From Diphasiastrum complanatum (Eukaryota > Streptophyta > Lycopodiopsida > Lycopodiales > Lycopodiaceae), in contig CM055092.1 of assembly GCA_029204225.1 (NCBI GenBank), forward strand, positions 66,190,923-66,254,922: 64,000 bases of DNA, read 5' to 3'. The translations under genes were made by a program, and so were the position numbers. Positions 1-64,000 of this stretch are shown here, piece after piece. The notes below the pieces were generated by a model. It did not search any database. It was not told the origin of the DNA and saw only the letters and a list, made by a program, of their open reading frames with translations. Position 1 is the stretch's first letter. Each line of letters opens with the position of its first letter.

Positions 1-1700
1 AAATAATACAAGATTCATAGCAAACGCACCTCAATAAATGATCATGGTAAACCATTTGTAGAAAATCATTCATTGCTACAAATATTTCCCACACATGTTA
101 GCTGTCATATCATTAAATTTAGGATTCCCCAAGGATCCATCCTAACATAAGCATGTAAAAGTGACCATTAATAACTCAAGCATTAGAATAACTACATACT
201 TATAGCAGCTTCATACTCACCCTCGCACAATGGGAACTACACCAAGATCACAAATCAAACCCTTGAATAGCATCTATGGTATCCTCATACCACCACAACC
301 CAATTTCCTCATAGAGACGCCCCTCTCAAGTACTTGATGGTCACAAGATCTGCAATATACTCATGTTGAATACCGACTAATTCATGGATCTCGAGGGATG
401 CCCACACCCTAGCATATATAGTCTTTGTGCATTTTTAGTCTAATCCAATTCCTTATATCTTAGCACTAATTATCCACCAATGATATACTCCAACTTGAAT
501 CAAATTGCTCTAACTTTAGTCACAGTTGACTATGCACATACATGGATTTGTTTCAAGTCCTAACCTCTTCTAAACTTCTTTGATGTCTAGTTGACCTAAA
601 TTTATTTGCAAGTAGCACTAAGTCTATGCCATTGAGTTAACATTGGCACTTGCCAAATGATATGTATGTGTATAAACTATATTTGTTGAAAGCCTTTTGC
701 ACTTTCCTTGGTAAAATTTTCTTCACTTAAATGAGAACTACCTTTATTTTGACTTGGATCTTAAGTAGTTGCTTTTATTTTACATATCAAAATGCCATTA
801 ATAGGCCATACAAATCAAATTTTTAACACTCCATTAAGTTTCAACAAACTTTTTAGCACCTTCAACCTAGAAGGTATCTCCATAAAATATCACTTTGACT
901 TGCAGCCTCACAAGCTACCTTGGCCAACTTGAGCACCGTGCCATGGCAAAGCAAGGCCAAAAACTAGGTCATGATGCATCCAACCTTGAGAAAGACAAAT
1001 GATAATACCTCAAAATCACAATCCATTATATCTTGTATATCTTCTAGGGCTTGCAAAAACCTATAATCTATTAAAAAAAGCTTACAAAGTTTTTAATTCA
1101 CCTTGCAAGAACTTTTTGTAGGTTTCTAAAATCTACATGCTTGGGGCTCTTATAAGCTATGAGTCTATCAAATATTAAACTTTAAGTTTTTATGTTATAA
1201 AGATTTTGACGTCTTATTTAGATTAAGATTTCAAAAGTAATTGGTTTAGGCTCTATTATAGTGTTTGTTGGCCCATAATAGTTTAACAAGGTGTAGGGCA
1301 TTTTAGTTGCATGTTAAACCATAAAGAGGATACTACTTCTACATCCTTATCAAATTTTATTGCAAATCAAAATGCACAAATCAAACTTTATAATAATGAT
1401 TATTGCATCACTTGGAATCTACATGAAAAAGGATAAAGGCTTTATATGAAAATTTGTGCCTTCTTAATATAGAGCCAATTCTCATTTTTGGCCCATGAAT
1501 TGCCAAAAGGTATATTGAAAAAAATCAAAGATAAGTTGTAAAAAAAAATTTCTTCAGTTGTTAAAAAAAAATTAGGCAAGCAAGGTTAATATTCTTGCCT
1601 CTTGTACTAGCTAGCCTTAATTTTCATGAAACAAAGTGGCACGTGTTGTTTTGATGGTTGTTGCAAAAAATGTTACTTTTTTTTAGTGGGTGACAAAATA
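1..1700. other. AT-rich non-coding stretch
   Basis: No ORF of credible length, retroelement domain, RNA gene or tandem repeat could be recognised. The sequence is AT-rich with short homopolymer runs, for example near 1540-1570. It is most simply intergenic or very old repeat DNA. Confidence 0.5.
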
Positions 1701-4700
1701 TTTGTTGATGCACTTTTTAGTGCCTTGAAATGTAACACGGAATTGGAAGCTCAACCTCCAACCACCCACATTCTGTAGGCCCCAGCTTGCAAAAGTGAGG
1801 TGCACCTCATCTCTCATCATTTCGTGCTACAAAGTGCTCTCAAAGTTACCATATATACACTACGGGAGCCAACAACATATGAAAGCTAGCAGCCTTCTTC
1901 ACCATGTCCAATGCATTACCATGGAGATCCTAGAAATTTTTTTACTGTCTTCTAGGAGTAGATTTTCGAACTTTTTCAAGCTACCCATCTTGCTTCAGGG
2001 TTCTAAGCTTTAAGGCATGAGTCCTTCCTCAAGATTAGATAACAATTTCTCACTGCTTTGAGCTCCGGCTACCTCAGGGTACTGTTATGTAACCTATAAC
2101 CCATACTACCTACAGTATATACTATAAACAAATGCAGGTGATTGGGTTTCCAAATTTCTGAGCTATAATTCTTCTTCATGTTGCAATGGTACGAACTTTG
2201 AGACTTTCTGGGACGTCCTTGCCAATTACTAGACACAGCAGCCAGATCCATCATCATATATCCGGCAATGCAAACAGGAATAGCACCAAGAGCTCTACTC
2301 AAGGCTGAGTGCAGTTTGGCCTTCCGTCTTGACTTTGCTTTTTTGCTAAAAAATACAATTTGTACAAGAGTACTGCAGCTGCTATCACGCACTGACACAA
2401 AGAACTATTATTATTGTAGCATAGGTAGTAATTTGCTGGCTACATGGACAACAACTGCCAGGCTAGTTTGAAAACAACTGGCAAGTGCTGAACAGTAGCG
2501 CTATCATATTAGTCATGACTCATAAATCCGAAAGCGCCAAAACTCAATCTATTCAGTTATGAACCAGTTATTGAAATTTGAGTCCCATCATGATCTTCTG
2601 TTGATTCGTGTCCCAATTTGAATTTTTAAATCGTAGACAGGTTTTGGGGTTTGAAGCAACTTCAATTCTTTATTTTACAACTGACAACTGCCCACAAACG
2701 TTGCTCCTATTTTTGTAGCCTTCAAGGACAAATCACAGCCTCTGAGAGTATAATTTAAAGCCTTCAACGGCATATTGTCGCCTGTGTGTGTGTGTGGGGG
2801 GGTGGAGGGGGAGGGGGGGAGTGTAAACGTGTGTGTTTGTGAAACCATTCGAATGCGTTGGAATCCATGTAGTGGTTGCCAGGTGCAACTTCTGAGCAGT
2901 AATCAAAGTTCCACGTCTACATGTCAGGCGGCAGGCCTTGTATGATCGGATCTGTAGAAAATTTCAATTCTCTAGGCTTCCATCCCTTATGGCTTCACGT
3001 GTCTTATTGGCTGCAAGCTGAGTGTAAACAGCCCTTTTGGGTGGTCTAGTATTCATGCTCCTAGACAATGAAAAGGTACTTCATGCCCAGAATTGTAACT
3101 CAGGCCCAGAATTCTAACGTCTACAGTCTTTAGAATCTAGATCTGTATGTCTGCAGTCTCGAGTACATGCCATCGAAACATCTCATGATATGCGAATTTT
3201 GAAAACAGACATATAGGGAGTTCGCATATAATTTCTTCCCCTTGTAGAAGCTGGGCCGAACAAGTTTTTGACTTTCCATACTAGCACCTGAAAACCGGAT
3301 CATGTCGCTGGTTGCTTGATCTTTCATTTATTCACGATAAATCTGTGCGATAGTTCTATATTCAGATGTTTCTGCTTGTTATACTCAATGAGCTATTCAC
3401 GTACATGTCGCAAATGATACGTCAGATCCATAATGATTGAAGGGTAGATGACATGCTCCAATTTTTGCTGTACAACTTGGTTTCATGTTAGTGAAAAAAT
3501 CAAGGAATTATGCTCCCCATCGTTCTGAAGTAGCTCTGCCCCTATTGAAACTTTTGATTCCAGGACATCCTTCCTAAGATATTTCGTACTCAGCATTGTA
3601 AATATCGTGATCCTTAAACGAACCAAGCTCCAGGCCTCGAAAGGGGAAAGAGAACGAAAGAAGGCAAGTGAGATCAGCAAGTCGATATATACTGGAAAGA
3701 TACATCTCAGCTGGTTTGCCGACTACAAAACCATCTCCTACTCGAACAACTCCCTTCAAAAGTCCGGACTTGTGGAAGTGTGATGGACTTGAAGTCAGCA
3801 AACCAGCTAAGATACGTTTTTCCTTGCACTTGACTCTATTAAAAAGTCCAAGGTTTTCGATTGTACAGCTTTGATGTTTCAGCAACGTCGATCACTCTAC
3901 AAGGTATACCTTGCAGAAAGTTTCTATGCTACGAAGAAATTTCAGGATCAAGAGTCTCAAATTTTCGGCGACCGCAGCAAATTAGCTACTGAAGCAGTGA
4001 CTTCCGTGTGGCCATGTGTGCTCATTTTCCCTGCACTTACCTTTAAATTTTGCTCAAAGTATGTAACATGATTTTCAGCTCAAGAATCGCCGGCATGATC
4101 CGAATGAAACAAACAATTACATCTGTCTGAATTTCATAGAGACAGCTAACATTACGGTCCTTTGAAGTTTGTTGCCTCACTTAGAACTTTCTGTGTTCTG
4201 CAGATCTAAGCCATTGACAGCAGTTCGTGAATTTAAGCTCACAAGCACATGGAATCAATACATCAGCAACACAATACAGCCGATCGTAGGTTTCCAGTAC
4301 TGCCACTTATGAGGTAACTTACTTCCATGTGTATCTCTCCTCACAATCAGACAAAGTTTTTAATTTTCTTGCCTTCAGTTCGCATCCAATAAGGTGCTAG
4401 TGTGTGCGGCAGTATTTACTATATATTATACTGTCGACGTTGATAAGGGAACCTCATTATATAACATTCTGGCGGAATAGTACTAGTGTATTTCTGAGTC
4501 TTCTAAGACGTTCTATGTTCTATTATTCTATCCGAGATTGGCGGTAGAAGCTCAACATTCCTTGTTCTGTAATCAAAAGCACAGTCTTAGATCTTTCGAT
4601 TGATAGGAGCAACTTGGTGCAAGCTGAGACTGAGAGCGTTGTTGAATCAGCATACCGTTTATAAAAGGAAAGCAAAGCATTTAAAATTGTGCGTAGCGAT

Positions 4701-5900
4701 TTTTGGGTTGAGCCGTTGAGGTGTTCTGACTTCTGACTGCAGCTTGAAGGTGGTCACTTCTTAAATATCGTACGAGGTGTAGCATTGTGATTCTCTATTA
4801 AAGGCCAAGTAAGTAGCAGCTGTAGCTTTGAAATATGAAAGCGTTACTTACAACTACGATTGTAATTATTTAGCGGACTCCTTCAACTTCAAGTTCCTAT
4901 ACTCCCGCGAATAAATATGTATTATGAACAGTACTAGAGTGTAAAAAGAAATTACAGTATAGAGAAAGAGACGGCGAACGAATTGCTCACCTCATGCAAA
5001 GAAAGTACAAGTCAATTAGTACATTACGGTGTTGCAGTCACCTAGCAAAAATCTATTGTAGGCTCATTCGAGTGCGGTTTGAAATTTTCAATATTCTTCG
5101 GTGAAAGTACCAACATTGATCTTGATGGTAGTCCCACCGTTCCGTCCCATATGCATTAGCTAGCTGTAAGTAGCAAACCAGTACTAAAGTTCTTGCTGTT
5201 TGTATAGCAGATAGTACTACCCACAGCCTGTTCTAAGAATTTGCTACGTGACATATAATGCTAATGTATGCTCAGCTTTACGTCCCTAGCATTTCCACAC
5301 CTAACAAACCCCTAGTCTATATTTGTTCTCCGCAGTTTACAATTTCCCATACTTTCACTCAATGAAAGTGATGAAGCAGTCGATGCCCTTAACACCCTGA
5401 TCTGCTCAAATCCATGATCATAGTTCCTTCTGTTCTGATACAATGTCGGTTCAATCAGTAGATAGAAGGAGAGTGATCAGTCACGTGAAACTTGGGAGCC
5501 CAGCAAAATTTGAGAAGAATAGAAGCACAAAGATCAGAGAGCGATAAAAGAGACAATACTACTTCATGCATCATGAGACAAAGACAGCTGAGTACAAGCA
5601 AGGGAAGGAAGAAGCAGAGGAGATAAGAGGAACGAGAAAAATATATGAAGGAGAGATGAGAGTTGGCTTTCATCGTAATATTGAGGCACCATGCAGCGCC
5701 AGGGGAATGCAGGTTGGGAATGTTACATTGAGAATGATCAGCCAAGCTACACTCAAAGGTAGTATAGTAAATAAGGAAACATTGTAGCAATCAATTAGTG
5801 AGACAATTATAGTTTTCATCATTATCTTGAAAAACAAAAACTGGAGAAATCAGTGCCATTCTGTAATCTAGATTCTTCTGTAATTTAAGTTCTGCTATTG
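1700..5900. other. low-repeat region, possible decayed or unrecognised gene exons
   Basis: This stretch has more balanced base composition than its surroundings and no recognisable transposon protein. Two minus-strand open frames are the best coding candidates. One is 2069-2398 (109 aa, with a basic N-terminal part and a hydrophobic stretch around GAIPVCIAGYMMMDLAAV). The other is 3574-3885 (103 aa, containing GVVRVGDGFVVGKPAEMYL). Neither resembles a family I know, and neither has obvious splice partners. They may be exons of a minus-strand gene or chance frames. A G-rich (GT)n/GGGGG patch sits near 2783-2820. Confidence 0.25.
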
Positions 5901-7100
5901 AACTTAAATGAAATGAATTTTTATTTGGTTCAAGCATGAAGTGTTCATCACTTTGACAGTCGACCTCATTGACACATCACAAGTGTTATTAATGCATAAA
6001 TTGTCACCTATATGGCAATTTGCAATATTGCATATGATTTTATGGGATCACACAAAGCAAAATTTATTTGTTGAATTGAGAGCATGTATTTCATTGGAAC
6101 ACAAATCTATAATGGTACAATATAAAGAACTTCGCATACTCAAAATTTCAAGATAGAAGGATGAAATTACAACCTAGAATTGCTTGAATGAATGAATGGT
6201 TTCATTTAAATCTACTATACATTGCTATATAATGCACCCTTGTATGTGTCACTATTCACCTAAAATAAGCAGTATGTTCCAATTTTTTCCCTAGTAGTAA
6301 TTTCATATCCATTGTGGTTGAATTCTAAACGCATCTTGTAGGAGGACCTTCTCAAAACAAGGGGCTTTATCATTTTGGCAATTGAAAGTGCACCAAGTCA
6401 TTGAGGATTTGAAAATATTTCAAGAGCAAACCATGAACATCACATGTTAGAAGATCGTTTGGAACCTTTTTTCAATCTAGTTGTATTGCAAACAAGGTAT
6501 GGCTAAAAAAAACATCATCTATTTTCTATTGAAAGGTGGTTGGTGCATCTTTTAATCCAAATGACAACACCTTCAACTCATAATGCTCATATCTTGTCCA
6601 AAACGATTGTTTTGTCTTCCTTGTTACAAATCTAATGTTACCCACTTCTCAAGTCTATCTTACAGAAGTAAGAAACACTCCTCAACATATCAATTAAGTA
6701 GCCAAAAACTTTAAAAAAAATACTCTCATAAAAAGACAAAGCGCTCATAATTAGTCAGCCAGCCATTGCCCACCTCCAGAATATCAATTACGTTTTATCT
6801 TAGGTCTGTGAGGGTTCCTATTTAGTTTTGAAGCCTTGCAAAGGCTAAATAGGCCAATAAGAGCATAATAAGCAAAAGCCCTTAGATTTCAATAAAGTTT
6901 TATCGTCAATCTTCGCAATTACTACTACAACCTATTGACATTGTGACTAGCTCACAGATGTCTCTACAAAGGTTTCTTTCTAGTATCCAATCTCTGTGAT
7001 AGTTCTTTTTACTCAAGCGACACTATAGGTAACACATTGAAAACAAACCGTATTATCTCAAGTGTGAGCAAGAAAGCTAGATTGCTTGAGAATTCGACCC
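5900..7100. other. no recognisable feature
   Basis: AT-rich DNA without a supported gene. The part just before 7200 is probably the left LTR of the copia fragment whose primer binding site lies at 7224, but its outer boundary cannot be placed. Confidence 0.4.
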
Positions 7101-7223
7101 TACATTGCTATAGTAGTGCACACTGAGGAAAATTAGTTGAACACTGCCTCTGCGTAGTAGTAGGATCGTCTCGATCCGATTGTTCGTTGACCTTGGACCA
7201 ATCTGTCAATCCATTCCCCAGCA

Positions 7224-7236
7224 TGGTATCAGAGCA
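7224..7236 (+). other. primer binding site, tRNA-iMet type
   Basis: TGGTATCAGAGCA is complementary to the 3' end of plant initiator Met tRNA, the usual primer of Ty1/copia reverse transcription. It directly follows a CA dinucleotide that would be the end of a 5' LTR. A copia Gag frame starts about 200 bp downstream. Confidence 0.75.
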
Positions 7237-7429
7237 TATCTAATTCCTTAATCCGATACTTCGTATCAGAAGCAGTTTTATCTTAGAGCTATTTCTATAG
7301 CCTGGTAAGCTTCCCATAGAACCTAATTCTATTAACCGATAGAATAATTGTTTTCTTGTTTCTAAGTTACATCCGATTTTCATTCTTAAGTCACTAATAG
7401 TTATTACTGTCACTTAGACTAACTTCCAC

Positions 7430-7822
7430 ATGTATTTCCAAGGGAAAGCCAGTCCTATCATGGACAAGCTTGATAAAGCCAATTACTATCTATGGAAATT
7501 TAAGATGAAAATTTTGTTAATGGCTAAGGAGTTGTATGATATTGTCACAGGTGCAGAGGCAAGACCCAAAGCCGACGACACTGCAATCTCCCGATGGAAG
7601 CTGAAGGATGGCAAAGCTTTTGCGCTGATCATCCTCAACATATCAGACACCCAAATCGGCCATGTGTCTGAAGCTCAGACCTCCAAGAAAGTCTGGGACA
7701 TCTTGAGCACCCTGTACAAAGTGCACAACGTAGCTTCCAAGATATCTCTCAGGAAGAAGTTCTTCTCCCTCAAGATGACCAATGGTGATTCCCTGCAAGC
7801 TCATGGCTGTGAAGATTATTAA
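7430..7822 (+). pseudogene. Ty1/copia Gag, N-terminal fragment
   Basis: The frame encodes the start of a copia-type Gag (UBN2/Retrotran_gag class), the capsid protein that packages the element's RNA. Visible marks are LDKANYYLWKFKM, the tryptophan block in SKKVWDIL, and a basic SLRKKFFSLKM stretch. Those correspond to the conserved substrate-like Gag fold of plant copia elements. It stops after about 125 aa, where an unrelated LTR-like sequence begins. The zinc knuckle and all of Pol are absent here. The first codons before MDKLDK may belong to the leader. It is a truncated copy. Confidence 0.75.
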
Positions 7823-8534
7823 AATATTATCTTCTATCTCGAGTTTGCAGTCATGTCCATGATGATTTTCACTAGATTTCATGTTGTACATATAAGGAGT
7901 GTGAATTGGGCACATATCCTTCTAGTGTAGCTTGGATTTGAGTTAGATAGGTTCAATTATGATGACATGCAGATGTTTAGATAGCATGCAAAGTCTTACT
8001 GTATGCATGCAAGCCACATGCAATCAGTGCATGCAACATGCAAAGTAGTTTATGTGATCCACACATGTCTAGGCAATTTTATGAGTTGACATGCAGTACA
8101 TGCACCATACATGCATGCAGTTACACATGTGGATCTCTAATAGGTGAATTAGTTCAGTTAAGTGGACTTTCCATGCAACTCCACTATAGGAATTCGAGTC
8201 TCTCTCATGTAGGGAAAGCTGGGCATGTTTTGCCATATTGTGAATATTAAGATTTTGGTGTTTTGGACTCATTCTCTCTCTACCCAAGATTTCTATGTAT
8301 GATTTTCTCTCTCTACTCGAGAGCAGTCTCTTTTTCCCATACTGAACACTTAGAATTATTTATGACATTCATTTATTATAGTGAAGAGTTAGATTTTTTC
8401 ATCAGATGTATGCCATTGTGCTCTTGCCTTAGATTTTTGAAGCATACTGTTCTTTGATCAATCTTGTGCAATCACAACACTTCAGTAAGATCATGTAGGG
8501 TGTGGTGAAATTCACACGTGCTAAAACCTTCACA
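7809..8534 (+). repeat. putative copia LTR with CATGCA-rich part
   Basis: The sequence between the broken Gag and the primer-site-like motif at 8535 ends in CA. It contains an ACACGTG core near 8515, similar to the CACACGTGTGAA found near other LTR-like ends in this window (52.9 and 62.35 kb). A dense cluster of CATGCA/TGCATG hexamers lies at about 7963-8121. The left boundary at a TG near 7809 is a guess, because no partner LTR was found. Confidence 0.45.
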
Positions 8535-8546
8535 TGATATCAGAGC
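8535..8546 (+). other. primer binding site variant
   Basis: TGATATCAGAGC differs from the standard tRNA-iMet site by one base. It immediately follows a terminal CA and precedes copia Pol-coding sequence, which fits a decayed primer site. Confidence 0.55.
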
Positions 8547-8907
8547 TTCATGCTTTGAAGAGGTGAGGGTGTATACATCAGATCATCAGTGTTTTTGCTT
8601 GTAGGAACTCGGATTTTGGAGAAGGATTCAAACTCGCTGAGAAACAAGCAATCTGTGGATCATGAGTGGATCAAATCAAGGATGATCTGATGCAGCAGAG
8701 CTCTGTACGGACAGAGAGCTCACACGTGTGAAATCATCCCTCATTAACGAGTGCTACTTCTCAAGGAATGATCCAAATTTGATGTTCTATAGCTTGTTGG
8801 ATAGGTATTGGAGAGTAGAATGTGTTGCTCTTGTTTCTAAATCAATTTGATTTGTTTTTTTTTGAAGAATTTTAGGCAATCAGAGAGTCTGAGAGGGTAC
8901 TCAACTC

Positions 8908-9711
8908 GTGGGATACGCCAAAGTGAGCACATATCTGTCTTTTTCACCATTTTCATCAATTTTCACTGTCAATCAAGTAGAATTCAAGAAGAAGAACCAA
9001 TCTAAGCAAGATAACCTTACTAATGAGGATGAGTGTGAGGGTGTAGAGAGTGAAAGAGAGGATTCATTAATGATGTCTACTTTTTCATCTTTTCTTTTTA
9101 AGAATGAAGAAGTCTGGTGGATAGATAGTGGGGCTAGTTCCCACATGTCTAGTTCTAGGAACTCTTTCACTAATCTCATGCAATATCTAGGTGCAAAAAG
9201 GTCAATCTATACTGCTAATGATGTAGAGTGTAGGATTGCAGGAATAAGTAGCATTCCATTACATGCATCATCATCAAAATCTTTTTGCTTACATGATGTA
9301 CTATATGTACCTAGATTGACTAAGAATCTCATTAGTGTAGGACAATTGTTTGATAGTGGATTGGATGTCAAGTTTCAAGTTGACAAGTGTATAATCTCAA
9401 GAGAAAATGAAGTTATTGCTAGAGGATCTAGAATTGGTAAGTTGTACAAACTAGATTCTAGGGAGAGTGCTAACATTTCAGATATTGCTTATGAGACCAA
9501 GGTTCTACAGGAGGATCTGTGGCATAAGAGATTGGGTCATCCCAATTTCAAAGCCATGCAATCTATGGTCAAGGAAGGAAAAGCTGTTGGACTACCAAAG
9601 ACACTGTCAAAGGAGCTTCTACCTTGTGAAGCTTGTGTGCTGGCAAAGTCACACAGAAGACCTTTTCCTAGATCAAGTATCAAGACAAAGCAACCATTTG
9701 AACTTGTACAC
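8908..9711 (+). pseudogene. Ty1/copia protease and GAG-pre-integrase fragment
   Basis: The frame carries the aspartic protease active site as WWIDSGASSHM (near 9115-9147) and the LYVPRLTKNLISVG segment that follows it in copia proteases. Next come the pre-integrase zinc region LWHKRLGHPN and CEACVLAKSHR. The protease would process Gag-Pol. Gag is mostly deleted upstream. The lysine-rich KKKNQSKQ stretch and the SIYTAND block match the copia copy at 54.5-55.2 kb, so both are one family. At about 9712 the reading jumps to a different copia protein, which marks a deletion or insertion junction. Confidence 0.85.
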
Positions 9712-9932
9712 TTCCTCCTAAAAACAATGTATATGTTCCTGGACTCAAAAAGAGTTTGCTTTCTGTTGGTGTAATGACAAATCAACATCTTAAGGTTGAA
9801 TTTGTCAAGGATGGATGCCTTATGAAGGATATGAACCACAACCATAAGGTGGTGGCGAAAGGTTATAGAGATAGTAACTGTGGCCTTTATAAATTGGATG
9901 TTGCAAAACCAAGAGAATATGGTTTGGCTATC
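9712..9932 (+). pseudogene. second copia Pol fragment, left half
   Basis: The sequence reads as the end of a copia protease (VYVPGLKKSLLSVG) followed by LKVEFVKDGCLMKDM and GLYKLDVAK. It is out of register with the preceding fragment, because it repeats a segment that fragment already passed. It stops exactly at a CTATC pentanucleotide, where a complete LTR element is inserted. It resumes at 14706 with the pre-integrase motif ELWHKRLGHLN. It is therefore the left half of a host element split by the insertion. Confidence 0.8.
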
Positions 9933-11152
9933 TGTTGTAAAGCTACCTTTACAAGCTTTACTTCCGGCGCCACTGGCGCCAGCATTGTCCCCGGCGTCAG
10001 TAGCGCCCCTGCTGCTCCCAGTGCCATTGTGACCAAAATCCAGCCGACGCCAAGTTCCTATGGCTGAAAATCTTTGATCGGTTCTAGCGAAGTCCAGAGA
10101 GCTCAGATCGATGTGCAATCACCTCACACGATCTAGGCATGATTAAAGGAAGCATGGGGATCAATAAATTCTAGAGAGAGAAAATGACTTTCTAGAGAGA
10201 AAATCCTAGAGAGAGAAAAATGTGCTTTACCAGCCTGGGTAGAGTACTTGCTATGAGGGGGGGGTGCCGAATCCCACCAATACTATAGGGGAGTGCGGGT
10301 TGCGACTCAGGGCGAGCTCCAACCAAGTCTCAGCCTCCCTTGCTGGAATGTTGTCTTGGCACTCGCCTTGGCATGCTAGCGCCCCGGAGACTCGGGTCGG
10401 TCACACACTTGAAATGTAACCTTCTCAGATTTATCAATAAAGTGGGATTTTTCTCAAACTGACTCTGATTACCTTCTGGGTTTCAGTGTTCGGTAAAAGC
10501 GCCAGTTGTAAGGCCGCTTCAAAATTTTTAAGTTGGTGGCACATAGCTGAGGGTCGTATCCCGGGACGCCAGCGGTATGCCGTCGGGACCATTCGGTCCG
10601 TGGCGCCAACAGTATGCTGTCGGGACCATTTGGTCCAGGAACTGGTTGTCTCCATATCTGTCGTGGCTTGTGGTTCTCAGTGTTCCTTGCATGAACGTGA
10701 ATGGGTTAAGCTCCTGGTGAACAGGCTCTAACCTGTCGGCTGAGTTGGATGGCTTGCTTGGGTGGAAGTTACCTGTTTATGGCTGTCCAGTCTGGCGTGG
10801 CGCCAAGTTGGCTTCCAACGCTCATGACGAAGCTTTCAGTTGGTTAAGTCTGATGTAAGTCAGACCGCTTGCTTGGAATGGGTGTTACTCGTTTGTAACG
10901 AAGCTTCAAGTTGGTTAAGTTTGATGTATGTCAGGCGGCTTTCTTGGAGGGAAGTCACCCACATCGGGACCCCCGATCTGGCATGGCGCCAGATTGGATC
11001 TCAATGTTGGTTTTCGAAACTTCAAGTTGGTTAAGTCTGATCGTTGTTGGCGAGTTGGCTGCTTGTATGTCAAGTGGGTTTGGGATGGCAAGAGTTGAAG
11101 GATGGGAAGCTAAGTCATGGTTCTCGGCTCCCTTTGGGATGCCTGCGCTACA
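9933..11152 (+). repeat. 5' LTR of the LARD-like element
   Basis: Starts TG, ends CA, and is nearly identical to 13491-14705. It contains several copies of the palindrome GGCGCC in its first 110 bp and further on (TGGCGCCA). A ~22-bp segment near 10980 bounded by GATCT repeats is missing from the 3' LTR. Open frames in it are chance frames. Confidence 0.92.
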
Positions 11153-11154
11153 TG

Positions 11155-11166
11155 TGGTATCAGAGC
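11155..11166 (+). other. primer binding site of the LARD-like element
   Basis: TGGTATCAGAGC begins two bases after the 5' LTR end. It matches the initiator Met tRNA primer type. Confidence 0.85.
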
Positions 11167-11242
11167 CGACTGGCCGGTCAGCTATGCGGATCTCACGAAA
11201 ATGGCCATTGTTTGGAGTTCATCAAGACAACTGTTGTGCAAG

Positions 11243-11630
11243 GTGCTGCCCACAGTGTAAGCATGGGTGCGTCCATGATCGGGGTGGTCGGTAGAACTGG
11301 GGACTTGATGAGTCAAGGTGCTGCCCTTGAGGTGTAAGCACGGTCAGTTCTCGCGGTTCGGGCCTGACGTTGTCTGCACGTAGGACAGATGAGGCAGTGT
11401 GCTGCCATTAGGTTGGTGTAAGCACAATCTGTGCCTTGTGGGGTGTGGGGCGACATATTCGAACTGTACGAGTTAACCATTGATACAGAGATGCTGCTCG
11501 AATTCGGGTGTAAAGCACGGGTGGTTAGCTGCCGGTGCCAGATAGCTGCCGATCGTTTAGCTATAAGGGCTATCGACCAAAAAGTGGTGGGGCGTGACTG
11601 AGGCAATGTGCTGCTTAATGGTGAAAGCAC
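11243..11630 (+). repeat. five GTGCTGCC/TAAGCAC foldbacks
   Basis: Imperfect hairpins at 11243-11263, 11318-11341, 11399-11425, 11492-11518 and 11608-11630. Each has GTGCT or TGCTG on the left, a 10-17 nt loop, and (TA)AAGCAC or AAGCAT on the right. They recur at roughly 75-110 bp just downstream of the primer site. Confidence 0.65.
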
Positions 11631-12547
11631 GGATTGGAGGGGTGTCCTATGTGGGCTGATTCTGTGATCGATTTGTATGGGCACGGCCAGGCAAGGGTCC
11701 GTTGGTAGGACCATCTCAAAGGGGGACCTTGTCTTTGTTACCTGTTAGTAAACCTGACTGAGTGTCTTGCTTGCATGTATTCGTGGTGAGTCTTAGTACT
11801 CATGCTTTGCCTGGTTTGCATGATTGCTTGTGATACAAGGAGCTGATGGCTCGAGAAGGAACCTTTCTCTTGAAGGCTGATACCATCAAACAAAGAGAAC
11901 TACAGAATTTGTGGGGCGGATTTGCAGTTCAAGTACTCGCACGTGAATGACAACGAAACGACTCAATGTTTGCAAAGGATGGATGGCTAGCCTGTTTCTT
12001 GGGTTAGTTTCATTTGCGACAATGCCCACTAGACGCAAGCAGGAAGTCAAAAGTTGGAAAGGGCAATTTCAGGGGAGATCTTCTATGGAGCAGTTGGTTT
12101 TCATTTGGGACGGCCATCTTTGGAACTAAAACTCACTGAGCATGGGTGATATCCAGCATCAGTTGGGTTTTTCCTCAAAGGGAAAACACTAGGATCCTCT
12201 TTAGAGATTGGCAACAAGTTGGATCGAGTCATAATCCTAGCAGATGGGAAGCAAAGTGTTGGAAAGGCTTTTTTGTCCGAAGAACTCTACTCTAAGTCCG
12301 ATCAGCTGATTTTATAAGTGGAGGGGAAACTATCACACACACCTCTCTCTTGGGGCAAATTTTGAATGAAAGTTGATCAAAATGGGGGCAAATTCAAGGT
12401 GACCTAGCCATACTCACACAAGGAGACTGGCAAACTTTGGACCTAATAAGTTGACAAGTTTTTGTTGTGGAAAGAAAAGCTTGTTATAGGCTTTCTCTGG
12501 ACCAGCAATGATGAGGAAACATATGAGTACACTGGCTTGTGTTACGT

Positions 12548-12913
12548 GTAAGGCAGCTGATCAATAAAGGAACTATGAAAGTTGAGTCTTGCATGAGAGA
12601 CTTGGTATTTCGAACGGACGCTAAAGGACAATTCGTGTTGAGATCGGACTAGTGCAAACTATGGGTGCATGTGTCTGATTCAAAGAGAGCTACTTGAAGC
12701 CAAGCTCGATGTACACTTCTTGTTTTGACTGTGAGGCAACTGACCAGTGATGGAATTGTGAAAGTCAAGTTTTGCAAGACGGACATGGTGCTTCAAACAA
12801 ACGCGAAGAGATAGTTCGTATGTGGATCAAACTGGTGCGACCCTTTGGCTCTCCACGAGGTCAATGGTTACATTTGGGTTGATTCAAAGAGCTACTTCAA
12901 GCTAAGTGAGAGG
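12548..12913 (+). repeat. tandem duplication, ~183-bp unit
   Basis: GTAAGGCAGCTGATCA at 12548 and GTGAGGCAACTGACCA at 12731 open two diverged copies. Each continues with a related AAAGTTGAGTCTTGC / AAAGTCAAGTTTTGC segment and a TTCAAAGAG(AG)CTACTT segment. Divergence between units shows the duplication is older than the LTR insertion itself. Confidence 0.6.
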
Positions 12914-13477
12914 TGCATTGCGGAGTACTCAATCTTTTCCTACCTTAAAGAGCCAAAAAGGAAAAGTATCAAGATCAGGCTGGGACAAGGAGAGAAATCA
13001 AGGTGCAGAAGCAACAAGGCACGTAGTGGACCATAAAGTTGGCAATCAAACGATAAATCCTTTGGCTCAGGGAGCCTTGATACCTGTGCGGAACTGATCA
13101 AATCTGGAGCTCAGGGAGCTCAACACAAAGTGCATCAAAGACTAATCAGGAGCTCAAAGGAGTTCCAAAGTCAAAAAGTCATAAGCGACAGGGGCGAACA
13201 TTTCACAGAAAGGTCTCTGTCACCAGTTAATAAGGTTCTTGGGTTTTACGTAAGCGATATAAAATATATGCTTTTCCCAGACAAAGATATATTTTCAACT
13301 TATGTAATTTTTCAGTACAAAGAGTTGAGCCTCCGACTTGTGGTGTGCCAGCTTCAATGTTAATAAAAAGTGGCCAGTAAATTGAGTACTGTGCCAAGTA
13401 ACTTAAATGTATAGTTATTTTAATTGGGAGACACCTTTACTTTAATCTGACATCTGATGAGGACATCAGATTTTCAT

Positions 13478-13490
13478 AAGGTGGGGTGGA
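13478..13490 (+). other. polypurine tract of the LARD-like element
   Basis: AAGGTGGGGTGGA directly abuts the TG that starts the 3' LTR, as expected for the plus-strand primer. Confidence 0.75.
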
Positions 13491-14705
13491 TGTTGTAAAG
13501 CTACCTTTACAAGCTTTACTTCCGGCGCCAACATTGTCCCTAGCGCCAGCAGTGCCCCTGCTGCTCCCGGCGCCAACGGTGTCGGCGCCGCTCCCGGCGC
13601 CACTGTGACCAAAATCCAGTCGGCGCCAAGTTTCTATGGCTGAAAATCTTTGATCGGTTCTAGCGAAGTTCAGAGAGCTCAGATTGATGTGCAATCACCT
13701 CACACGATCTAGGCATGATTAAAGGAAGCCTGGGGATCAATAAATTCTAGAGAGAGAAAATGACTTTCTAGAGAGAGAAAATCCTAGAGAGAGAAAAATG
13801 TGCTTTACCAGCCTGGGTAGAGTACTTGCTATGAGGGAGGGGTGCCGAATCCCACCAATACTATAGGGGAGTGCGGGTTGCGACTCAGGGCGAGCTCCAA
13901 CCAAGTCTCAGCCTCCCTTGCTGGAATGTTGTCTTGGCACTCGCCTTGGCATGCTAGCGCCCCGGAGACTCGGGTCGGTCACACACTTGAAATGTAACCT
14001 TCTCAGATTTATCGATAAAGTGGGATTTTCCTCAAACTGACTCTGATTACCTTCTGGGTTTCAGTGTTCGGTAAAAGCGCCAGTTGTAAGGCCGCTTCAA
14101 AATTTTTAAGTTGGCACATAGCTGAGGGTCGTATCCCGGGACGCCAGCGGTATGCCGTCGGGACCATTCGGTCCGTGGCGCCAGCGGTATGCTGTCGGGA
14201 CCATTTGGTCCAGGAACTGGTTGTCTCCATATCTGTCGCGGCTTGTGGTTCTGAGTGTTCCTTGCATGAACGTGAATGGGGTAAGCTCCTGGTGAACGGG
14301 CTCTAACCTATCGGCTGAGTTGGATGGCTTGCTTGGGTGGAAGTTACCTGTTTATGGTTGTCCAGTCTGGCGTGGCGCCAAGTTGGCTTCCAACGCTCAT
14401 GACGAAGCTTTCAGTTGGTTAAGTCTGATGTAAGTTAGACCGCTTGCTTGGAATGGGTGTTACTTGTTTGTAACGAAGCTTCAAGTTGGTTAAGTTTGAT
14501 GTATGTCGAGCGGCTTGCTTGGAGGGAAGTCACCCACATCAAGACCCCCGATCTCAATGTTGGTTTTCGAAACTTCAAGTTGGTTAAGTCTGATCGTTGT
14601 TGGCGAGTTGGCTGCTTGTATGTCAAGTGGGTTTGGGATGGCAAGAGTTGAAGGCTGGGAAGCTAAGTCGTGGTTCCCGGCTCCCTTTGGGATGCCTGTG
14701 CTACA
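13491..14705 (+). repeat. 3' LTR of the LARD-like element
   Basis: Near-identical copy of 9933-11152. The GGCGCC-containing first ~110 bp is rearranged relative to the 5' LTR, with an extra run near 13570-13600. The LTR is followed by CTATC, the target duplication. Confidence 0.92.
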
Positions 14706-15470
14706 CTATCTCAACAACATCTCAATCTGAGTTGTGGCACAAAAGACTTGGTCACTTGAACTGTGGGAGCTTAAGATTGATGGCGAAGCTGAAGATGGTA
14801 ATAGGATTACCAACATTACAGGATGATCATCACGCCATTTGTGAAGGATGCGTCATGGGAAAGCATCACAGGGAGACATTCAAGAAAGGTGGAAATGCAA
14901 AAGCTAAGAAACCGCTGGAACTTATTCACAATGACAGTCCTATGCGGCCCAATGAAGACCATGTCGTTGGGGAAAGCATATTATTTTATGACTTTCATAG
15001 ATGATTACTCAAGAAGACATGGATTTATTTCTTGAAGAAAAAACCTGACGCTTTTGCTCACTTCAAGGAGTTTAAGACTTTAGTAGAGAACCAACTGGAT
15101 GCACGCATCAAAGTGCTAAGATCTGATAGAGGGGACGAATACAAATTTGATGATTTTGAGGACTTTTGCAAGGAACACGACATAAAAAGACAATTCACAC
15201 AATCACACACGCCGCATAGTAATGGTATAGTTGAAAGGAAAAATAGGACTATTATGGAGAGTGCACGATCCATGACGAAGCAAATGGGCTTTGACCGATT
15301 CACTTTGGTCGAAAGCGAGCAGTGCGGCAACATTCTTGCAAAATAGAAGCCCTACAGTTGCGGTTCCAAATGTGACTCCCGAAGAAGCATTTACAGGAAT
15401 AAAGCCAAAAATCGACAAGTTTTGTGTCATTGGATGTAGGGCCTATGTACATGTGCCTTCCAACAACTAA
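14706..15470 (+). pseudogene. copia GAG-pre-integrase and integrase core, right half
   Basis: Continues the element interrupted at 9932. It has the zinc-binding pre-integrase block (ELWHKRLGHLN ... CEGCVMGKHHRE) and then an integrase core: FIDDYSR, YFLKKKPDAF, VLRSDRGDEY with its catalytic Asp (GGE is degraded to GDE), and HTPHSNGIVERKNRTI with the catalytic Glu. Integrase would join the cDNA to host DNA. Frameshifts occur near 14940-15010 and again near 15335. The frame fades out after VIGCRAYVHVPSNN near 15465. RT and RNase H are missing. Confidence 0.85.
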
Positions 15471-16137
15471 AACTCAGACCTCAACACTTCTAGAAGAGGT
15501 TTTCACCAAGGGGTCTTTAATCATAAACACTTTTTTCACACAAGCATTCTCATTTCATAATGCTATATTCCTCCCTCGATGAAATTCATTAGATAAAATG
15601 CAATTCAATTATCTTTTTAGCCGATAATTGTCTTGATACTGCATCTCTATCTATGCAAATTGTCACATTTTTGTGTCCACATTCTTGATTTTCCGTGGTT
15701 TAGTGTCTGAGTATTTTTTTTTTCCTCTTAGTATCTTAAACAACATGCATCTTTATGTTGATTTGTCGTTGTCTTGATAGTTAGATTAGTGCACTCCCCA
15801 AGTTGTCAATTTTTTATGTATGTCATACTAGAGCAATCTCAGACCAAAACTGACCATCCTTGAAAAGCAAAGAGATTTTTATATAAAATATCTTTGAGTA
15901 CATCAAAATGGTGCTCGACTATGCTGACATTTCTACTTTCAGGCCAATTCTAAGGCTTTAAAACTTCGACTAGCCACATTGAAGTGGTCTGGGACCTATT
16001 TCTATTAAACCGACATTTTCTTGCATTAAAAAACTCATTCTAATCACTGAGATACAATATTGTACTGTAAATGTACGTACAACAGCAGCAAGTAAAGAGA
16101 GAAATCTTGAGTACATTATGCTTGCTAGAGGTGTGAC
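15471..16137. other. no recognisable feature
   Basis: AT-rich sequence between a broken copia and a broken gypsy fragment. A segment near 16040-16095 is roughly the reverse complement of 23685-23725, but the match is partial. Confidence 0.4.
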
Positions 16138-16434
16138 GTGTGCCAATGGTTCAATAGAACCCAGGAAAATTATAGAATGCCATTACGACCTATCTTGGCC
16201 GAGATGCCATTTGAGAAATGGGGCATTGACTATGTCGGCCCTATTCGTCCGGCTGCACAAGGATCTCAAGCTTGTTACATTATCGTAGCCATAGATTACC
16301 TGACCAAATGGATCGAAGCCAAGGCAGTGAGGAAGGCCGACACCAACTCCACCACCAAGTTTCTATACGAAAATATCCTCGTTCGTTTTGGGTGGCCACT
16401 TGAACTCATGATTGATCGCAAAACTTGTGAGTGA
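16138..16434 (+). pseudogene. Ty3/gypsy integrase core fragment
   Basis: The 98-aa frame contains PFEKWGIDYVGPI, YIIVAIDYLTKWIEAKAV and FLYENILVRFGWPLELMIDR. These are hallmark segments of the gypsy integrase catalytic core, including its first Asp (GIDYVGP). The second catalytic Asp would be in MIDRK (normally DxG) and the Glu is missing. The frame is cut off just before an LTR end at 16464, and the last 27 bp are imperfectly repeated (CTTGAACTCATGA twice). No other Pol parts are adjacent. Confidence 0.88.
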
Positions 16435-16463
16435 TCACTTGAACTCATGAGTGATTGCGAAAC

Positions 16464-16553
16464 TGTCATGTACTTTTAGTACATCCATGCTTATACATGC
16501 ATCATAATATCCAATGTAAGCTTTGTAGGCCCAAAAGGAGCTAGCTATTAGCC
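16464..16553 (+). repeat. truncated 5' LTR of copy 1
   Basis: The first ~90 bp match the LTR starts at 22139 and 50822. After GGCCCAAAAGGAGCTA the sequence passes straight to leader sequence (AAGTTTGAAATTTTCAGG), which in copy 2 lies downstream of the LTR end. Most of the LTR and the primer site are deleted. Confidence 0.75.
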
Positions 16554-19227
16554 ATAAGAACACTTAAGTTTGAAATTTTCAGGTCAGCTCAGACCAATTT
16601 TTGACATTCATTTAGTTTTTCATTTCTAATTTGATCAATAGGTTTGCAGAGCTTTGTTTCAGCTTTAATTTGCACCAATTTGCAAGGCATTTGGATAAGA
16701 GATGCAAAAGTTATTGCACTTTTCCCAAAAGCTATCAAAATAGGTGATTAGATATTTCACTTCACTTTGTTTGAATTTTTCAGATTTGATCTGAGTTTTA
16801 ATCTCAAGTTTCTTTACATAAGATTTTAAAGCATTTCTTAGCTCTGATTTGATCCATATGGCAGGTCATTTGGATTAGTATCCAAAAAGTTATGACAAAT
16901 CTTGATTTGTAGCTCTAGTTTTGTTAGTTTTTTCTTCTTCAAAATTTTCTGACCTGTTCTGCTGTAAATTTGACCTATCAAATCACATTCAATTATTAAT
17001 CTGATCCTATAGCTGATAAAGCTCGTTGTACTTTTCAGAGGTACTGAGTTTGTCTGATTTGGATTAATATTGAGTGAGTTGTGATCAAATTAGTGGAGAT
17101 GGGTCAAGACTAGCCAAAATTTTGAAAATTTCAAGTGAGAGAGAATCACTTCAACGCTTCAACTCTGAAGTTTGGTGCCTTTGCAATTTTTTTTTCACAA
17201 TTTTCATTTTGAAGTTTTTATACAAAAAAAAACTTAACAAAACCTAACCCTACCCTAACCCTACTCGGTTACCTTCTGACGCCCCCTCTCGGCTCGGGCC
17301 ACATTCATTTGGGTTTTCTAGGACTCGGCTCGGCAGTCCACATCCTGAGCGTATGAGTGAAGGCTCTTCCATCGCACTTCTGAGAGGAGTGAGCTTATAT
17401 TGTTAACACTTGAGCTATGAGAAACTTTTTAAGAGGTAAGACGAAAGGGATCCGCCATTCTTTTGTGAGCCGTCCGTGCTATCTCTGGAATCAATCGCTA
17501 CTCTACTGAGTGATCATTTGACTGGGATCGCTACTTTGAGTTAGGTAATTCAACCATCTGATACCAATTCTGGTCAGTGCATAGTTTCTGGTCATCGCTG
17601 CTACAAGCTCCATCGCTGCCAACAGTGGCAGTTCTTCTCTCTTTTTGAGAAAATAATCCATTGACCAATGCTATTGCCATCACTGCCCATTGAAAGCAAT
17701 ATGCCATCACTACCTCTTCGCGATGTATCATGAGCAATTCTTCATGGTTTTCATGCTACCGACTGAGACAAAGATCCATCATTACCTCTATTGCGCCAAT
17801 GCTCTAACTAAGTAGACTGAATTACTCATGTTTTGAGCCATTTAATCATGATGAATTGAACTCAATTGTAGACCCGAGCTCATTTAGTCAACTCTCAATG
17901 GACTTGCGATCCTTCTACCTGGCTCCATTTCCATAAAGCTGGAAATTGATAGAACTGTTGTCTGATCTCTGAAGTGTTGCATGGCTAGCAATATGCCTAA
18001 GCTTCCTGGCTAGTGAAATATATCTATTCTTCTTGCTTTTGAGCAATCAGTGCCTGGCTCGGCTCTTTCACTCACGAATTCCCCATGTTCTCGCCCTCAC
18101 GCGCCCCCCCCCCCCCGCCACCCCCCCTCTCTCGGTCCACATTTCATGCCCTTTGTCTCCGACACTCGGTCGAGATCTCTTTCTCCCTCCCCATTCGGTC
18201 GAGAACGCTCCCTCACGGCCGTTGCCGTTTCGGCTCGGTCGAGATCCCATCCTCACGCCTCCCTTTCGGTTCGGTCGAGATCCCACCCTGCCACTCGGTC
18301 CAGAGTTCCAAAAAAAAAAAACGCAAACCCCATTTGGTCAAGAACTCAACCTTCCCTTCCGGCTCGGTCAAGAATTTAAAAAAAAAAAAAAAAAAACCCC
18401 ATTTGGTCGAGAACTCAACCTTCCCCCCTCTATCGCTTTTCTCACGCCCCTCTCTCTCTCGGAACCTGTGGCCGCTCCCTGCCCTTCGAATATTCCTCAG
18501 GAACATTCCCTGAGAATATTCTCTAGAATATTACTTCCCTCTCCCTACTCCTTACCCTAAAAAAAAATATTTTTCGGTTTCTTCAAAGCTTTTTTTACGG
18601 TTTCCCAAAATCCTTCATGAGCACCCAAATGCACCATAGGAGCAGCCGTTAAAAATTTTGCCGTAAATTTTAAAAAATTTCACGGTCTCTTTTATTATTC
18701 TATTAGCATTGAAATGTTTCATGGATTTCAAAGTGTTATCCATCTCAATTTTTTTTTTTTTTTTAAGGACCCATTTTTCTAAGTTGTCTCTTTTTAGTTC
18801 CTTTTCATTCTTTGAATCTCCATAACTTTCTTGTTTGAGCTCGGATTTTAGCGAACTACTAAATGAAAAGTGATTATAACAATGAGCCTGACATTGCTAA
18901 GTTATCAAAAGTTTGTAATTATTACTTTCCATTTATTTTTTTAGACCCTTTTCTTGAGTCAGTTTTTTACGTGTTTTCGATAGTTTTTCGAATATTCATA
19001 TTGCTTTCGTCTGAGCTCGAAATTCAATGCTGTAAAAGCCAAATTGCTCATGGTGGCAAACTGAACATAACTGCTACTTTATTTCAATTTGTTACATTTC
19101 CCATTCACCAACACTTTATTCTTCGAGGACTTAGATGGAGAAGAGCAATTTTACCAGTCTATAAAATACCATTCTGAATAAATTTCAGACGGTGAATTCA
19201 TAGTCCACCAGTCTTCACTAGTCATTA
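16554..19227 (+). other. long leader of gypsy-type copy 1
   Basis: Non-coding. 16600-17250 aligns with 45575-46200 of copy 2. 18050-18430 holds a C-rich, imperfectly repeated block built on CTCGGTCGAGA(T/A)CC units, with poly-C and poly-A runs. In copy 2 the same position holds a different palindromic GAATACC array. The stretch before the Gag start (GGTGAATTCATAGTCCAC) is well conserved in both copies. A minus-strand primer-site-like TCTGATACCA occurs at 17557 and may mark another insertion. Confidence 0.6.
18085..18430 (+). repeat. TCGGTCGAGA C-rich quasi-repeat block
   Basis: About nine degenerate copies of CTCGGTCGAGA or TTGGTCAAGA are spaced roughly 30-40 bp apart, interspersed with CCCTCC-type tracts and poly-A. 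Long frames in several phases here are composition artefacts. Confidence 0.6.
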
Positions 19228-19837
19228 ATGATGGATTACAGCTATAGTCAAAACATTCAACTTCCATCTATTGATGAAATACAATCTGAAATCGTACGTT
19301 ACAGCCTTGCATTTGGCGGACAACCAAGTTCAATCAACATTGATGATTGGTTGACTAAATTGGAAGCTTATTTCCGTCATTGCCATTATTCTGAAGAGGA
19401 TAAAATTTATTTCGCTTCATTGTGCTTTCAAGGACAAGTTCGAGCATGGTGGGATACTGAAGCCACATCCAATCAGAAAGCTTTGGAGTAAATTCAGAAT
19501 TGTTTGCATTGATAATTTTACAAGATTCTACATGAAATCATTTGAATTACTCAAGCAAACTGGATCTGTACATCAATTCAATCAACAATTTTTGGCATTG
19601 GTTCCAAAGACAAGATTTCAGTATAGAAAATGTTTGGACTACTATTTAAATTCTCTTCAAATGCCTATCAGAAATGTGCTTCAACCACATTCTTCCAAAT
19701 CCATTCATGCCGCTAGTTTTATGGAGTTACGCAATATGATGGATCGTGTACTTGCTCTGGAGCACTTATCTACAAACCATATCAATGAATGGTGGAAAGT
19801 CACTGCTCAACGGAAAGCTTATTGTTACAATCAATGA
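19228..19837 (+). pseudogene. Gag-like domain 1, gypsy-type copy 1
   Basis: The frame starts MDYSYSQNIQLPSIDEIQSE and carries the retrotransposon Gag signature INIDDWLTKLEAYF ... FASLCFQGQVRAWWDT, with the diagnostic WW. A frameshift or indel near 19470-19490 separates this from the continuation (19532-19837, LLKQTGSVHQFNQQF ... FMELRNMMDRVLALEHLS). It ends at a TGA that copy 2 has at the same position. The protein would form the particle coat. Compare 47947-48549. Confidence 0.75.
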
Positions 19838-20580
19838 CTGTCTGAATACATTAGCCCTACCTTTGATGGAAACATTCACTCCATTAATGTAGACAATTGG
19901 CTAGAAGATTTGGATTATTGAAGATCTGTCTACAAACTATTCTGAAATTTAACTAGTTCTCAAAAAGAAAGTCATGAACGATGTTCCTCCATGACTGATC
20001 ACGTCCTTGGAAATCCGATGAATCAAAGAAAACCATACTACTGTCACCAATACATCCACTATAGTAGAAATCCGACTTCATCCAATGGTGTTCTTTGAAC
20101 CTGATAACTATAGTTGCTGAGTACAATCGAGAATTCCAACAAATGGTCCCAATATTCGATTATGGAGAAGTATATCCTGTACAATGCTATATATATGGCT
20201 TATATCCTCAATATCGGAGCATTGTAGAAAACTATCTACAAACTACTACTCTCCAGCCTGGGTTTCGATTAAGAGAAACTATGGAATATGCTTTAATTTA
20301 CGAGCAATAAGAACAAAGACTTAAACTGGAAGTTGAAAGAAAAAAAGAAGAACAATCCAGATGGTTTGAGGAAATGAAGATGCAGATTCAGAAAGTGAGT
20401 GTATAACTGAAGCATCAGTGGATCGACAACCGCATGTGAATGAAAGAGAAGAATCTTCTAAAGATGAAGATGATCTCATCAATGAGTCTGATGAGCAAAG
20501 TGATAATGATGAAGCGGATGAGCAAAACGAGGACATTAAGTCAGATGAGCAAAGCGACAACGAAAGTTAAGTCCGAGATC
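19838..20580 (+). pseudogene. Gag-like domain 2 and acidic linker, copy 1, with micro-inversion
   Basis: The reading after the TGA (LSEYISPTFDGNIHSINVDNWLEDLDY) repeats the domain 1 pattern. At 19920-20070 the sequence is the reverse complement of the corresponding copy 2 segment, so the FQG...WW part is lost. The frame recovers at about 20095 (VAEYNREFQQMVPIFDYGEV ... YRSIVENYL). It then becomes a Glu/Asp/Ser-rich stretch around 20440-20570. Several stops (near 20308, 20406, 20569) are private to this copy. Confidence 0.7.
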
Positions 20581-22030
20581 CAGATATAGTTGCAAGCAAC
20601 AAAAGTCCAATTCAAGATTCGGATCAAGTTAAAACAATAGATGGTGAAAATCAGGATTCAGACGAAAGTCAAGATTCAGATCAGGATGTGAAAATAATTG
20701 AACATCCTTTCGAGTTTCACTTCAACCATCAAAGTCTGGAACTTGACCTACATCAATGCCTTAATCTGGTCAATGAACAAGCAACCATGGATCATCAGAT
20801 TGAGAATATTGCTATGCTCAAAGAAAGTCAATCAAGGCATTCACCAAACTTTCATATTGAGGACTATTCGGAAACCAACGTTCCATGGCTTGGAATTGAG
20901 TGGCTATTTAAAGGATCCAATCTACTAACCAATTCATTTCAATTTGGAAGCTTTCAAGAATATTTTTATTTTTGACAATGATCTAATGGAGTATGAGGTA
21001 TTCAATATGGATACTGGTAGAAATGAAGAGATTTCATTAATCCATGGAAATCCTATTTGTATCAATACTTTGGATTATTGGTCAACGCCTCATGGATCCA
21101 TTTTATAAGAGCTTAAAGTGACTTCTGTTGGAGAACCCTATTTCTATGGATTCTCTAGAACTCAATTGCCAATATCTAATTCACGAGCTTATCCAAAATG
21201 TATGGACATGAATAATGATTGGGAATGTTCTCTCAATCAGCCAAAACTCTATGGGAAACTGACTTTAGAATATGCCATCAATCTATACCAGTTTCTTTGG
21301 AGAGGTTCACATTGCTCAGTGAACTCTAATGTGATCAATCCTCAATTGAGTAATATCAACAATGATTGTTCATCAATGGTTATTTGGAACAATCGAAACA
21401 TCAAATCCCTGGTTCAACTTTGGAATGTATTTTTACTATTTGGGATTGATGCTTCAACAATTTATATGGGCAACTGCAAATTTGATATTTTGAGACGAGA
21501 GTCCATTTTTGAGGTCAATCAGGTCAAATATTTCCAATTACTCATGAATGAGGTATTGACCAGATTTGAAGAAATATATTTTGGTCAATAGTATGCCCAG
21601 AGACATGCTTCATCGTAAGACAGAGTGTCAATATTTATGTTGACTACTTCGTATGGAGCATTTATATACAAACAACAATTCATGACTACCATTGTTTATG
21701 ACAAAATTGTAATTTTCTTCATCAAATTGGTCAAACAACATGAATTGGTAGTTACAACAAAAGAGCCGGATGCAAGGCAAAACCAAGAATCCAAGGGAAT
21801 TGGATAAACATCCGAGTTGGTATGATGTCGAGGAAGCAGACAAAAGAGGATATTGTGGTGATACACTCTGTCCATTCCATACAGATTGGTTGCCAATAGG
21901 CAATATGGTGCTTCATCAACCTCTTCTTCGACCATCATTTTTCCTTCATGGGAACAAGTATTATAGTCTAAAGTTAGCAAAATGGATTCAATTCGACAGC
22001 TTTGGAATTGTAATGAGGCAATAATTTTTT
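20581..22030 (+). pseudogene. C-terminal domain of the gypsy-type protein, copy 1, unknown function
   Basis: Two open pieces, about 20688-20975 and 21118-21591, then damaged frames to ~22020, align with 49390-50700 of copy 2. Visible blocks are HQCLNLVNEQATMD, PYFYGFSRTQ, LYQFLWRGSHCS and NEVLTRFEEIYFGQ. I see no DSG protease, YxDD reverse transcriptase or HHCC/DDE integrase motif. It could be a decayed protease-RT replacement or an element-specific domain. I do not recognise it. Confidence 0.55.
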
Positions 22031-22121
22031 TTGGTTTTTGGATGACACATTCTCAATTATGACTACTTAACCAAGGCAATCAAGCTGATCAGACAAGCGT
22101 CTTCATTTTTGAGGACAAAAA

Positions 22122-22138
22122 TGTTTAAGTAGGGGGAG
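22122..22138 (+). other. polypurine tract of copy 1
   Basis: GTTTAAGTAGGGGGAG ends just before the LTR start TGTCATG at 22139. The same tract precedes the copy 2 LTR at 50822 and, reversed, lies beside the minus-strand LTR at 58499. Confidence 0.75.
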
Positions 22139-23720
22139 TGTCATGTACTTTTAGTACATCCATGCTAATACATGCATCATAATATCCAATGTAAGCTTTG
22201 TAGGCCCAAAAGGAGCTATTAGCCTAAGTTAAACTTAGATCGGATAATCCATACTCAAGTAGCTAAATAGACTTAGAATAGGTAATTTAGATCTAAGTAG
22301 CCGGTTAGATTGATCCTAGAATTGCTAGACCAGACCACCTAGAATAGCTAGACCAGACCAGATCACCTAGATAGAGTCCCATTAGTGTACCTCAGTGAGT
22401 AAGACCGCCAGAGTAGGACCGTTAGGGTAGATTAATGTAGTTATAAGCTAGATTAGGTTAGATAGGTTAGGCCTAGCTAGGATAGACTTAGATTGCAGCT
22501 GGCTAGATTAATCCTAGAGTAGTTTGAACCACTCATTTAGATAGAGACTTATTAGCTTAACTTATCTAGATTATGATGGTTAGAACATTTTAGATTAACT
22601 TTGTAGGGGTAGACCGTTAGATAGACTGTATAGTAATCAAGTTAGACCATATTCGATAGCTTACATTCAAGTAGCTAGGTAGAGGCCCAGTAGTGTAGCT
22701 GAGCCCTATAGATTTGCTAGGATAGTTTGATATTGTTTTAGGCTAGTGATCTCATAGGTTAAATTAGGTATGCCATCGAACCATAGATTTGCTCGTATTA
22801 GTAGGTTAGGAATTGTCCAATTAGGAGCATAGCCAGTCACTGTGCCATGAAACCCCTATACCAAACATCCAACCTGTACAAATGTCTCCTACATGATGTA
22901 TAGATTCTCAACTGATTCTACCCCCCTTTTCCTTGTAAAAATACCCTCAAAAAGCTCTTAACGGCTCAAAAATAGCACTACTGCTATTTTTAGAAGTCCT
23001 CAACATTGCTCAAAATTTTCTCCTCCTACAGATGTACACATGGTCAAGTCCGTCTAGAGAAATCCCAACCTGACTTTTGACAAACCTACCATTTTTGTCG
23101 CAATAGGTGAGTAATATCCCCTTCCTATAAATAAATGCGAAAAAACAATATGTTTACTCGCACATTTCTCGCAGGATTACTTGCGCCTTTGATTTCTTGT
23201 TGATTTTGTTCATTATTCGTCCGTTTTACTCACCTTCTTGCCAACGTCCTCTACTCATCACCCTCTCTGATATATTTACTCACTATATTACTCACCAGAT
23301 TCTCCTTGCCACTTCACCCCCTCCTATTTCTCCCCATCCCCTTCAACATAATTACTCACCCTATTACTCGCCATTAGACCTTACTTGCCATCAAACCCAT
23401 TACTCGCCTATAGCCCTCCAACCCTATTTATGATCCTACAGCCTCTCACTACATTATAATCTATCCGAATGGCACCGAAATGTCATCTTTCGGGCTCCCC
23501 TACTCCACTTGGCCAAAAATTGCGCTTGTACCAACAAGCATAATGTATTCAAGATTTCTCTCTTTTCTTGGAGAACATTCATCTTCTATGCTTTGTCTTC
23601 TTCTAGCTCTTCTCCTCTTGATATCATGATTTCTAGTGTAGAATGCTAATTTTCTTGTTGAGGTCACATGTGTGAAGGCTGATGTACTGTTGTTGTTGTA
23701 CGTACAGGGACAATACTATA
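22139..23720 (+). repeat. 3' LTR start of copy 1 and following TAGA-rich DNA
   Basis: Only the first ~95 bp (to AAGGAGCTATTAGCC) clearly match the other LTRs. 22235-22800 is rich in TAGA/CTAG words in short quasi-repeats. A TATA-like CCTATAAATAAATG lies near 23126-23139, followed by a CT-rich block with repeated TTACTC(A/G)CC up to ~23410. It may be a long diverged LTR. The end was not found. Confidence 0.4.
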
Positions 23721-25248
23721 TTGTAACGTGATTATAATAAGTTTTTTATGTATTTCCATGTTCTAGCATGTTAAATGCATAATTTCCTACATTGTTGATG
23801 AACTAGATGTGCAACCAAATTTACCTCTAGATCCAAGTGATCCATTAAGCATGTTTTGGATCTAATTTTTTTTCACACTTATTACTCTAGTTGTAAAGTG
23901 TAATGTGGCGGGGCTCATTTGGTAATCTTAGCCAACAGTACTTTAGTGGAGGGACCATCAAAGCAATGCATATTCAAGAGCTTATCATAGACAAAACAAT
24001 GGAGAGATCTATGCAAAAAGAAATTCTACTTATCATCTACTTGGAAGAAATAAAGCAAGCAATAGCAAGGAGCATCAAAAGCAAAGAGAACAAAAGAGAA
24101 AGGAATAACAAGGAGAGTTAAGGAACAAAGAGGAGGAGATAAAAAGAGAGTATAGGAAGAGAAATAGACAAAAAAAGTAGGTATAAACTCTACCCTCGTC
24201 CATGATTCACCCCGCTAGTACAAAAAGTCGTGAAGAATGACAAGCTTTTTGAAAAAAATTTAGATTCTCTGTTATTGTTGCTAAATCCATCAAAATTGTC
24301 ATGGATCTTCCATGTAGTAAACTTTAGCAAGATTCATAGGCTAACATCAAACAAATTCAATCAGTACCTTAAAGAGAGAGTACACAACAACCCAAGAAAC
24401 ACATGTAAAGAGAGAGTCCACATCAATCCAATAAACACAAATGTGAAGTGTATTCATAGAAACAGAGAAACGGTTCATATAGACAACTATATTTTTGGGG
24501 GTACCACTGCATGGCAGGCCAGACCCCATTAGGGGGCGCGTGTCTTGACTCTCTACTATTCATGTCAAGGATGCAATACCAATATGTACTGTGCATATAG
24601 AGAAGTAAAAAAATTGCTGAAAAAAGTAACATCTCTCAAGTGTCCAGATAAGCAGGTTTTACATATTGTGACAAAAATAAAATCTTTTAATATTGCTATG
24701 TAGAATTTGATAGCTTAGATAAAACTATAAGAGAACGTAATCAAATTCTAGTAGAACAGAAGAGCATACATTCATTCTGACATGATATTGAACACAATAA
24801 ATTGTATGATTTCAGTAAGTTGCATGTACAAATCAAATGAGTAGCGAGCACAAGACAATATCAGATGCAAGTGCGTACTTAAAACTAACTCTTAATCATT
24901 GATCGTTTTCATCTAATACACTTCCGCCGGCCTTGACATTTTGCGAGTTTCTTTCTTGTCATGATTCAACAAAAAGATAGCACATGGTGTGCTACTTTTT
25001 TCTCTATTGTGAGAGATATTTGGAGGCCTCACTTACACCACAAGAAAATATTTTGCTAGATGATTTTGGTTTAAAAAGTTTAAAATCTACATATGTGTGT
25101 GTGTGTGTGTGTGTGTGCTAATGATCTTCTTTATTGTGATAGCATGATTAGGAAACACATTCAAGCATTCATCAATCCACAAGCAAACATACAATGGCAA
25201 AAAAGGAGGACTTCACATAAACTAAAAAGGTATTAGGAGGAGGCTTTG

Positions 25249-25371
<123 letters not shown>

Positions 25372-26339
25372 TCTTGCAAATGAAAAGTGATCACAAAATG
25401 GTGTCACATCCCTACCTATAGACAAAGTTAGGGTTAGGGTTTTTGGTTCACCCAAACACCATGTGCCATAATAACTTGACTATCATAAAAAGTTTAAAAG
25501 CCAAAATGCATTTTAGAACTACTTGGTTCCTTTCTTATTTTGGCCCATCGGTATTTTAGATCTATCTCTACTTCTCGCGCCTTTGGCTTACAAGTACAGT
25601 AGTGCACCATTCAAGGGTGTCTGACATTACATTACTGATAGATCTAACTTGTATGCCAACTCGGCCATGCTTTTATTCTCGTTGCCGTAAAATCTATTGG
25701 GGAGACGTTGAGCTTTGTCTTCGCTCGTCGGCCTGTCTTTGTCGGTCAGGGCCGGTCTTCATCGGTCGGCCAGTCTTCGTCACCCGGCCGATCCCGGTCT
25801 TCGTCGACAATCTTGATGACCTTCTAATATTGGCTTTTTCGGTGAATCTGGATTCTAGAACTCCTTTTTGGCTGTTCGTCAATGTTCCTTGGTGTAGTTC
25901 GGTGGAATGATAACATGCGATATTCGTTGGGACTTTTGAGATTTGTTATAAGATCAAAGATTGAACTTTCTTCATACCAACACAGTGAGGAGAAACCAGC
26001 TTTCCCTTCTAGCTCATTTGACAAAATTTATGCACTCTCTTTAACTTTTGAATGTGTTGTTAGTGGAGCAATGGGAAAATCCTCTTTTTGAGTTTTGATT
26101 CCTCCATATTTGAATTGAATGATATAGTCCCCTCATAGCTCACACAAACATCCTGTAATGCGTTAGAAGAATCTTTACCAAAATCATCCTTTAGAAGAAT
26201 CTTCACCAAAATCTTCTAACATTGATTTATGGTGCTTCTTAGTATTCTTTGAAGTTTTCAACTTAGTATTACCTTGTTGGTTTATGAATAAATAGCTCAA
26301 AAGGTTGGCCTTGACTTGTCAAGTGGAAACATGTCTTAT

Positions 26340-26504
<165 letters not shown>

Positions 26505-27311
26505 ATGTGATCCATGATTGATTTCTGGACAGACATATATCAACATTTTGAATTTTGAGTGTAAGTCTTGTAGTTATTTGATTTCTATCAATTTCATGTC
26601 CTTAGACATTGTCAACAACCTATTCATGATAGTTATTGTGCAAGCAATTTAAAAAACAATCAAAACCTACCAAAAAAAACAAATTTCTAATACGATATTA
26701 GACATTCCATACAGAATCACTTTTATTTTAGCATAGGCTCCACAACACCCTACAGTTATCATGGATGTGGTCCTAGATAATAATCCTTGAACAACTTCAA
26801 TCCATTTTTTCATGAACTTGACTATGTATTGCCATCATTGGTACAAGTCTTTTGGCTTGAAATCAAAAAATCTCAAGCTAGGCATTATGGTCCTTTAAAA
26901 GTAGTGGTAGAGACATTATTCTATTGTATAATACTCATAGGTCACAAATATTATTTATGTTAACATGTCCTATGAGCTCATTTTGGAATTGAAATCAAAC
27001 AATAAACAACGGCCAACATAGTTGGGTTGTTGGAGGTAGGATAATTATCTTTTCTTAATGCTTACTTTCAACTAATTTTTTGGTGTGTGCAAGCTCAAGC
27101 TTTGCACAATCAATGACTATGAGGACCACTAAATGTTTTGATATGGTACTACCATCATGAGACAAACCATCTTTTTCATGAGCTATATATATATGTGACA
27201 ACTTTTGCAAGACATGAAAATTGATCAACTAAATGCAATCCCAACATAATTTGTTTTATGTATGATTCTTGTTTTGTTATAAATAGATATTTATGTATAA
27301 TCCTTATGAAT

Positions 27312-27344
27312 ACACACACACACACACACACATGTGTGTGTGTG

Positions 27345-27399
<55 letters not shown>
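27312..27399 (+). repeat. compound (CA)n(TG)n(TA)n microsatellite
   Basis: About 21 bp of CA repeat passes directly into TG repeat and then ~48 bp of TA repeat. The CA/TG junction is self-complementary and the TA tract is a perfect palindrome, so the block can fold into hairpins or cruciforms. Confidence 0.95.
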
Positions 27400-27404
<5 letters not shown>

Positions 27405-28019
27405 GTCTATATGCACAAACACATACATATTTATAAAGTTACTCTCTCTTTTGAAATTTATATATGATCAATCAGGTAATTATATTGCTAAAATACTTAC
27501 AACTATTAAACAAATTGTTCAAGTCAAAAGAGCTCATGTTTTAGATATAAAATTACAACTATTGCGAGGCTAGAAAAATGCTTATCAATGTGAATTTTAA
27601 AAAACACACGATACAGATTACACTTGAAATAATGCTTCTACAAAAATATTTTGATGACATCTAAGGCAAAATTGATATAAGCTAGAGGAGAAAGTTTATT
27701 GCACTTTCTAGTAAAGGCCCTTTGATTTTTGTCTAGCCAAATCAACAAAGGGGAGTTAACCTACACATATTTCTAAACAATGCATACTTAACATGACATG
27801 TCTGCATATTTTAAAAGGCAAAATTATAAGTGATTGGAAGGTTTCCAACTATGAGCATTTTCCCCCCCTAGAACAAAGGACCATTTAGACTTGATAAGGA
27901 CAGAGCTAGTCCGCCTTTAGGAGAAAAACCCTAAACTTTTGATTGAATTACTTTTAATATGCTTTAGTCTATCTCTCAACTTTCACATACGTAAATGACA
28001 TCAATAATTTGTATATATT

Positions 28020-28021
<2 letters not shown>

Positions 28022-28070
<49 letters not shown>

Positions 28071-28102
28071 CAATATTGTGTGTGTGTGTGTGTGTGTGTG
28101 TG
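28022..28102 (+). repeat. inverted (CA)n ... (TG)n
   Basis: A (CA)24 tract, a short TCAATATTG spacer and a (TG)n tract form one large potential hairpin. The spacer itself contains AATATT. Confidence 0.92.
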
Positions 28103-28337
28103 CTAATATATACAAGACAAAAAACATAGAAACATCAATTGAGGCACTCGTGCAAAGATTCTATCAATTTAGAAAAATCCATCGTGTCAATTTGTGAGTT
28201 TTGGGAGGTGGGGTTATGTATTGATGGGGGTGGGGGTGGATGTCTACGGTGGGGGTAAGTGTGTTATTGTGTGTGTATAGTTGTGTATGTGTGTATATGT
28301 GTGTGTTAGTAGATAAGTGTGTCATTTATGTCTATCA

Positions 28338-28424
28338 AAGTCAAGGGCGTTGGCTCAATTGGTTATCTTGACATCCAAAGTTTCTTTGGTCTCAAGTTCG
28401 AGTCTCTCCTTGGAAACCAAGAGG
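28338..28424 (+). mobile_element. short tRNA-derived retroposon (SINE-like)
   Basis: An A-box-like TTGGCTCAATTGG (28350-28362) and a B-box-like AAGTTCGAGTCTC (28394-28406) are spaced as in tRNA-derived SINE heads. The ~87-bp unit is flanked by CATTTATGTCTATCA at 28323-28337 and 28425-28439, which look like target duplications. The same word also recurs near 28506 and 28540 in a local duplication, so the flanks could be a local repeat. No poly-A or LINE-like tail follows. It is not a functional tRNA, because the acceptor stem does not pair. Confidence 0.5.
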
Positions 28425-28622
28425 CATTTATGTCTATCATATCTTAACGTTGTATGTCATATACATTACTAATAGTTGATGTACATATACACACTAGCCA
28501 TATAAATGTGTTATTTATGTCTATCATATCTTAAGGTCTCATTTATGTCTATCATATCTTAATGTTGTATGTCATATACATTACTAATAGTTGATGTACA
28601 TATACACACTAGCCATATAATC
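28425..28622 (+). repeat. local direct duplication, ~80-bp unit
   Basis: TTTATGTCTATCATATCTTAA followed by GTTGTATGTCATATACATT and the ACACTAGCCATATAA end occurs at ~28426-28507 and again at ~28541-28622. Part of the unit occurs between them. Confidence 0.85.
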
Positions 28623-31124
28623 AACACCATTAAACCTATAGCTACAAGAGCACACAAGAGTATTAATAAATACGATTTAACTTGTTACAATCAAAGGTTC
28701 ACACTTCCCAACTTGACCATTTTGATTGTAAAACTATATACAATTGCACATTAATGACATGCTCTTAATATTTGTAAACTTTATTTTTTTAGATATCTAA
28801 ACATGTTTTAGTTATTGTATGCTTGAGTCTTCATAGACATTCGTGCTGCCTAACTAATGACTCATATTGTTAGTATCAAATTAGCTTTTCTACATCGATA
28901 GATTTGGCAACATGGTGTGTGTGCTTTGATTGATGTAAGTTGTTTGTAAGCTTAATGCTTTGATTGTTGCAAGTTGTTTGTAAGCTTAAAGCTTTTCCAA
29001 AAAAATAATTGAGTTTCCTACATGCAAACAATCTATCAGCACACTAAAATCATGATACTCTCATGCTTGTGAGGACATAGTTTATCATATATTAAGTCAC
29101 AACTTAAAGTGTGGGGTTTTAGCAACCAATTTGGTCACCTTGTTAATATTGTTCCCAGAAGTTATTTGCTACTACATGAAAGAATTCAACCTATATTTGA
29201 TAATAAGCTAGAAAATTTATATACCACATATTAAACCAAGTATAATGTATTATTAACCAAATGTGCTCATGATAGAAAATAATAAGAAAATATTTTTGAC
29301 ATTCTTAGATCTAATCCTATTTGTTGTCAACAGGCCATACAATAGCAATAATGCATTTAATTCCTTCCTCCAATAGAGATTGAACAAGAATACATCAAGT
29401 ATTTTACACAAATGTAGAAGAGAGCCAAAGATGAGAAGATAGTATTGCCTCCAAACATTCCAAAAGTGGAATATCTCTTAGATTCTACTATTATATCATA
29501 GATCTTGTTATTTATAGTTGAGAGTGATGATTTCCTCTCCTCTCTCGAGACCTTTTTTTTTGGCCTAGCTTATCCAAAACTTGACCTAAACTAGTCATAT
29601 TGGCCAAAATTGCCAAGTAAAGCTAAAAATGAACTTTTGTATGTACAAGTGATGAAATGAACTTGGAACCAGTTATAAAATGGTCATTTACACTAGTTTC
29701 ACATGTGTAAAATAATTATGTGCACTTTTTGCTAATGTGGCCTCATTTATGCTCAAATTGACAAACTAACTAGAAAGCTAGAAAACTAGTTGACAATTTT
29801 TAGACTTCATCTTGAACTAGTTTTAACATAGCTTTAGAACATAATCCAAGATGTGATCTATGCTTTATAAATAGGTAACTCTATCCGCTGGCTCTAATCA
29901 GCCAGTTTCAGGGGTCATTTTGGCCCAAGGATGGCCAAAAAAGGTGCCCTCTAGCTATAGTTAGCCCGAATGCTAATTTGCCTTGCATTTTGAACTGAAT
30001 TTTCACTTTGAAGATTTTTAAAGAAGAATGCCACTTTTTGGCCTTCGGGTCCCTTCAGCCATTTCATTATGAATTTTTTTATTGAGGTTGAAGGCCCACT
30101 GGCGTTCGGACCCCTTCAAAGCTTCCAACCTTCTTTCAACCATATCCCAATGGCCCATCTTCATCTAATGGCTCACAGCTCTTCCCAAGCCTTCAATCTT
30201 GGCCGTCGATCTTCAATCTTCATAATCGGATGTCTATTTGCCTCCACGCGCATCAAACAATGCTCTTGCAGCCGCTGGACCACCAATGTATACTATGGCC
30301 CATTCTTTTTGGCCGCGCGTGACCCTCGCGGGTTCTCTCTCTCTCCTTCTTCCTTCTTTGCTTGAAGCTTTAAGCTTGTGGCTATGGCTGCCGCCCTATT
30401 CAAGCTGCCACAGCTCCCTGGCTGATCCACGACACTCCACGACCAACTGCAGTCAAGGTCACCCTATCCCAGTGCCCATCCTTACCAGTTTATAGATCAT
30501 CAAAACACTTTTGACAGAGAAAGATCCATCGTTTTCCTCCTGTAAACCCTAGCAACTTTGAAGAGAAGGATATTTTGGACATTTCTCAGGATTTCGCTAA
30601 GCTTCACTTGCAGCTCCTATCTGGCTGAGGTCGCCCTACCTCCAGCTCAGTAACACAATTTATAGCTTGCCAATTGGTGCGGTATCGACTGCAAACACAC
30701 TGGTTTTCATTCCAAACCGTCAACACCCCACGAAACTGGAAATTTTTCAAATTTCCTCCATTTTTCACCCAATCGCTTCCTGTAAATTGTTATGGCTCTC
30801 TGTCACTACTCTTTGCATCGCCATGCAAGCCCCGTTACGCCAAACGGTTGTCCACACAGTGAATCATGAAGCCACCACCGATGATTTTTCCGAAACCACC
30901 AAAACTGCAAGTTTCTCCGTGAATTCTCCCCGGAATCCACCTACGACGATCATTCTGATCTTCCCTAAAGCTTCGATCGAAGGAACTTTGTTGTCTCCTG
31001 CCATGTGGACTGCCGATACCCCATACAGAGTCCTCTCTCCTGAGACTCTTTGAGTGTTATTTCTCTTGGTGAAAGATGCTATCCCATAGCTCCACCGGAT
31101 TGTGCATACCTGCATCACCCTGTA
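28623..31124. other. gene-free; right part is probably leader of a minus-strand LTR element
   Basis: No supported gene. 29880-30090 resembles 45150-45370 (shared GAAGATTTTTA and GGCCTTC-GCCC segments). Both lie next to related minus-strand LTRs, so 29.9-31.1 kb is likely the interior of a non-coding minus-strand LTR element. Frames at 30069-30365 and 30667-31053 have no recognisable domain. Confidence 0.45.
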
Positions 31125-31136
31125 GCTCTGATACCA
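31125..31136 (-). other. primer binding site, minus strand
   Basis: GCTCTGATACCA is the exact reverse complement of TGGTATCAGAGC, the tRNA-iMet primer site. It lies three bases left of the LTR at 31140-31620, as expected for an element transcribed leftward. Confidence 0.75.
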
Positions 31137-31139
31137 AGT

Positions 31140-31620
31140 TGAAATTTTGTTAGGATCTAGTGCAGTATGCAGATCACATCACACAATCACCATAGCCACT
31201 CCTCACAAGCTCTCAAAGATGGCACAACAAAAGTTAAGTCTATTATGAAGAAACATTGTACATATAGCAAAGCCTCAAACTGCAATGGGCTCAAACAAGT
31301 GTCACTAAACTGGCCTACCACCTGCCAAACTAGAGTTAGGCCCAATATGGCCACATATACTGACAAACCCAGGACACCCTGAGTATAGCATAATGAACTC
31401 AAAATCACTATACAGGCTAATTTCTTCCTATGTATGGCTACCCGACTAACCCAAGTAGTCGTCTACGGGATCAGTGCCCGATCAATATATCCCAATGGGT
31501 CACATCCCGACCACAACCATATACAGTAAACCAAATAAACTGTACACTAATTACATCATCACATTTAGAGCTTACATAAAATGTATATCAGATTAACTCT
31601 GATTTCTAACTGATATGTCA
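31140..31620 (-). repeat. minus-strand 5' LTR, ~481 bp
   Basis: The segment starts TGAAATTTTG and ends ATATGTCA on the plus strand. It borders a reverse-oriented primer site on the left and a copia integrase fragment on the right. Part of it resembles 43320-43800 (GATCTAGTG near the start and a CACATTT...GCTT(G/A)CATAAA segment), so a second member is inserted at 43.3-45.6 kb. Confidence 0.65.
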
Positions 31621-31862
31621 TGTAAGACGTGGATCTACTTCTTGAAGAAGAAATCAGATGCATTTGACAATTTCAAGAGCTTCAAAGCATTGGTCGAAAA
31701 TCAGACAGGTAGGAAGATCACAGTCCTAAGATCAGATAGTGGAGGTGAGTACAAGTCTAATGACTTCAATGATCTTTGTAATCAATGTGGGATTGTTAGG
31801 GGATTTCATAGAATTCCCAGATGCCGAGCCAAGTTGAAGACACAGAGTATCTCTCACCCATG
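31621..31862 (+). pseudogene. copia integrase core fragment
   Basis: KTWIYFLKKKSDAFDNFKSFKALVE and VLRSDSGGEYKSNDF are the integrase segment around the second catalytic Asp (SDSGGE). The match ends after LCNQCGIVR. What follows (a short PDAEP and MTEEVSEGGEQ-like reading) is not integrase core, so a deletion removed the catalytic Glu region. It resembles 15010-15180 but keeps the intact SGGE box. Confidence 0.85.
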
Positions 31863-33020
31863 ACCGAGGAGGTCTCAGAAGGAGGAGAGCAGAAGAGTTG
31901 AGAGCCGAGCATGAGAGCCGAGAAATTACTAGCTAGAATGACAATGAATTATCTATGTGAGCCTACATGGTGTATCCCAGAGAAGGAACGACCATGTAGG
32001 AGCTAGTAATACTTCCTAGGCTTTGTAAATAAATGTAGACCCCCCTTAAATAGTTTAGAGTGAGCCACCTTTTGATGGTGACCTCTAGTGGAAGGGCAAC
32101 TTTCCATGTAATTTTTAATTTGGTGGAATTGCCACTTGGGCTCCACATGGGCAGCCTTCTTGCTTATTTAAGAACCCCCCTCCCTTGTGAGGGATCTTTG
32201 AATGTATTGTAGTTAATAAAGAAGATCTTCCATGAGTTCTTGATGGTTGCTAAGCTCCTTGTTCATGCCAATGTTCTTGAGTGAAATTCCTATGAGCATG
32301 TTTTGATTTCCTTTGTGTTTGTGGATTAACTAGATTTCTTGCTTACTCTCTTGCTTTTAGTTGTGGATTAGATTTCATTTCTTGTTGTGAATTAATGTAG
32401 GAATAAGCATTCAAGTAAACTAAATAGGCTAGAAATGTGGCATAAATCTTGCATATCATCTAACATTCTAGTTCTTGATGTTCTTGGGATGTCCAAGAAT
32501 CAAAAGACTAGTTGGTTTCTTGATTCTTGGACTTCTAACATGCTGTAGATTAGATCTTGTTTTTTGTTTTGTCACTTTATGCAAGTATAGTAGTGCTTAG
32601 GATATGATTTCAGTTCATTTTGTAGCAAAGTAGAAGTAGGAATCCATCGTTGTTCAACTGAGCAGTAATGCAGATCATTTATTGAACGCATTGGCTTGCA
32701 TTTTGGTTGATTGTGCATGTGCATTCAGTTCAAGAAAGACCCATCCGGATGTCCTCTGACAGGCAGGACAATACTACAATGATTATCAGTCCCTTTTGCA
32801 AACAAGAAAGATAATCTCAAGAAGTGCCCACAGTCTCTGCTGACAGGTAGAATACCAAGCTGTTAAAGTTGTAAAACAAGAAGTAAAGAAATCGTGTTCA
32901 CATATTCAGTGGAAATTTGTGAACATTTGGTGCCACTTCCACAGCTACACAGACACTAAACTAAGCCAAACCTTTTCGATCTGTGTTGCAAAACCATCGC
33001 TCTGAGGTCTTGCACACATT
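31863..33020. other. LTR-like DNA, no gene
   Basis: It contains a TATTTAAG TATA-like box (32163-32170) and an AATAAA signal (near 32215), spaced as in an LTR promoter/polyA region. No partner copy was found in the window. 32240-33020 holds nothing I recognise. Confidence 0.4.
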
Positions 33021-33029
33021 TCATTACAG

Positions 33030-33600
33030 AGCTCGTCACTTTCATCTTGACCGACGTCCAGCTCAGATCTCAACCGAGACCTCACGCTCCTTCCCTAGCC
33101 GAGTTCCACGACACTCGTCTGGACCGAACGACACCATGTTTCATTCATCTATTGAAACTACACATTCACTCTTGACCGAACCTACTCGCAATATCTTGTA
33201 AATTCTTGAGTTAAATTTCAACCGATGCTCATCGATCAAATCTCACCCCAGCCTTTCCATTGAAATCTCACCTGGAGCATCTGTTCATATCTTGACCGAC
33301 GCCACTCGTCAGATCTCGACTGATGCCACTCGTCAGATTTTGACCGATGCCACTCGTCAGATCTTGACCGACGCCTCTTCTCAGATCTTGACCGACGCCA
33401 CTCGTCAGATCTCGACCGTCGCCTCTCGTCATATCTCGACCTACGCCTCTCGTTAGATCTTGACCGACGCCTCTCGTCAGATCTCGACCGACGCATAATC
33501 TCAGATCTCAACAGATGCCTCTCGTCAGATCTCGACTGACGTCTCTTGTTAGATCTCGACCGACGCATAATCTTCGATCTCGACCGACGCCTTCTGTAAT
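33030..33600 (-). repeat. 24-bp minisatellite, (CTCGTCAGATCTYGACYGACGCCW)n
   Basis: Clear from about 33285 to 33590 with some twelve imperfect 24-bp units; more degenerate copies lie from 33030. The unit length is a multiple of three, so the minus strand stays open (33236-33568) and reads as RRSRSDER-type octads rich in Arg and Ser. I see no start context, splice partner or other domain to prove it is a protein. Each unit carries AGATCT and often GACCGACG. Confidence 0.8.
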
Positions 33601-33834
33601 AGATGGATAGTCATATGTGTCTTTCAATTGAATACTTTTTTTAAATAGAATAATAGCATATTGTGGCCACATGGCAATAGTCATATTGTGTTGATAACTT
33701 GAGCAGTGCTCGAGTTTGAAACAATGTAGTTTGAAAACTACATTGACATAAACATTACAAAAGCAAGGTATGCTAGATCTAATCATATTGATATACTGTG
33801 GTTTGATGCATTTACATGATTGTAGCTTTTAACA

Positions 33835-34434
33835 ATGGCGATGTTCCATTTGCATGTTGCTCTTCCGATGGAATGCACTCCAATTATAAAGAAAAATGTG
33901 AAAGTTGTAGAGAATGTTGCTGCAATAGTTAGAGAATTGAGAATGAATAATCATATGAATATAGATTTGCGGGTGGATTGATCAATTTATCCTAATGATC
34001 CAGCTACCAATTTGTGTCCAGATTTTAAGTTCGTAACTCATCTTCTCATATATGTATGTAAAGGAAATAGCGGATTACTTGGATATTGTCAAAGGTTGCG
34101 TGATATTGGAATGCATAGCATATCTTGTCTTAATCAACAATTACAGTTTGCTAATCAACAATTGCAACGTGCAAATCAACAATTGCTTCATTATGTGCAA
34201 CACACTAGTGCTGAAAACAATGCACTCAAGAATGCTATGTCAGAGTTGAATGCTACAGTCACTACTCTTTGGGGATCAAACCAAGAAATGTTAGAATCCA
34301 TGGAAAGGTTGCGATCCGAGAGTTTAAAATCTGCTGTTGATATAAAAGTTATCAATAAGGCAATGATGAAGAGGAAAAGAAAGAGAGCGCTGATGAAGAA
34401 TATTGATGACCTATATACACATAGCAACAATTAA
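33835..34434 (+). pseudogene. coiled-coil protein of the 33.8-42.9 kb locus
   Basis: One reading frame runs from ATG 33835 to TAA 34434 (about 200 aa), broken by a single TGA at 33979 (codon 49), which is consistent with a CGA-to-TGA change. After a conserved-looking YPNDPATNLCPDF segment it holds a Gln/Asn-rich heptad region with three QQLxxANQQL-type repeats, then further heptads (NALKNAMSELNATVTTL). It ends with a basic MKRKRKRALMK tail that could be a nuclear signal. It lies just upstream of the transposase-like gene and on the same strand. I know no matching family; an accessory DNA-binding or multimerising protein is inference. Confidence 0.55.
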
Positions 34435-34576
34435 AAAAAAAAAGAATTTGAGCATTCAAGTATGTTTTCATATAAACTGTTTATTTGATTTGTATATGTC
34501 ATTTAAGTTTGATTTGCACTTGATAACATGGGTTATTTATTTATTAAACGTAAATTGAGTTTCGTATGTTTGTTGC

Positions 34577-36513
34577 AGATCATGTTTGGTGGCAAAGAAC
34601 TATTTAACAGATCGTTCATGCATTAGATCATCTTTAAGTCATGTTTTACCAAGAAAGTCAGCAAACGAAATGATAAAAAAATGCTCGATTGGAAAAATGA
34701 AAAATGAAATTGTAGAGAATGTTTTGATTAACGTTCAATCATGCTTGGATGCAAATGTGATACAAGGTGCATGTGATGTATCTGGAATTAACAGAAATGC
34801 TTATTCTATTTTTTTTAGAATAGTTAAAAAAGCTTTTTCCCAAGTGATGGTGAAGAAAATTTATCTTTCGCGTCCATATTTGGTAAGATTGACAAAAAAT
34901 TATTATAATAATGGAATGTTCAAAGTAGTTGGCCAACCACTTTATATAACTAAATTATACAAATCAGAATATGGTGAGCTCAATTACAACGACTACAATA
35001 ATATTTTTCTTGATATTGAAAATGTTCTAAAATACATTATTCGATTCTATAAACTAGACGAACATCAAGTAAATGGAAAGATCATTATTGTAATAAAATT
35101 GGATGAATCTGAAATCATCAAGGGTCAAAAGTTGGAACGAGTGAGTGTCACTTTGATGAACAAAATTTCAAATACAAATGATCAAAGTTGTAGTGTTCAA
35201 TCGGAAAATCACATATGGTGGTTGGCGACATTCCATGTATACATTTCAATTTTCATTTAGGATATCGTTATTAACAATTCATACCTTGCTAGTTTTTATT
35301 GACATGTCATGCATTACTTGCATCTCTATAGGTCTTGAAAGAGGACCATAAAATACTTTCATGGATATTTTCAAGAACAAATTATGGCGAGATTATAAAG
35401 AGACATTTGGAGGGTGAGAAATTTACGGTCAAAAACCATGGAAGTTTTCAAATTCAATGGCACCTTGCAGGGGATTTGAAAACATTAAATATATGTATAA
35501 TGTCTCTCATGGGACAACATCAAAGCATCCATGTCTTTATTGCATGAAGGATTGCCACAATATGAATCTGGGACGATCAACAAACACTGGCCCAACACGA
35601 GAAGCTGTAGATCCAAATATGAAAAGTGTTCTGCCAATTCCATTAAAAAATGCTCACATATGCACATTGCATGTTGAGGTTAGTATTATTGAAAAAACTT
35701 ATTTACTTGCATATTCTACTAGCATGGAATCATAAACCGGAGTTTGTGGCTAAAGATTAGGAGGTTGGAGATAGTTCTGTCAAATGCAAGACTACATAAA
35801 GGGAATGTCACTATTGAAAAAGTGACAGACTCTCCGGGAAATAAGGAAAGGTTCCTAATAAGCCATCAATTGGAGGTGCTAAAGCAAGAAGATTCTTATC
35901 CAAGCACACATGCAAAGAATCAAGTGTCGAATACGAAATTTGGAGAGAAATTGTTCAAGCCACACGAACACTAGAAGGAAGTAATCGAGTGGAAAAGAGA
36001 CAAGTGTGGACCAACTTAGACAAACTCATAGGTGTTATCAGAAAAAAAAACCTATCATCAGAAGATATGAGGACTTTGCAAAATCATTGCACCACATTTG
36101 TAAAATTTGTACATGATTGTTGGGGAAAAGACAACGTTACTCATTACATGGTGCTAATCTATATCATTATCTGGTACTTTTTTCATTCAGGCTTATTTTT
36201 TTTCTACTAATGTAACTAATCAAAACTATTGTTTGCAGCACATCCTTCTTCATCATGCAACTTATTTTGCAAAGGAATATGGGAGCTTAAGTATCTGGTC
36301 ATCACAAGGCATGGAAAAATCTCATTGGCAAGCAAGGGGAGCATTTCATAGAGCAACAAATCATGGAGGACACAATTCAAGAAATCAATATTTAGTTCAA
36401 CTTTTTCACTGGTTTGAAAGAAGGGCGCAATTTAGATATCAAGCTAAAAACTCACCAAGTATTACGATTTTTCGAAAGGCATTCAAATTCATAACAAAAG
36501 AGAGATCTTTGTA
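34577..36513 (+). pseudogene. transposase-like protein, intron-bearing, damaged
   Basis: The reading starts after a TTGCAG acceptor-like site as SCLVAKNYLTDRSC and runs to 35260. An intron-like gap ends at TATAG (35331). The next block is WHLAGDLKTLN, and after a frameshift near 35490 TSKHPCLYCMKDC and HICTLHVEVSIIEKTY. A further shift near 35715 gives AWNHKPEF. The last part (35990-36150) splices cleanly across a GT-AG intron 36151-36238 into HILLHHATYF, GMEKSHWQARGAFHR and TNHGGHNSRNQ, ending in TAA. GD-K...PCxxC...LH...E patterns are typical of poorly described eukaryotic transposases. I cannot name the superfamily, and D/E catalytic assignments are inference. Confidence 0.5.
36151..36238 (+). 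other. GT-AG intron in the transposase-like gene
   Basis: Begins GTGCTAATC, is T-rich, and ends TTTGCAG. Removing its 88 bp joins CATTACATG to CACATCCTT in frame (HYM-HIL). Confidence 0.6.
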
Positions 36514-36588
36514 ATATATCAAAATCTATTACAGAAAATTGTTTAATTATTATCATCATTCTCTTCAAGGTTCAGACGGATGGTATTG

Positions 36589-36996
36589 TCATGAAGTAAT
36601 AATCTCCTTTTCAAAGTCATCATATGTGTAATCAACAATGTCAAAAAAATTTGATAAATTTTGAGCAAAAATTGAGAGATTTTTTTCCTCTCTCAAATTC
36701 AAAACATCTTCTATATCATTAAATGAGATATAACTTTCATTATTTATAAAATATAACGGAACATCGAGTAGAGTTAATTGATCAACAGGAGATGCAGATG
36801 GAAGAGAATCAGAGAGGATTATAGAACGAGGTTTATAATCTGAAGCCATAGAAGCTGCAGCGTCAACTCCTATATCAGTATCTGCATCATCTACATCAAC
36901 TGGAGCAGGTGCCAATGCTTCGGTCAATGGAATAGTTGAAAATTCAACAGAGTCATCATCTGGAATCTCAACAGATACGTAAAAGACAAAAGCCAT
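36589..36996 (-). CDS. acidic 135-aa protein, unknown
   Basis: An intact minus-strand frame, MAFVFYVSVEIPDDDSV, with an Asp/Ala-rich middle (VDVDDADTDIGVDAAAS) and a C-terminal part FINNESYISFNDIEDVLNL ... FDIVDYTYDDFEKEI. It is strongly acidic with no signal peptide or membrane segment. It lies tail-to-tail with the transposase-like gene (75 bp apart). AT-rich codons match its neighbours. No family recognised; it could be a last exon only. Confidence 0.45.
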   Translation of the reverse strand: MAFVFYVSVEIPDDDSVEFSTIPLTEALAPAPVDVDDADTDIGVDAAASMASDYKPRSIILSDSLPSASPVDQLTLLDVPLYFINNESYISFNDIEDVLNLREEKNLSIFAQNLSNFFDIVDYTYDDFEKEIITS

Positions 36997-37313
36997 TCCT
37001 TTGATTAGAAGGCAACATATTCTTCTGTGGATATTACAATATATATATATATATTTCTTTTGAAATGGATATCACAATATATATTTCTTTTGATAGAGTA
37101 CTTTCTATTGTGTTTATGCTTAGAGGATGGTTGGAAATGCACAAGGTCCTGAAAATGAACGAAACAAAAAATATATATCCAAAACCGGAGTACTAATAAT
37201 CTACGAAAAATTATCAAGATAAGAAATTAAATTATAACGATTCTCATAAACTAGCTTATCGATATCGAAGGGAGCAAAAAAAATACTTGCAAAATCTCTA
37301 ATTCTCAAATGGA

Positions 37314-37577
37314 ATGTCATTGGCATTCAAAAAATCCACAAGTTTGTTATATGAGGACATGGAGAAACAAGCCATATTGAACCTGATATCGGTTCAGCGC
37401 GACAAAATGATATCGGTTGAGGAATTAAAAATAGTGTGCGCATTGATCCGATATCATTTAGACGAGACTGAAATTTTTCGCGAGCACACGTTAGAAGAGG
37501 CTGATATCGATTCAGTGCGTCTAAATGAATTCGACCGTGCACTGTATGGGAAGGCGCGCGTTGATTCAATATCGTGA
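37314..37577 (+). CDS. small ORF spanning two 71-bp hairpins
   Basis: The 87-codon frame contains both hairpin 1 and hairpin 2, and its TGA stop begins directly after the right arm of hairpin 2. The arms therefore encode parallel peptides (LISVQRDK, CALIRYH, IDSVRLNE, ARVDSIS). Because the repeat is nucleotide-conserved on both strands elsewhere, this frame may be a by-product of it. If translated, it would be a small charged protein. Confidence 0.3.
   Translation: MSLAFKKSTSLLYEDMEKQAILNLISVQRDKMISVEELKIVCALIRYHLDETEIFREHTLEEADIDSVRLNEFDRALYGKARVDSIS
37385..37455 (+). repeat. 71-bp imperfect inverted repeat, unit 1
   Basis: Left arm GATATCGGTTCAGCGCG, right arm GCGCATTGATCCGATATC, outer length 71 bp. 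The outer 8 bp pair perfectly, followed by a T-T mismatch that recurs in other units. An extra left half-site GATATCGGTTGAGG lies inside at 37409. Confidence 0.85.
37503..37574 (+). repeat. 71-bp imperfect inverted repeat, unit 2
   Basis: Left arm GATATCGATTCAGTGCG, right arm GCGCGTTGATTCAATATC(G). It has the same spacing as unit 1 and starts 118 bp after it. Confidence 0.85.
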
Positions 37578-38055
37578 GAAAGAAAGAAAACAAAATGACT
37601 AGTGAGTTCAAAATGAAAGATCACGGAATCGAAATATGGAAAATGGTGCCCATATTTATAGCTGATTTTTGTTGATCACAGCCATACATTTGTCAAATAA
37701 TGAATTGAGGAACACATCCTATATTTATCCACCAATCAGAGTGAGAAAAATTTGTACCTACGCTGGAATACATTAAATAGTCTATCACTTAATTCTATAA
37801 ATCATCATTAGCCTTGATTTAGAATCTATACCTGCATCTAAATACATTAAATAGTCTACCACTAGCCTCATCGAATCATCATTAAGCAAATATGAAATGG
37901 ACAACATCGAAAAACGTGTATGAGGAGAATTATTACAGACTCTTGCCCTATTTAAACAACGTAAAGACGAAATTTTTTCTTTTGAAATAATGTTCATTCA
38001 GAACATTCACATAAGGCGTTCATAATGCGTTCTAATATATTTTCAGTGCGTCTCA

Positions 38056-38126
38056 GATATCGGATCAGCGCGCCTTTGGAGAAGACAATGACTTCTCACT
38101 TGGACTGCGCGCGTCGAATCGTTATT
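38056..38126 (-). repeat. 71-bp imperfect inverted repeat, unit 3 (inverted)
   Basis: Left arm GATATCGGATCAGCGCGC, right arm GCGCGCGTCGAATCGTTAT. The GGATCA arm is on the left and the TTCGA-type arm on the right, the reverse of the other units, so this copy is on the minus strand. Confidence 0.75.
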
Positions 38127-38269
38127 GTAGGAAAAAATGATTTTGAAATTTTTTTAAAATTATTGGAGGGTATTTTGAGTGATCAAAGCTTGATTTGATA
38201 GACTCTTCATATTGTCCAAAGCTAAGGAAAATCTATCGAGTCAAGCTTTGATCATTCATATTATCATCC

Positions 38270-38340
38270 AATATCGGTTCAACGTGCGAGAATAGCCTCT
38301 TTGAGTTTTACATGTAGTATATGTGCATCGATTTGCTATT
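38270..38340 (+). repeat. 71-bp imperfect inverted repeat, unit 4
   Basis: Left arm AATATCGGTTCAACGTGC, right arm GTGCATCGATTTGCTATT. The right arm is the more decayed, but its position keeps the 71-bp span. Confidence 0.7.
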
Positions 38341-38725
38341 GGAAATAATAATGCCCGTTGAAATTTTTCAAATTATAATGATTGGATATAAAAAAAGGTC
38401 AGATATTTATAGCTTAACCTTGTCAATTTTAGCAATACATTGTAGATGTAACCATACTTTTGTAGAATTAATTGTAGATGTGACAATACTTTTGTTGAAA
38501 TTAATTGTGGTCGTTATTATCGACTAATCATTTTGATGAAAGATGGATATTTAATTTGATTTGATTGACAAGCCTCTGAATATCTCGAAGTAATCATCAA
38601 CTTAATCTGAACCTCGGACATCCAAACCACCACGTCTGTAACCATTTCGGAATTTTTCTATATATACAGATGGATGACGCTAAATTTTTTTTGCTTAAAT
38701 TTCTTTTCTTTCTCTACATCCATGC

Positions 38726-38796
38726 GATATCGATTCATTGTGCTCGAAGCAAATTTCCTACGATCCGCTTTTACTCGTGCGTCTCCATCCGCTACC
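38726..38796 (+). repeat. 71-bp imperfect inverted repeat, unit 5
   Basis: Left arm GATATCGATTCATTGTGCTCG; the right arm, GTGCGTCTCCATCCGCTACC, is weakly conserved. Together with unit 6 it forms a pair upstream of the H3-like gene. Confidence 0.6.
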
Positions 38797-38819
38797 AGCT
38801 ATCCATTAGATTTAGTTCA

Positions 38820-38890
38820 GGTATCGGTTCGACGCGCTCGACCTGACTTCTGATCTTGAGTTATCCTTCATCGCGGGCTGATCCAATATT
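38820..38890 (+). repeat. 71-bp imperfect inverted repeat, unit 6, ends 8 bp before the H3-like ATG
   Basis: Left arm GGTATCGGTTCGACGCGC, right arm CGCGGGCTGATCCAATATT. It would lie in the promoter or 5' leader of the H3-like gene, whose ATG is at 38899. Confidence 0.8.
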
Positions 38891-38898
38891 GGATACTA

Positions 38899-39345
38899 AT
38901 GGCGCGGACTAAGCAAACAGCACGAGTCCACCCTGGTGGAATCCCAATCATAGGAGGGAGTAAGGGAAATGCACCACCACCGTCTTGTCCACCACCACCT
39001 CCTCCTAGGCCAAGGGGCAAAAGAAGAGACCCACTCTGGCTCAAGGATATTCGAAAGCTACAGAAGACCAATAATCTTCTGATTCTGAAAGCTTACATAC
39101 AGAGATCCATCAGACAAGTTACAAGAAGTCTATCTATAGATGTGAGATGGACTGCATATGAGGATTTTCATGTGAAATTTTTTTCAGATACTGTTGTTGC
39201 AGCTATCCATGCCAAGAGGGTGACCATCATGCCCAAGAATTTCAACATTGTGTTCAAGCTACGGGACACATATGAAAAATTTGTAGAGTACTTTAGACCT
39301 GCTGCTTCCTCTCCTCTAAAACAAGATTCAAAGAAAAGAAAATGA
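38899..39345 (+). CDS. divergent histone H3-like protein (N-terminal part of an H3/Ulp1 reading)
   Basis: The protein begins MARTKQTARVHPGG, the H3 tail with Lys4 kept and Lys9 changed to Val. The tail then becomes proline-rich (PPPSCPPPPPP) instead of carrying the K14-K27 region. A histone fold follows: DIRKLQKTNNLLI (alpha-N), QRSIRQVTRSLSIDVRW (alpha-1), FFSDTVVAAIHAKRVTIMPK (end of alpha-2 and loop 2, with AIHAKRVTIMPK identical to H3) and RDTYE. Helix 2 is about nine residues shorter than normal. A basic SPLKQDSKKRK end precedes TGA, but the same frame continues into a Ulp1-like region. Canonical H3 is ~136 aa and lacks such an extension. The H3 relationship is certain; nucleosome assembly is doubtful. 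Confidence 0.88.
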   Translation: MARTKQTARVHPGGIPIIGGSKGNAPPPSCPPPPPPRPRGKRRDPLWLKDIRKLQKTNNLLILKAYIQRSIRQVTRSLSIDVRWTAYEDFHVKFFSDTVVAAIHAKRVTIMPKNFNIVFKLRDTYEKFVEYFRPAASSPLKQDSKKRK

Positions 39346-40239
39346 AAGCAATCTCAACCATCCCGGCTTGTTTTTCGTATACAAAGCATGAATGTGTCAA
39401 AGAAGAGGAGGTCTCATGACCCTCCTAATAAAGCGAGAGATTTTTCAAAGCCATCTCCTCTGGATGAGATTCTATCTGCTAGGCAATCTCCTCCCAAGTC
39501 TCATTCTTCTCCTTTTGAATCTTCCTCCCCTAATAAATCTCCCCCTCCTTCAAAATCTCTGTCTCCTCCTACCCCCATAAATATTAGTTCCCCACCTCCT
39601 ATTCTAGGAAATGATTTAGATGATTTTGTAAATGTAAAAGTAGAATCAATTTTAAATGACAATTCTTTTTGTGGTTTATCTGTATTACTTTTGTCACCCC
39701 CTGCACTTGTCTTTGTAAATACTTTTCAATGTGTACAGTATGACCAATTGTTAAACACATATCTTAAAGCTTTAGGTCCTAGATATAGTTTGAAGATGTC
39801 GAAGACCAATGTTGGTCTTCCCCTTTCTACATTAGATACATGTGAATTAAAAAGTAGGGATAAAATGCTAGGTGACAATGTAGGAGGTGGGCCAATTCAG
39901 TACTGGATGGAGTTTTTCTAGACCCCATTGTTTATAGATGTAGCATTGTTTCCCCTTCAATTCATGGCAGTATTTGATTTCCCTAATTTCAAAAGTCTGC
40001 ACGATGATATGCTCCAATATCAGACTGGGGACTCCAATTCTCGTGCTCTCATACATAACAAAGTAAGTGTATTTTTTTCAGATTTTATTAAGTTGAAATT
40101 TTCATATGAATTTTGATTTCACATCGATTCTCATAAATTTATTGTAATCTGATTGCAATGATCATTGGAGCTTATATGTGTTGTCCTTGTACGTCAATGA
40201 TGAGGCTTTGTGTAATCTAGTTTGTTTAAAGATGAACTC

Positions 40240-40241
<2 letters not shown>

Positions 40242-40320
<79 letters not shown>
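40242..40320 (+). repeat. (CA)n microsatellite inside the Ulp1-like gene region
   Basis: About 39 AC units placed right after the His-motif segment. It probably expanded in an intron or after the gene decayed. Confidence 0.95.
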
Positions 40321-40324
<4 letters not shown>

Positions 40325-40425
40325 TGCCAGGAGCCATATCCAAAAAATATTGGAACTCTTTCTAGTAACAAATGCAATAGCATATACGAAGCTAAAAATT
40401 GTTGATGCAGAGGTAAAAATTTATC

Positions 40426-40495
40426 AATATCGGTTCGATGAGCCCTTGTAGTTATTGTTGGTTTTTTTTTAAATCGTGCACGCTGATCCGATATT
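40426..40495 (+). repeat. 70-bp imperfect inverted repeat, unit 7
   Basis: Left arm AATATCGGTTCGATGAGC, right arm GTGCACGCTGATCCGATATT. The first and last bases covary with unit 1 (A-T instead of G-C). Confidence 0.85.
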
Positions 40496-40511
40496 CAAAC
40501 AATATTTTTTA

Positions 40512-40582
40512 GATATCAGTTCGATGCGCGCTTGTTTCTGTTGTCAATTTTATTATAACATCCTGCGCATTGATCCGATATC
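40512..40582 (+). repeat. 71-bp imperfect inverted repeat, unit 8
   Basis: Left arm GATATCAGTTCGATGCGCGC, right arm TGCGCATTGATCCGATATC. It starts 86 bp after unit 7. Both lie between the His and Cys motifs of the Ulp1-like reading. Confidence 0.88.
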
Positions 40583-40718
40583 TCAAAATGTTAAAATTTG
40601 GATACTGCAGTCCTCCCAATAGGTTGATTCTATAAGCTGTGGTTCGTATACGATATGCAATGCCAAACACTTTTTCAATTGGCTTGCACTACATGATGGA
40701 CTTCCTAATCTGGAAGAG

Positions 40719-40830
40719 GTAATCTTAAATCAATAATATTTAATTGTGTTTTTGTTTTTTTTTTCATAATCAAATTACTAATAACTAATCTTTGACTAAT
40801 AACATTTAACTGTGTTTATGTTTTTTTCAG
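40719..40830 (+). other. GT-AG intron in the Ulp1-like gene
   Basis: GGAAGAG|GTAATC donor and a TTTTTTTCAG acceptor. Splicing joins LPNLEE to FKCEGLPNGDNA in frame. Confidence 0.6.
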
Positions 40831-40839
40831 TTTAAATGT

Positions 40840-41047
40840 GAAGGTCTCCCCAATGGAGATAATGCACTTCAAGCAAGAGACCATAAAGCTTGTGATCGAA
40901 AATTCATACGAGACTTCAACAAGGGCAAGCATTGATTCGATATCTGATTGTAGTGGTCACTGGAGTTCAAGTGACTGAAGATCTCCCCAATGGAGATAAT
41001 GCATATCCTGCAGGAGACAATGAATCTTGTTATCGAAAACTCATATT
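40840..41047 (+). repeat. local duplication of the last Ulp1-like exon
   Basis: GAAGGTCTCCCCAATGGAGA (40840) and GAAGATCTCCCCAATGGAGA (40977) begin two ~70-bp copies, which read LPNGDNA...CDRKFIR and LPNGDNA...CYRKLIL. The second copy is in an open frame (40932-41201), so the 3' exon was tandemly duplicated with a 137-bp offset. Confidence 0.75.
40925..40944 (+). repeat. right half-site of the 71-bp repeat at the end of the Ulp1-like gene
   Basis: GGCAAGCATTGATTCGATATC matches a right arm. No left arm lies 71 bp upstream. The TGA inside it is the stop codon of the Ulp1-like reading. Confidence 0.7.
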
Positions 41048-41339
41048 ATCTAGTTGCAATTACATTGTATTTTGCACCATGGAAATGGTGAACATAGAAA
41101 TGAAAGAGCCTCATAGAACAAGTGTTTCATATATTTTCAAAAATGATGTATACAAAAAATTGTATTACATAATACAAAATTCCATAGTTCATAAACTATA
41201 AATCTTCAATTTTGATGGATGTTCCAATATCTTTGTATTTTATATGCTCATTCTGCCTTACTCTTACCTACACAAGAGAAATTGTTTTAGTTAATATATT
41301 TTATGAAATTGATAGACTTCAAAGTAGAAAAAAATGAAT

Positions 41340-41700
41340 ATTTTTATATGGCATAACGTACCTTTACACCATTCAATCGAAATTGATAGTACTGAGGTAG
41401 ATCGAATTGCAACATGTCTAGTTCTGATCGAATGTGATTGAGACACCAATCTTCCTCGACCTCAATCATTGGAGAATGTTGTCATTTTTTTTCACTGTTA
41501 TCTGAAGTTGCTCTTGAGGGTTTATACCAAAATCTTGATCAAGTGGCTTCCAAACATTTTTGCATTTAATCCATCTTCTATAATACAGCAACAAAGTGAG
41601 CATTTGTTTTTTGATGTGATATCTAAATGTCATGGATGAGTAACATACTCTGCACTCAACTTTCTGATTTTGTTTTGATCCCAACCATCATCCAACAGCT
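41340..41700 (-). pseudogene. possible 3' exons of the minus-strand unknown gene
   Basis: Minus-strand readings here include SAEIIVELLDDGWDQNK (just right of 41690) and IEVEEDWCLNHIRSELDML (near 41470-41420). They are interrupted by stops and no convincing splice sites were traced. They may be further exons of the gene at 41876-42540 or a separate decayed gene. Confidence 0.3.
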
Positions 41701-41875
41701 CGACGATTATTTCAGCACTCAAGTCCTTACAAATAAACATTGTTTTCATTCTTCGAACATTGCATTTGGAAAAAAAATCAACAAAAATAGTAAAAGGTAG
41801 ATACCAACTTAATCTATTATTCTTTGATCCAGTGCTATATTTTAATATACTCTGAATATCAATACATAGCCTAGA

Positions 41876-42540
41876 TCAAAAACTTTTTGAAATTGCTACA
41901 TCAGGAGAAATCCATTCCTCACTTGAAAAATATGGTAGAGGATATGACTCTAATCTACCAACTAAACCATTTTTATCATGAAAATAGGTGTGATCATAAA
42001 AGAAAACTCTTGACTCTAAAAGTGATTTTGGAGAACGACCTTTATATTGTAAAATACTAGTATCCAAATGTACGACATCGATTATTCCTACAATCGATTG
42101 AACTGTTTGCCATTCAATGAAATTTGATGGATACAAATCTGCAAAACCAACAAAAACATCACAAGAAAAATATAATTTAAAGAAAATGCTAACTCTAACG
42201 AAATTAAATTTAAAAACTTACAATTGTATTTTCTTCTATCGTTTGGATTCAAATCATGAATGTTGAGCTCATTGTGAAGATAAGCATGTTGAACTAAAAC
42301 TTCCATGATAGATTGACCGGCAGGTGATACTTTAAAATCCATTATCCTGCCTTTCCAAGAGCTTCTATATATGTTATCTGATCTTTTTCTTTTTCGAAAT
42401 GAGCCTTTTGCAGAGGGATGCATCAAGATCCATTGATATTTTTGATATATTCTTGGTATCCATTGATCTTCTGCGTTTTTTTCATTGCAAATATTGATTG
42501 CATCAATGGTTCCTCTTGGTCTCCGATTATGTGTAGCCAT
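41876..42540 (-). CDS. two-exon gene of unknown function
   Basis: Exon 1 (42540-42222) starts MATHNRRPRGTIDAIN and includes DQWIPRIYQKYQWILMHP and a basic RKRKRSD stretch. An 83-bp intron follows, with donor GTAAGT and acceptor TTTTGCAG. Exon 2 (42138-41876) continues in frame as YLYPSNFIEWQTVQSIVGI and VFFYDHTYFHDKNGLVGRL, ending SPDVAISKSF-stop. The joined protein is about 193 aa, intact and undamaged, unlike its neighbours. It shows no membrane segment or signal peptide. I do not recognise the family. It points toward the H3/Ulp1 gene and has similar AT-rich codon use, so it probably belongs to the same locus. Confidence 0.6.
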
Positions 42541-42931
42541 TAGTCAAAAATACGAGTACGCAAGCTGAGAACGAAGAGAATGTAGAGATTGTGAGGTAAA
42601 CCTAAGAATGACAATCCAGAATAAGAGATAGAATGAAAAAAATGAGAGCTATACCTATGAATGACAAGAAGTTCCTTAACTACAAGGATCGGTTAACTAC
42701 AGTTTATGACTATTGATGTCAAATCAAGCTCGATTGTACAATGACGGGCAACATAAGAGTATTCGGGCAGTAACTATGGTCCAATCACAATTGCTTGTTC
42801 TACCCAGCGGGATATTTGAAAATCACAAAAATTTGGCCGAGAAAGTTAAATACAATTTTCGTCCGTCAACCACTGTTACAGTTCATCACAGATGGACACC
42901 ATTCATTAGGACACATAAGCATTGAAAGCGT
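42541..42931. other. right edge of the locus, no clear gene
   Basis: A 70-codon plus-strand frame (42713-42925) has no recognisable domain. At about 42932 the sequence changes abruptly to a truncated gypsy LTR, so the original right end of the locus may be lost. Confidence 0.4.
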
Positions 42932-43163
42932 GCAAATATGAGCTATGGGGATTTCCATTGCTAGTTCTCATGTGCCTTATTTACATGAATCCATGTTCCA
43001 TTTCCATTTATTGTACTCTTTCTTTCATTGCTAATGCAATTCCATTGTGATCTCATTGTTTCTAGCTTTCTATTGATATGCGATCTTGATTGTCTTCTAC
43101 TCTTCTTGCTTTTAGCTTTACTATCATTGTAATTGCTATTAGTTTGGGATTTGGCACATGACA
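42932..43163 (+). repeat. 5'-truncated LTR of copy 2
   Basis: It matches the last ~230 bp of the 3' LTR (51107-51337), from ATATGAGCTATGGGGATTTC to TTTGGCACATGACA. The first ~285 bp are missing at the junction with the 33.8-42.9 kb locus. Confidence 0.88.
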
Positions 43164-43168
43164 ATTCT

Positions 43169-43180
43169 TGGTATCAAAGC
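43169..43180 (+). other. primer binding site of copy 2
   Basis: TGGTATCAAAGC lies five bases after the LTR end. It differs from the iMet-type site at one position. Confidence 0.65.
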
Positions 43181-43316
43181 ATAGATCTCAAAATCATGAT
43201 GATTCTATGAGAATTTCATTAGATTTGATAAGTTTAATGCATTTGTAGCTTTCTTTTTGCTAGTTTTTAAGTTTGAGATTTTCAAGTCTGCTCAGACCAA
43301 TTTTTAGTTAACATTC

Positions 43317-45569
43317 TACGCGGAAATTCTGATCTAGTGGAGAGTACAGATTAGAGATGCAATCATTGACTGATTGCCAACCATCGAAACCATGAACAGC
43401 ATCCACAAGCATCAAGCAAAGAGCTCACAAAGCAAAAGCATCTTTATTACAAAGAGACTGATACATATACAAGTAAAGGTCCCCTTTGCATGGGGATGCC
43501 ACGTGGCATGGACATAATAAATCCATGAAATTCACTATTGGCCTCTACGTGGCACTTTAGCCTATATATAGGTAAACTCCCATTATTGGCCCAGGACAAG
43601 CCCTCCGAGCTGGCTTTTTAGCTAAAGCCTACTAAACTGAAATAGTACATAATTGTAAACTACAATCACAGTTGAGCTTACTATTTCTAACTCCTTCTCT
43701 TAAGCTCAAGTGTGGTTTAAGTATCAAACTAACTGTACACTTATTACAGTATCAACCTAATTGTACACTTATTACAGTATCACATTTGAAGCTTGCATAA
43801 ATAAATCAAATCAAATTCAAGCTCAAATGTGATAAGAGTATCATAATAAAAATGTGTAGCCATGTCCTGGGGTGTCCACTTTGACAAGCATTCAAATAGA
43901 ATATGGATCATATATCAACTTGGACTCTTTACAAAAAAAAAAAACAAGCTAGAAAGCTTTGACCTATAAGTCAATTGGTCTCTCTTACCATAGCATCCAA
44001 CTCACCATCAAGGCTTCCCGATCATGGATTACTAAGTTCCATGACACCACATGTATCCTGCTTGCTGCTTCCTGTTACATATTGTAACATGATCTATGAA
44101 TCTGCTCTCACAGATCTTGAGAGTTATGTCTCATGAACCCTGATCTTACTAAGATAAAAGGGCTTTACATGACTTCGACTAGGCTTCCTTGATCTCACTC
44201 CAAAAGACCACAAACCATCCAGGTACAAGCATCCAATGCCAAGCCTACATACCCGCAAATACAACCAATGCATAAAGCCTCAAAGAGATGGCTTACCAAT
44301 GCTCCTGATGGTAGATAACACTCCATCAATGTCAATCCAAGTATTTACCCCTGCTGCATTGCCGACTACCATGAAGTTTATGCCACTGCAACAATATGCC
44401 TCCAATAGATCATAGAGACTACCCTCTCTGCATCTTTTCCCCTTCATGCAAGCTACTAGATTTGCTTTCTTACTTTTCTCTTTGGCTCATCCAGTTGACC
44501 TTATCATTGACACCCTTCACCTTGTGACCGCCACCATTGCATTGCCACCATTAAGCTAGTGTAAATGTCTCCTCAATCGAGACATTTCTCCCTTGAGGAA
44601 GAACCGCAACCACCGAATCTGACAATGCCCTTGTCGATTTTCACCTTGAGAGGCCCCCTCCAAGCGTCCCTTGAGCTTGGTTAGTTCGAACTTCCAAAAA
44701 GTTGAACCAGTAGACATGAACTATTTCACCATGTCCGTCGGCATAATGCGGCACCATGCCTGGTTCTCTCCTGTGGTTGGTTTCCCTCTCTCAATTTATG
44801 CCAATTAAGAGTTTCACGATGCCTCATTGAAAGTTTTCCACATCTCCTAGTTTTCTCCAATGCAATTCCTCCCTTTTCGCTCTCTCTCATAATATATTGT
44901 GCTTAGGCTCTTCAAAATCGCTTGAGAACTAATTCTTGGCTATAGGCACACGCCTTTTTCCTAGCCTGCCCCGCAGACTTTCAGCCAAAAAATTGGGCTT
45001 AATTTGGCACACAGGACACCAAATAGCGAAAACCGTACCTCATTGGGTCACTTATCTCTTGCTCATTCGAATGGTGTCAAGAACGCATCAAAATGCATTT
45101 CTCTCTTGAAGATATCGTTGCTCTGCTCGTCAGCTTCACGCAAGCTTTTACAGGCTCCAAAATGGCCCTTATTTGGTCCCAAAAGCCCTCCTCTAGCCAA
45201 AGTTAGGCCCTTCCAAAGTGGCCTTAGGAGATAAGTTCAAAAGATGAACTATTTTTTCTTTTTGAAGAAATTTGCCTCCATTCAGTCCATTTAGGCATTC
45301 ATTTTGAAGATTTTTATTGAAATTTCTTCAAACCTGGCCTTCAGCCCCTTGAAGCCCTTTCACCATAAATCCAATGGCCTCTACATGGCATTTTAGCCTA
45401 TATACAAGTAAACTCCCATTATTGGCCCGAGACAAGCCCCTCGGGCTGGCTTTTTAACTAAAGCCTACTAAACTTAAACAGTACATAATTGTAAACTACA
45501 ATCACAGTTGAGCTTACTATTACTATCACATAATTGTAAACTACAATCTCAGGTGGCTTTATTTTGTCA
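43317..45569 (-). mobile_element. LTR-like insertion in the leader of copy 2
   Basis: Copy 1 lacks this ~2.25 kb. CATTC occurs at both edges (43312-43316 and 45568-45572), which may be a target duplication. ~43535-43690 and ~45375-45530 are direct repeats (TGGCCTCTACRTGGCA ... CAATCACAGTTGAGCTTACTAT), so these are LTR parts. The left LTR resembles the minus-strand LTR at 31140. No protein is encoded. Exact termini are unresolved. Confidence 0.6.
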
Positions 45570-47946
45570 TTCAATTTTATTTTTTATTATTAATTTGATT
45601 CCATAGGTTTGTAGAGATTTGTTTAGCTTTCTTTTGCACTTTGCAAGGCATTTGGATAAAAAATGCAAAAGTTATTGCACTTTTCCCAAAAGCTGTCAAA
45701 ATAGGTGACTAGAATTTTGCTTTCACTTGATTTGAATTTTTCAGATTTGATCTGAGTTTTTATTTCAAGTTTCTTTCCGTAGAATTTTAGAGCATTGTTT
45801 TAGCTTTGATCTGATCCATATGGCAGGTCATTTGGATTAGTATCCAAAAAGTTATGACAATTCTTGATTCCTAGCTCTAGTTTTGCTAGTTTTCTTTCTT
45901 CAAACTTTTCAGACATGTTCTGTTGCAAATTTGACCTATCAATTCACATTCAATTATTGATCTGATCCATGCACTCGTAGATTTTGTTGTTAGCTTTTCA
46001 GAGCTATTGAGTTTGTGTGATTTGGATCAATATTGAGAAAGTTATGATCAAATTAGTGGAGATGGGTCAGAATTGCCAAAATTTTGAAAAAAAAAATTAC
46101 AAGTGAAAGAGAAGCACTTCAACTCTGAAGTTTTGTTTCCCTTGTAAAAAATTTTTTAAATTCTTCATTTCGAAGTTTAATTCAGAAAAAAAAACTGACC
46201 TAACCCTACCCACGCCAGCCCTGACCCTAAAAATTAACCAAATATAGAAAAAAAAAAGACCAGCCTCCCTCAGAACTCGTAGAACCCCCAAAACCCTGGG
46301 CGACTTCTTCCAAGAATTCGGGGACTCCCTTCTTCAGGTATGATTTTTCTCTTCGCGACTGCACCCCCCTTTGCGATTTCTTCCTGATGATTTCTTCTCT
46401 TCGAAAATTTTCGCCCCCCTTGCCCCCAGAATATCCCCTCTTGCGAATACCTTCCCCTTCCCCTGGCGAATACCCTCCTCTCGTAAAATCAGTTTTTAAA
46501 TTTTTACAAAGGAAATGGTGATGCCTCACAGAACGTAATTTGTGGGGCAATTTTTTTTTGACAATTTTTTTTTTACAGGCACCTTCCGGACACCAGAAGG
46601 TGCACGTAAAATTATTTACGTTTTTTACATGCACCTTCCGCCCGGAAGGTGTGTGTAAAAAAAAATGTACGTCAAAAAAAAAAGAAAAAAAATGTAAAAA
46701 CGGAATTCACGGCAAGGAAGGGTCGGCTCCTCGGCCCTTCTGCCCGCGGAAGACTGTGTGCCCGGAAGACTGTGCGCCCCAGGGAAAGGGAGGTATTCGC
46801 GAGAGGGAAGGTATTCGCCAGGGAAGGGAGGTATTCACGAGAGGGAGGGTATTCGCCAGGGGAGCGAATACCCTCCCTCTCGTGAATACCTCCCTTCCCT
46901 GGCGAATACCTTCCCTCTCGCGAATACCTCCCTTCCCCTGGGGCGCACAGTCTTCCGGGCCGGAAGGGCCTCGGAGCAGGACCTTCCCCGTGAATACCTC
47001 CCCTGGCCAATACCCTCCCTCTCGTGAATACCTCCCTTCCCTGCGAATACCTTCCCTCTCGCGAATACCTCCCTTCCCCTGTCCCGGCGAATACCCATTT
47101 TCTCCCCACGATTAAACACCCTCCTCTCTCTTCTGGCGAATACCTCGCGAATTCCTCTATATCCTAACCCCCCTCTCCCTACGGCCTACCCCCTCTCAGT
47201 CGCACGCGCCCACCCCCCCCCCCCCCCCCCCTTTTCTCCTATCTCTCTCAGCCGCGCTCCGTGGCCGCCTCCTCCTGCGGAATATTCCACGAATAAGCCG
47301 TAGGAATATTCTATAACTATTCCTTTCCCTCCCTCTCCTTTGTGCTCAAAAAAAAATTGCCGACAATTTTCGGATTTTTTCATGGTTTCAAGTATTTTTC
47401 GTCGAGCACTCCACTATTTCATGGATTTCAAAGTGTTATCCATTTCAATTTGTAAATTTTTTAATACCCTCCCTTATAAATTGTATATAACCCATTTTAC
47501 TAGTATTTCTATAATTTCCATAAATTTCTTGTTTCAGCTTGGATTTCAGTGCAGTAAAAACGAAAAGTGGTCATAACGACAAGCCTAACACTACTGAGCT
47601 ATTGAAATTTTGTAAATATTACTTTTCAAATTATTTTCAAGACCCTATTTTACCTTCAGTCAAAATTCTTTGTGTGTAGTTACAAATTTTCAAATCATCA
47701 TATCATCTCCGTTTTAGATCGGATTCAAACGCTTTAACAAGCAAAATTGTTCATGGTGACAAATTGAACACAACTACTAATTCATTTTAATTTGTTACAC
47801 TTTCCATTCACAGCCACTTTATTCTTCGAGGACTCAGAATCTTTAAGTGGGTGGAGAAGAGCAATTTTACTAGCTTGTAAAATACCATTCTGAATAAATT
47901 TCAGACGGTGAATTCATAGTCCACATGTCTTCACTAGTCATTAATA
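45570..47946 (+). other. leader of gypsy-type copy 2
   Basis: 45570-46200 aligns with 16600-17250 of copy 1. 46300-47240 is GC-rich and filled with inverted repeats, including the palindrome at 46760-46960, two short CACCTTCCG...CGGAAGGTG hairpins near 46578-46652, and a poly-C run near 47211-47231. 47270-47940 aligns again with copy 1 up to the Gag start. The long frames on both strands in 46540-47119 reflect the palindrome and are not genes. Confidence 0.6.
46760..46960. repeat. 201-bp near-perfect palindrome
   Basis: The left arm starts GCCCGGAAGACTGTGCGCCCC and the right arm ends with its complement GGGGCGCACAGTCTTCCGGGC. Between them the units GGTATTCGCGAGAGGGAAGG, GGTATTCGCCAGGGAAGG and GGTATTCACGAGAGGGAGG reappear inverted around a centre near 46860. 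More direct copies of the GAATACCTCCCTTCCC unit follow to ~47110. Arms are ~98 bp, with a central spacer of only a few bases. Confidence 0.9.
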
Positions 47947-48549
47947 ATGGACCTTTATAGTCAAAACAATCAATTTCCATCTATTGATCATGTACAATCT
48001 GAAATCGTACGTTATAGCCTTGTATTTGACGAACAACCAAGTTCAATCAGCATTGATGATTGGTTGACTGAATTAGAAGCTTATTTTTGTCATCGCCATT
48101 ATTCTGAAGAAGATAAAATCTATTTCGCTTCATTGTGCTTTCAAGGAAAAGTTCAAGCATGGTGGGATACTCAAGCACATTTGAGCACAAAGCTTTGGAG
48201 TCAATTCAAAATTGCTTTCATTGATAGTATTACCAGGTTTTATGAGAAATCATCCAAATCTCTCAAACAAACTGGTTCTGTACAACAATTTAATTAGCAA
48301 TTCTTGGCATTGGTTCAGAAGACAAAATTTGAGTATAGAAAATGTTTGAACTGCTATGTGGGTTTTCTTCAAACTCCTATAAAGAATGTGCTTCAACCAA
48401 CTCTTTCCAAATCCATTTATGCCGCTAGTTTTATGGAGTTGCGCAATATGATGGATCGTGCACTTGCTCTGGAGCACTTATCTACAAACCATATCAGTGA
48501 ATGGTGGAAAGTCACCGCTCAATGGAAACCTTATTATTACAACCAATGA
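47947..48549 (+). pseudogene. Gag-like domain 1, copy 2
   Basis: Starts MDLYSQNNQFPSIDHVQSE. The Gag signature is SIDDWLTELEAYF ... FASLCFQGKVQAWWDTQ, then KLWSQFKIAFIDSITRFY. A TAG at 48295 (Gln in copy 1) is private to this copy. The frame continues to FMELRNMMDRALALEHLSTN and ends at TGA 48547, which copy 1 shares. The coat-protein role follows from the family signature. It is the better of the two copies. Confidence 0.8.
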
Positions 48550-49035
48550 TTGTCTGAATACGTTAGTCATACCTTTGATGGAAGCATCCACTCCATTAAT
48601 GTAGACAATTGGCTAGAGGATTTGGATTATAACTTCTACTATAGTGGAGGTATTGGTGACAGTGATATAGTTTTCTTTGCTTCATCGGGTTTCCAAGGAC
48701 GTGTTCAGTCATGGTGGAACATCGTTCACCACTTTCATCCTGAGAATTGGTTAATTTTCAAAAGAGTTTGTAGACAGATCTTCAATCGATCTGATTTCAT
48801 CCAATGGTGTTCTTTGGACCAGACAACTACAGTTGCTGAGTACAATAGAGAATTCCAACAAACGGTCCCAGTATTCGATTGTGGAGAAGTATATCTTGTA
48901 CAATGTTATATATATGGCTTACAACCTCAATATCGGAGCATTGTAGAAAACTATCTACAAACTACTTCTCCACAGCATGGGTTCCGATTAAGGGAAACTA
49001 TGGAATATGTTTTAAAGTACGAACAACAAGAATAA
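48550..49035 (+). CDS. Gag-like domain 2, copy 2
   Basis: In the same frame as domain 1, directly after the shared TGA. The order repeats domain 1: FDGSIHSINVDNWLEDLDYNF, FFASSGFQGRVQSWWN, then VAEYNREFQQTVPVFDCGEV and YRSIVENYLQTTSPQHGFRLRE. The segment is open for 161 codons. The element thus encodes two tandem Gag-type domains, an internal duplication. Start by reinitiation or readthrough is inference. Confidence 0.75.
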   Translation: MSEYVSHTFDGSIHSINVDNWLEDLDYNFYYSGGIGDSDIVFFASSGFQGRVQSWWNIVHHFHPENWLIFKRVCRQIFNRSDFIQWCSLDQTTTVAEYNREFQQTVPVFDCGEVYLVQCYIYGLQPQYRSIVENYLQTTSPQHGFRLRETMEYVLKYEQQE

Positions 49036-49569
49036 AGGCTTAAGTTGGAAGCTGAAAGGAAAGAAGAACAATCCAGATGGTTTGAGAAAATGAAGATCCG
49101 AATTCAAAAAGTGAGTGTATACACTAAAGCATCAATGGATCAACAACCAAAACAGGTACAGAAAAGTGAAGAAATTTTTGAAGATGAGCACGAGCAAAGT
49201 GATAATGATGAAGTGGATGAGCGAAACGATGATAATGAGTCAGATGAGCAAAGTGACGACGAAAGTCAAGTCCCAGATCCAGATACAGTTGCAGGCAACA
49301 AAAGTCCAATTCAAGATTCAGATCAAGTTGCAACAACAAATGGTGAAAATCAGGATTCAGATGAAAGTCAAGATTCAGATCAGGATGTGAAGATAATTGA
49401 ACATGCTTTTGAGTTTTACTTCGATCATCAAAGTCCAGAACTTGACCTACATCAATGCCTTAATCTGGTCAATGAACAAGCAACTATGGATCGTCAGATT
49501 GGAAATACTGCTTTGCTCGAAGAAGTCAATCAAGGCATTCACCAAACTTTTAGATTGAGGACTATATGA
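49036..49569 (+). CDS. acidic linker region of the gypsy-type protein, copy 2
   Basis: Follows TAA 49033 in the same frame. It begins KLEAERKEEQSRWFEKMKIRIQ (likely coiled-coil), then a long Asp/Glu/Ser-rich run with DSDESQDSDQD-type repeats, then HQCLNLVNEQATMD. No zinc knuckle is visible, which is unusual for a Gag C-terminus. Homologous to 20311-20870. Confidence 0.6.
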   Translation, partial: RLKLEAERKEEQSRWFEKMKIRIQKVSVYTKASMDQQPKQVQKSEEIFEDEHEQSDNDEVDERNDDNESDEQSDDESQVPDPDTVAGNKSPIQDSDQVATTNGENQDSDESQDSDQDVKIIEHAFEFYFDHQSPELDLHQCLNLVNEQATMDRQIGNTALLEEVNQGIHQTFRLRTI

Positions 49570-50700
49570 CACCGATATTCCATGATTTGGAGTTGAGTGG
49601 TTATTATAAGAATCCGATCTATGAACCATGTCAAATTGATATGGGAGCTTTTGAAAATATTTTTATTTTTGACAACAATCTAATGGAGTATGAGGTATTC
49701 AACAAGAATATTGTCCGCAATGAAGATATTTCATTATTCCAAATAAATCCAACTTGTATCAATACCTTGGATTATTGTTCAATGCCTCATAGATCCATTT
49801 TACAAGATCTTCAGGTGACTTTAGTTGGAGAACCCGTTTTCTATGGATTCTCCAGAACTCAAAAGCCAAATTTTAATTCGCGTGCATATTTAGAAAGTAT
49901 GGATGTTAATAATGACTAGGAACATTCTCTCAGTCAGCCAACACTCTATAGGAAGCTGATTTTAAAACATGCCAGCAATCTATATAAGTTTCTTTGGAGA
50001 GGTTTACATTGCTCAATGGACTCTAATGTGATCAATCTTCAATTGACAATGATAATTGTTCATCAATGGTTATTTGGAAGAATTGATCCATCAAATCCCT
50101 GGTTCAACTTTGGAATGTATTTTTACTAATTGAGATTGATGCTTCAATGATTTATATAGGCAACTGCAAATTTTATATTTCGAGACAAGAGTCCATTTTT
50201 GAGGTCAATCAGGTCAAATATTCACAACCACCTATGAATGAGGTATTGACCAAATTCGAAAAAATATATTTCGGTCAACAATATGCCTAGAATTACATTT
50301 CACCATACGACCGAATTTCAATATTCATGTCGGCTACTTCATATAGAGCATGTATATTTGAACAACAATTCATAACTACCATTGCTCATGGAAGAATTAT
50401 AATGTTCTTCATCAAGTTGGTTAGACAACATGGATTGCCAGTTACGGTAGAAGAGCCAGATGCAACACAAAACCAAGAATCCAAGGGAATTGGATAAGCA
50501 TCCAATTTGTTATGATGTTGAGGAAGCAGACAAAAGAGGATATTGCAGTGATGCACTTTGTCCATTCCATACAGATTGGTTGCCAACAAGCAATATGGTA
50601 TTTCATCAACTCTTCTTCGACCATCAATTTTCCTCCATGAGAACAAGAATTACAGTCTAAAGCCAACAAAACGACTTTAATTCAATAGCTTTGGATTTGT
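49566..50700 (+). pseudogene. C-terminal domain of the gypsy-type protein, copy 2, unknown function
   Basis: Open to 49919 (PIFHDLELSGYYKNPIYEP ... GEPVFYGFSRTQ), then broken by several stops to ~50700, all parallel to 20870-22020. Residual blocks include YKFLWRGLHC and NEVLTKFEKIYFGQQY. I find no RT, RNase H, integrase or DSG protease motif. The strong parallel between both copies shows this domain was part of the element when it spread. Confidence 0.5.
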
Positions 50701-50804
50701 AAAGAGGCAATAATTGTTTTTGGACCACACATCCTCAATCATGACTACTTAACCAAGGCGATCAAACTGATTAGACAAGCATCTTCATTTTTGAGGACAA
50801 AAAT

Positions 50805-50821
50805 GTTTAAGTAGGGGGGAG
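50805..50821 (+). other. polypurine tract of copy 2
   Basis: GTTTAAGTAGGGGGGAG immediately precedes the 3' LTR. Confidence 0.75.
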
Positions 50822-51337
50822 TGTCATGTACTTTTAGTACATCAGTGCTTTTCAAGGCAATATAATATCCATTGTAAACTTTGTAGGCCCAAAGGGAAGA
50901 ACAAGGCGGTTCTCTCTTTAGGCCCTCCAAAGTAATTAATAAGAACAAGGGCCCAATGTAGCCTAAATAGTACTTAACAAGGGTTAACTATCCCTCAAGA
51001 TAGTTAAGTTTAGTTAAGTGAGAGCATTGTTTATAATTAGACAAGAGACATCAATTTGTGGATCTTTTGGCTCATTTTCAAGTGAGAGCTTCTTGCTTCC
51101 TCCTTGTGAATATGAGCTATGGGGATTTCCATTGCTAGGTCTCATGTGCCTTATCTACATGAATCCATGCTCCATTTCCACTGATTGTACTCTTTCTTTC
51201 ATTGCTAATGCAATTCCATTGTGATCTCGTTCTTTCTATCTTTCTATTGATATGCTATCTTGATTGTCTTGTACGCTTCTTGCTTTTAGCTTTACTATCA
51301 TTGTAATTGCTATTAGTTTGGGATTTGGCACATGACA
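50822..51337 (+). repeat. 3' LTR of copy 2, 516 bp
   Basis: Starts TGTCATGTACTTTTAGTAC and ends GGCACATGACA. The last 230 bp match 42932-43163, and the whole is homologous, reversed, to 57966-58499. The start also matches 16464 and 22139. Confidence 0.88.
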
Positions 51338-52073
51338 GTTATCCAAAGACATGTGCCCCAGAACATAGGCAGATCAGCAAGAAATGTGCAAGTACCCTTA
51401 TTAGTCTACCATAGGTTCTCTCATGTACTCTATGATCTGCACACGACCTGATCTAGCATATGTTGTAAGCACACAATTCATGTCCAATCCAGGCCTACAA
51501 CACTGGAAAGCTCTACAAAGAGTTCTGAAGTACATTCAATCCTCAAAGCACTATGCCTTGAGTTACAACGGAAATATAAAAGCTGCACTCTCTTCGATTA
51601 CCTATTCTGATTCAGACTGGGCAGGAGACATAGATACTAGAAAATCCACCTCTGGCTACATTTGCTTTCTTGTAGGAGGACCCATTTCATGGAATAGCAG
51701 GAAGCAGAAATGCATTTAATTATCCTCTACGGAATCAGAATATGTAGCAGCTACGTCAACAGTGAAGGAGATTTTATGGCTTAGAAGACTACTACAAAAT
51801 CTGAGATTCCCACAGGTTAGTCCAACTATACTCCAATGCGACAATCAGAGTTGTATAGCTTTGTCGTTGAACCGACGAACTCACACAAGGACCAAACATA
51901 TAGAGGTTCAACTTCATTTTCTCAGAGAGAAGGTTCAGAATGAAGACGTTGCACTAAGTTATTGTCGCACCGACAGTATGTTGGCTGACATTCTGACAAA
52001 ACCATTGTCAAGGGACAAACATTCTACTCTAGTAGAATTGTTAATTCTCAATTTGAGTCCAGATTCATAGCAG
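51338..52073 (+). pseudogene. copia reverse transcriptase end and RNase H
   Basis: The reading contains SLMYSMICTRPDLAYVVS, the end of copia RT, then the RNase H domain: YSDSDWAGDIDTRKSTSGYI with its first Asp, SSTESEYVAATSTVKEILWLRRLL with the Glu, and LQCDNQSCIALSLN with the next Asp. It ends in KHIEVQLHFLREKV and DILTKPLSRDKH. RNase H removes the RNA template. A TAA near 51717 breaks SRKQKCI|LSSTE. The RT core upstream has been displaced by the gypsy-type insertion. Confidence 0.88.
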
Positions 52074-52079
52074 CAAGCT

Positions 52080-52094
52080 TAAGGGGGAGTGTTG
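52080..52094 (+). other. polypurine tract of the copia element
   Basis: AAGGGGGAGTG precedes TGTTGGAATTG, the typical start of a copia 3' LTR. Confidence 0.75.
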
Positions 52095-52930
52095 GAATTG
52101 TAATCTTCTCCTACTCATCCCTTCGCCCTCCTTCTACTTTGAAGAATTCTATATGTTGAAATGGAGATAATATCCATCTTGACTTTAGGCTTGCTACAAA
52201 TATTGTACCATACAAGTATATTGTTCATAAATGCAAAATGCCAAGTTTGGCCTAGATAGAACTTGAGCTACATGGATATGTCACATCAAATGATGAGTAC
52301 AACTTGCATATAGTTTGTAGACATAGAATTAGCAAAATTATGCTTGTAGAAACTCGTGGCAATTCGCATGCATTAATTGTAAGTGATCCATAGTGACATG
52401 CAAGGCATGCACAAAGTGTAATGGACACATGCATGACGATTTGTACATTTCTAGTTAGAACTAGCACACTTGCAAAAAGTTGGTAGAGTTTCATGCATGA
52501 GAAGTGACAAATGTCACATAGACTCTAGTTTTCACTTAAGATGTCATTAAATGATGGATGGATGTGGTTCTACCTCGAGCTACCTCAAACTCCATAATTA
52601 TGTGTAGCTCTCCTCATATTTGATGATGAAGAACCAAAGCTTTGTAGCTATCTCATGCAAATTTGGATCCACACATTTTTTTGCTTGTTATCTCTCTAAC
52701 TCGTGTTGAGGCTAATGCTAATACACTGATATCTTGTACTTTTGCTCATTATTGATTTATTGCTATCATATTTTGATGCTTAGCATGCTAGATTGTGGTT
52801 ACGCCATAACTTCTGTACTAGATCTTGTTAATCAATCTAGAATCAGGTTATTGTGCTAATCACAAAGCTTAATTAGATCCATCATACTTGTGGACATTCC
52901 CCACACGTGTGAATTTTGGAAATTTTGTCA
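52091..52930 (+). repeat. copia LTR region
   Basis: It starts TGTTGGAATTG after the purine tract and ends ...ACACGTGTGAATTTTGGAAATTTTGTCA before a primer site. It may be one long LTR, or a 3' LTR fused to the 5' LTR of the next copia. 52641-52721 reappears at 56707-56798 inside the RT of the downstream element. The CACACGTGTG near 52906 is a G-box palindrome. Confidence 0.55.
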
Positions 52931-52942
52931 TGGTATCAGAGC
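52931..52942 (+). other. primer binding site of the 53-57 kb copia
   Basis: TGGTATCAGAGC directly follows the LTR end CA. Confidence 0.85.
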
Positions 52943-53701
52943 CAAATTGAGCTTTTCATGCTAACATCTCTGATTGTACAAGAAATTGAGAGCTAATTCA
53001 AGCAAAAAAGCAGTTTTGCACTTTTTCTCACCTTTCTCTAAAGTGTATTTGGATCAAATCGGATTGGAACTGAATTTTCAGACCTGAATAGTGGTAGTAC
53101 GGAATTTTGGAATTCCGCACATGTGAATATCAGAGATTTCTAGTCCCTTCAGTCTCCTTGCTTGTAGATCCAAAGATAGTGGTGTTATAGCTTGATGGAA
53201 AGCTTATGATCTCTACTTTTCATAGAAATTGAAACCAGATCAATTTGATGTGTCTATCAAGAGCTATAAGCTCTTAAAGAGGATAGGGATAGGTCTAGAA
53301 TTTGAGTGACAACATTTTGATTTGATTCAACCTTGCCTTGTTCTGAATCCATTGTTTTGAGCATCCTACACAAGAAATTGAAAATCAAGACTAAGTTTGA
53401 AGTAATTGAACACCCTTTGAGCCTTCTGAGTGTCAATAGTGTTTTCTTTTGAATCATTTCACGCATGCCAAAAGTAGGATTCAAACTAGCCAAAGTGTCT
53501 CAATCCACTTTGTGTGTCTGATCTAGATAATCTTGTCTTGTGGAAGATTTGAGATCCATCTCAAATACAGTTGCAAGTGTTTCACATAGGAAGGTAGAAC
53601 ATCCTTGAAAATACCTATAGTGAAAGAGAGCAGCAACTTTAAGTCTGATTGGAACAAGCTCAAATATATTGCAGTCCAATAACTAAGAAGTCTTCATCTA
53701 A
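52943..53701 (+). other. leader of the copia element
   Basis: About 760 bp of non-coding leader between the primer site and the Gag ATG. No other feature seen. Confidence 0.6.
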
Positions 53702-54530
53702 ATGGCACCTCTGGGAGGATATCTTCTAGAAGCAAATGAAAGACTAAATACTTCTAATTACTCAATTTGGAAGTTCAGAATGGATTCTATTTTGATACTC
53801 CAAGATGTTATGGATATTGTGCTTGGTGTTGAGGAGGAGCCTCAAGCACAGGCTAAAATTCCTAAGTATAGGAAGAGAGCTAGAATGGCTCTACATTTCA
53901 TTCAGATGAATGTATCTAATGAAATTCTGAGAGAGATAGGATCTTGCACTATAGACAAAGAAGCTTGGGATGCACTTAAGTCTATCTATGAAGCAAAAAA
54001 TACTTCTAGAATACTCACTCTTAGGAATCAGATTTTTCAAAGTTTCCAAAGAAGTGAAGAGAGTGCATCAAACTATGTTCTGAGAGTTAAAGATTTACAT
54101 AGAGAGCTTTCCTGTGTTGGTGTTACTATTAACCAAGATGAGCTAGTTAAAGTCATTTTAAATCGTTTGAGAGATGACTATGATAATCTTGTTCAGTCTT
54201 TTGCCATTAAGGAGGAGTTGCCTAATCTAGAAACTCTCCAAAGAATTCTTATTTCTGAAGAATCTAGACAAAGCTACAAACTTTCTAGGATGAACAAACT
54301 TCCGCTCGGTAGAAGTGCCAAACTCTCTTTGTCAAAGACAAGCATAAAGGAAGGAGTAAGAACCAGTTCTCTCAAGCATCCAACAAAGACAAAGCCAAAG
54401 ATCGAGAGAAAGATGGTGAAGAGGATGATTCATCTCATCCTTCTACTTCAAAGACTAAGAAGAAGAAAGTGAAGTGTTTCTTCTGTGGCAAAAAGGGGCA
54501 CTATGCCTCTAATTGCTTTAAGAAGAAAAA
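53702..54530 (+). pseudogene. Ty1/copia Gag with zinc knuckle
   Basis: The frame begins MAPLGGYLLEANERLNTSNY and has the Gag core SIWKFRMDSILI, EAWDALKSIYEAK and DELVKVILNRLRDDYDNLV. A frameshift near 54300-54320 moves the reading into the frame that carries the lysine-rich SKTKKKKVK and the CCHC knuckle CFFCGKKGHYASNC (54475-54516). This is the RNA-binding coat protein. Gag and Pol would be one polyprotein in copia. The copy is otherwise well preserved over 250 codons. Confidence 0.88.
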
Positions 54531-55140
54531 TCAACTCAAGCAAGCTAATCTCTCCAAAGAGATTGAAGAAGAATCTATTGCAAGTGATGGAGAAGGATCA
54601 CTTATGGTGTCCAGTTTTTCTTCATCACCTTTCAAGAAAGATGGAGCTTGGTACATAGATAGTGGAGCTTCTTCACATATGTGCTATTCAAAGGAGTCTT
54701 TTGACTCAATTGTACCTTACAAAGGACTTACGAGATCTATTTACACTGCTAATGATCATGAGTGCTCTATAGAAGGAATTGGCAACATTCCATTGAAAAA
54801 GTTCTTGCACTCTCTAATGTTCTTTTCATTCCAAAACTTACAAAGAAGTTGATTAGTGTGGGAAAGTTGCTTGATAATGGTTGTGATGTAAAGTTCAACT
54901 CCAATACTTGCTTTATCAAGAAAAATGATGAGATCCTAGCTGATGGATCTAGATGTGGTGGAATTTTTAAGTTGAATTCTTATGAGAATGCTTACCTTTG
55001 TGAAGTTGCTTTGTTATCTAAGGAGGCGTTGTGGCATAGAAGGTTGGGGCATCCTAGCATTAAATCTATGTCTTTCTATGGTCAAGAAAGTGAAGGCAAT
55101 TGGTCTTCCAAAATCTTTTTCCAAAGATTTCAAGCCTTGT
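54531..55140 (+). pseudogene. copia protease and pre-integrase
   Basis: The protease active site AWYIDSGASSHM (near 54645-54680) is followed by SIYTANDHECSIEG. A frameshift near 54800 moves to the frame reading LFIPKLTKKLISVGKLLDNG and then LWHRRLGHPS, the pre-integrase zinc box. Another shift near 55070 leads into the integrase frame. The family match to 8908-9711 is clear. Confidence 0.85.
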
Positions 55141-56274
55141 GAGGCTTGTGCTATTGCAAAATCACACAGAAAGCCATATCAGAAGTCTTTTATAAAGAAT
55201 GCTCATCCTTTGGAACTCATACACTCAGATGTACATTTTTTCTCTTCTAAAAGTATTGGTGGTGCAACATGTTTTGTCACCTTTATTGATGACTTTACTA
55301 GATATACTTGGTTGTATCTACTTTCTTCAAAGGCTATGGTTTTTTATCACTTCCTAATCTTAAAAGCTTATCTTGAGAAACAGTTTCCTTTCAAAGTTAA
55401 AGCTTTAAGATGTGATGGAGGAGGTGAATACATCTCCAACAAGTTTCATGAATACTGTGAAGGTGAAGGAATAAAGAGAGAGTTTTCTTGTGCTTATTCT
55501 GCATCTCAAAATGGAGTTTCTGAGAGGAAAAACAAATCTTTATGTGAATATGCTAAAACAATTCAAGTTGAAGCTTCTTTGCCTATTGAATATTGGGGTG
55601 AAGCTATAAATTGTGCAAACTATTTGTGCAATAGATTACCTCACAATGCACTTGCTGGAAAATCACCTTTTGAAGTCTTGTTTAAGAAGAAACCTAAGGT
55701 AGATTACCTTAGAGTTTTTGGTTGTGCTTGCTTTGTTCATGTGCCCTTGGAAACAAAGAAAAGAGATGATCCTAATTCTATTAAAGTGATCATGGTTGGA
55801 TATGCATCCAACAAGAAAGCTTACAGAATCTATGTTCCCTCTACCTCAACAACAATTGAGAGTAGGGACGTTATCTTCCATGAGGATCAAAAATACATTC
55901 TTGAGGAGGCCGAGTTCAAAGATTCTCACAAAGATACTCCAATCATCACCCTTGAAGTCTATCATGGAGAGATGGGGCCAAGAATTGAGGAGCAGTCACC
56001 TGGAATCTTTTCACCAAGGAGATCTCAAAGAGAAAGATCCGAGCCTAGGAGGCTTACCTATGAAGAAAGAGGCAAGCAAGTGGAAATCAACTCCACTTAT
56101 TGTGCTTATTTTATTTCTCATGAGGAGCCAAAGGATGTATATGATGCACTCAACTCAAAGGAATGGTACCTTGCTATGAAGGAGGAATATAATGCTTTCA
56201 TTGCCAATAAGACATGGAAGCTTGTGGATCTTTCATCCAACAAGCACACCATTGGTTGCAAGTGGATTTTTTGA
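55075..56274 (+). pseudogene. copia integrase and start of reverse transcriptase
   Basis: The frame holds CEACAIAKSHRKPY, then the integrase core: HSDVHFF and FVTFIDDFTRYTWLY, ALRCDGGGEYISNKF (Asp), AYSASQNGVSERKNK (Glu), then YWGEAINCANYLCNRLP and RVFGCACFVHVP. A linker (SPRRSQRERSEPRR) follows, then RT start EWYLAMKEEYNAFIANKTWKLVD and GCKWIF, broken by a TGA at 56272 where related elements carry Lys or Arg. About 400 codons are undamaged. Confidence 0.9.
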
Positions 56275-56706
56275 GTCAAGTACAATCAAGATGGCACAAT
56301 CAACAAGTACAAGGCTAGACTTTGTGCTAAAGGTTTTGCTCAAGTTTATGGACTTGATTATGAGGAGACTTTTGCTCCAGTTGCAAAGATGATATCAATT
56401 AGAATCATAATTTCTGTTGCTTGTTTTTTCAATTGGCAAGTTCTTCAACTAGATATCTCTAATGCATTTCTAAATGGATATCTAGAAGAAGAGATTTATA
56501 TGGATCAGCCTATTGGATTCATCCATGAAAAAGACAAAGTTTGCTTGCTCTTCAAAAGTTTATATGGACTAAAGCAAGCTCCAAGGTCATGGTATTCTCG
56601 ACTTAACACCTTTCTTGAGTCACTAGGATTTAATCTTAGTAACTATGATCCTTTCTTATATGTCAAATTTTTTGATAAAGATATTGTCATCCTTCTTATT
56701 TATGCT
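56275..56706 (+). pseudogene. copia reverse transcriptase core, truncated before YVDD
   Basis: Continues in frame after the TGA: VKYNQDGTINKYKARLCAKGF, YEETFAPVAKMISIR, LQLDISNAFLNGYLEEEIYM (first catalytic Asp), and LYGLKQAPRSWYSRL. The expected YVDD catalytic pair is lost: the reading reaches DIVILLIYA and then enters LTR-derived sequence. RT of this copy cannot have been active after the rearrangement. Confidence 0.9.
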
Positions 56707-56798
56707 GTAGCTATCTCATGCCATTTTGGATCCAAATATTTTTTGCTTGTTATCTCTCAATCGTTCTCTCTCTAACTCGTGTTGAGGCTAATGCTAAA
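56707..56798 (+). repeat. LTR-derived segment inserted in copia RT
   Basis: GTAGCTATCTCATGC through ACTCGTGTTGAGGCTAATGCTAA matches 52641-52721 in the LTR region, with a short extra TCAATCGTTCTC. It replaces the RT end and most of RNase H. Confidence 0.8.
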
Positions 56799-56955
56799 TC
56801 AGAGTATATCACAACCTCTCAAGCTACAAAGGAAGAAATTTGATTGAGGAACTTACTCTCAGACATCGGTCTGAATCAATATGCTCCGACGACATTACTT
56901 TGTGATAAGCAAAGTGTCATTGCTTTATCAGCAATACAATTTAGTCCATTTTAGC
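56799..56955 (+). pseudogene. copia RNase H remnant
   Basis: KSEYITTSQATKEEI (TGA where Trp is expected) LRNLLSDIGLNQYAP and LLCDKQSVIALS are the RNase H Glu and Asp blocks. The reading ends near a TAG at 56953. Confidence 0.8.
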
Positions 56956-57965
56956 ACTTGTTTGGAGTTTTTTCATGAGAGCAATCTTTAAAACTTATGT
57001 TGGTTGATCGTAAAGGAAAATTTTGCACAAATACTAAGGTATGATCATTGGTTTTGAGATTAAAACCAATAGCAATATGCAATAATCATTGTTGATAGAT
57101 TGAAAATGATAGCAAAACTAGTTTAAAATTTATAGTTACTTTTGTGGTAACAAGTTTGATAATGCAACGTCTTGAAACTTAAAACACTTAACAAATGAAT
57201 GAATCATCATGATAATTTATTATATCTTGTCTCCTTTTTTTTAATCTAAAAAAAAAAGATACTTTTACTAGATCGTTTTATTCTTGTTCGAATGTGGTGG
57301 GTCCCACCATAGTACGTTGTTGTACAAATAGAATTAATACATGCGAGGACACTAGCATCATGTACATATAAGTCCGACCTCGTGAGAACAGCTAGCAAGG
57401 CATTACAAGTTGTCGTTTAGAAATAAGTGATTTGGGCATTAGAAGTAAATTAACTAATATAGAAGCGTATAGTCAAGTTTCGCTAAAATCCCAAGTTAGT
57501 AAGTTGGAAGGGAATCACATGAATCATGTGAAAGCTTTTGACACTCCAAAGTAGAATCGCATGAATGATGTGAAAACTCACTTAGCTAATTTAGAAACAC
57601 TAGATTTATTAGTGAAGGGCTTGGACTAAAATTCTTGCCATTTTCAAGTAGCCAATCAAAATGAAGCGGCGGGGCCTTCCCCAAGGATAAAAAGGCACCT
57701 CTTCAATACTCACTTTCCATGTTCAGCCAAGAGGAAGAAATTATGTCAAAGTGCAGTGTGCACATCCTTGTGTCCTTGTTTCTCTCATGCTCTTATCATT
57801 TCTTAGTTTTGTGTTTTGTTTTAATGCTTGTTTGCTTTTGTAGTTCTTGTAATTTCTAAGAGAAGTGAGAGGGGAAGGGATAAGCTCGCATCTCAATGAC
57901 CTCTATAAGAGGTTCCAAAAATGGCCAAATTTGTCTTCAAAACCTTCACCAGTTGTGTGTACTAT
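56956..57965. other. no recognisable feature
   Basis: AT-rich sequence between the copia remnant and a minus-strand LTR. It might include the decayed 3' LTR of the copia element. No gene is supported. Confidence 0.4.
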
Positions 57966-58499
57966 TGTCATGTGCCAACCCAAGAAAATACCAATAAGAA
58001 TGAAATTAAATCCACAATCAAGTGAAAAACAAGACAATCATGTTGATGTACCCATAGAATACAAATTCACACATAGAACTCCATGAAATCAATCAAAGAG
58101 TGGAAGGAAATTAATACAAAAGGAGGATGGATTTATGTGGATTGAACACATGAGACCTAGCAAGCTCAATTCCCAAGGATCACATTCACAAGGAGAAAGC
58201 CTAATTCTCTCCTCTACAAATGAGCCAAAATATCTCAAAGGTAATGTCTCTGGCATACTTGTTGACAATGCCCTAACTTAATTAAACATAACTATCTTGA
58301 AGAATAGTTAGCCTTTGTTAAGCCTTATTAAGTGTATTTGGGCCCTTCTAGCGCTCTTATCCTTATTTAAGTACTTTGAGAAGCCTAAAGAGAGAATCGC
58401 CTTTATTCTTAAGGCTAATAGTTTTTTTTTGGGCCAACAAGGCTTACATTGGATATTATAATATATTTATGAGCACCGATATATTGAAAGTACATGACA
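57966..58499 (-). repeat. minus-strand 3' LTR, gypsy family of copies 1 and 2
   Basis: On the minus strand it starts TGTCATGTACTTTCAATAT and ends GGCACATGACA. It aligns along its whole length with 50822-51337 (for example GAGACCTAGCAA and TTCACAAGGAG segments). The reversed purine tract lies at 58500-58515, so the element body extends to the right. Confidence 0.82.
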
Positions 58500-59110
58500 C
58501 TCTTCCTAGTTAAATATTTTTGTCCTAAAAAATGAAGACGTTTGATTAGTGAACTTGAATGCTCCAATTAAGTACTTTCGATTAAGAATGTCATTTCCAA
58601 TAGCTTCACAGTAGTAATCATGGCCATTGTTAAATACATGAGCTATTGAGCCAAGTTATACTCCCATCAAAATAGTTCTTCCATTGAATCAAATATTCTT
58701 TGATTATCTTTTGCAATAACTTGTCCTAATATCCAACAATCTTTATTGGTTTTGAAACCATGTTACCTTCATGATCCAAACGTGGCATATTAGTAGTTGC
58801 AATAGAGTGTTCTCCCAGAGATTTTTAAAAAGAGTGACATGAAACACTCAATTCATATAGGTTGTTGGTGGTAGTCATAATTCAGCTCCCTGATCTTCTT
58901 CAAAATTTTGAAAGGTCCATAAAAATCTTGGAGCCAACATTTTTCTTTGAATTTTCTGAAACTTAGTGTACTTATAAGGTTGTAAACTTAAATACACAAA
59001 ATCTCCTTCGACAAAATCATGAAAAGTCCTTTGTTGGTTGGCATATTGCTTCATGCATATATGTGCTACCTTGATATGTTTTCGATTAGCTTTCAAAATA
59101 TCATTTGTTA
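58500..59110 (-). pseudogene. Ty3/gypsy integrase C-terminal tail
   Basis: 58875-59096 reads, on the minus strand, MKANRKHIKVAHICMKQYAN, FVEGDFVYLSLQPYKYTKF and MLAPRFLWTF. This is the conserved GPY/F-type tail of gypsy integrases (GDxVYLxLQPY ... KLxPRFxGPF), which binds DNA and targets integration. It ends 0.4 kb before the LTR. This is the only Pol evidence tied to the TGTCATG LTR family and suggests an autonomous member exists. The core is absent here. Confidence 0.75.
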
Positions 59111-59189
59111 CATGTAGTCCACATCTACTTGAACTACAACCTCTGACAAATCCACATTGATCGGTTGTAATGGTTCATGGTATCCAGCT

Positions 59190-60480
59190 GAACTGGGAGC
59201 TTAAGATCGCCAAACAACATGAATAAAAATTAGAAGCGCAGCTGAAAAAGGCCAAGCAATCTATAGAGACATTCAAAAGTTATTTTGTCATGCTCCAGAA
59301 TTTTTTAATCACTTTTCTTTGGATCAAGTTGACAAGGCTATTCAAGATGCCAAAAAATAGATGTTGCTACTACAAGGGCAACTAAACATGGCCTCCCTTG
59401 ACCGAGAAAAGATCCAAGGAGAATTGGATGCCACCACCCTTGAGAAAGATAATTATCTTCAAATGCAAGCACCAAACCATCTTGTTCCACCAGAGGAGGT
59501 CAGATACTTATTTAAAAAGGTCGAGACATATCACACTTCATTGGCCGAATTCTACGGCCAATTTGAAAGATTCAAACGGACGACATTGGATGAGTTGGCA
59601 AAGGCAAAATCAATAATCAAAGAATATGAAAAAGCCGCCACTCAGGTCTTAGAGACGACACCCCGAATCCCGGTACCAGTAATTCCAACTTTCTCGCCTC
59701 CACATCATAACTAGAAACTGGTCACCATCGAGGAACAGATCTAGATGTTCTTACATCAGCATCCACATGAGTCCTCGAGGGGTGGCTGGGCTATCAAGTT
59801 GAAGACTTCAGAGATTGAAACCGACAAGGAATTGGATAAGCTACCCGCATTGGGTGAGCAAACACCATGGCACAAAACAATATTTGAAAAGACTCCAAAC
59901 TCGATAAGGAGTTATGTAGTGAGCCCTCACCAGCTCCGGGTGGATCCATACTATATTCCGATGCCGCGAAGAAATAAATGGAAAGATTTGGGTGTGCCAT
60001 AGGATAAAATCACCATCTGTACCCCAAATTGGCCCATAATCCCACAATCATACAGTTGGTTGATTGTAGTAGACTTCAACCGAGCCTACAGGCTTATGGA
60101 TACGACTACAAGACTTCACCAGATCCGACCATTAGGCAGTCAGCTATTTTTGCAAGCGACTTGACCAAGCAATTTTCACCAAATGGGATGATTGCTTACC
60201 CACATTGGCTTTCAATCCAAACATTTCTATGGCGTCCGACAAAGTCCAAGACCAATTGCCTATAGCAAGATTGTACTATCGAGCCATGATGCTAGGTGGA
60301 TTTTGGGAGTTTAGATTTACTACATGGACAACATCAAATTGGATTGCCGACACGAATAAGTGCTTTTTTTTGCACGAGACCGATATCAATATGGATTGCC
60401 TAGAATTCATGGAAAGGTTTCAATATCACCTAATAAAGGTTTGAAGAGAGGCCAACCAGGCCCGTAATAGTGAATCTCGC
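59190..60480 (+). pseudogene. degenerate ORF series, unknown
   Basis: Open pieces 59361-59714 (117 aa, heptad-like LDREKIQGELDATTLEKDN and FERFKRTTLDELAKAKSI), 59745-60002 (WAIKLKTSEIETDKELDKLP ... VVSPHQLRVDPYYIPMPRR) and 60205-60444 (LYYRAMMLGGFWEFRFTTW) follow on one strand with stops and shifts between them. The first can be extended upstream (ELKIAKQHE, AQLKKAKQSIETF). They look like one decayed protein with a coiled-coil N-part. It could be an element-specific protein; I recognise no domain. Confidence 0.35.
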
Positions 60481-62816
<2,336 letters not shown>

Positions 62817-63510
62817 TTATTGCATATATACATGGTCCAAAAACTCAAAAATTGTCACTATATACAAGATAATTGGATCATGTGGAAAATGTATGCCTCC
62901 ACAAATCCCCTTCCTCGCAAACAATGGATTATGTCCTCCTGCCTTGCTTTTTGGTAACTGGTTTCCTGAGAAAGACCGCTTTAGCTCTGGCAGCACTTTC
63001 TTCATTAACCTCCTCGACTGTTTTTCCAGCTGTCCTCGGACAATAATCATTCCATTTGATGGAATCCTCATTGATTGCAAGATCAAGATATGTGCCCACT
63101 CCTTTGTTTCCCAATTGACCAATTGGCACATCGATCAAAGTATAATGTATGACAATTTATAGCTCCTCTTCTCAAGATAAGCCCCTTCCTGATTTAATTG
63201 GTATTCCTGTCAGATCGTCCATCGACCATGCAAACACATTTTGCAATTTTTGTAGAAGCTGTACATGCTCCTCACGTTCTTGGTCACATTGGTGTAGGCA
63301 CAAATCTATCTTTATTAATTTCTATGGCATTGTAGTCGTTTTTATCTATCATGATTTATGTCAGACTCGCTCTGGTTCCACCCAGGACTTCCCTTGATTC
63401 TGATATTGGAAGCTCTTTTTCATCTTCCTCGTCTACCTCATAACATTCTACGAAATTTACTTGAGATTCAATAGGTTCCCCTACTTCCTCATTCCATCTT
63501 ATGAAATGAC
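62817..63510 (-). pseudogene. gypsy Pol spacer between protease and RT, damaged
   Basis: Minus-strand readings MFFPSIQKVNLLGGHFIRW, an acidic VDEEDEKELPIS stretch (63356-63570), and GTYLDLAINEDSIKW ... VNEESAARAKAVF (62929-63138) continue the protease frame after a shift near 63555. No YxDD motif lies within the window. Assignment rests on position after the protease. Confidence 0.45.
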
Positions 63511-63513
63511 CTC

Positions 63514-63885
63514 CTAAAAGGTTGACCTTTTGTATACTTGGGAAAAACATTTTGTAGCCCAGTTTATAATGGCAACAACCTGATATAACCATGGCCTCCC
63601 AAATAATATCGAATACAGTGGCGTATCCACTAGGTTTATAACAAAGAAATTCATGGCGAACGTTTCTTTTTCTATGGTAATATGTCTAAACTCCCCTACT
63701 GGAGTACAACGAGATGAATCAACTAAATGTATGTCATGGCCGATGGGTTGGATTTGATCTCCTAGTCCCAATTCTTTGGCCATGTTTTAGGTTATCAAAT
63801 TTATACTTGATCCCGAATCCACTAATATTCTTTTAATAAGATAGCCGCCTATAGTTACGCTAATTTCAGGAACTCCATAGTCCCC
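63514..63885 (-). pseudogene. Ty3/gypsy aspartic protease
   Basis: On the minus strand, YGVPEISVTIGGYLIKRILVDSGSSINLI gives the DSGSS catalytic site (near 63806-63830). A stop follows, then MAKELGLGDQIQPI, PVGEFRHITIEKETFAMNFFV (flap region) and YSILFGRPWLYQVVAIINW (the ILGRPWL-type C-terminal block). Retropepsin-like proteases of this form cut gypsy Gag-Pol. TAA near 63790 and a frameshift at the end mark decay. The element probably continues beyond the window on the right (Gag) side. Confidence 0.8.
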
Positions 63886-64000
63886 CCTATCTATGTACTC
63901 TATTCTATTACTATACGAGGGTATTGATGATTTTATAAACTCATCCCCTTAATCTTCGTAGAATGGAAATCTTCATCCTCCAAAGTATAACTTGAGGATG

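Follow-up and report, generated by a model that had tools for sequence, protein, structure and literature searches.

Does a histone H3-like reading frame inside a transposon represent a stray piece of a host gene, or a gene that the element itself maintains, and what might its product do there? The question is raised by positions 38899–39345 (+) of the 64,000-nucleotide stretch of Diphasiastrum complanatum DNA analysed here (the whole of which we call the window), where an open reading frame (ORF) runs from MARTKQTAR to a TGA. Histone H3 marks are the main route of transposon silencing.

An H3-like domain at the head of a longer frame

The 148-aa translation (MARTKQTAR...AIHAKRVTIMPK...KRK*, with AIHAKRVTIMPK near the end) matches the Pfam Histone family PF00125 (E=3e-14, 53.8 bits for a cut-off of 26.4; 73.2 bits for the undamaged genomic copy L032), and among PDB sequences H3 matches it best (E=2.3e-15), bearing out the kinship with H3 proposed in the original prediction. 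Identity to known H3s is at most 41% among the best 120 of 802 database matches (E≤0.001), and the same 120 include no close sibling. The substitutions that had been read from the window ORF are confirmed: Val replaces Lys9, Ile replaces Lys14 and a Pro-rich run stands where H3 has its K18–K36 stretch. Helix 2 is nine residues short relative to H3. A predicted model of the L032 copy places helices at 46–58, 64–78, 87–115 and 121–130, with weak structural matches to H3 chains. The element protein shares with canonical H3 the N-terminal tip, the helix order of the predicted model and the Pfam core histone domain, but differs in its ~40% identity, its lack of K9 and K14, its near absence of other tail lysines and its greater length.

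This length becomes apparent downstream of the TGA. The frame 38899–40062 contains 2 stops in 388 codons, whereas a mean of 22.8 is expected from Markov sequences matched in composition, with 0 of 5,000 having as few; the 148-aa ORF therefore covers the N-terminal portion of a longer protein, the product of gene C. The stop count, together with the Pfam E-value of 3e-14, rules out a chance ORF. The remainder of the frame (39346–40062, +) encodes a Ser/Pro-rich linker and a C-terminal part, and carries one more stop (TAG, 39919–39921) in 239 codons where 14.5 would be expected; it is open in L032, which is stop-free for 404 codons in the gene C frame. No Pfam match was found in gene C besides the histone domain, C-terminal part included.

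Two features originally attributed to the protein turn out to be damage peculiar to particular copies. The shortened helix 2 is not a family trait: it reflects the loss of 27 nt in the window copy at 39150–39151 (+; family-alignment codons 85–93, the exact placement being alignment-dependent), a gap seen in 1 of 39 aligned copies, the window copy alone, with a shorter gap there in L024. The length of 148 aa is likewise a trait of a damaged copy. Where the window copy has its TGA (after position 157), 22/39 copies read CGA, 7/39 CAA, 5/39 TGA (the window copy and four others) and 5/39 something else; since CGA prevails, the TGA fits decay of CGA. In another locus (L031, open frame from 4296) the H3-like frame reads into an apparent Copia polyprotein, reaching 558 aa via a chance insertion.

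The transposon family and selection on its H3-like domain

The ORF is part of a transposon of ~10 kb that has several genes and, at its ends, inverted repeats starting with CATTAGGGG; these ends and the many copies described below support the earlier claim that the ORF is embedded in a mobile element. The part kept in the window spans 33745–42936 (no strand assigned), homology starting at 33745/33746 in eight loci and ending at 42936 in three. Copies match each other further out, up to ~336 bp left of 33745 (five copies; 58–182 bp in three others) and ~55 bp right of 42936 (two copies; 24 bp in a third). Five of the 8 copies examined show a left end, CATTAGGGGAAATATGGGCTCAAAATGGGCCC or a slight variant of it. 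On the right, 3 of 6 right-end stretches show the pattern: in L039 the reverse complement starts with CATTAGGGGATATTAGAACTCAAAATGGGCCC, L040 departs from this by a single change and L035 has a shortened form; the other three are without it. A copy on contig C7 has both ends, ~10.0 kb apart by arithmetic, and in this one copy with both ends seen no clear target site duplication is present. The window copy has lost both ends.

Other repeats surround the remnant. A minisatellite of 24-nt units (33237–33620, 12 overlapping copies) lies directly left of it, and its right end adjoins the first copy of a 232-nt sequence present twice in the window (42935–43166 and 51109–51340, 95% identical), which by eye resembles the end of a Copia LTR with a tRNA primer site after it. 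Beyond these are a near-perfect inverted repeat at 46760–46960 (97-nt arms, 99% complementary, 7 nt spacing) and, at 53702–56775, ORFs that by eye resemble Copia-type gag, integrase and reverse transcriptase of another element.

Three further genes accompany gene C. Gene A (33826–36514, +) is broken and apparently contains introns; its open pieces, picked out by eye, hold motifs that we take to resemble a DDE transposase, and it is probably the transposase of the element. Gene B (36589–36996, -) encodes an acidic protein whose frame is longer in other copies, with 285 open codons in L050, and gene D (41200–42543, -, approximate bounds) is broken, comprising an ORF at 42088–42540 and further open pieces. 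The pieces of genes A, B and D, broken and partial as they are, gave no Pfam family above cut-off, transposase families included; nor did the broken and partial gene pieces scanned match a hAT domain, or the partial pieces of genes A to D a VANC-type protein domain, which is DUF1985 (Pfam PF09331). Relative to other copies, the window copy is without ~650–700 bp between genes A and B and ~480 bp near 40908. A long CA repeat lies within the element at 40242–40320, and other copies have shorter CA or TG runs there. Regional identity to the window copy, pooled across those long loci that cover the region, is 93.5% for gene A, 89.2% for B and 93.2% for D, 87.5% for the H3 part of gene C and 88.0% for the rest of C.

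A search of the 1.74-Gb genome gave 7135 first-look candidates, of which 150 were scored; 150/150 match, and the 149 copies other than that in the window are 73–83% identical to it. Copy number is thus at least 150 in the one genome covered, which rules out the H3-like ORF as a window-only feature. Stops within the H3-like domain, counted by eye, number at least one in 112/150 scored copies and none in 38/150. For closer comparison we took 30 loci of 3.4 kb, the scored loci most like the window copy (itself L001), and 12 loci of 9.9 kb chosen for a stop-free domain; nine of the latter join the 30 to give 39 aligned copies, the other three repeating L002, L005 and L011. The 39 are a non-random sample, given that similarity to the window and a stop-free domain were the criteria of choice, and removal of copies at least 98% identical leaves a non-redundant set of 31.

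The original prediction had proposed dN/dS between copies as a check, and the comparison reveals purifying selection in old pairs (0.20–0.27) and a ratio of ~1 in recent ones. By the Nei–Gojobori method over 734 pairs of the 39 copies, excluding codons with stops or gaps, dN/dS falls with rising dS from 1.04 (dS 0.02–0.1) through 0.57, 0.36 and 0.28 to 0.20 (dS≥0.45, 22 pairs). A second pooling gives 1.03 for 111 recent pairs (0<dS<0.1) and 0.27 overall for 306 deep pairs (dS≥0.3; codon bootstrap 0.21–0.37), where the bootstrap ranges here and below are a guide only, as pairs share branches. Within these deep pairs the histone fold has 0.22 (0.15–0.35), codons 134–157 have 0.21 (0.12–0.52), codons 10–40 have 0.51 (0.29–1.14) and codons 1–9 have 0.18 (0.03–1.08). 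Purifying selection on the histone fold is clear; for the nine tip codons alone it is not established by the dN/dS test. The values for recent pairs, deep pairs and the fold argue against reading the H3-like gene as a one-off, or as a broken copy that has evolved only neutrally, and the pattern fits a gene needed by elements while active and decaying after insertion. The window ORF is the N-terminal portion of an H3-variant protein that a family of DNA transposons encodes.

The retention of K4 and loss of K9, first noted in the window ORF, hold family-wide: among the 39 aligned copies the K4 position is Lys in all, K9 is Lys in none (Gly 19, Val 15, Ile 4, Leu 1) and K14 is Lys in none (Ile 39/39). 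Over the 31 non-redundant copies, codons 10–40 hold a mean of 0.13 lysines per copy (maximum 1), and the tip residues of H3 are retained as Thr3 in 31, Gln5 in 30 (one stop), Arg2 in 22, Arg8 in 28 and Ala7 in 18 copies, with Thr in 12 at this last position. In the fold, Thr75 and Trp84 are each present in 39/39 aligned copies.

Palindromic units around gene C and the possible role of its product

Gene C is flanked by repeated palindromic units, each a 17-bp motif, GATATCGGTTCAGCGCG, followed by an inverted copy. With up to 3 mismatches the motif occurs 8 times in the window for an expected 0.03; with up to 4 mismatches there are 12 sites, all within 37385–40582, which pair inversely into 71-bp units, with an offset of 54 bp in five pairs and of 53 bp in the sixth. 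The units, to which no strand is assigned, lie at 37385–37455, 37503–37573, 38056–38126 (with a weak right arm of 5 mismatches), 38820–38890, 40426–40495 (the pair offset by 53 bp) and 40512–40582; the fourth ends 8 bp upstream of the gene C ATG. All 13 sequences compared (12 long loci plus the window copy) have 2 to 7 inverted pairs each, mostly offset by 54 bp. Units recur near -1440, -1320, -79, +1520 and +1608 relative to the ATG, not every unit being present in each locus. Over 13–34 copies per unit, conservation is higher in the arms than in the spacers for units 1, 2 and 4; this does not hold for units 5 and 6. No part of the element changes faster than the promoter region with the palindromic units, whose identity to the window copy is 83.0%.

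The anatomy of the element leads us to infer that gene C encodes an element-specific chromatin (anti-silencing) factor, our preferred explanation of its role, although we hold it tentatively and at somewhat less than an even chance. The H3-variant protein would act on the chromatin of its own element, either targeted to the palindromic units or deposited in their vicinity; there it might form nucleosomes, or imitate them, with a K4 open to readers and no possibility of K9 or K27 silencing methylation, with the outcome that the promoters of genes B and C are kept open. Such anti-silencing would be akin in its working, without relatedness, to that of VANC in VANDAL elements. In its favour we count the fall of dN/dS from 1.04 to 0.20 and the value of 0.22 for the fold in deep pairs; the tail composition (K4 in 39/39, K9 and K14 in 0/39, 0.13 lysines in codons 10–40); the inverted pairs in 13/13 sequences, with a window unit ending 8 bp before the ATG; and the divergence of the unit region (83.0%, against 93.5% for gene A), which recalls the descriptions of VANC targets (PMC10398659, PMC5735166). 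The most specific version of this proposal, in which an element H3 variant with the K4 tip but a tail otherwise nearly free of lysine is directed to its own promoter palindromic arrays and blocks K9 and K27 self-silencing, would amount to histone-based, sequence-directed anti-silencing; as a whole it is unlikely.

The fixed-offset, inverted paired sites around gene C would suit a dimeric binder, and the whole fold is under selection. These features point to a close rival, a DNA-binding regulator built on the histone fold: a sequence-specific regulator or transposition accessory protein, using the fold as a DNA-binding or dimerising module at the units, outside nucleosomes, to control element genes or transposition. 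It leaves the retention of K4 (39/39) and the loss of the later lysines unexplained, and we regard it as possible though on balance doubtful. A third reading takes the domain as CENH3-like. Loop 1 reads DVRWT, with a Trp as in rice and Brassicaceae CENH3s that is present in 39/39 copies, and this residue and Thr75 (39/39) would suit a CENH3-like targeting protein that brings element proteins, and hence insertions, to centromeric or other special chromatin. Against it, the loop-1 insertion relative to H3 that marks CENH3 is absent, the region around AVHAKRVTIMPK is H3-like, and the H3 profile outscores that of CENH3 in 39/39 copies (means 81.0 and 69.9), a test that is not decisive. Rice CENH3 itself gets 136.6 from the H3 model and a lower 133.1 from a CENH3 model made from Brassicaceae only, so profile scores do not decide between H3 and CENH3, and we dropped the higher H3 score as an argument against a CENH3 origin. 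A tree of 55 rows cannot place the family either, because it is unrooted with three groups. On balance, CENH3-like targeting is improbable.

Selection also bears on whether the domain does anything. A piece of a host H3 gene picked up by accident and multiplied along with the element as a functionless passenger would be in keeping with the domain stops in 112/150 scored copies (at least one each) and the neutral evolution of recent pairs, and fungal hAT elements show that captured H3 genes may degenerate in large numbers (PMC6710886). The dN/dS of 0.20–0.27 for old pairs and the several residues invariant in 39/39 copies speak against this, and we consider a passenger very improbable. If the preferred chromatin-factor explanation is true, a transposon-preserved H3 variant without the lysines of silencing marks, but with K4 kept, would be a direct move in an arms race, and the family would serve as a natural experiment in how much of H3 is enough for function. 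With at least 150 copies in one genome, it is open to chromatin, expression and methylation assays.

Comparison with CENH3, VANDAL elements and fungal hAT elements

Plant CENH3 shares with the element protein the loop-1 Trp, the helix-1 Thr (Thr75) and a divergent tail. It starts ARTKH, whereas the element protein starts ARTKQT like H3; the element protein differs further in having no loop-1 insertion, in being H3-like around AVHAKRVTIMPK and in its long C-terminal extension.

The VANDAL/VANC system of Arabidopsis offers a parallel in arrangement. Its element genes also stand beside arrays of short, fast-diverging motifs in noncoding regions, the VANC motifs being described as fast-changing and located upstream of VANDAL genes and in their introns (PMC5735166, PMC10398659). 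VANDALs are described as MULEs without terminal inverted repeats (PMC13317346), and in this they are unlike the element described here, which has such repeats.

Among the matches listed from the open-licence PubMed Central literature, no plant transposon encoding a histone was found. Carriage of H3 by a transposon is nevertheless of a kind already known, because H3-like genes occur in hAT transposons of the fungi Pyrenophora tritici-repentis (PMC3538342) and Pseudocercospora fijiensis and relatives (PMC6710886). In both the fungal and the Diphasiastrum elements, an H3-like coding sequence sits inside a DNA transposon bounded by terminal inverted repeats and has multiplied with it. The fungal elements encode hAT transposase domains, and a target duplication of 8 bp is described in P. 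fijiensis; in the Diphasiastrum element the partial gene pieces gave no Pfam transposase, and the C7 copy no clear duplication. The Diphasiastrum family differs further in that its H3-like domain heads a longer frame, that old copies compared with each other show purifying selection on this domain, and that palindromic units lie around it.
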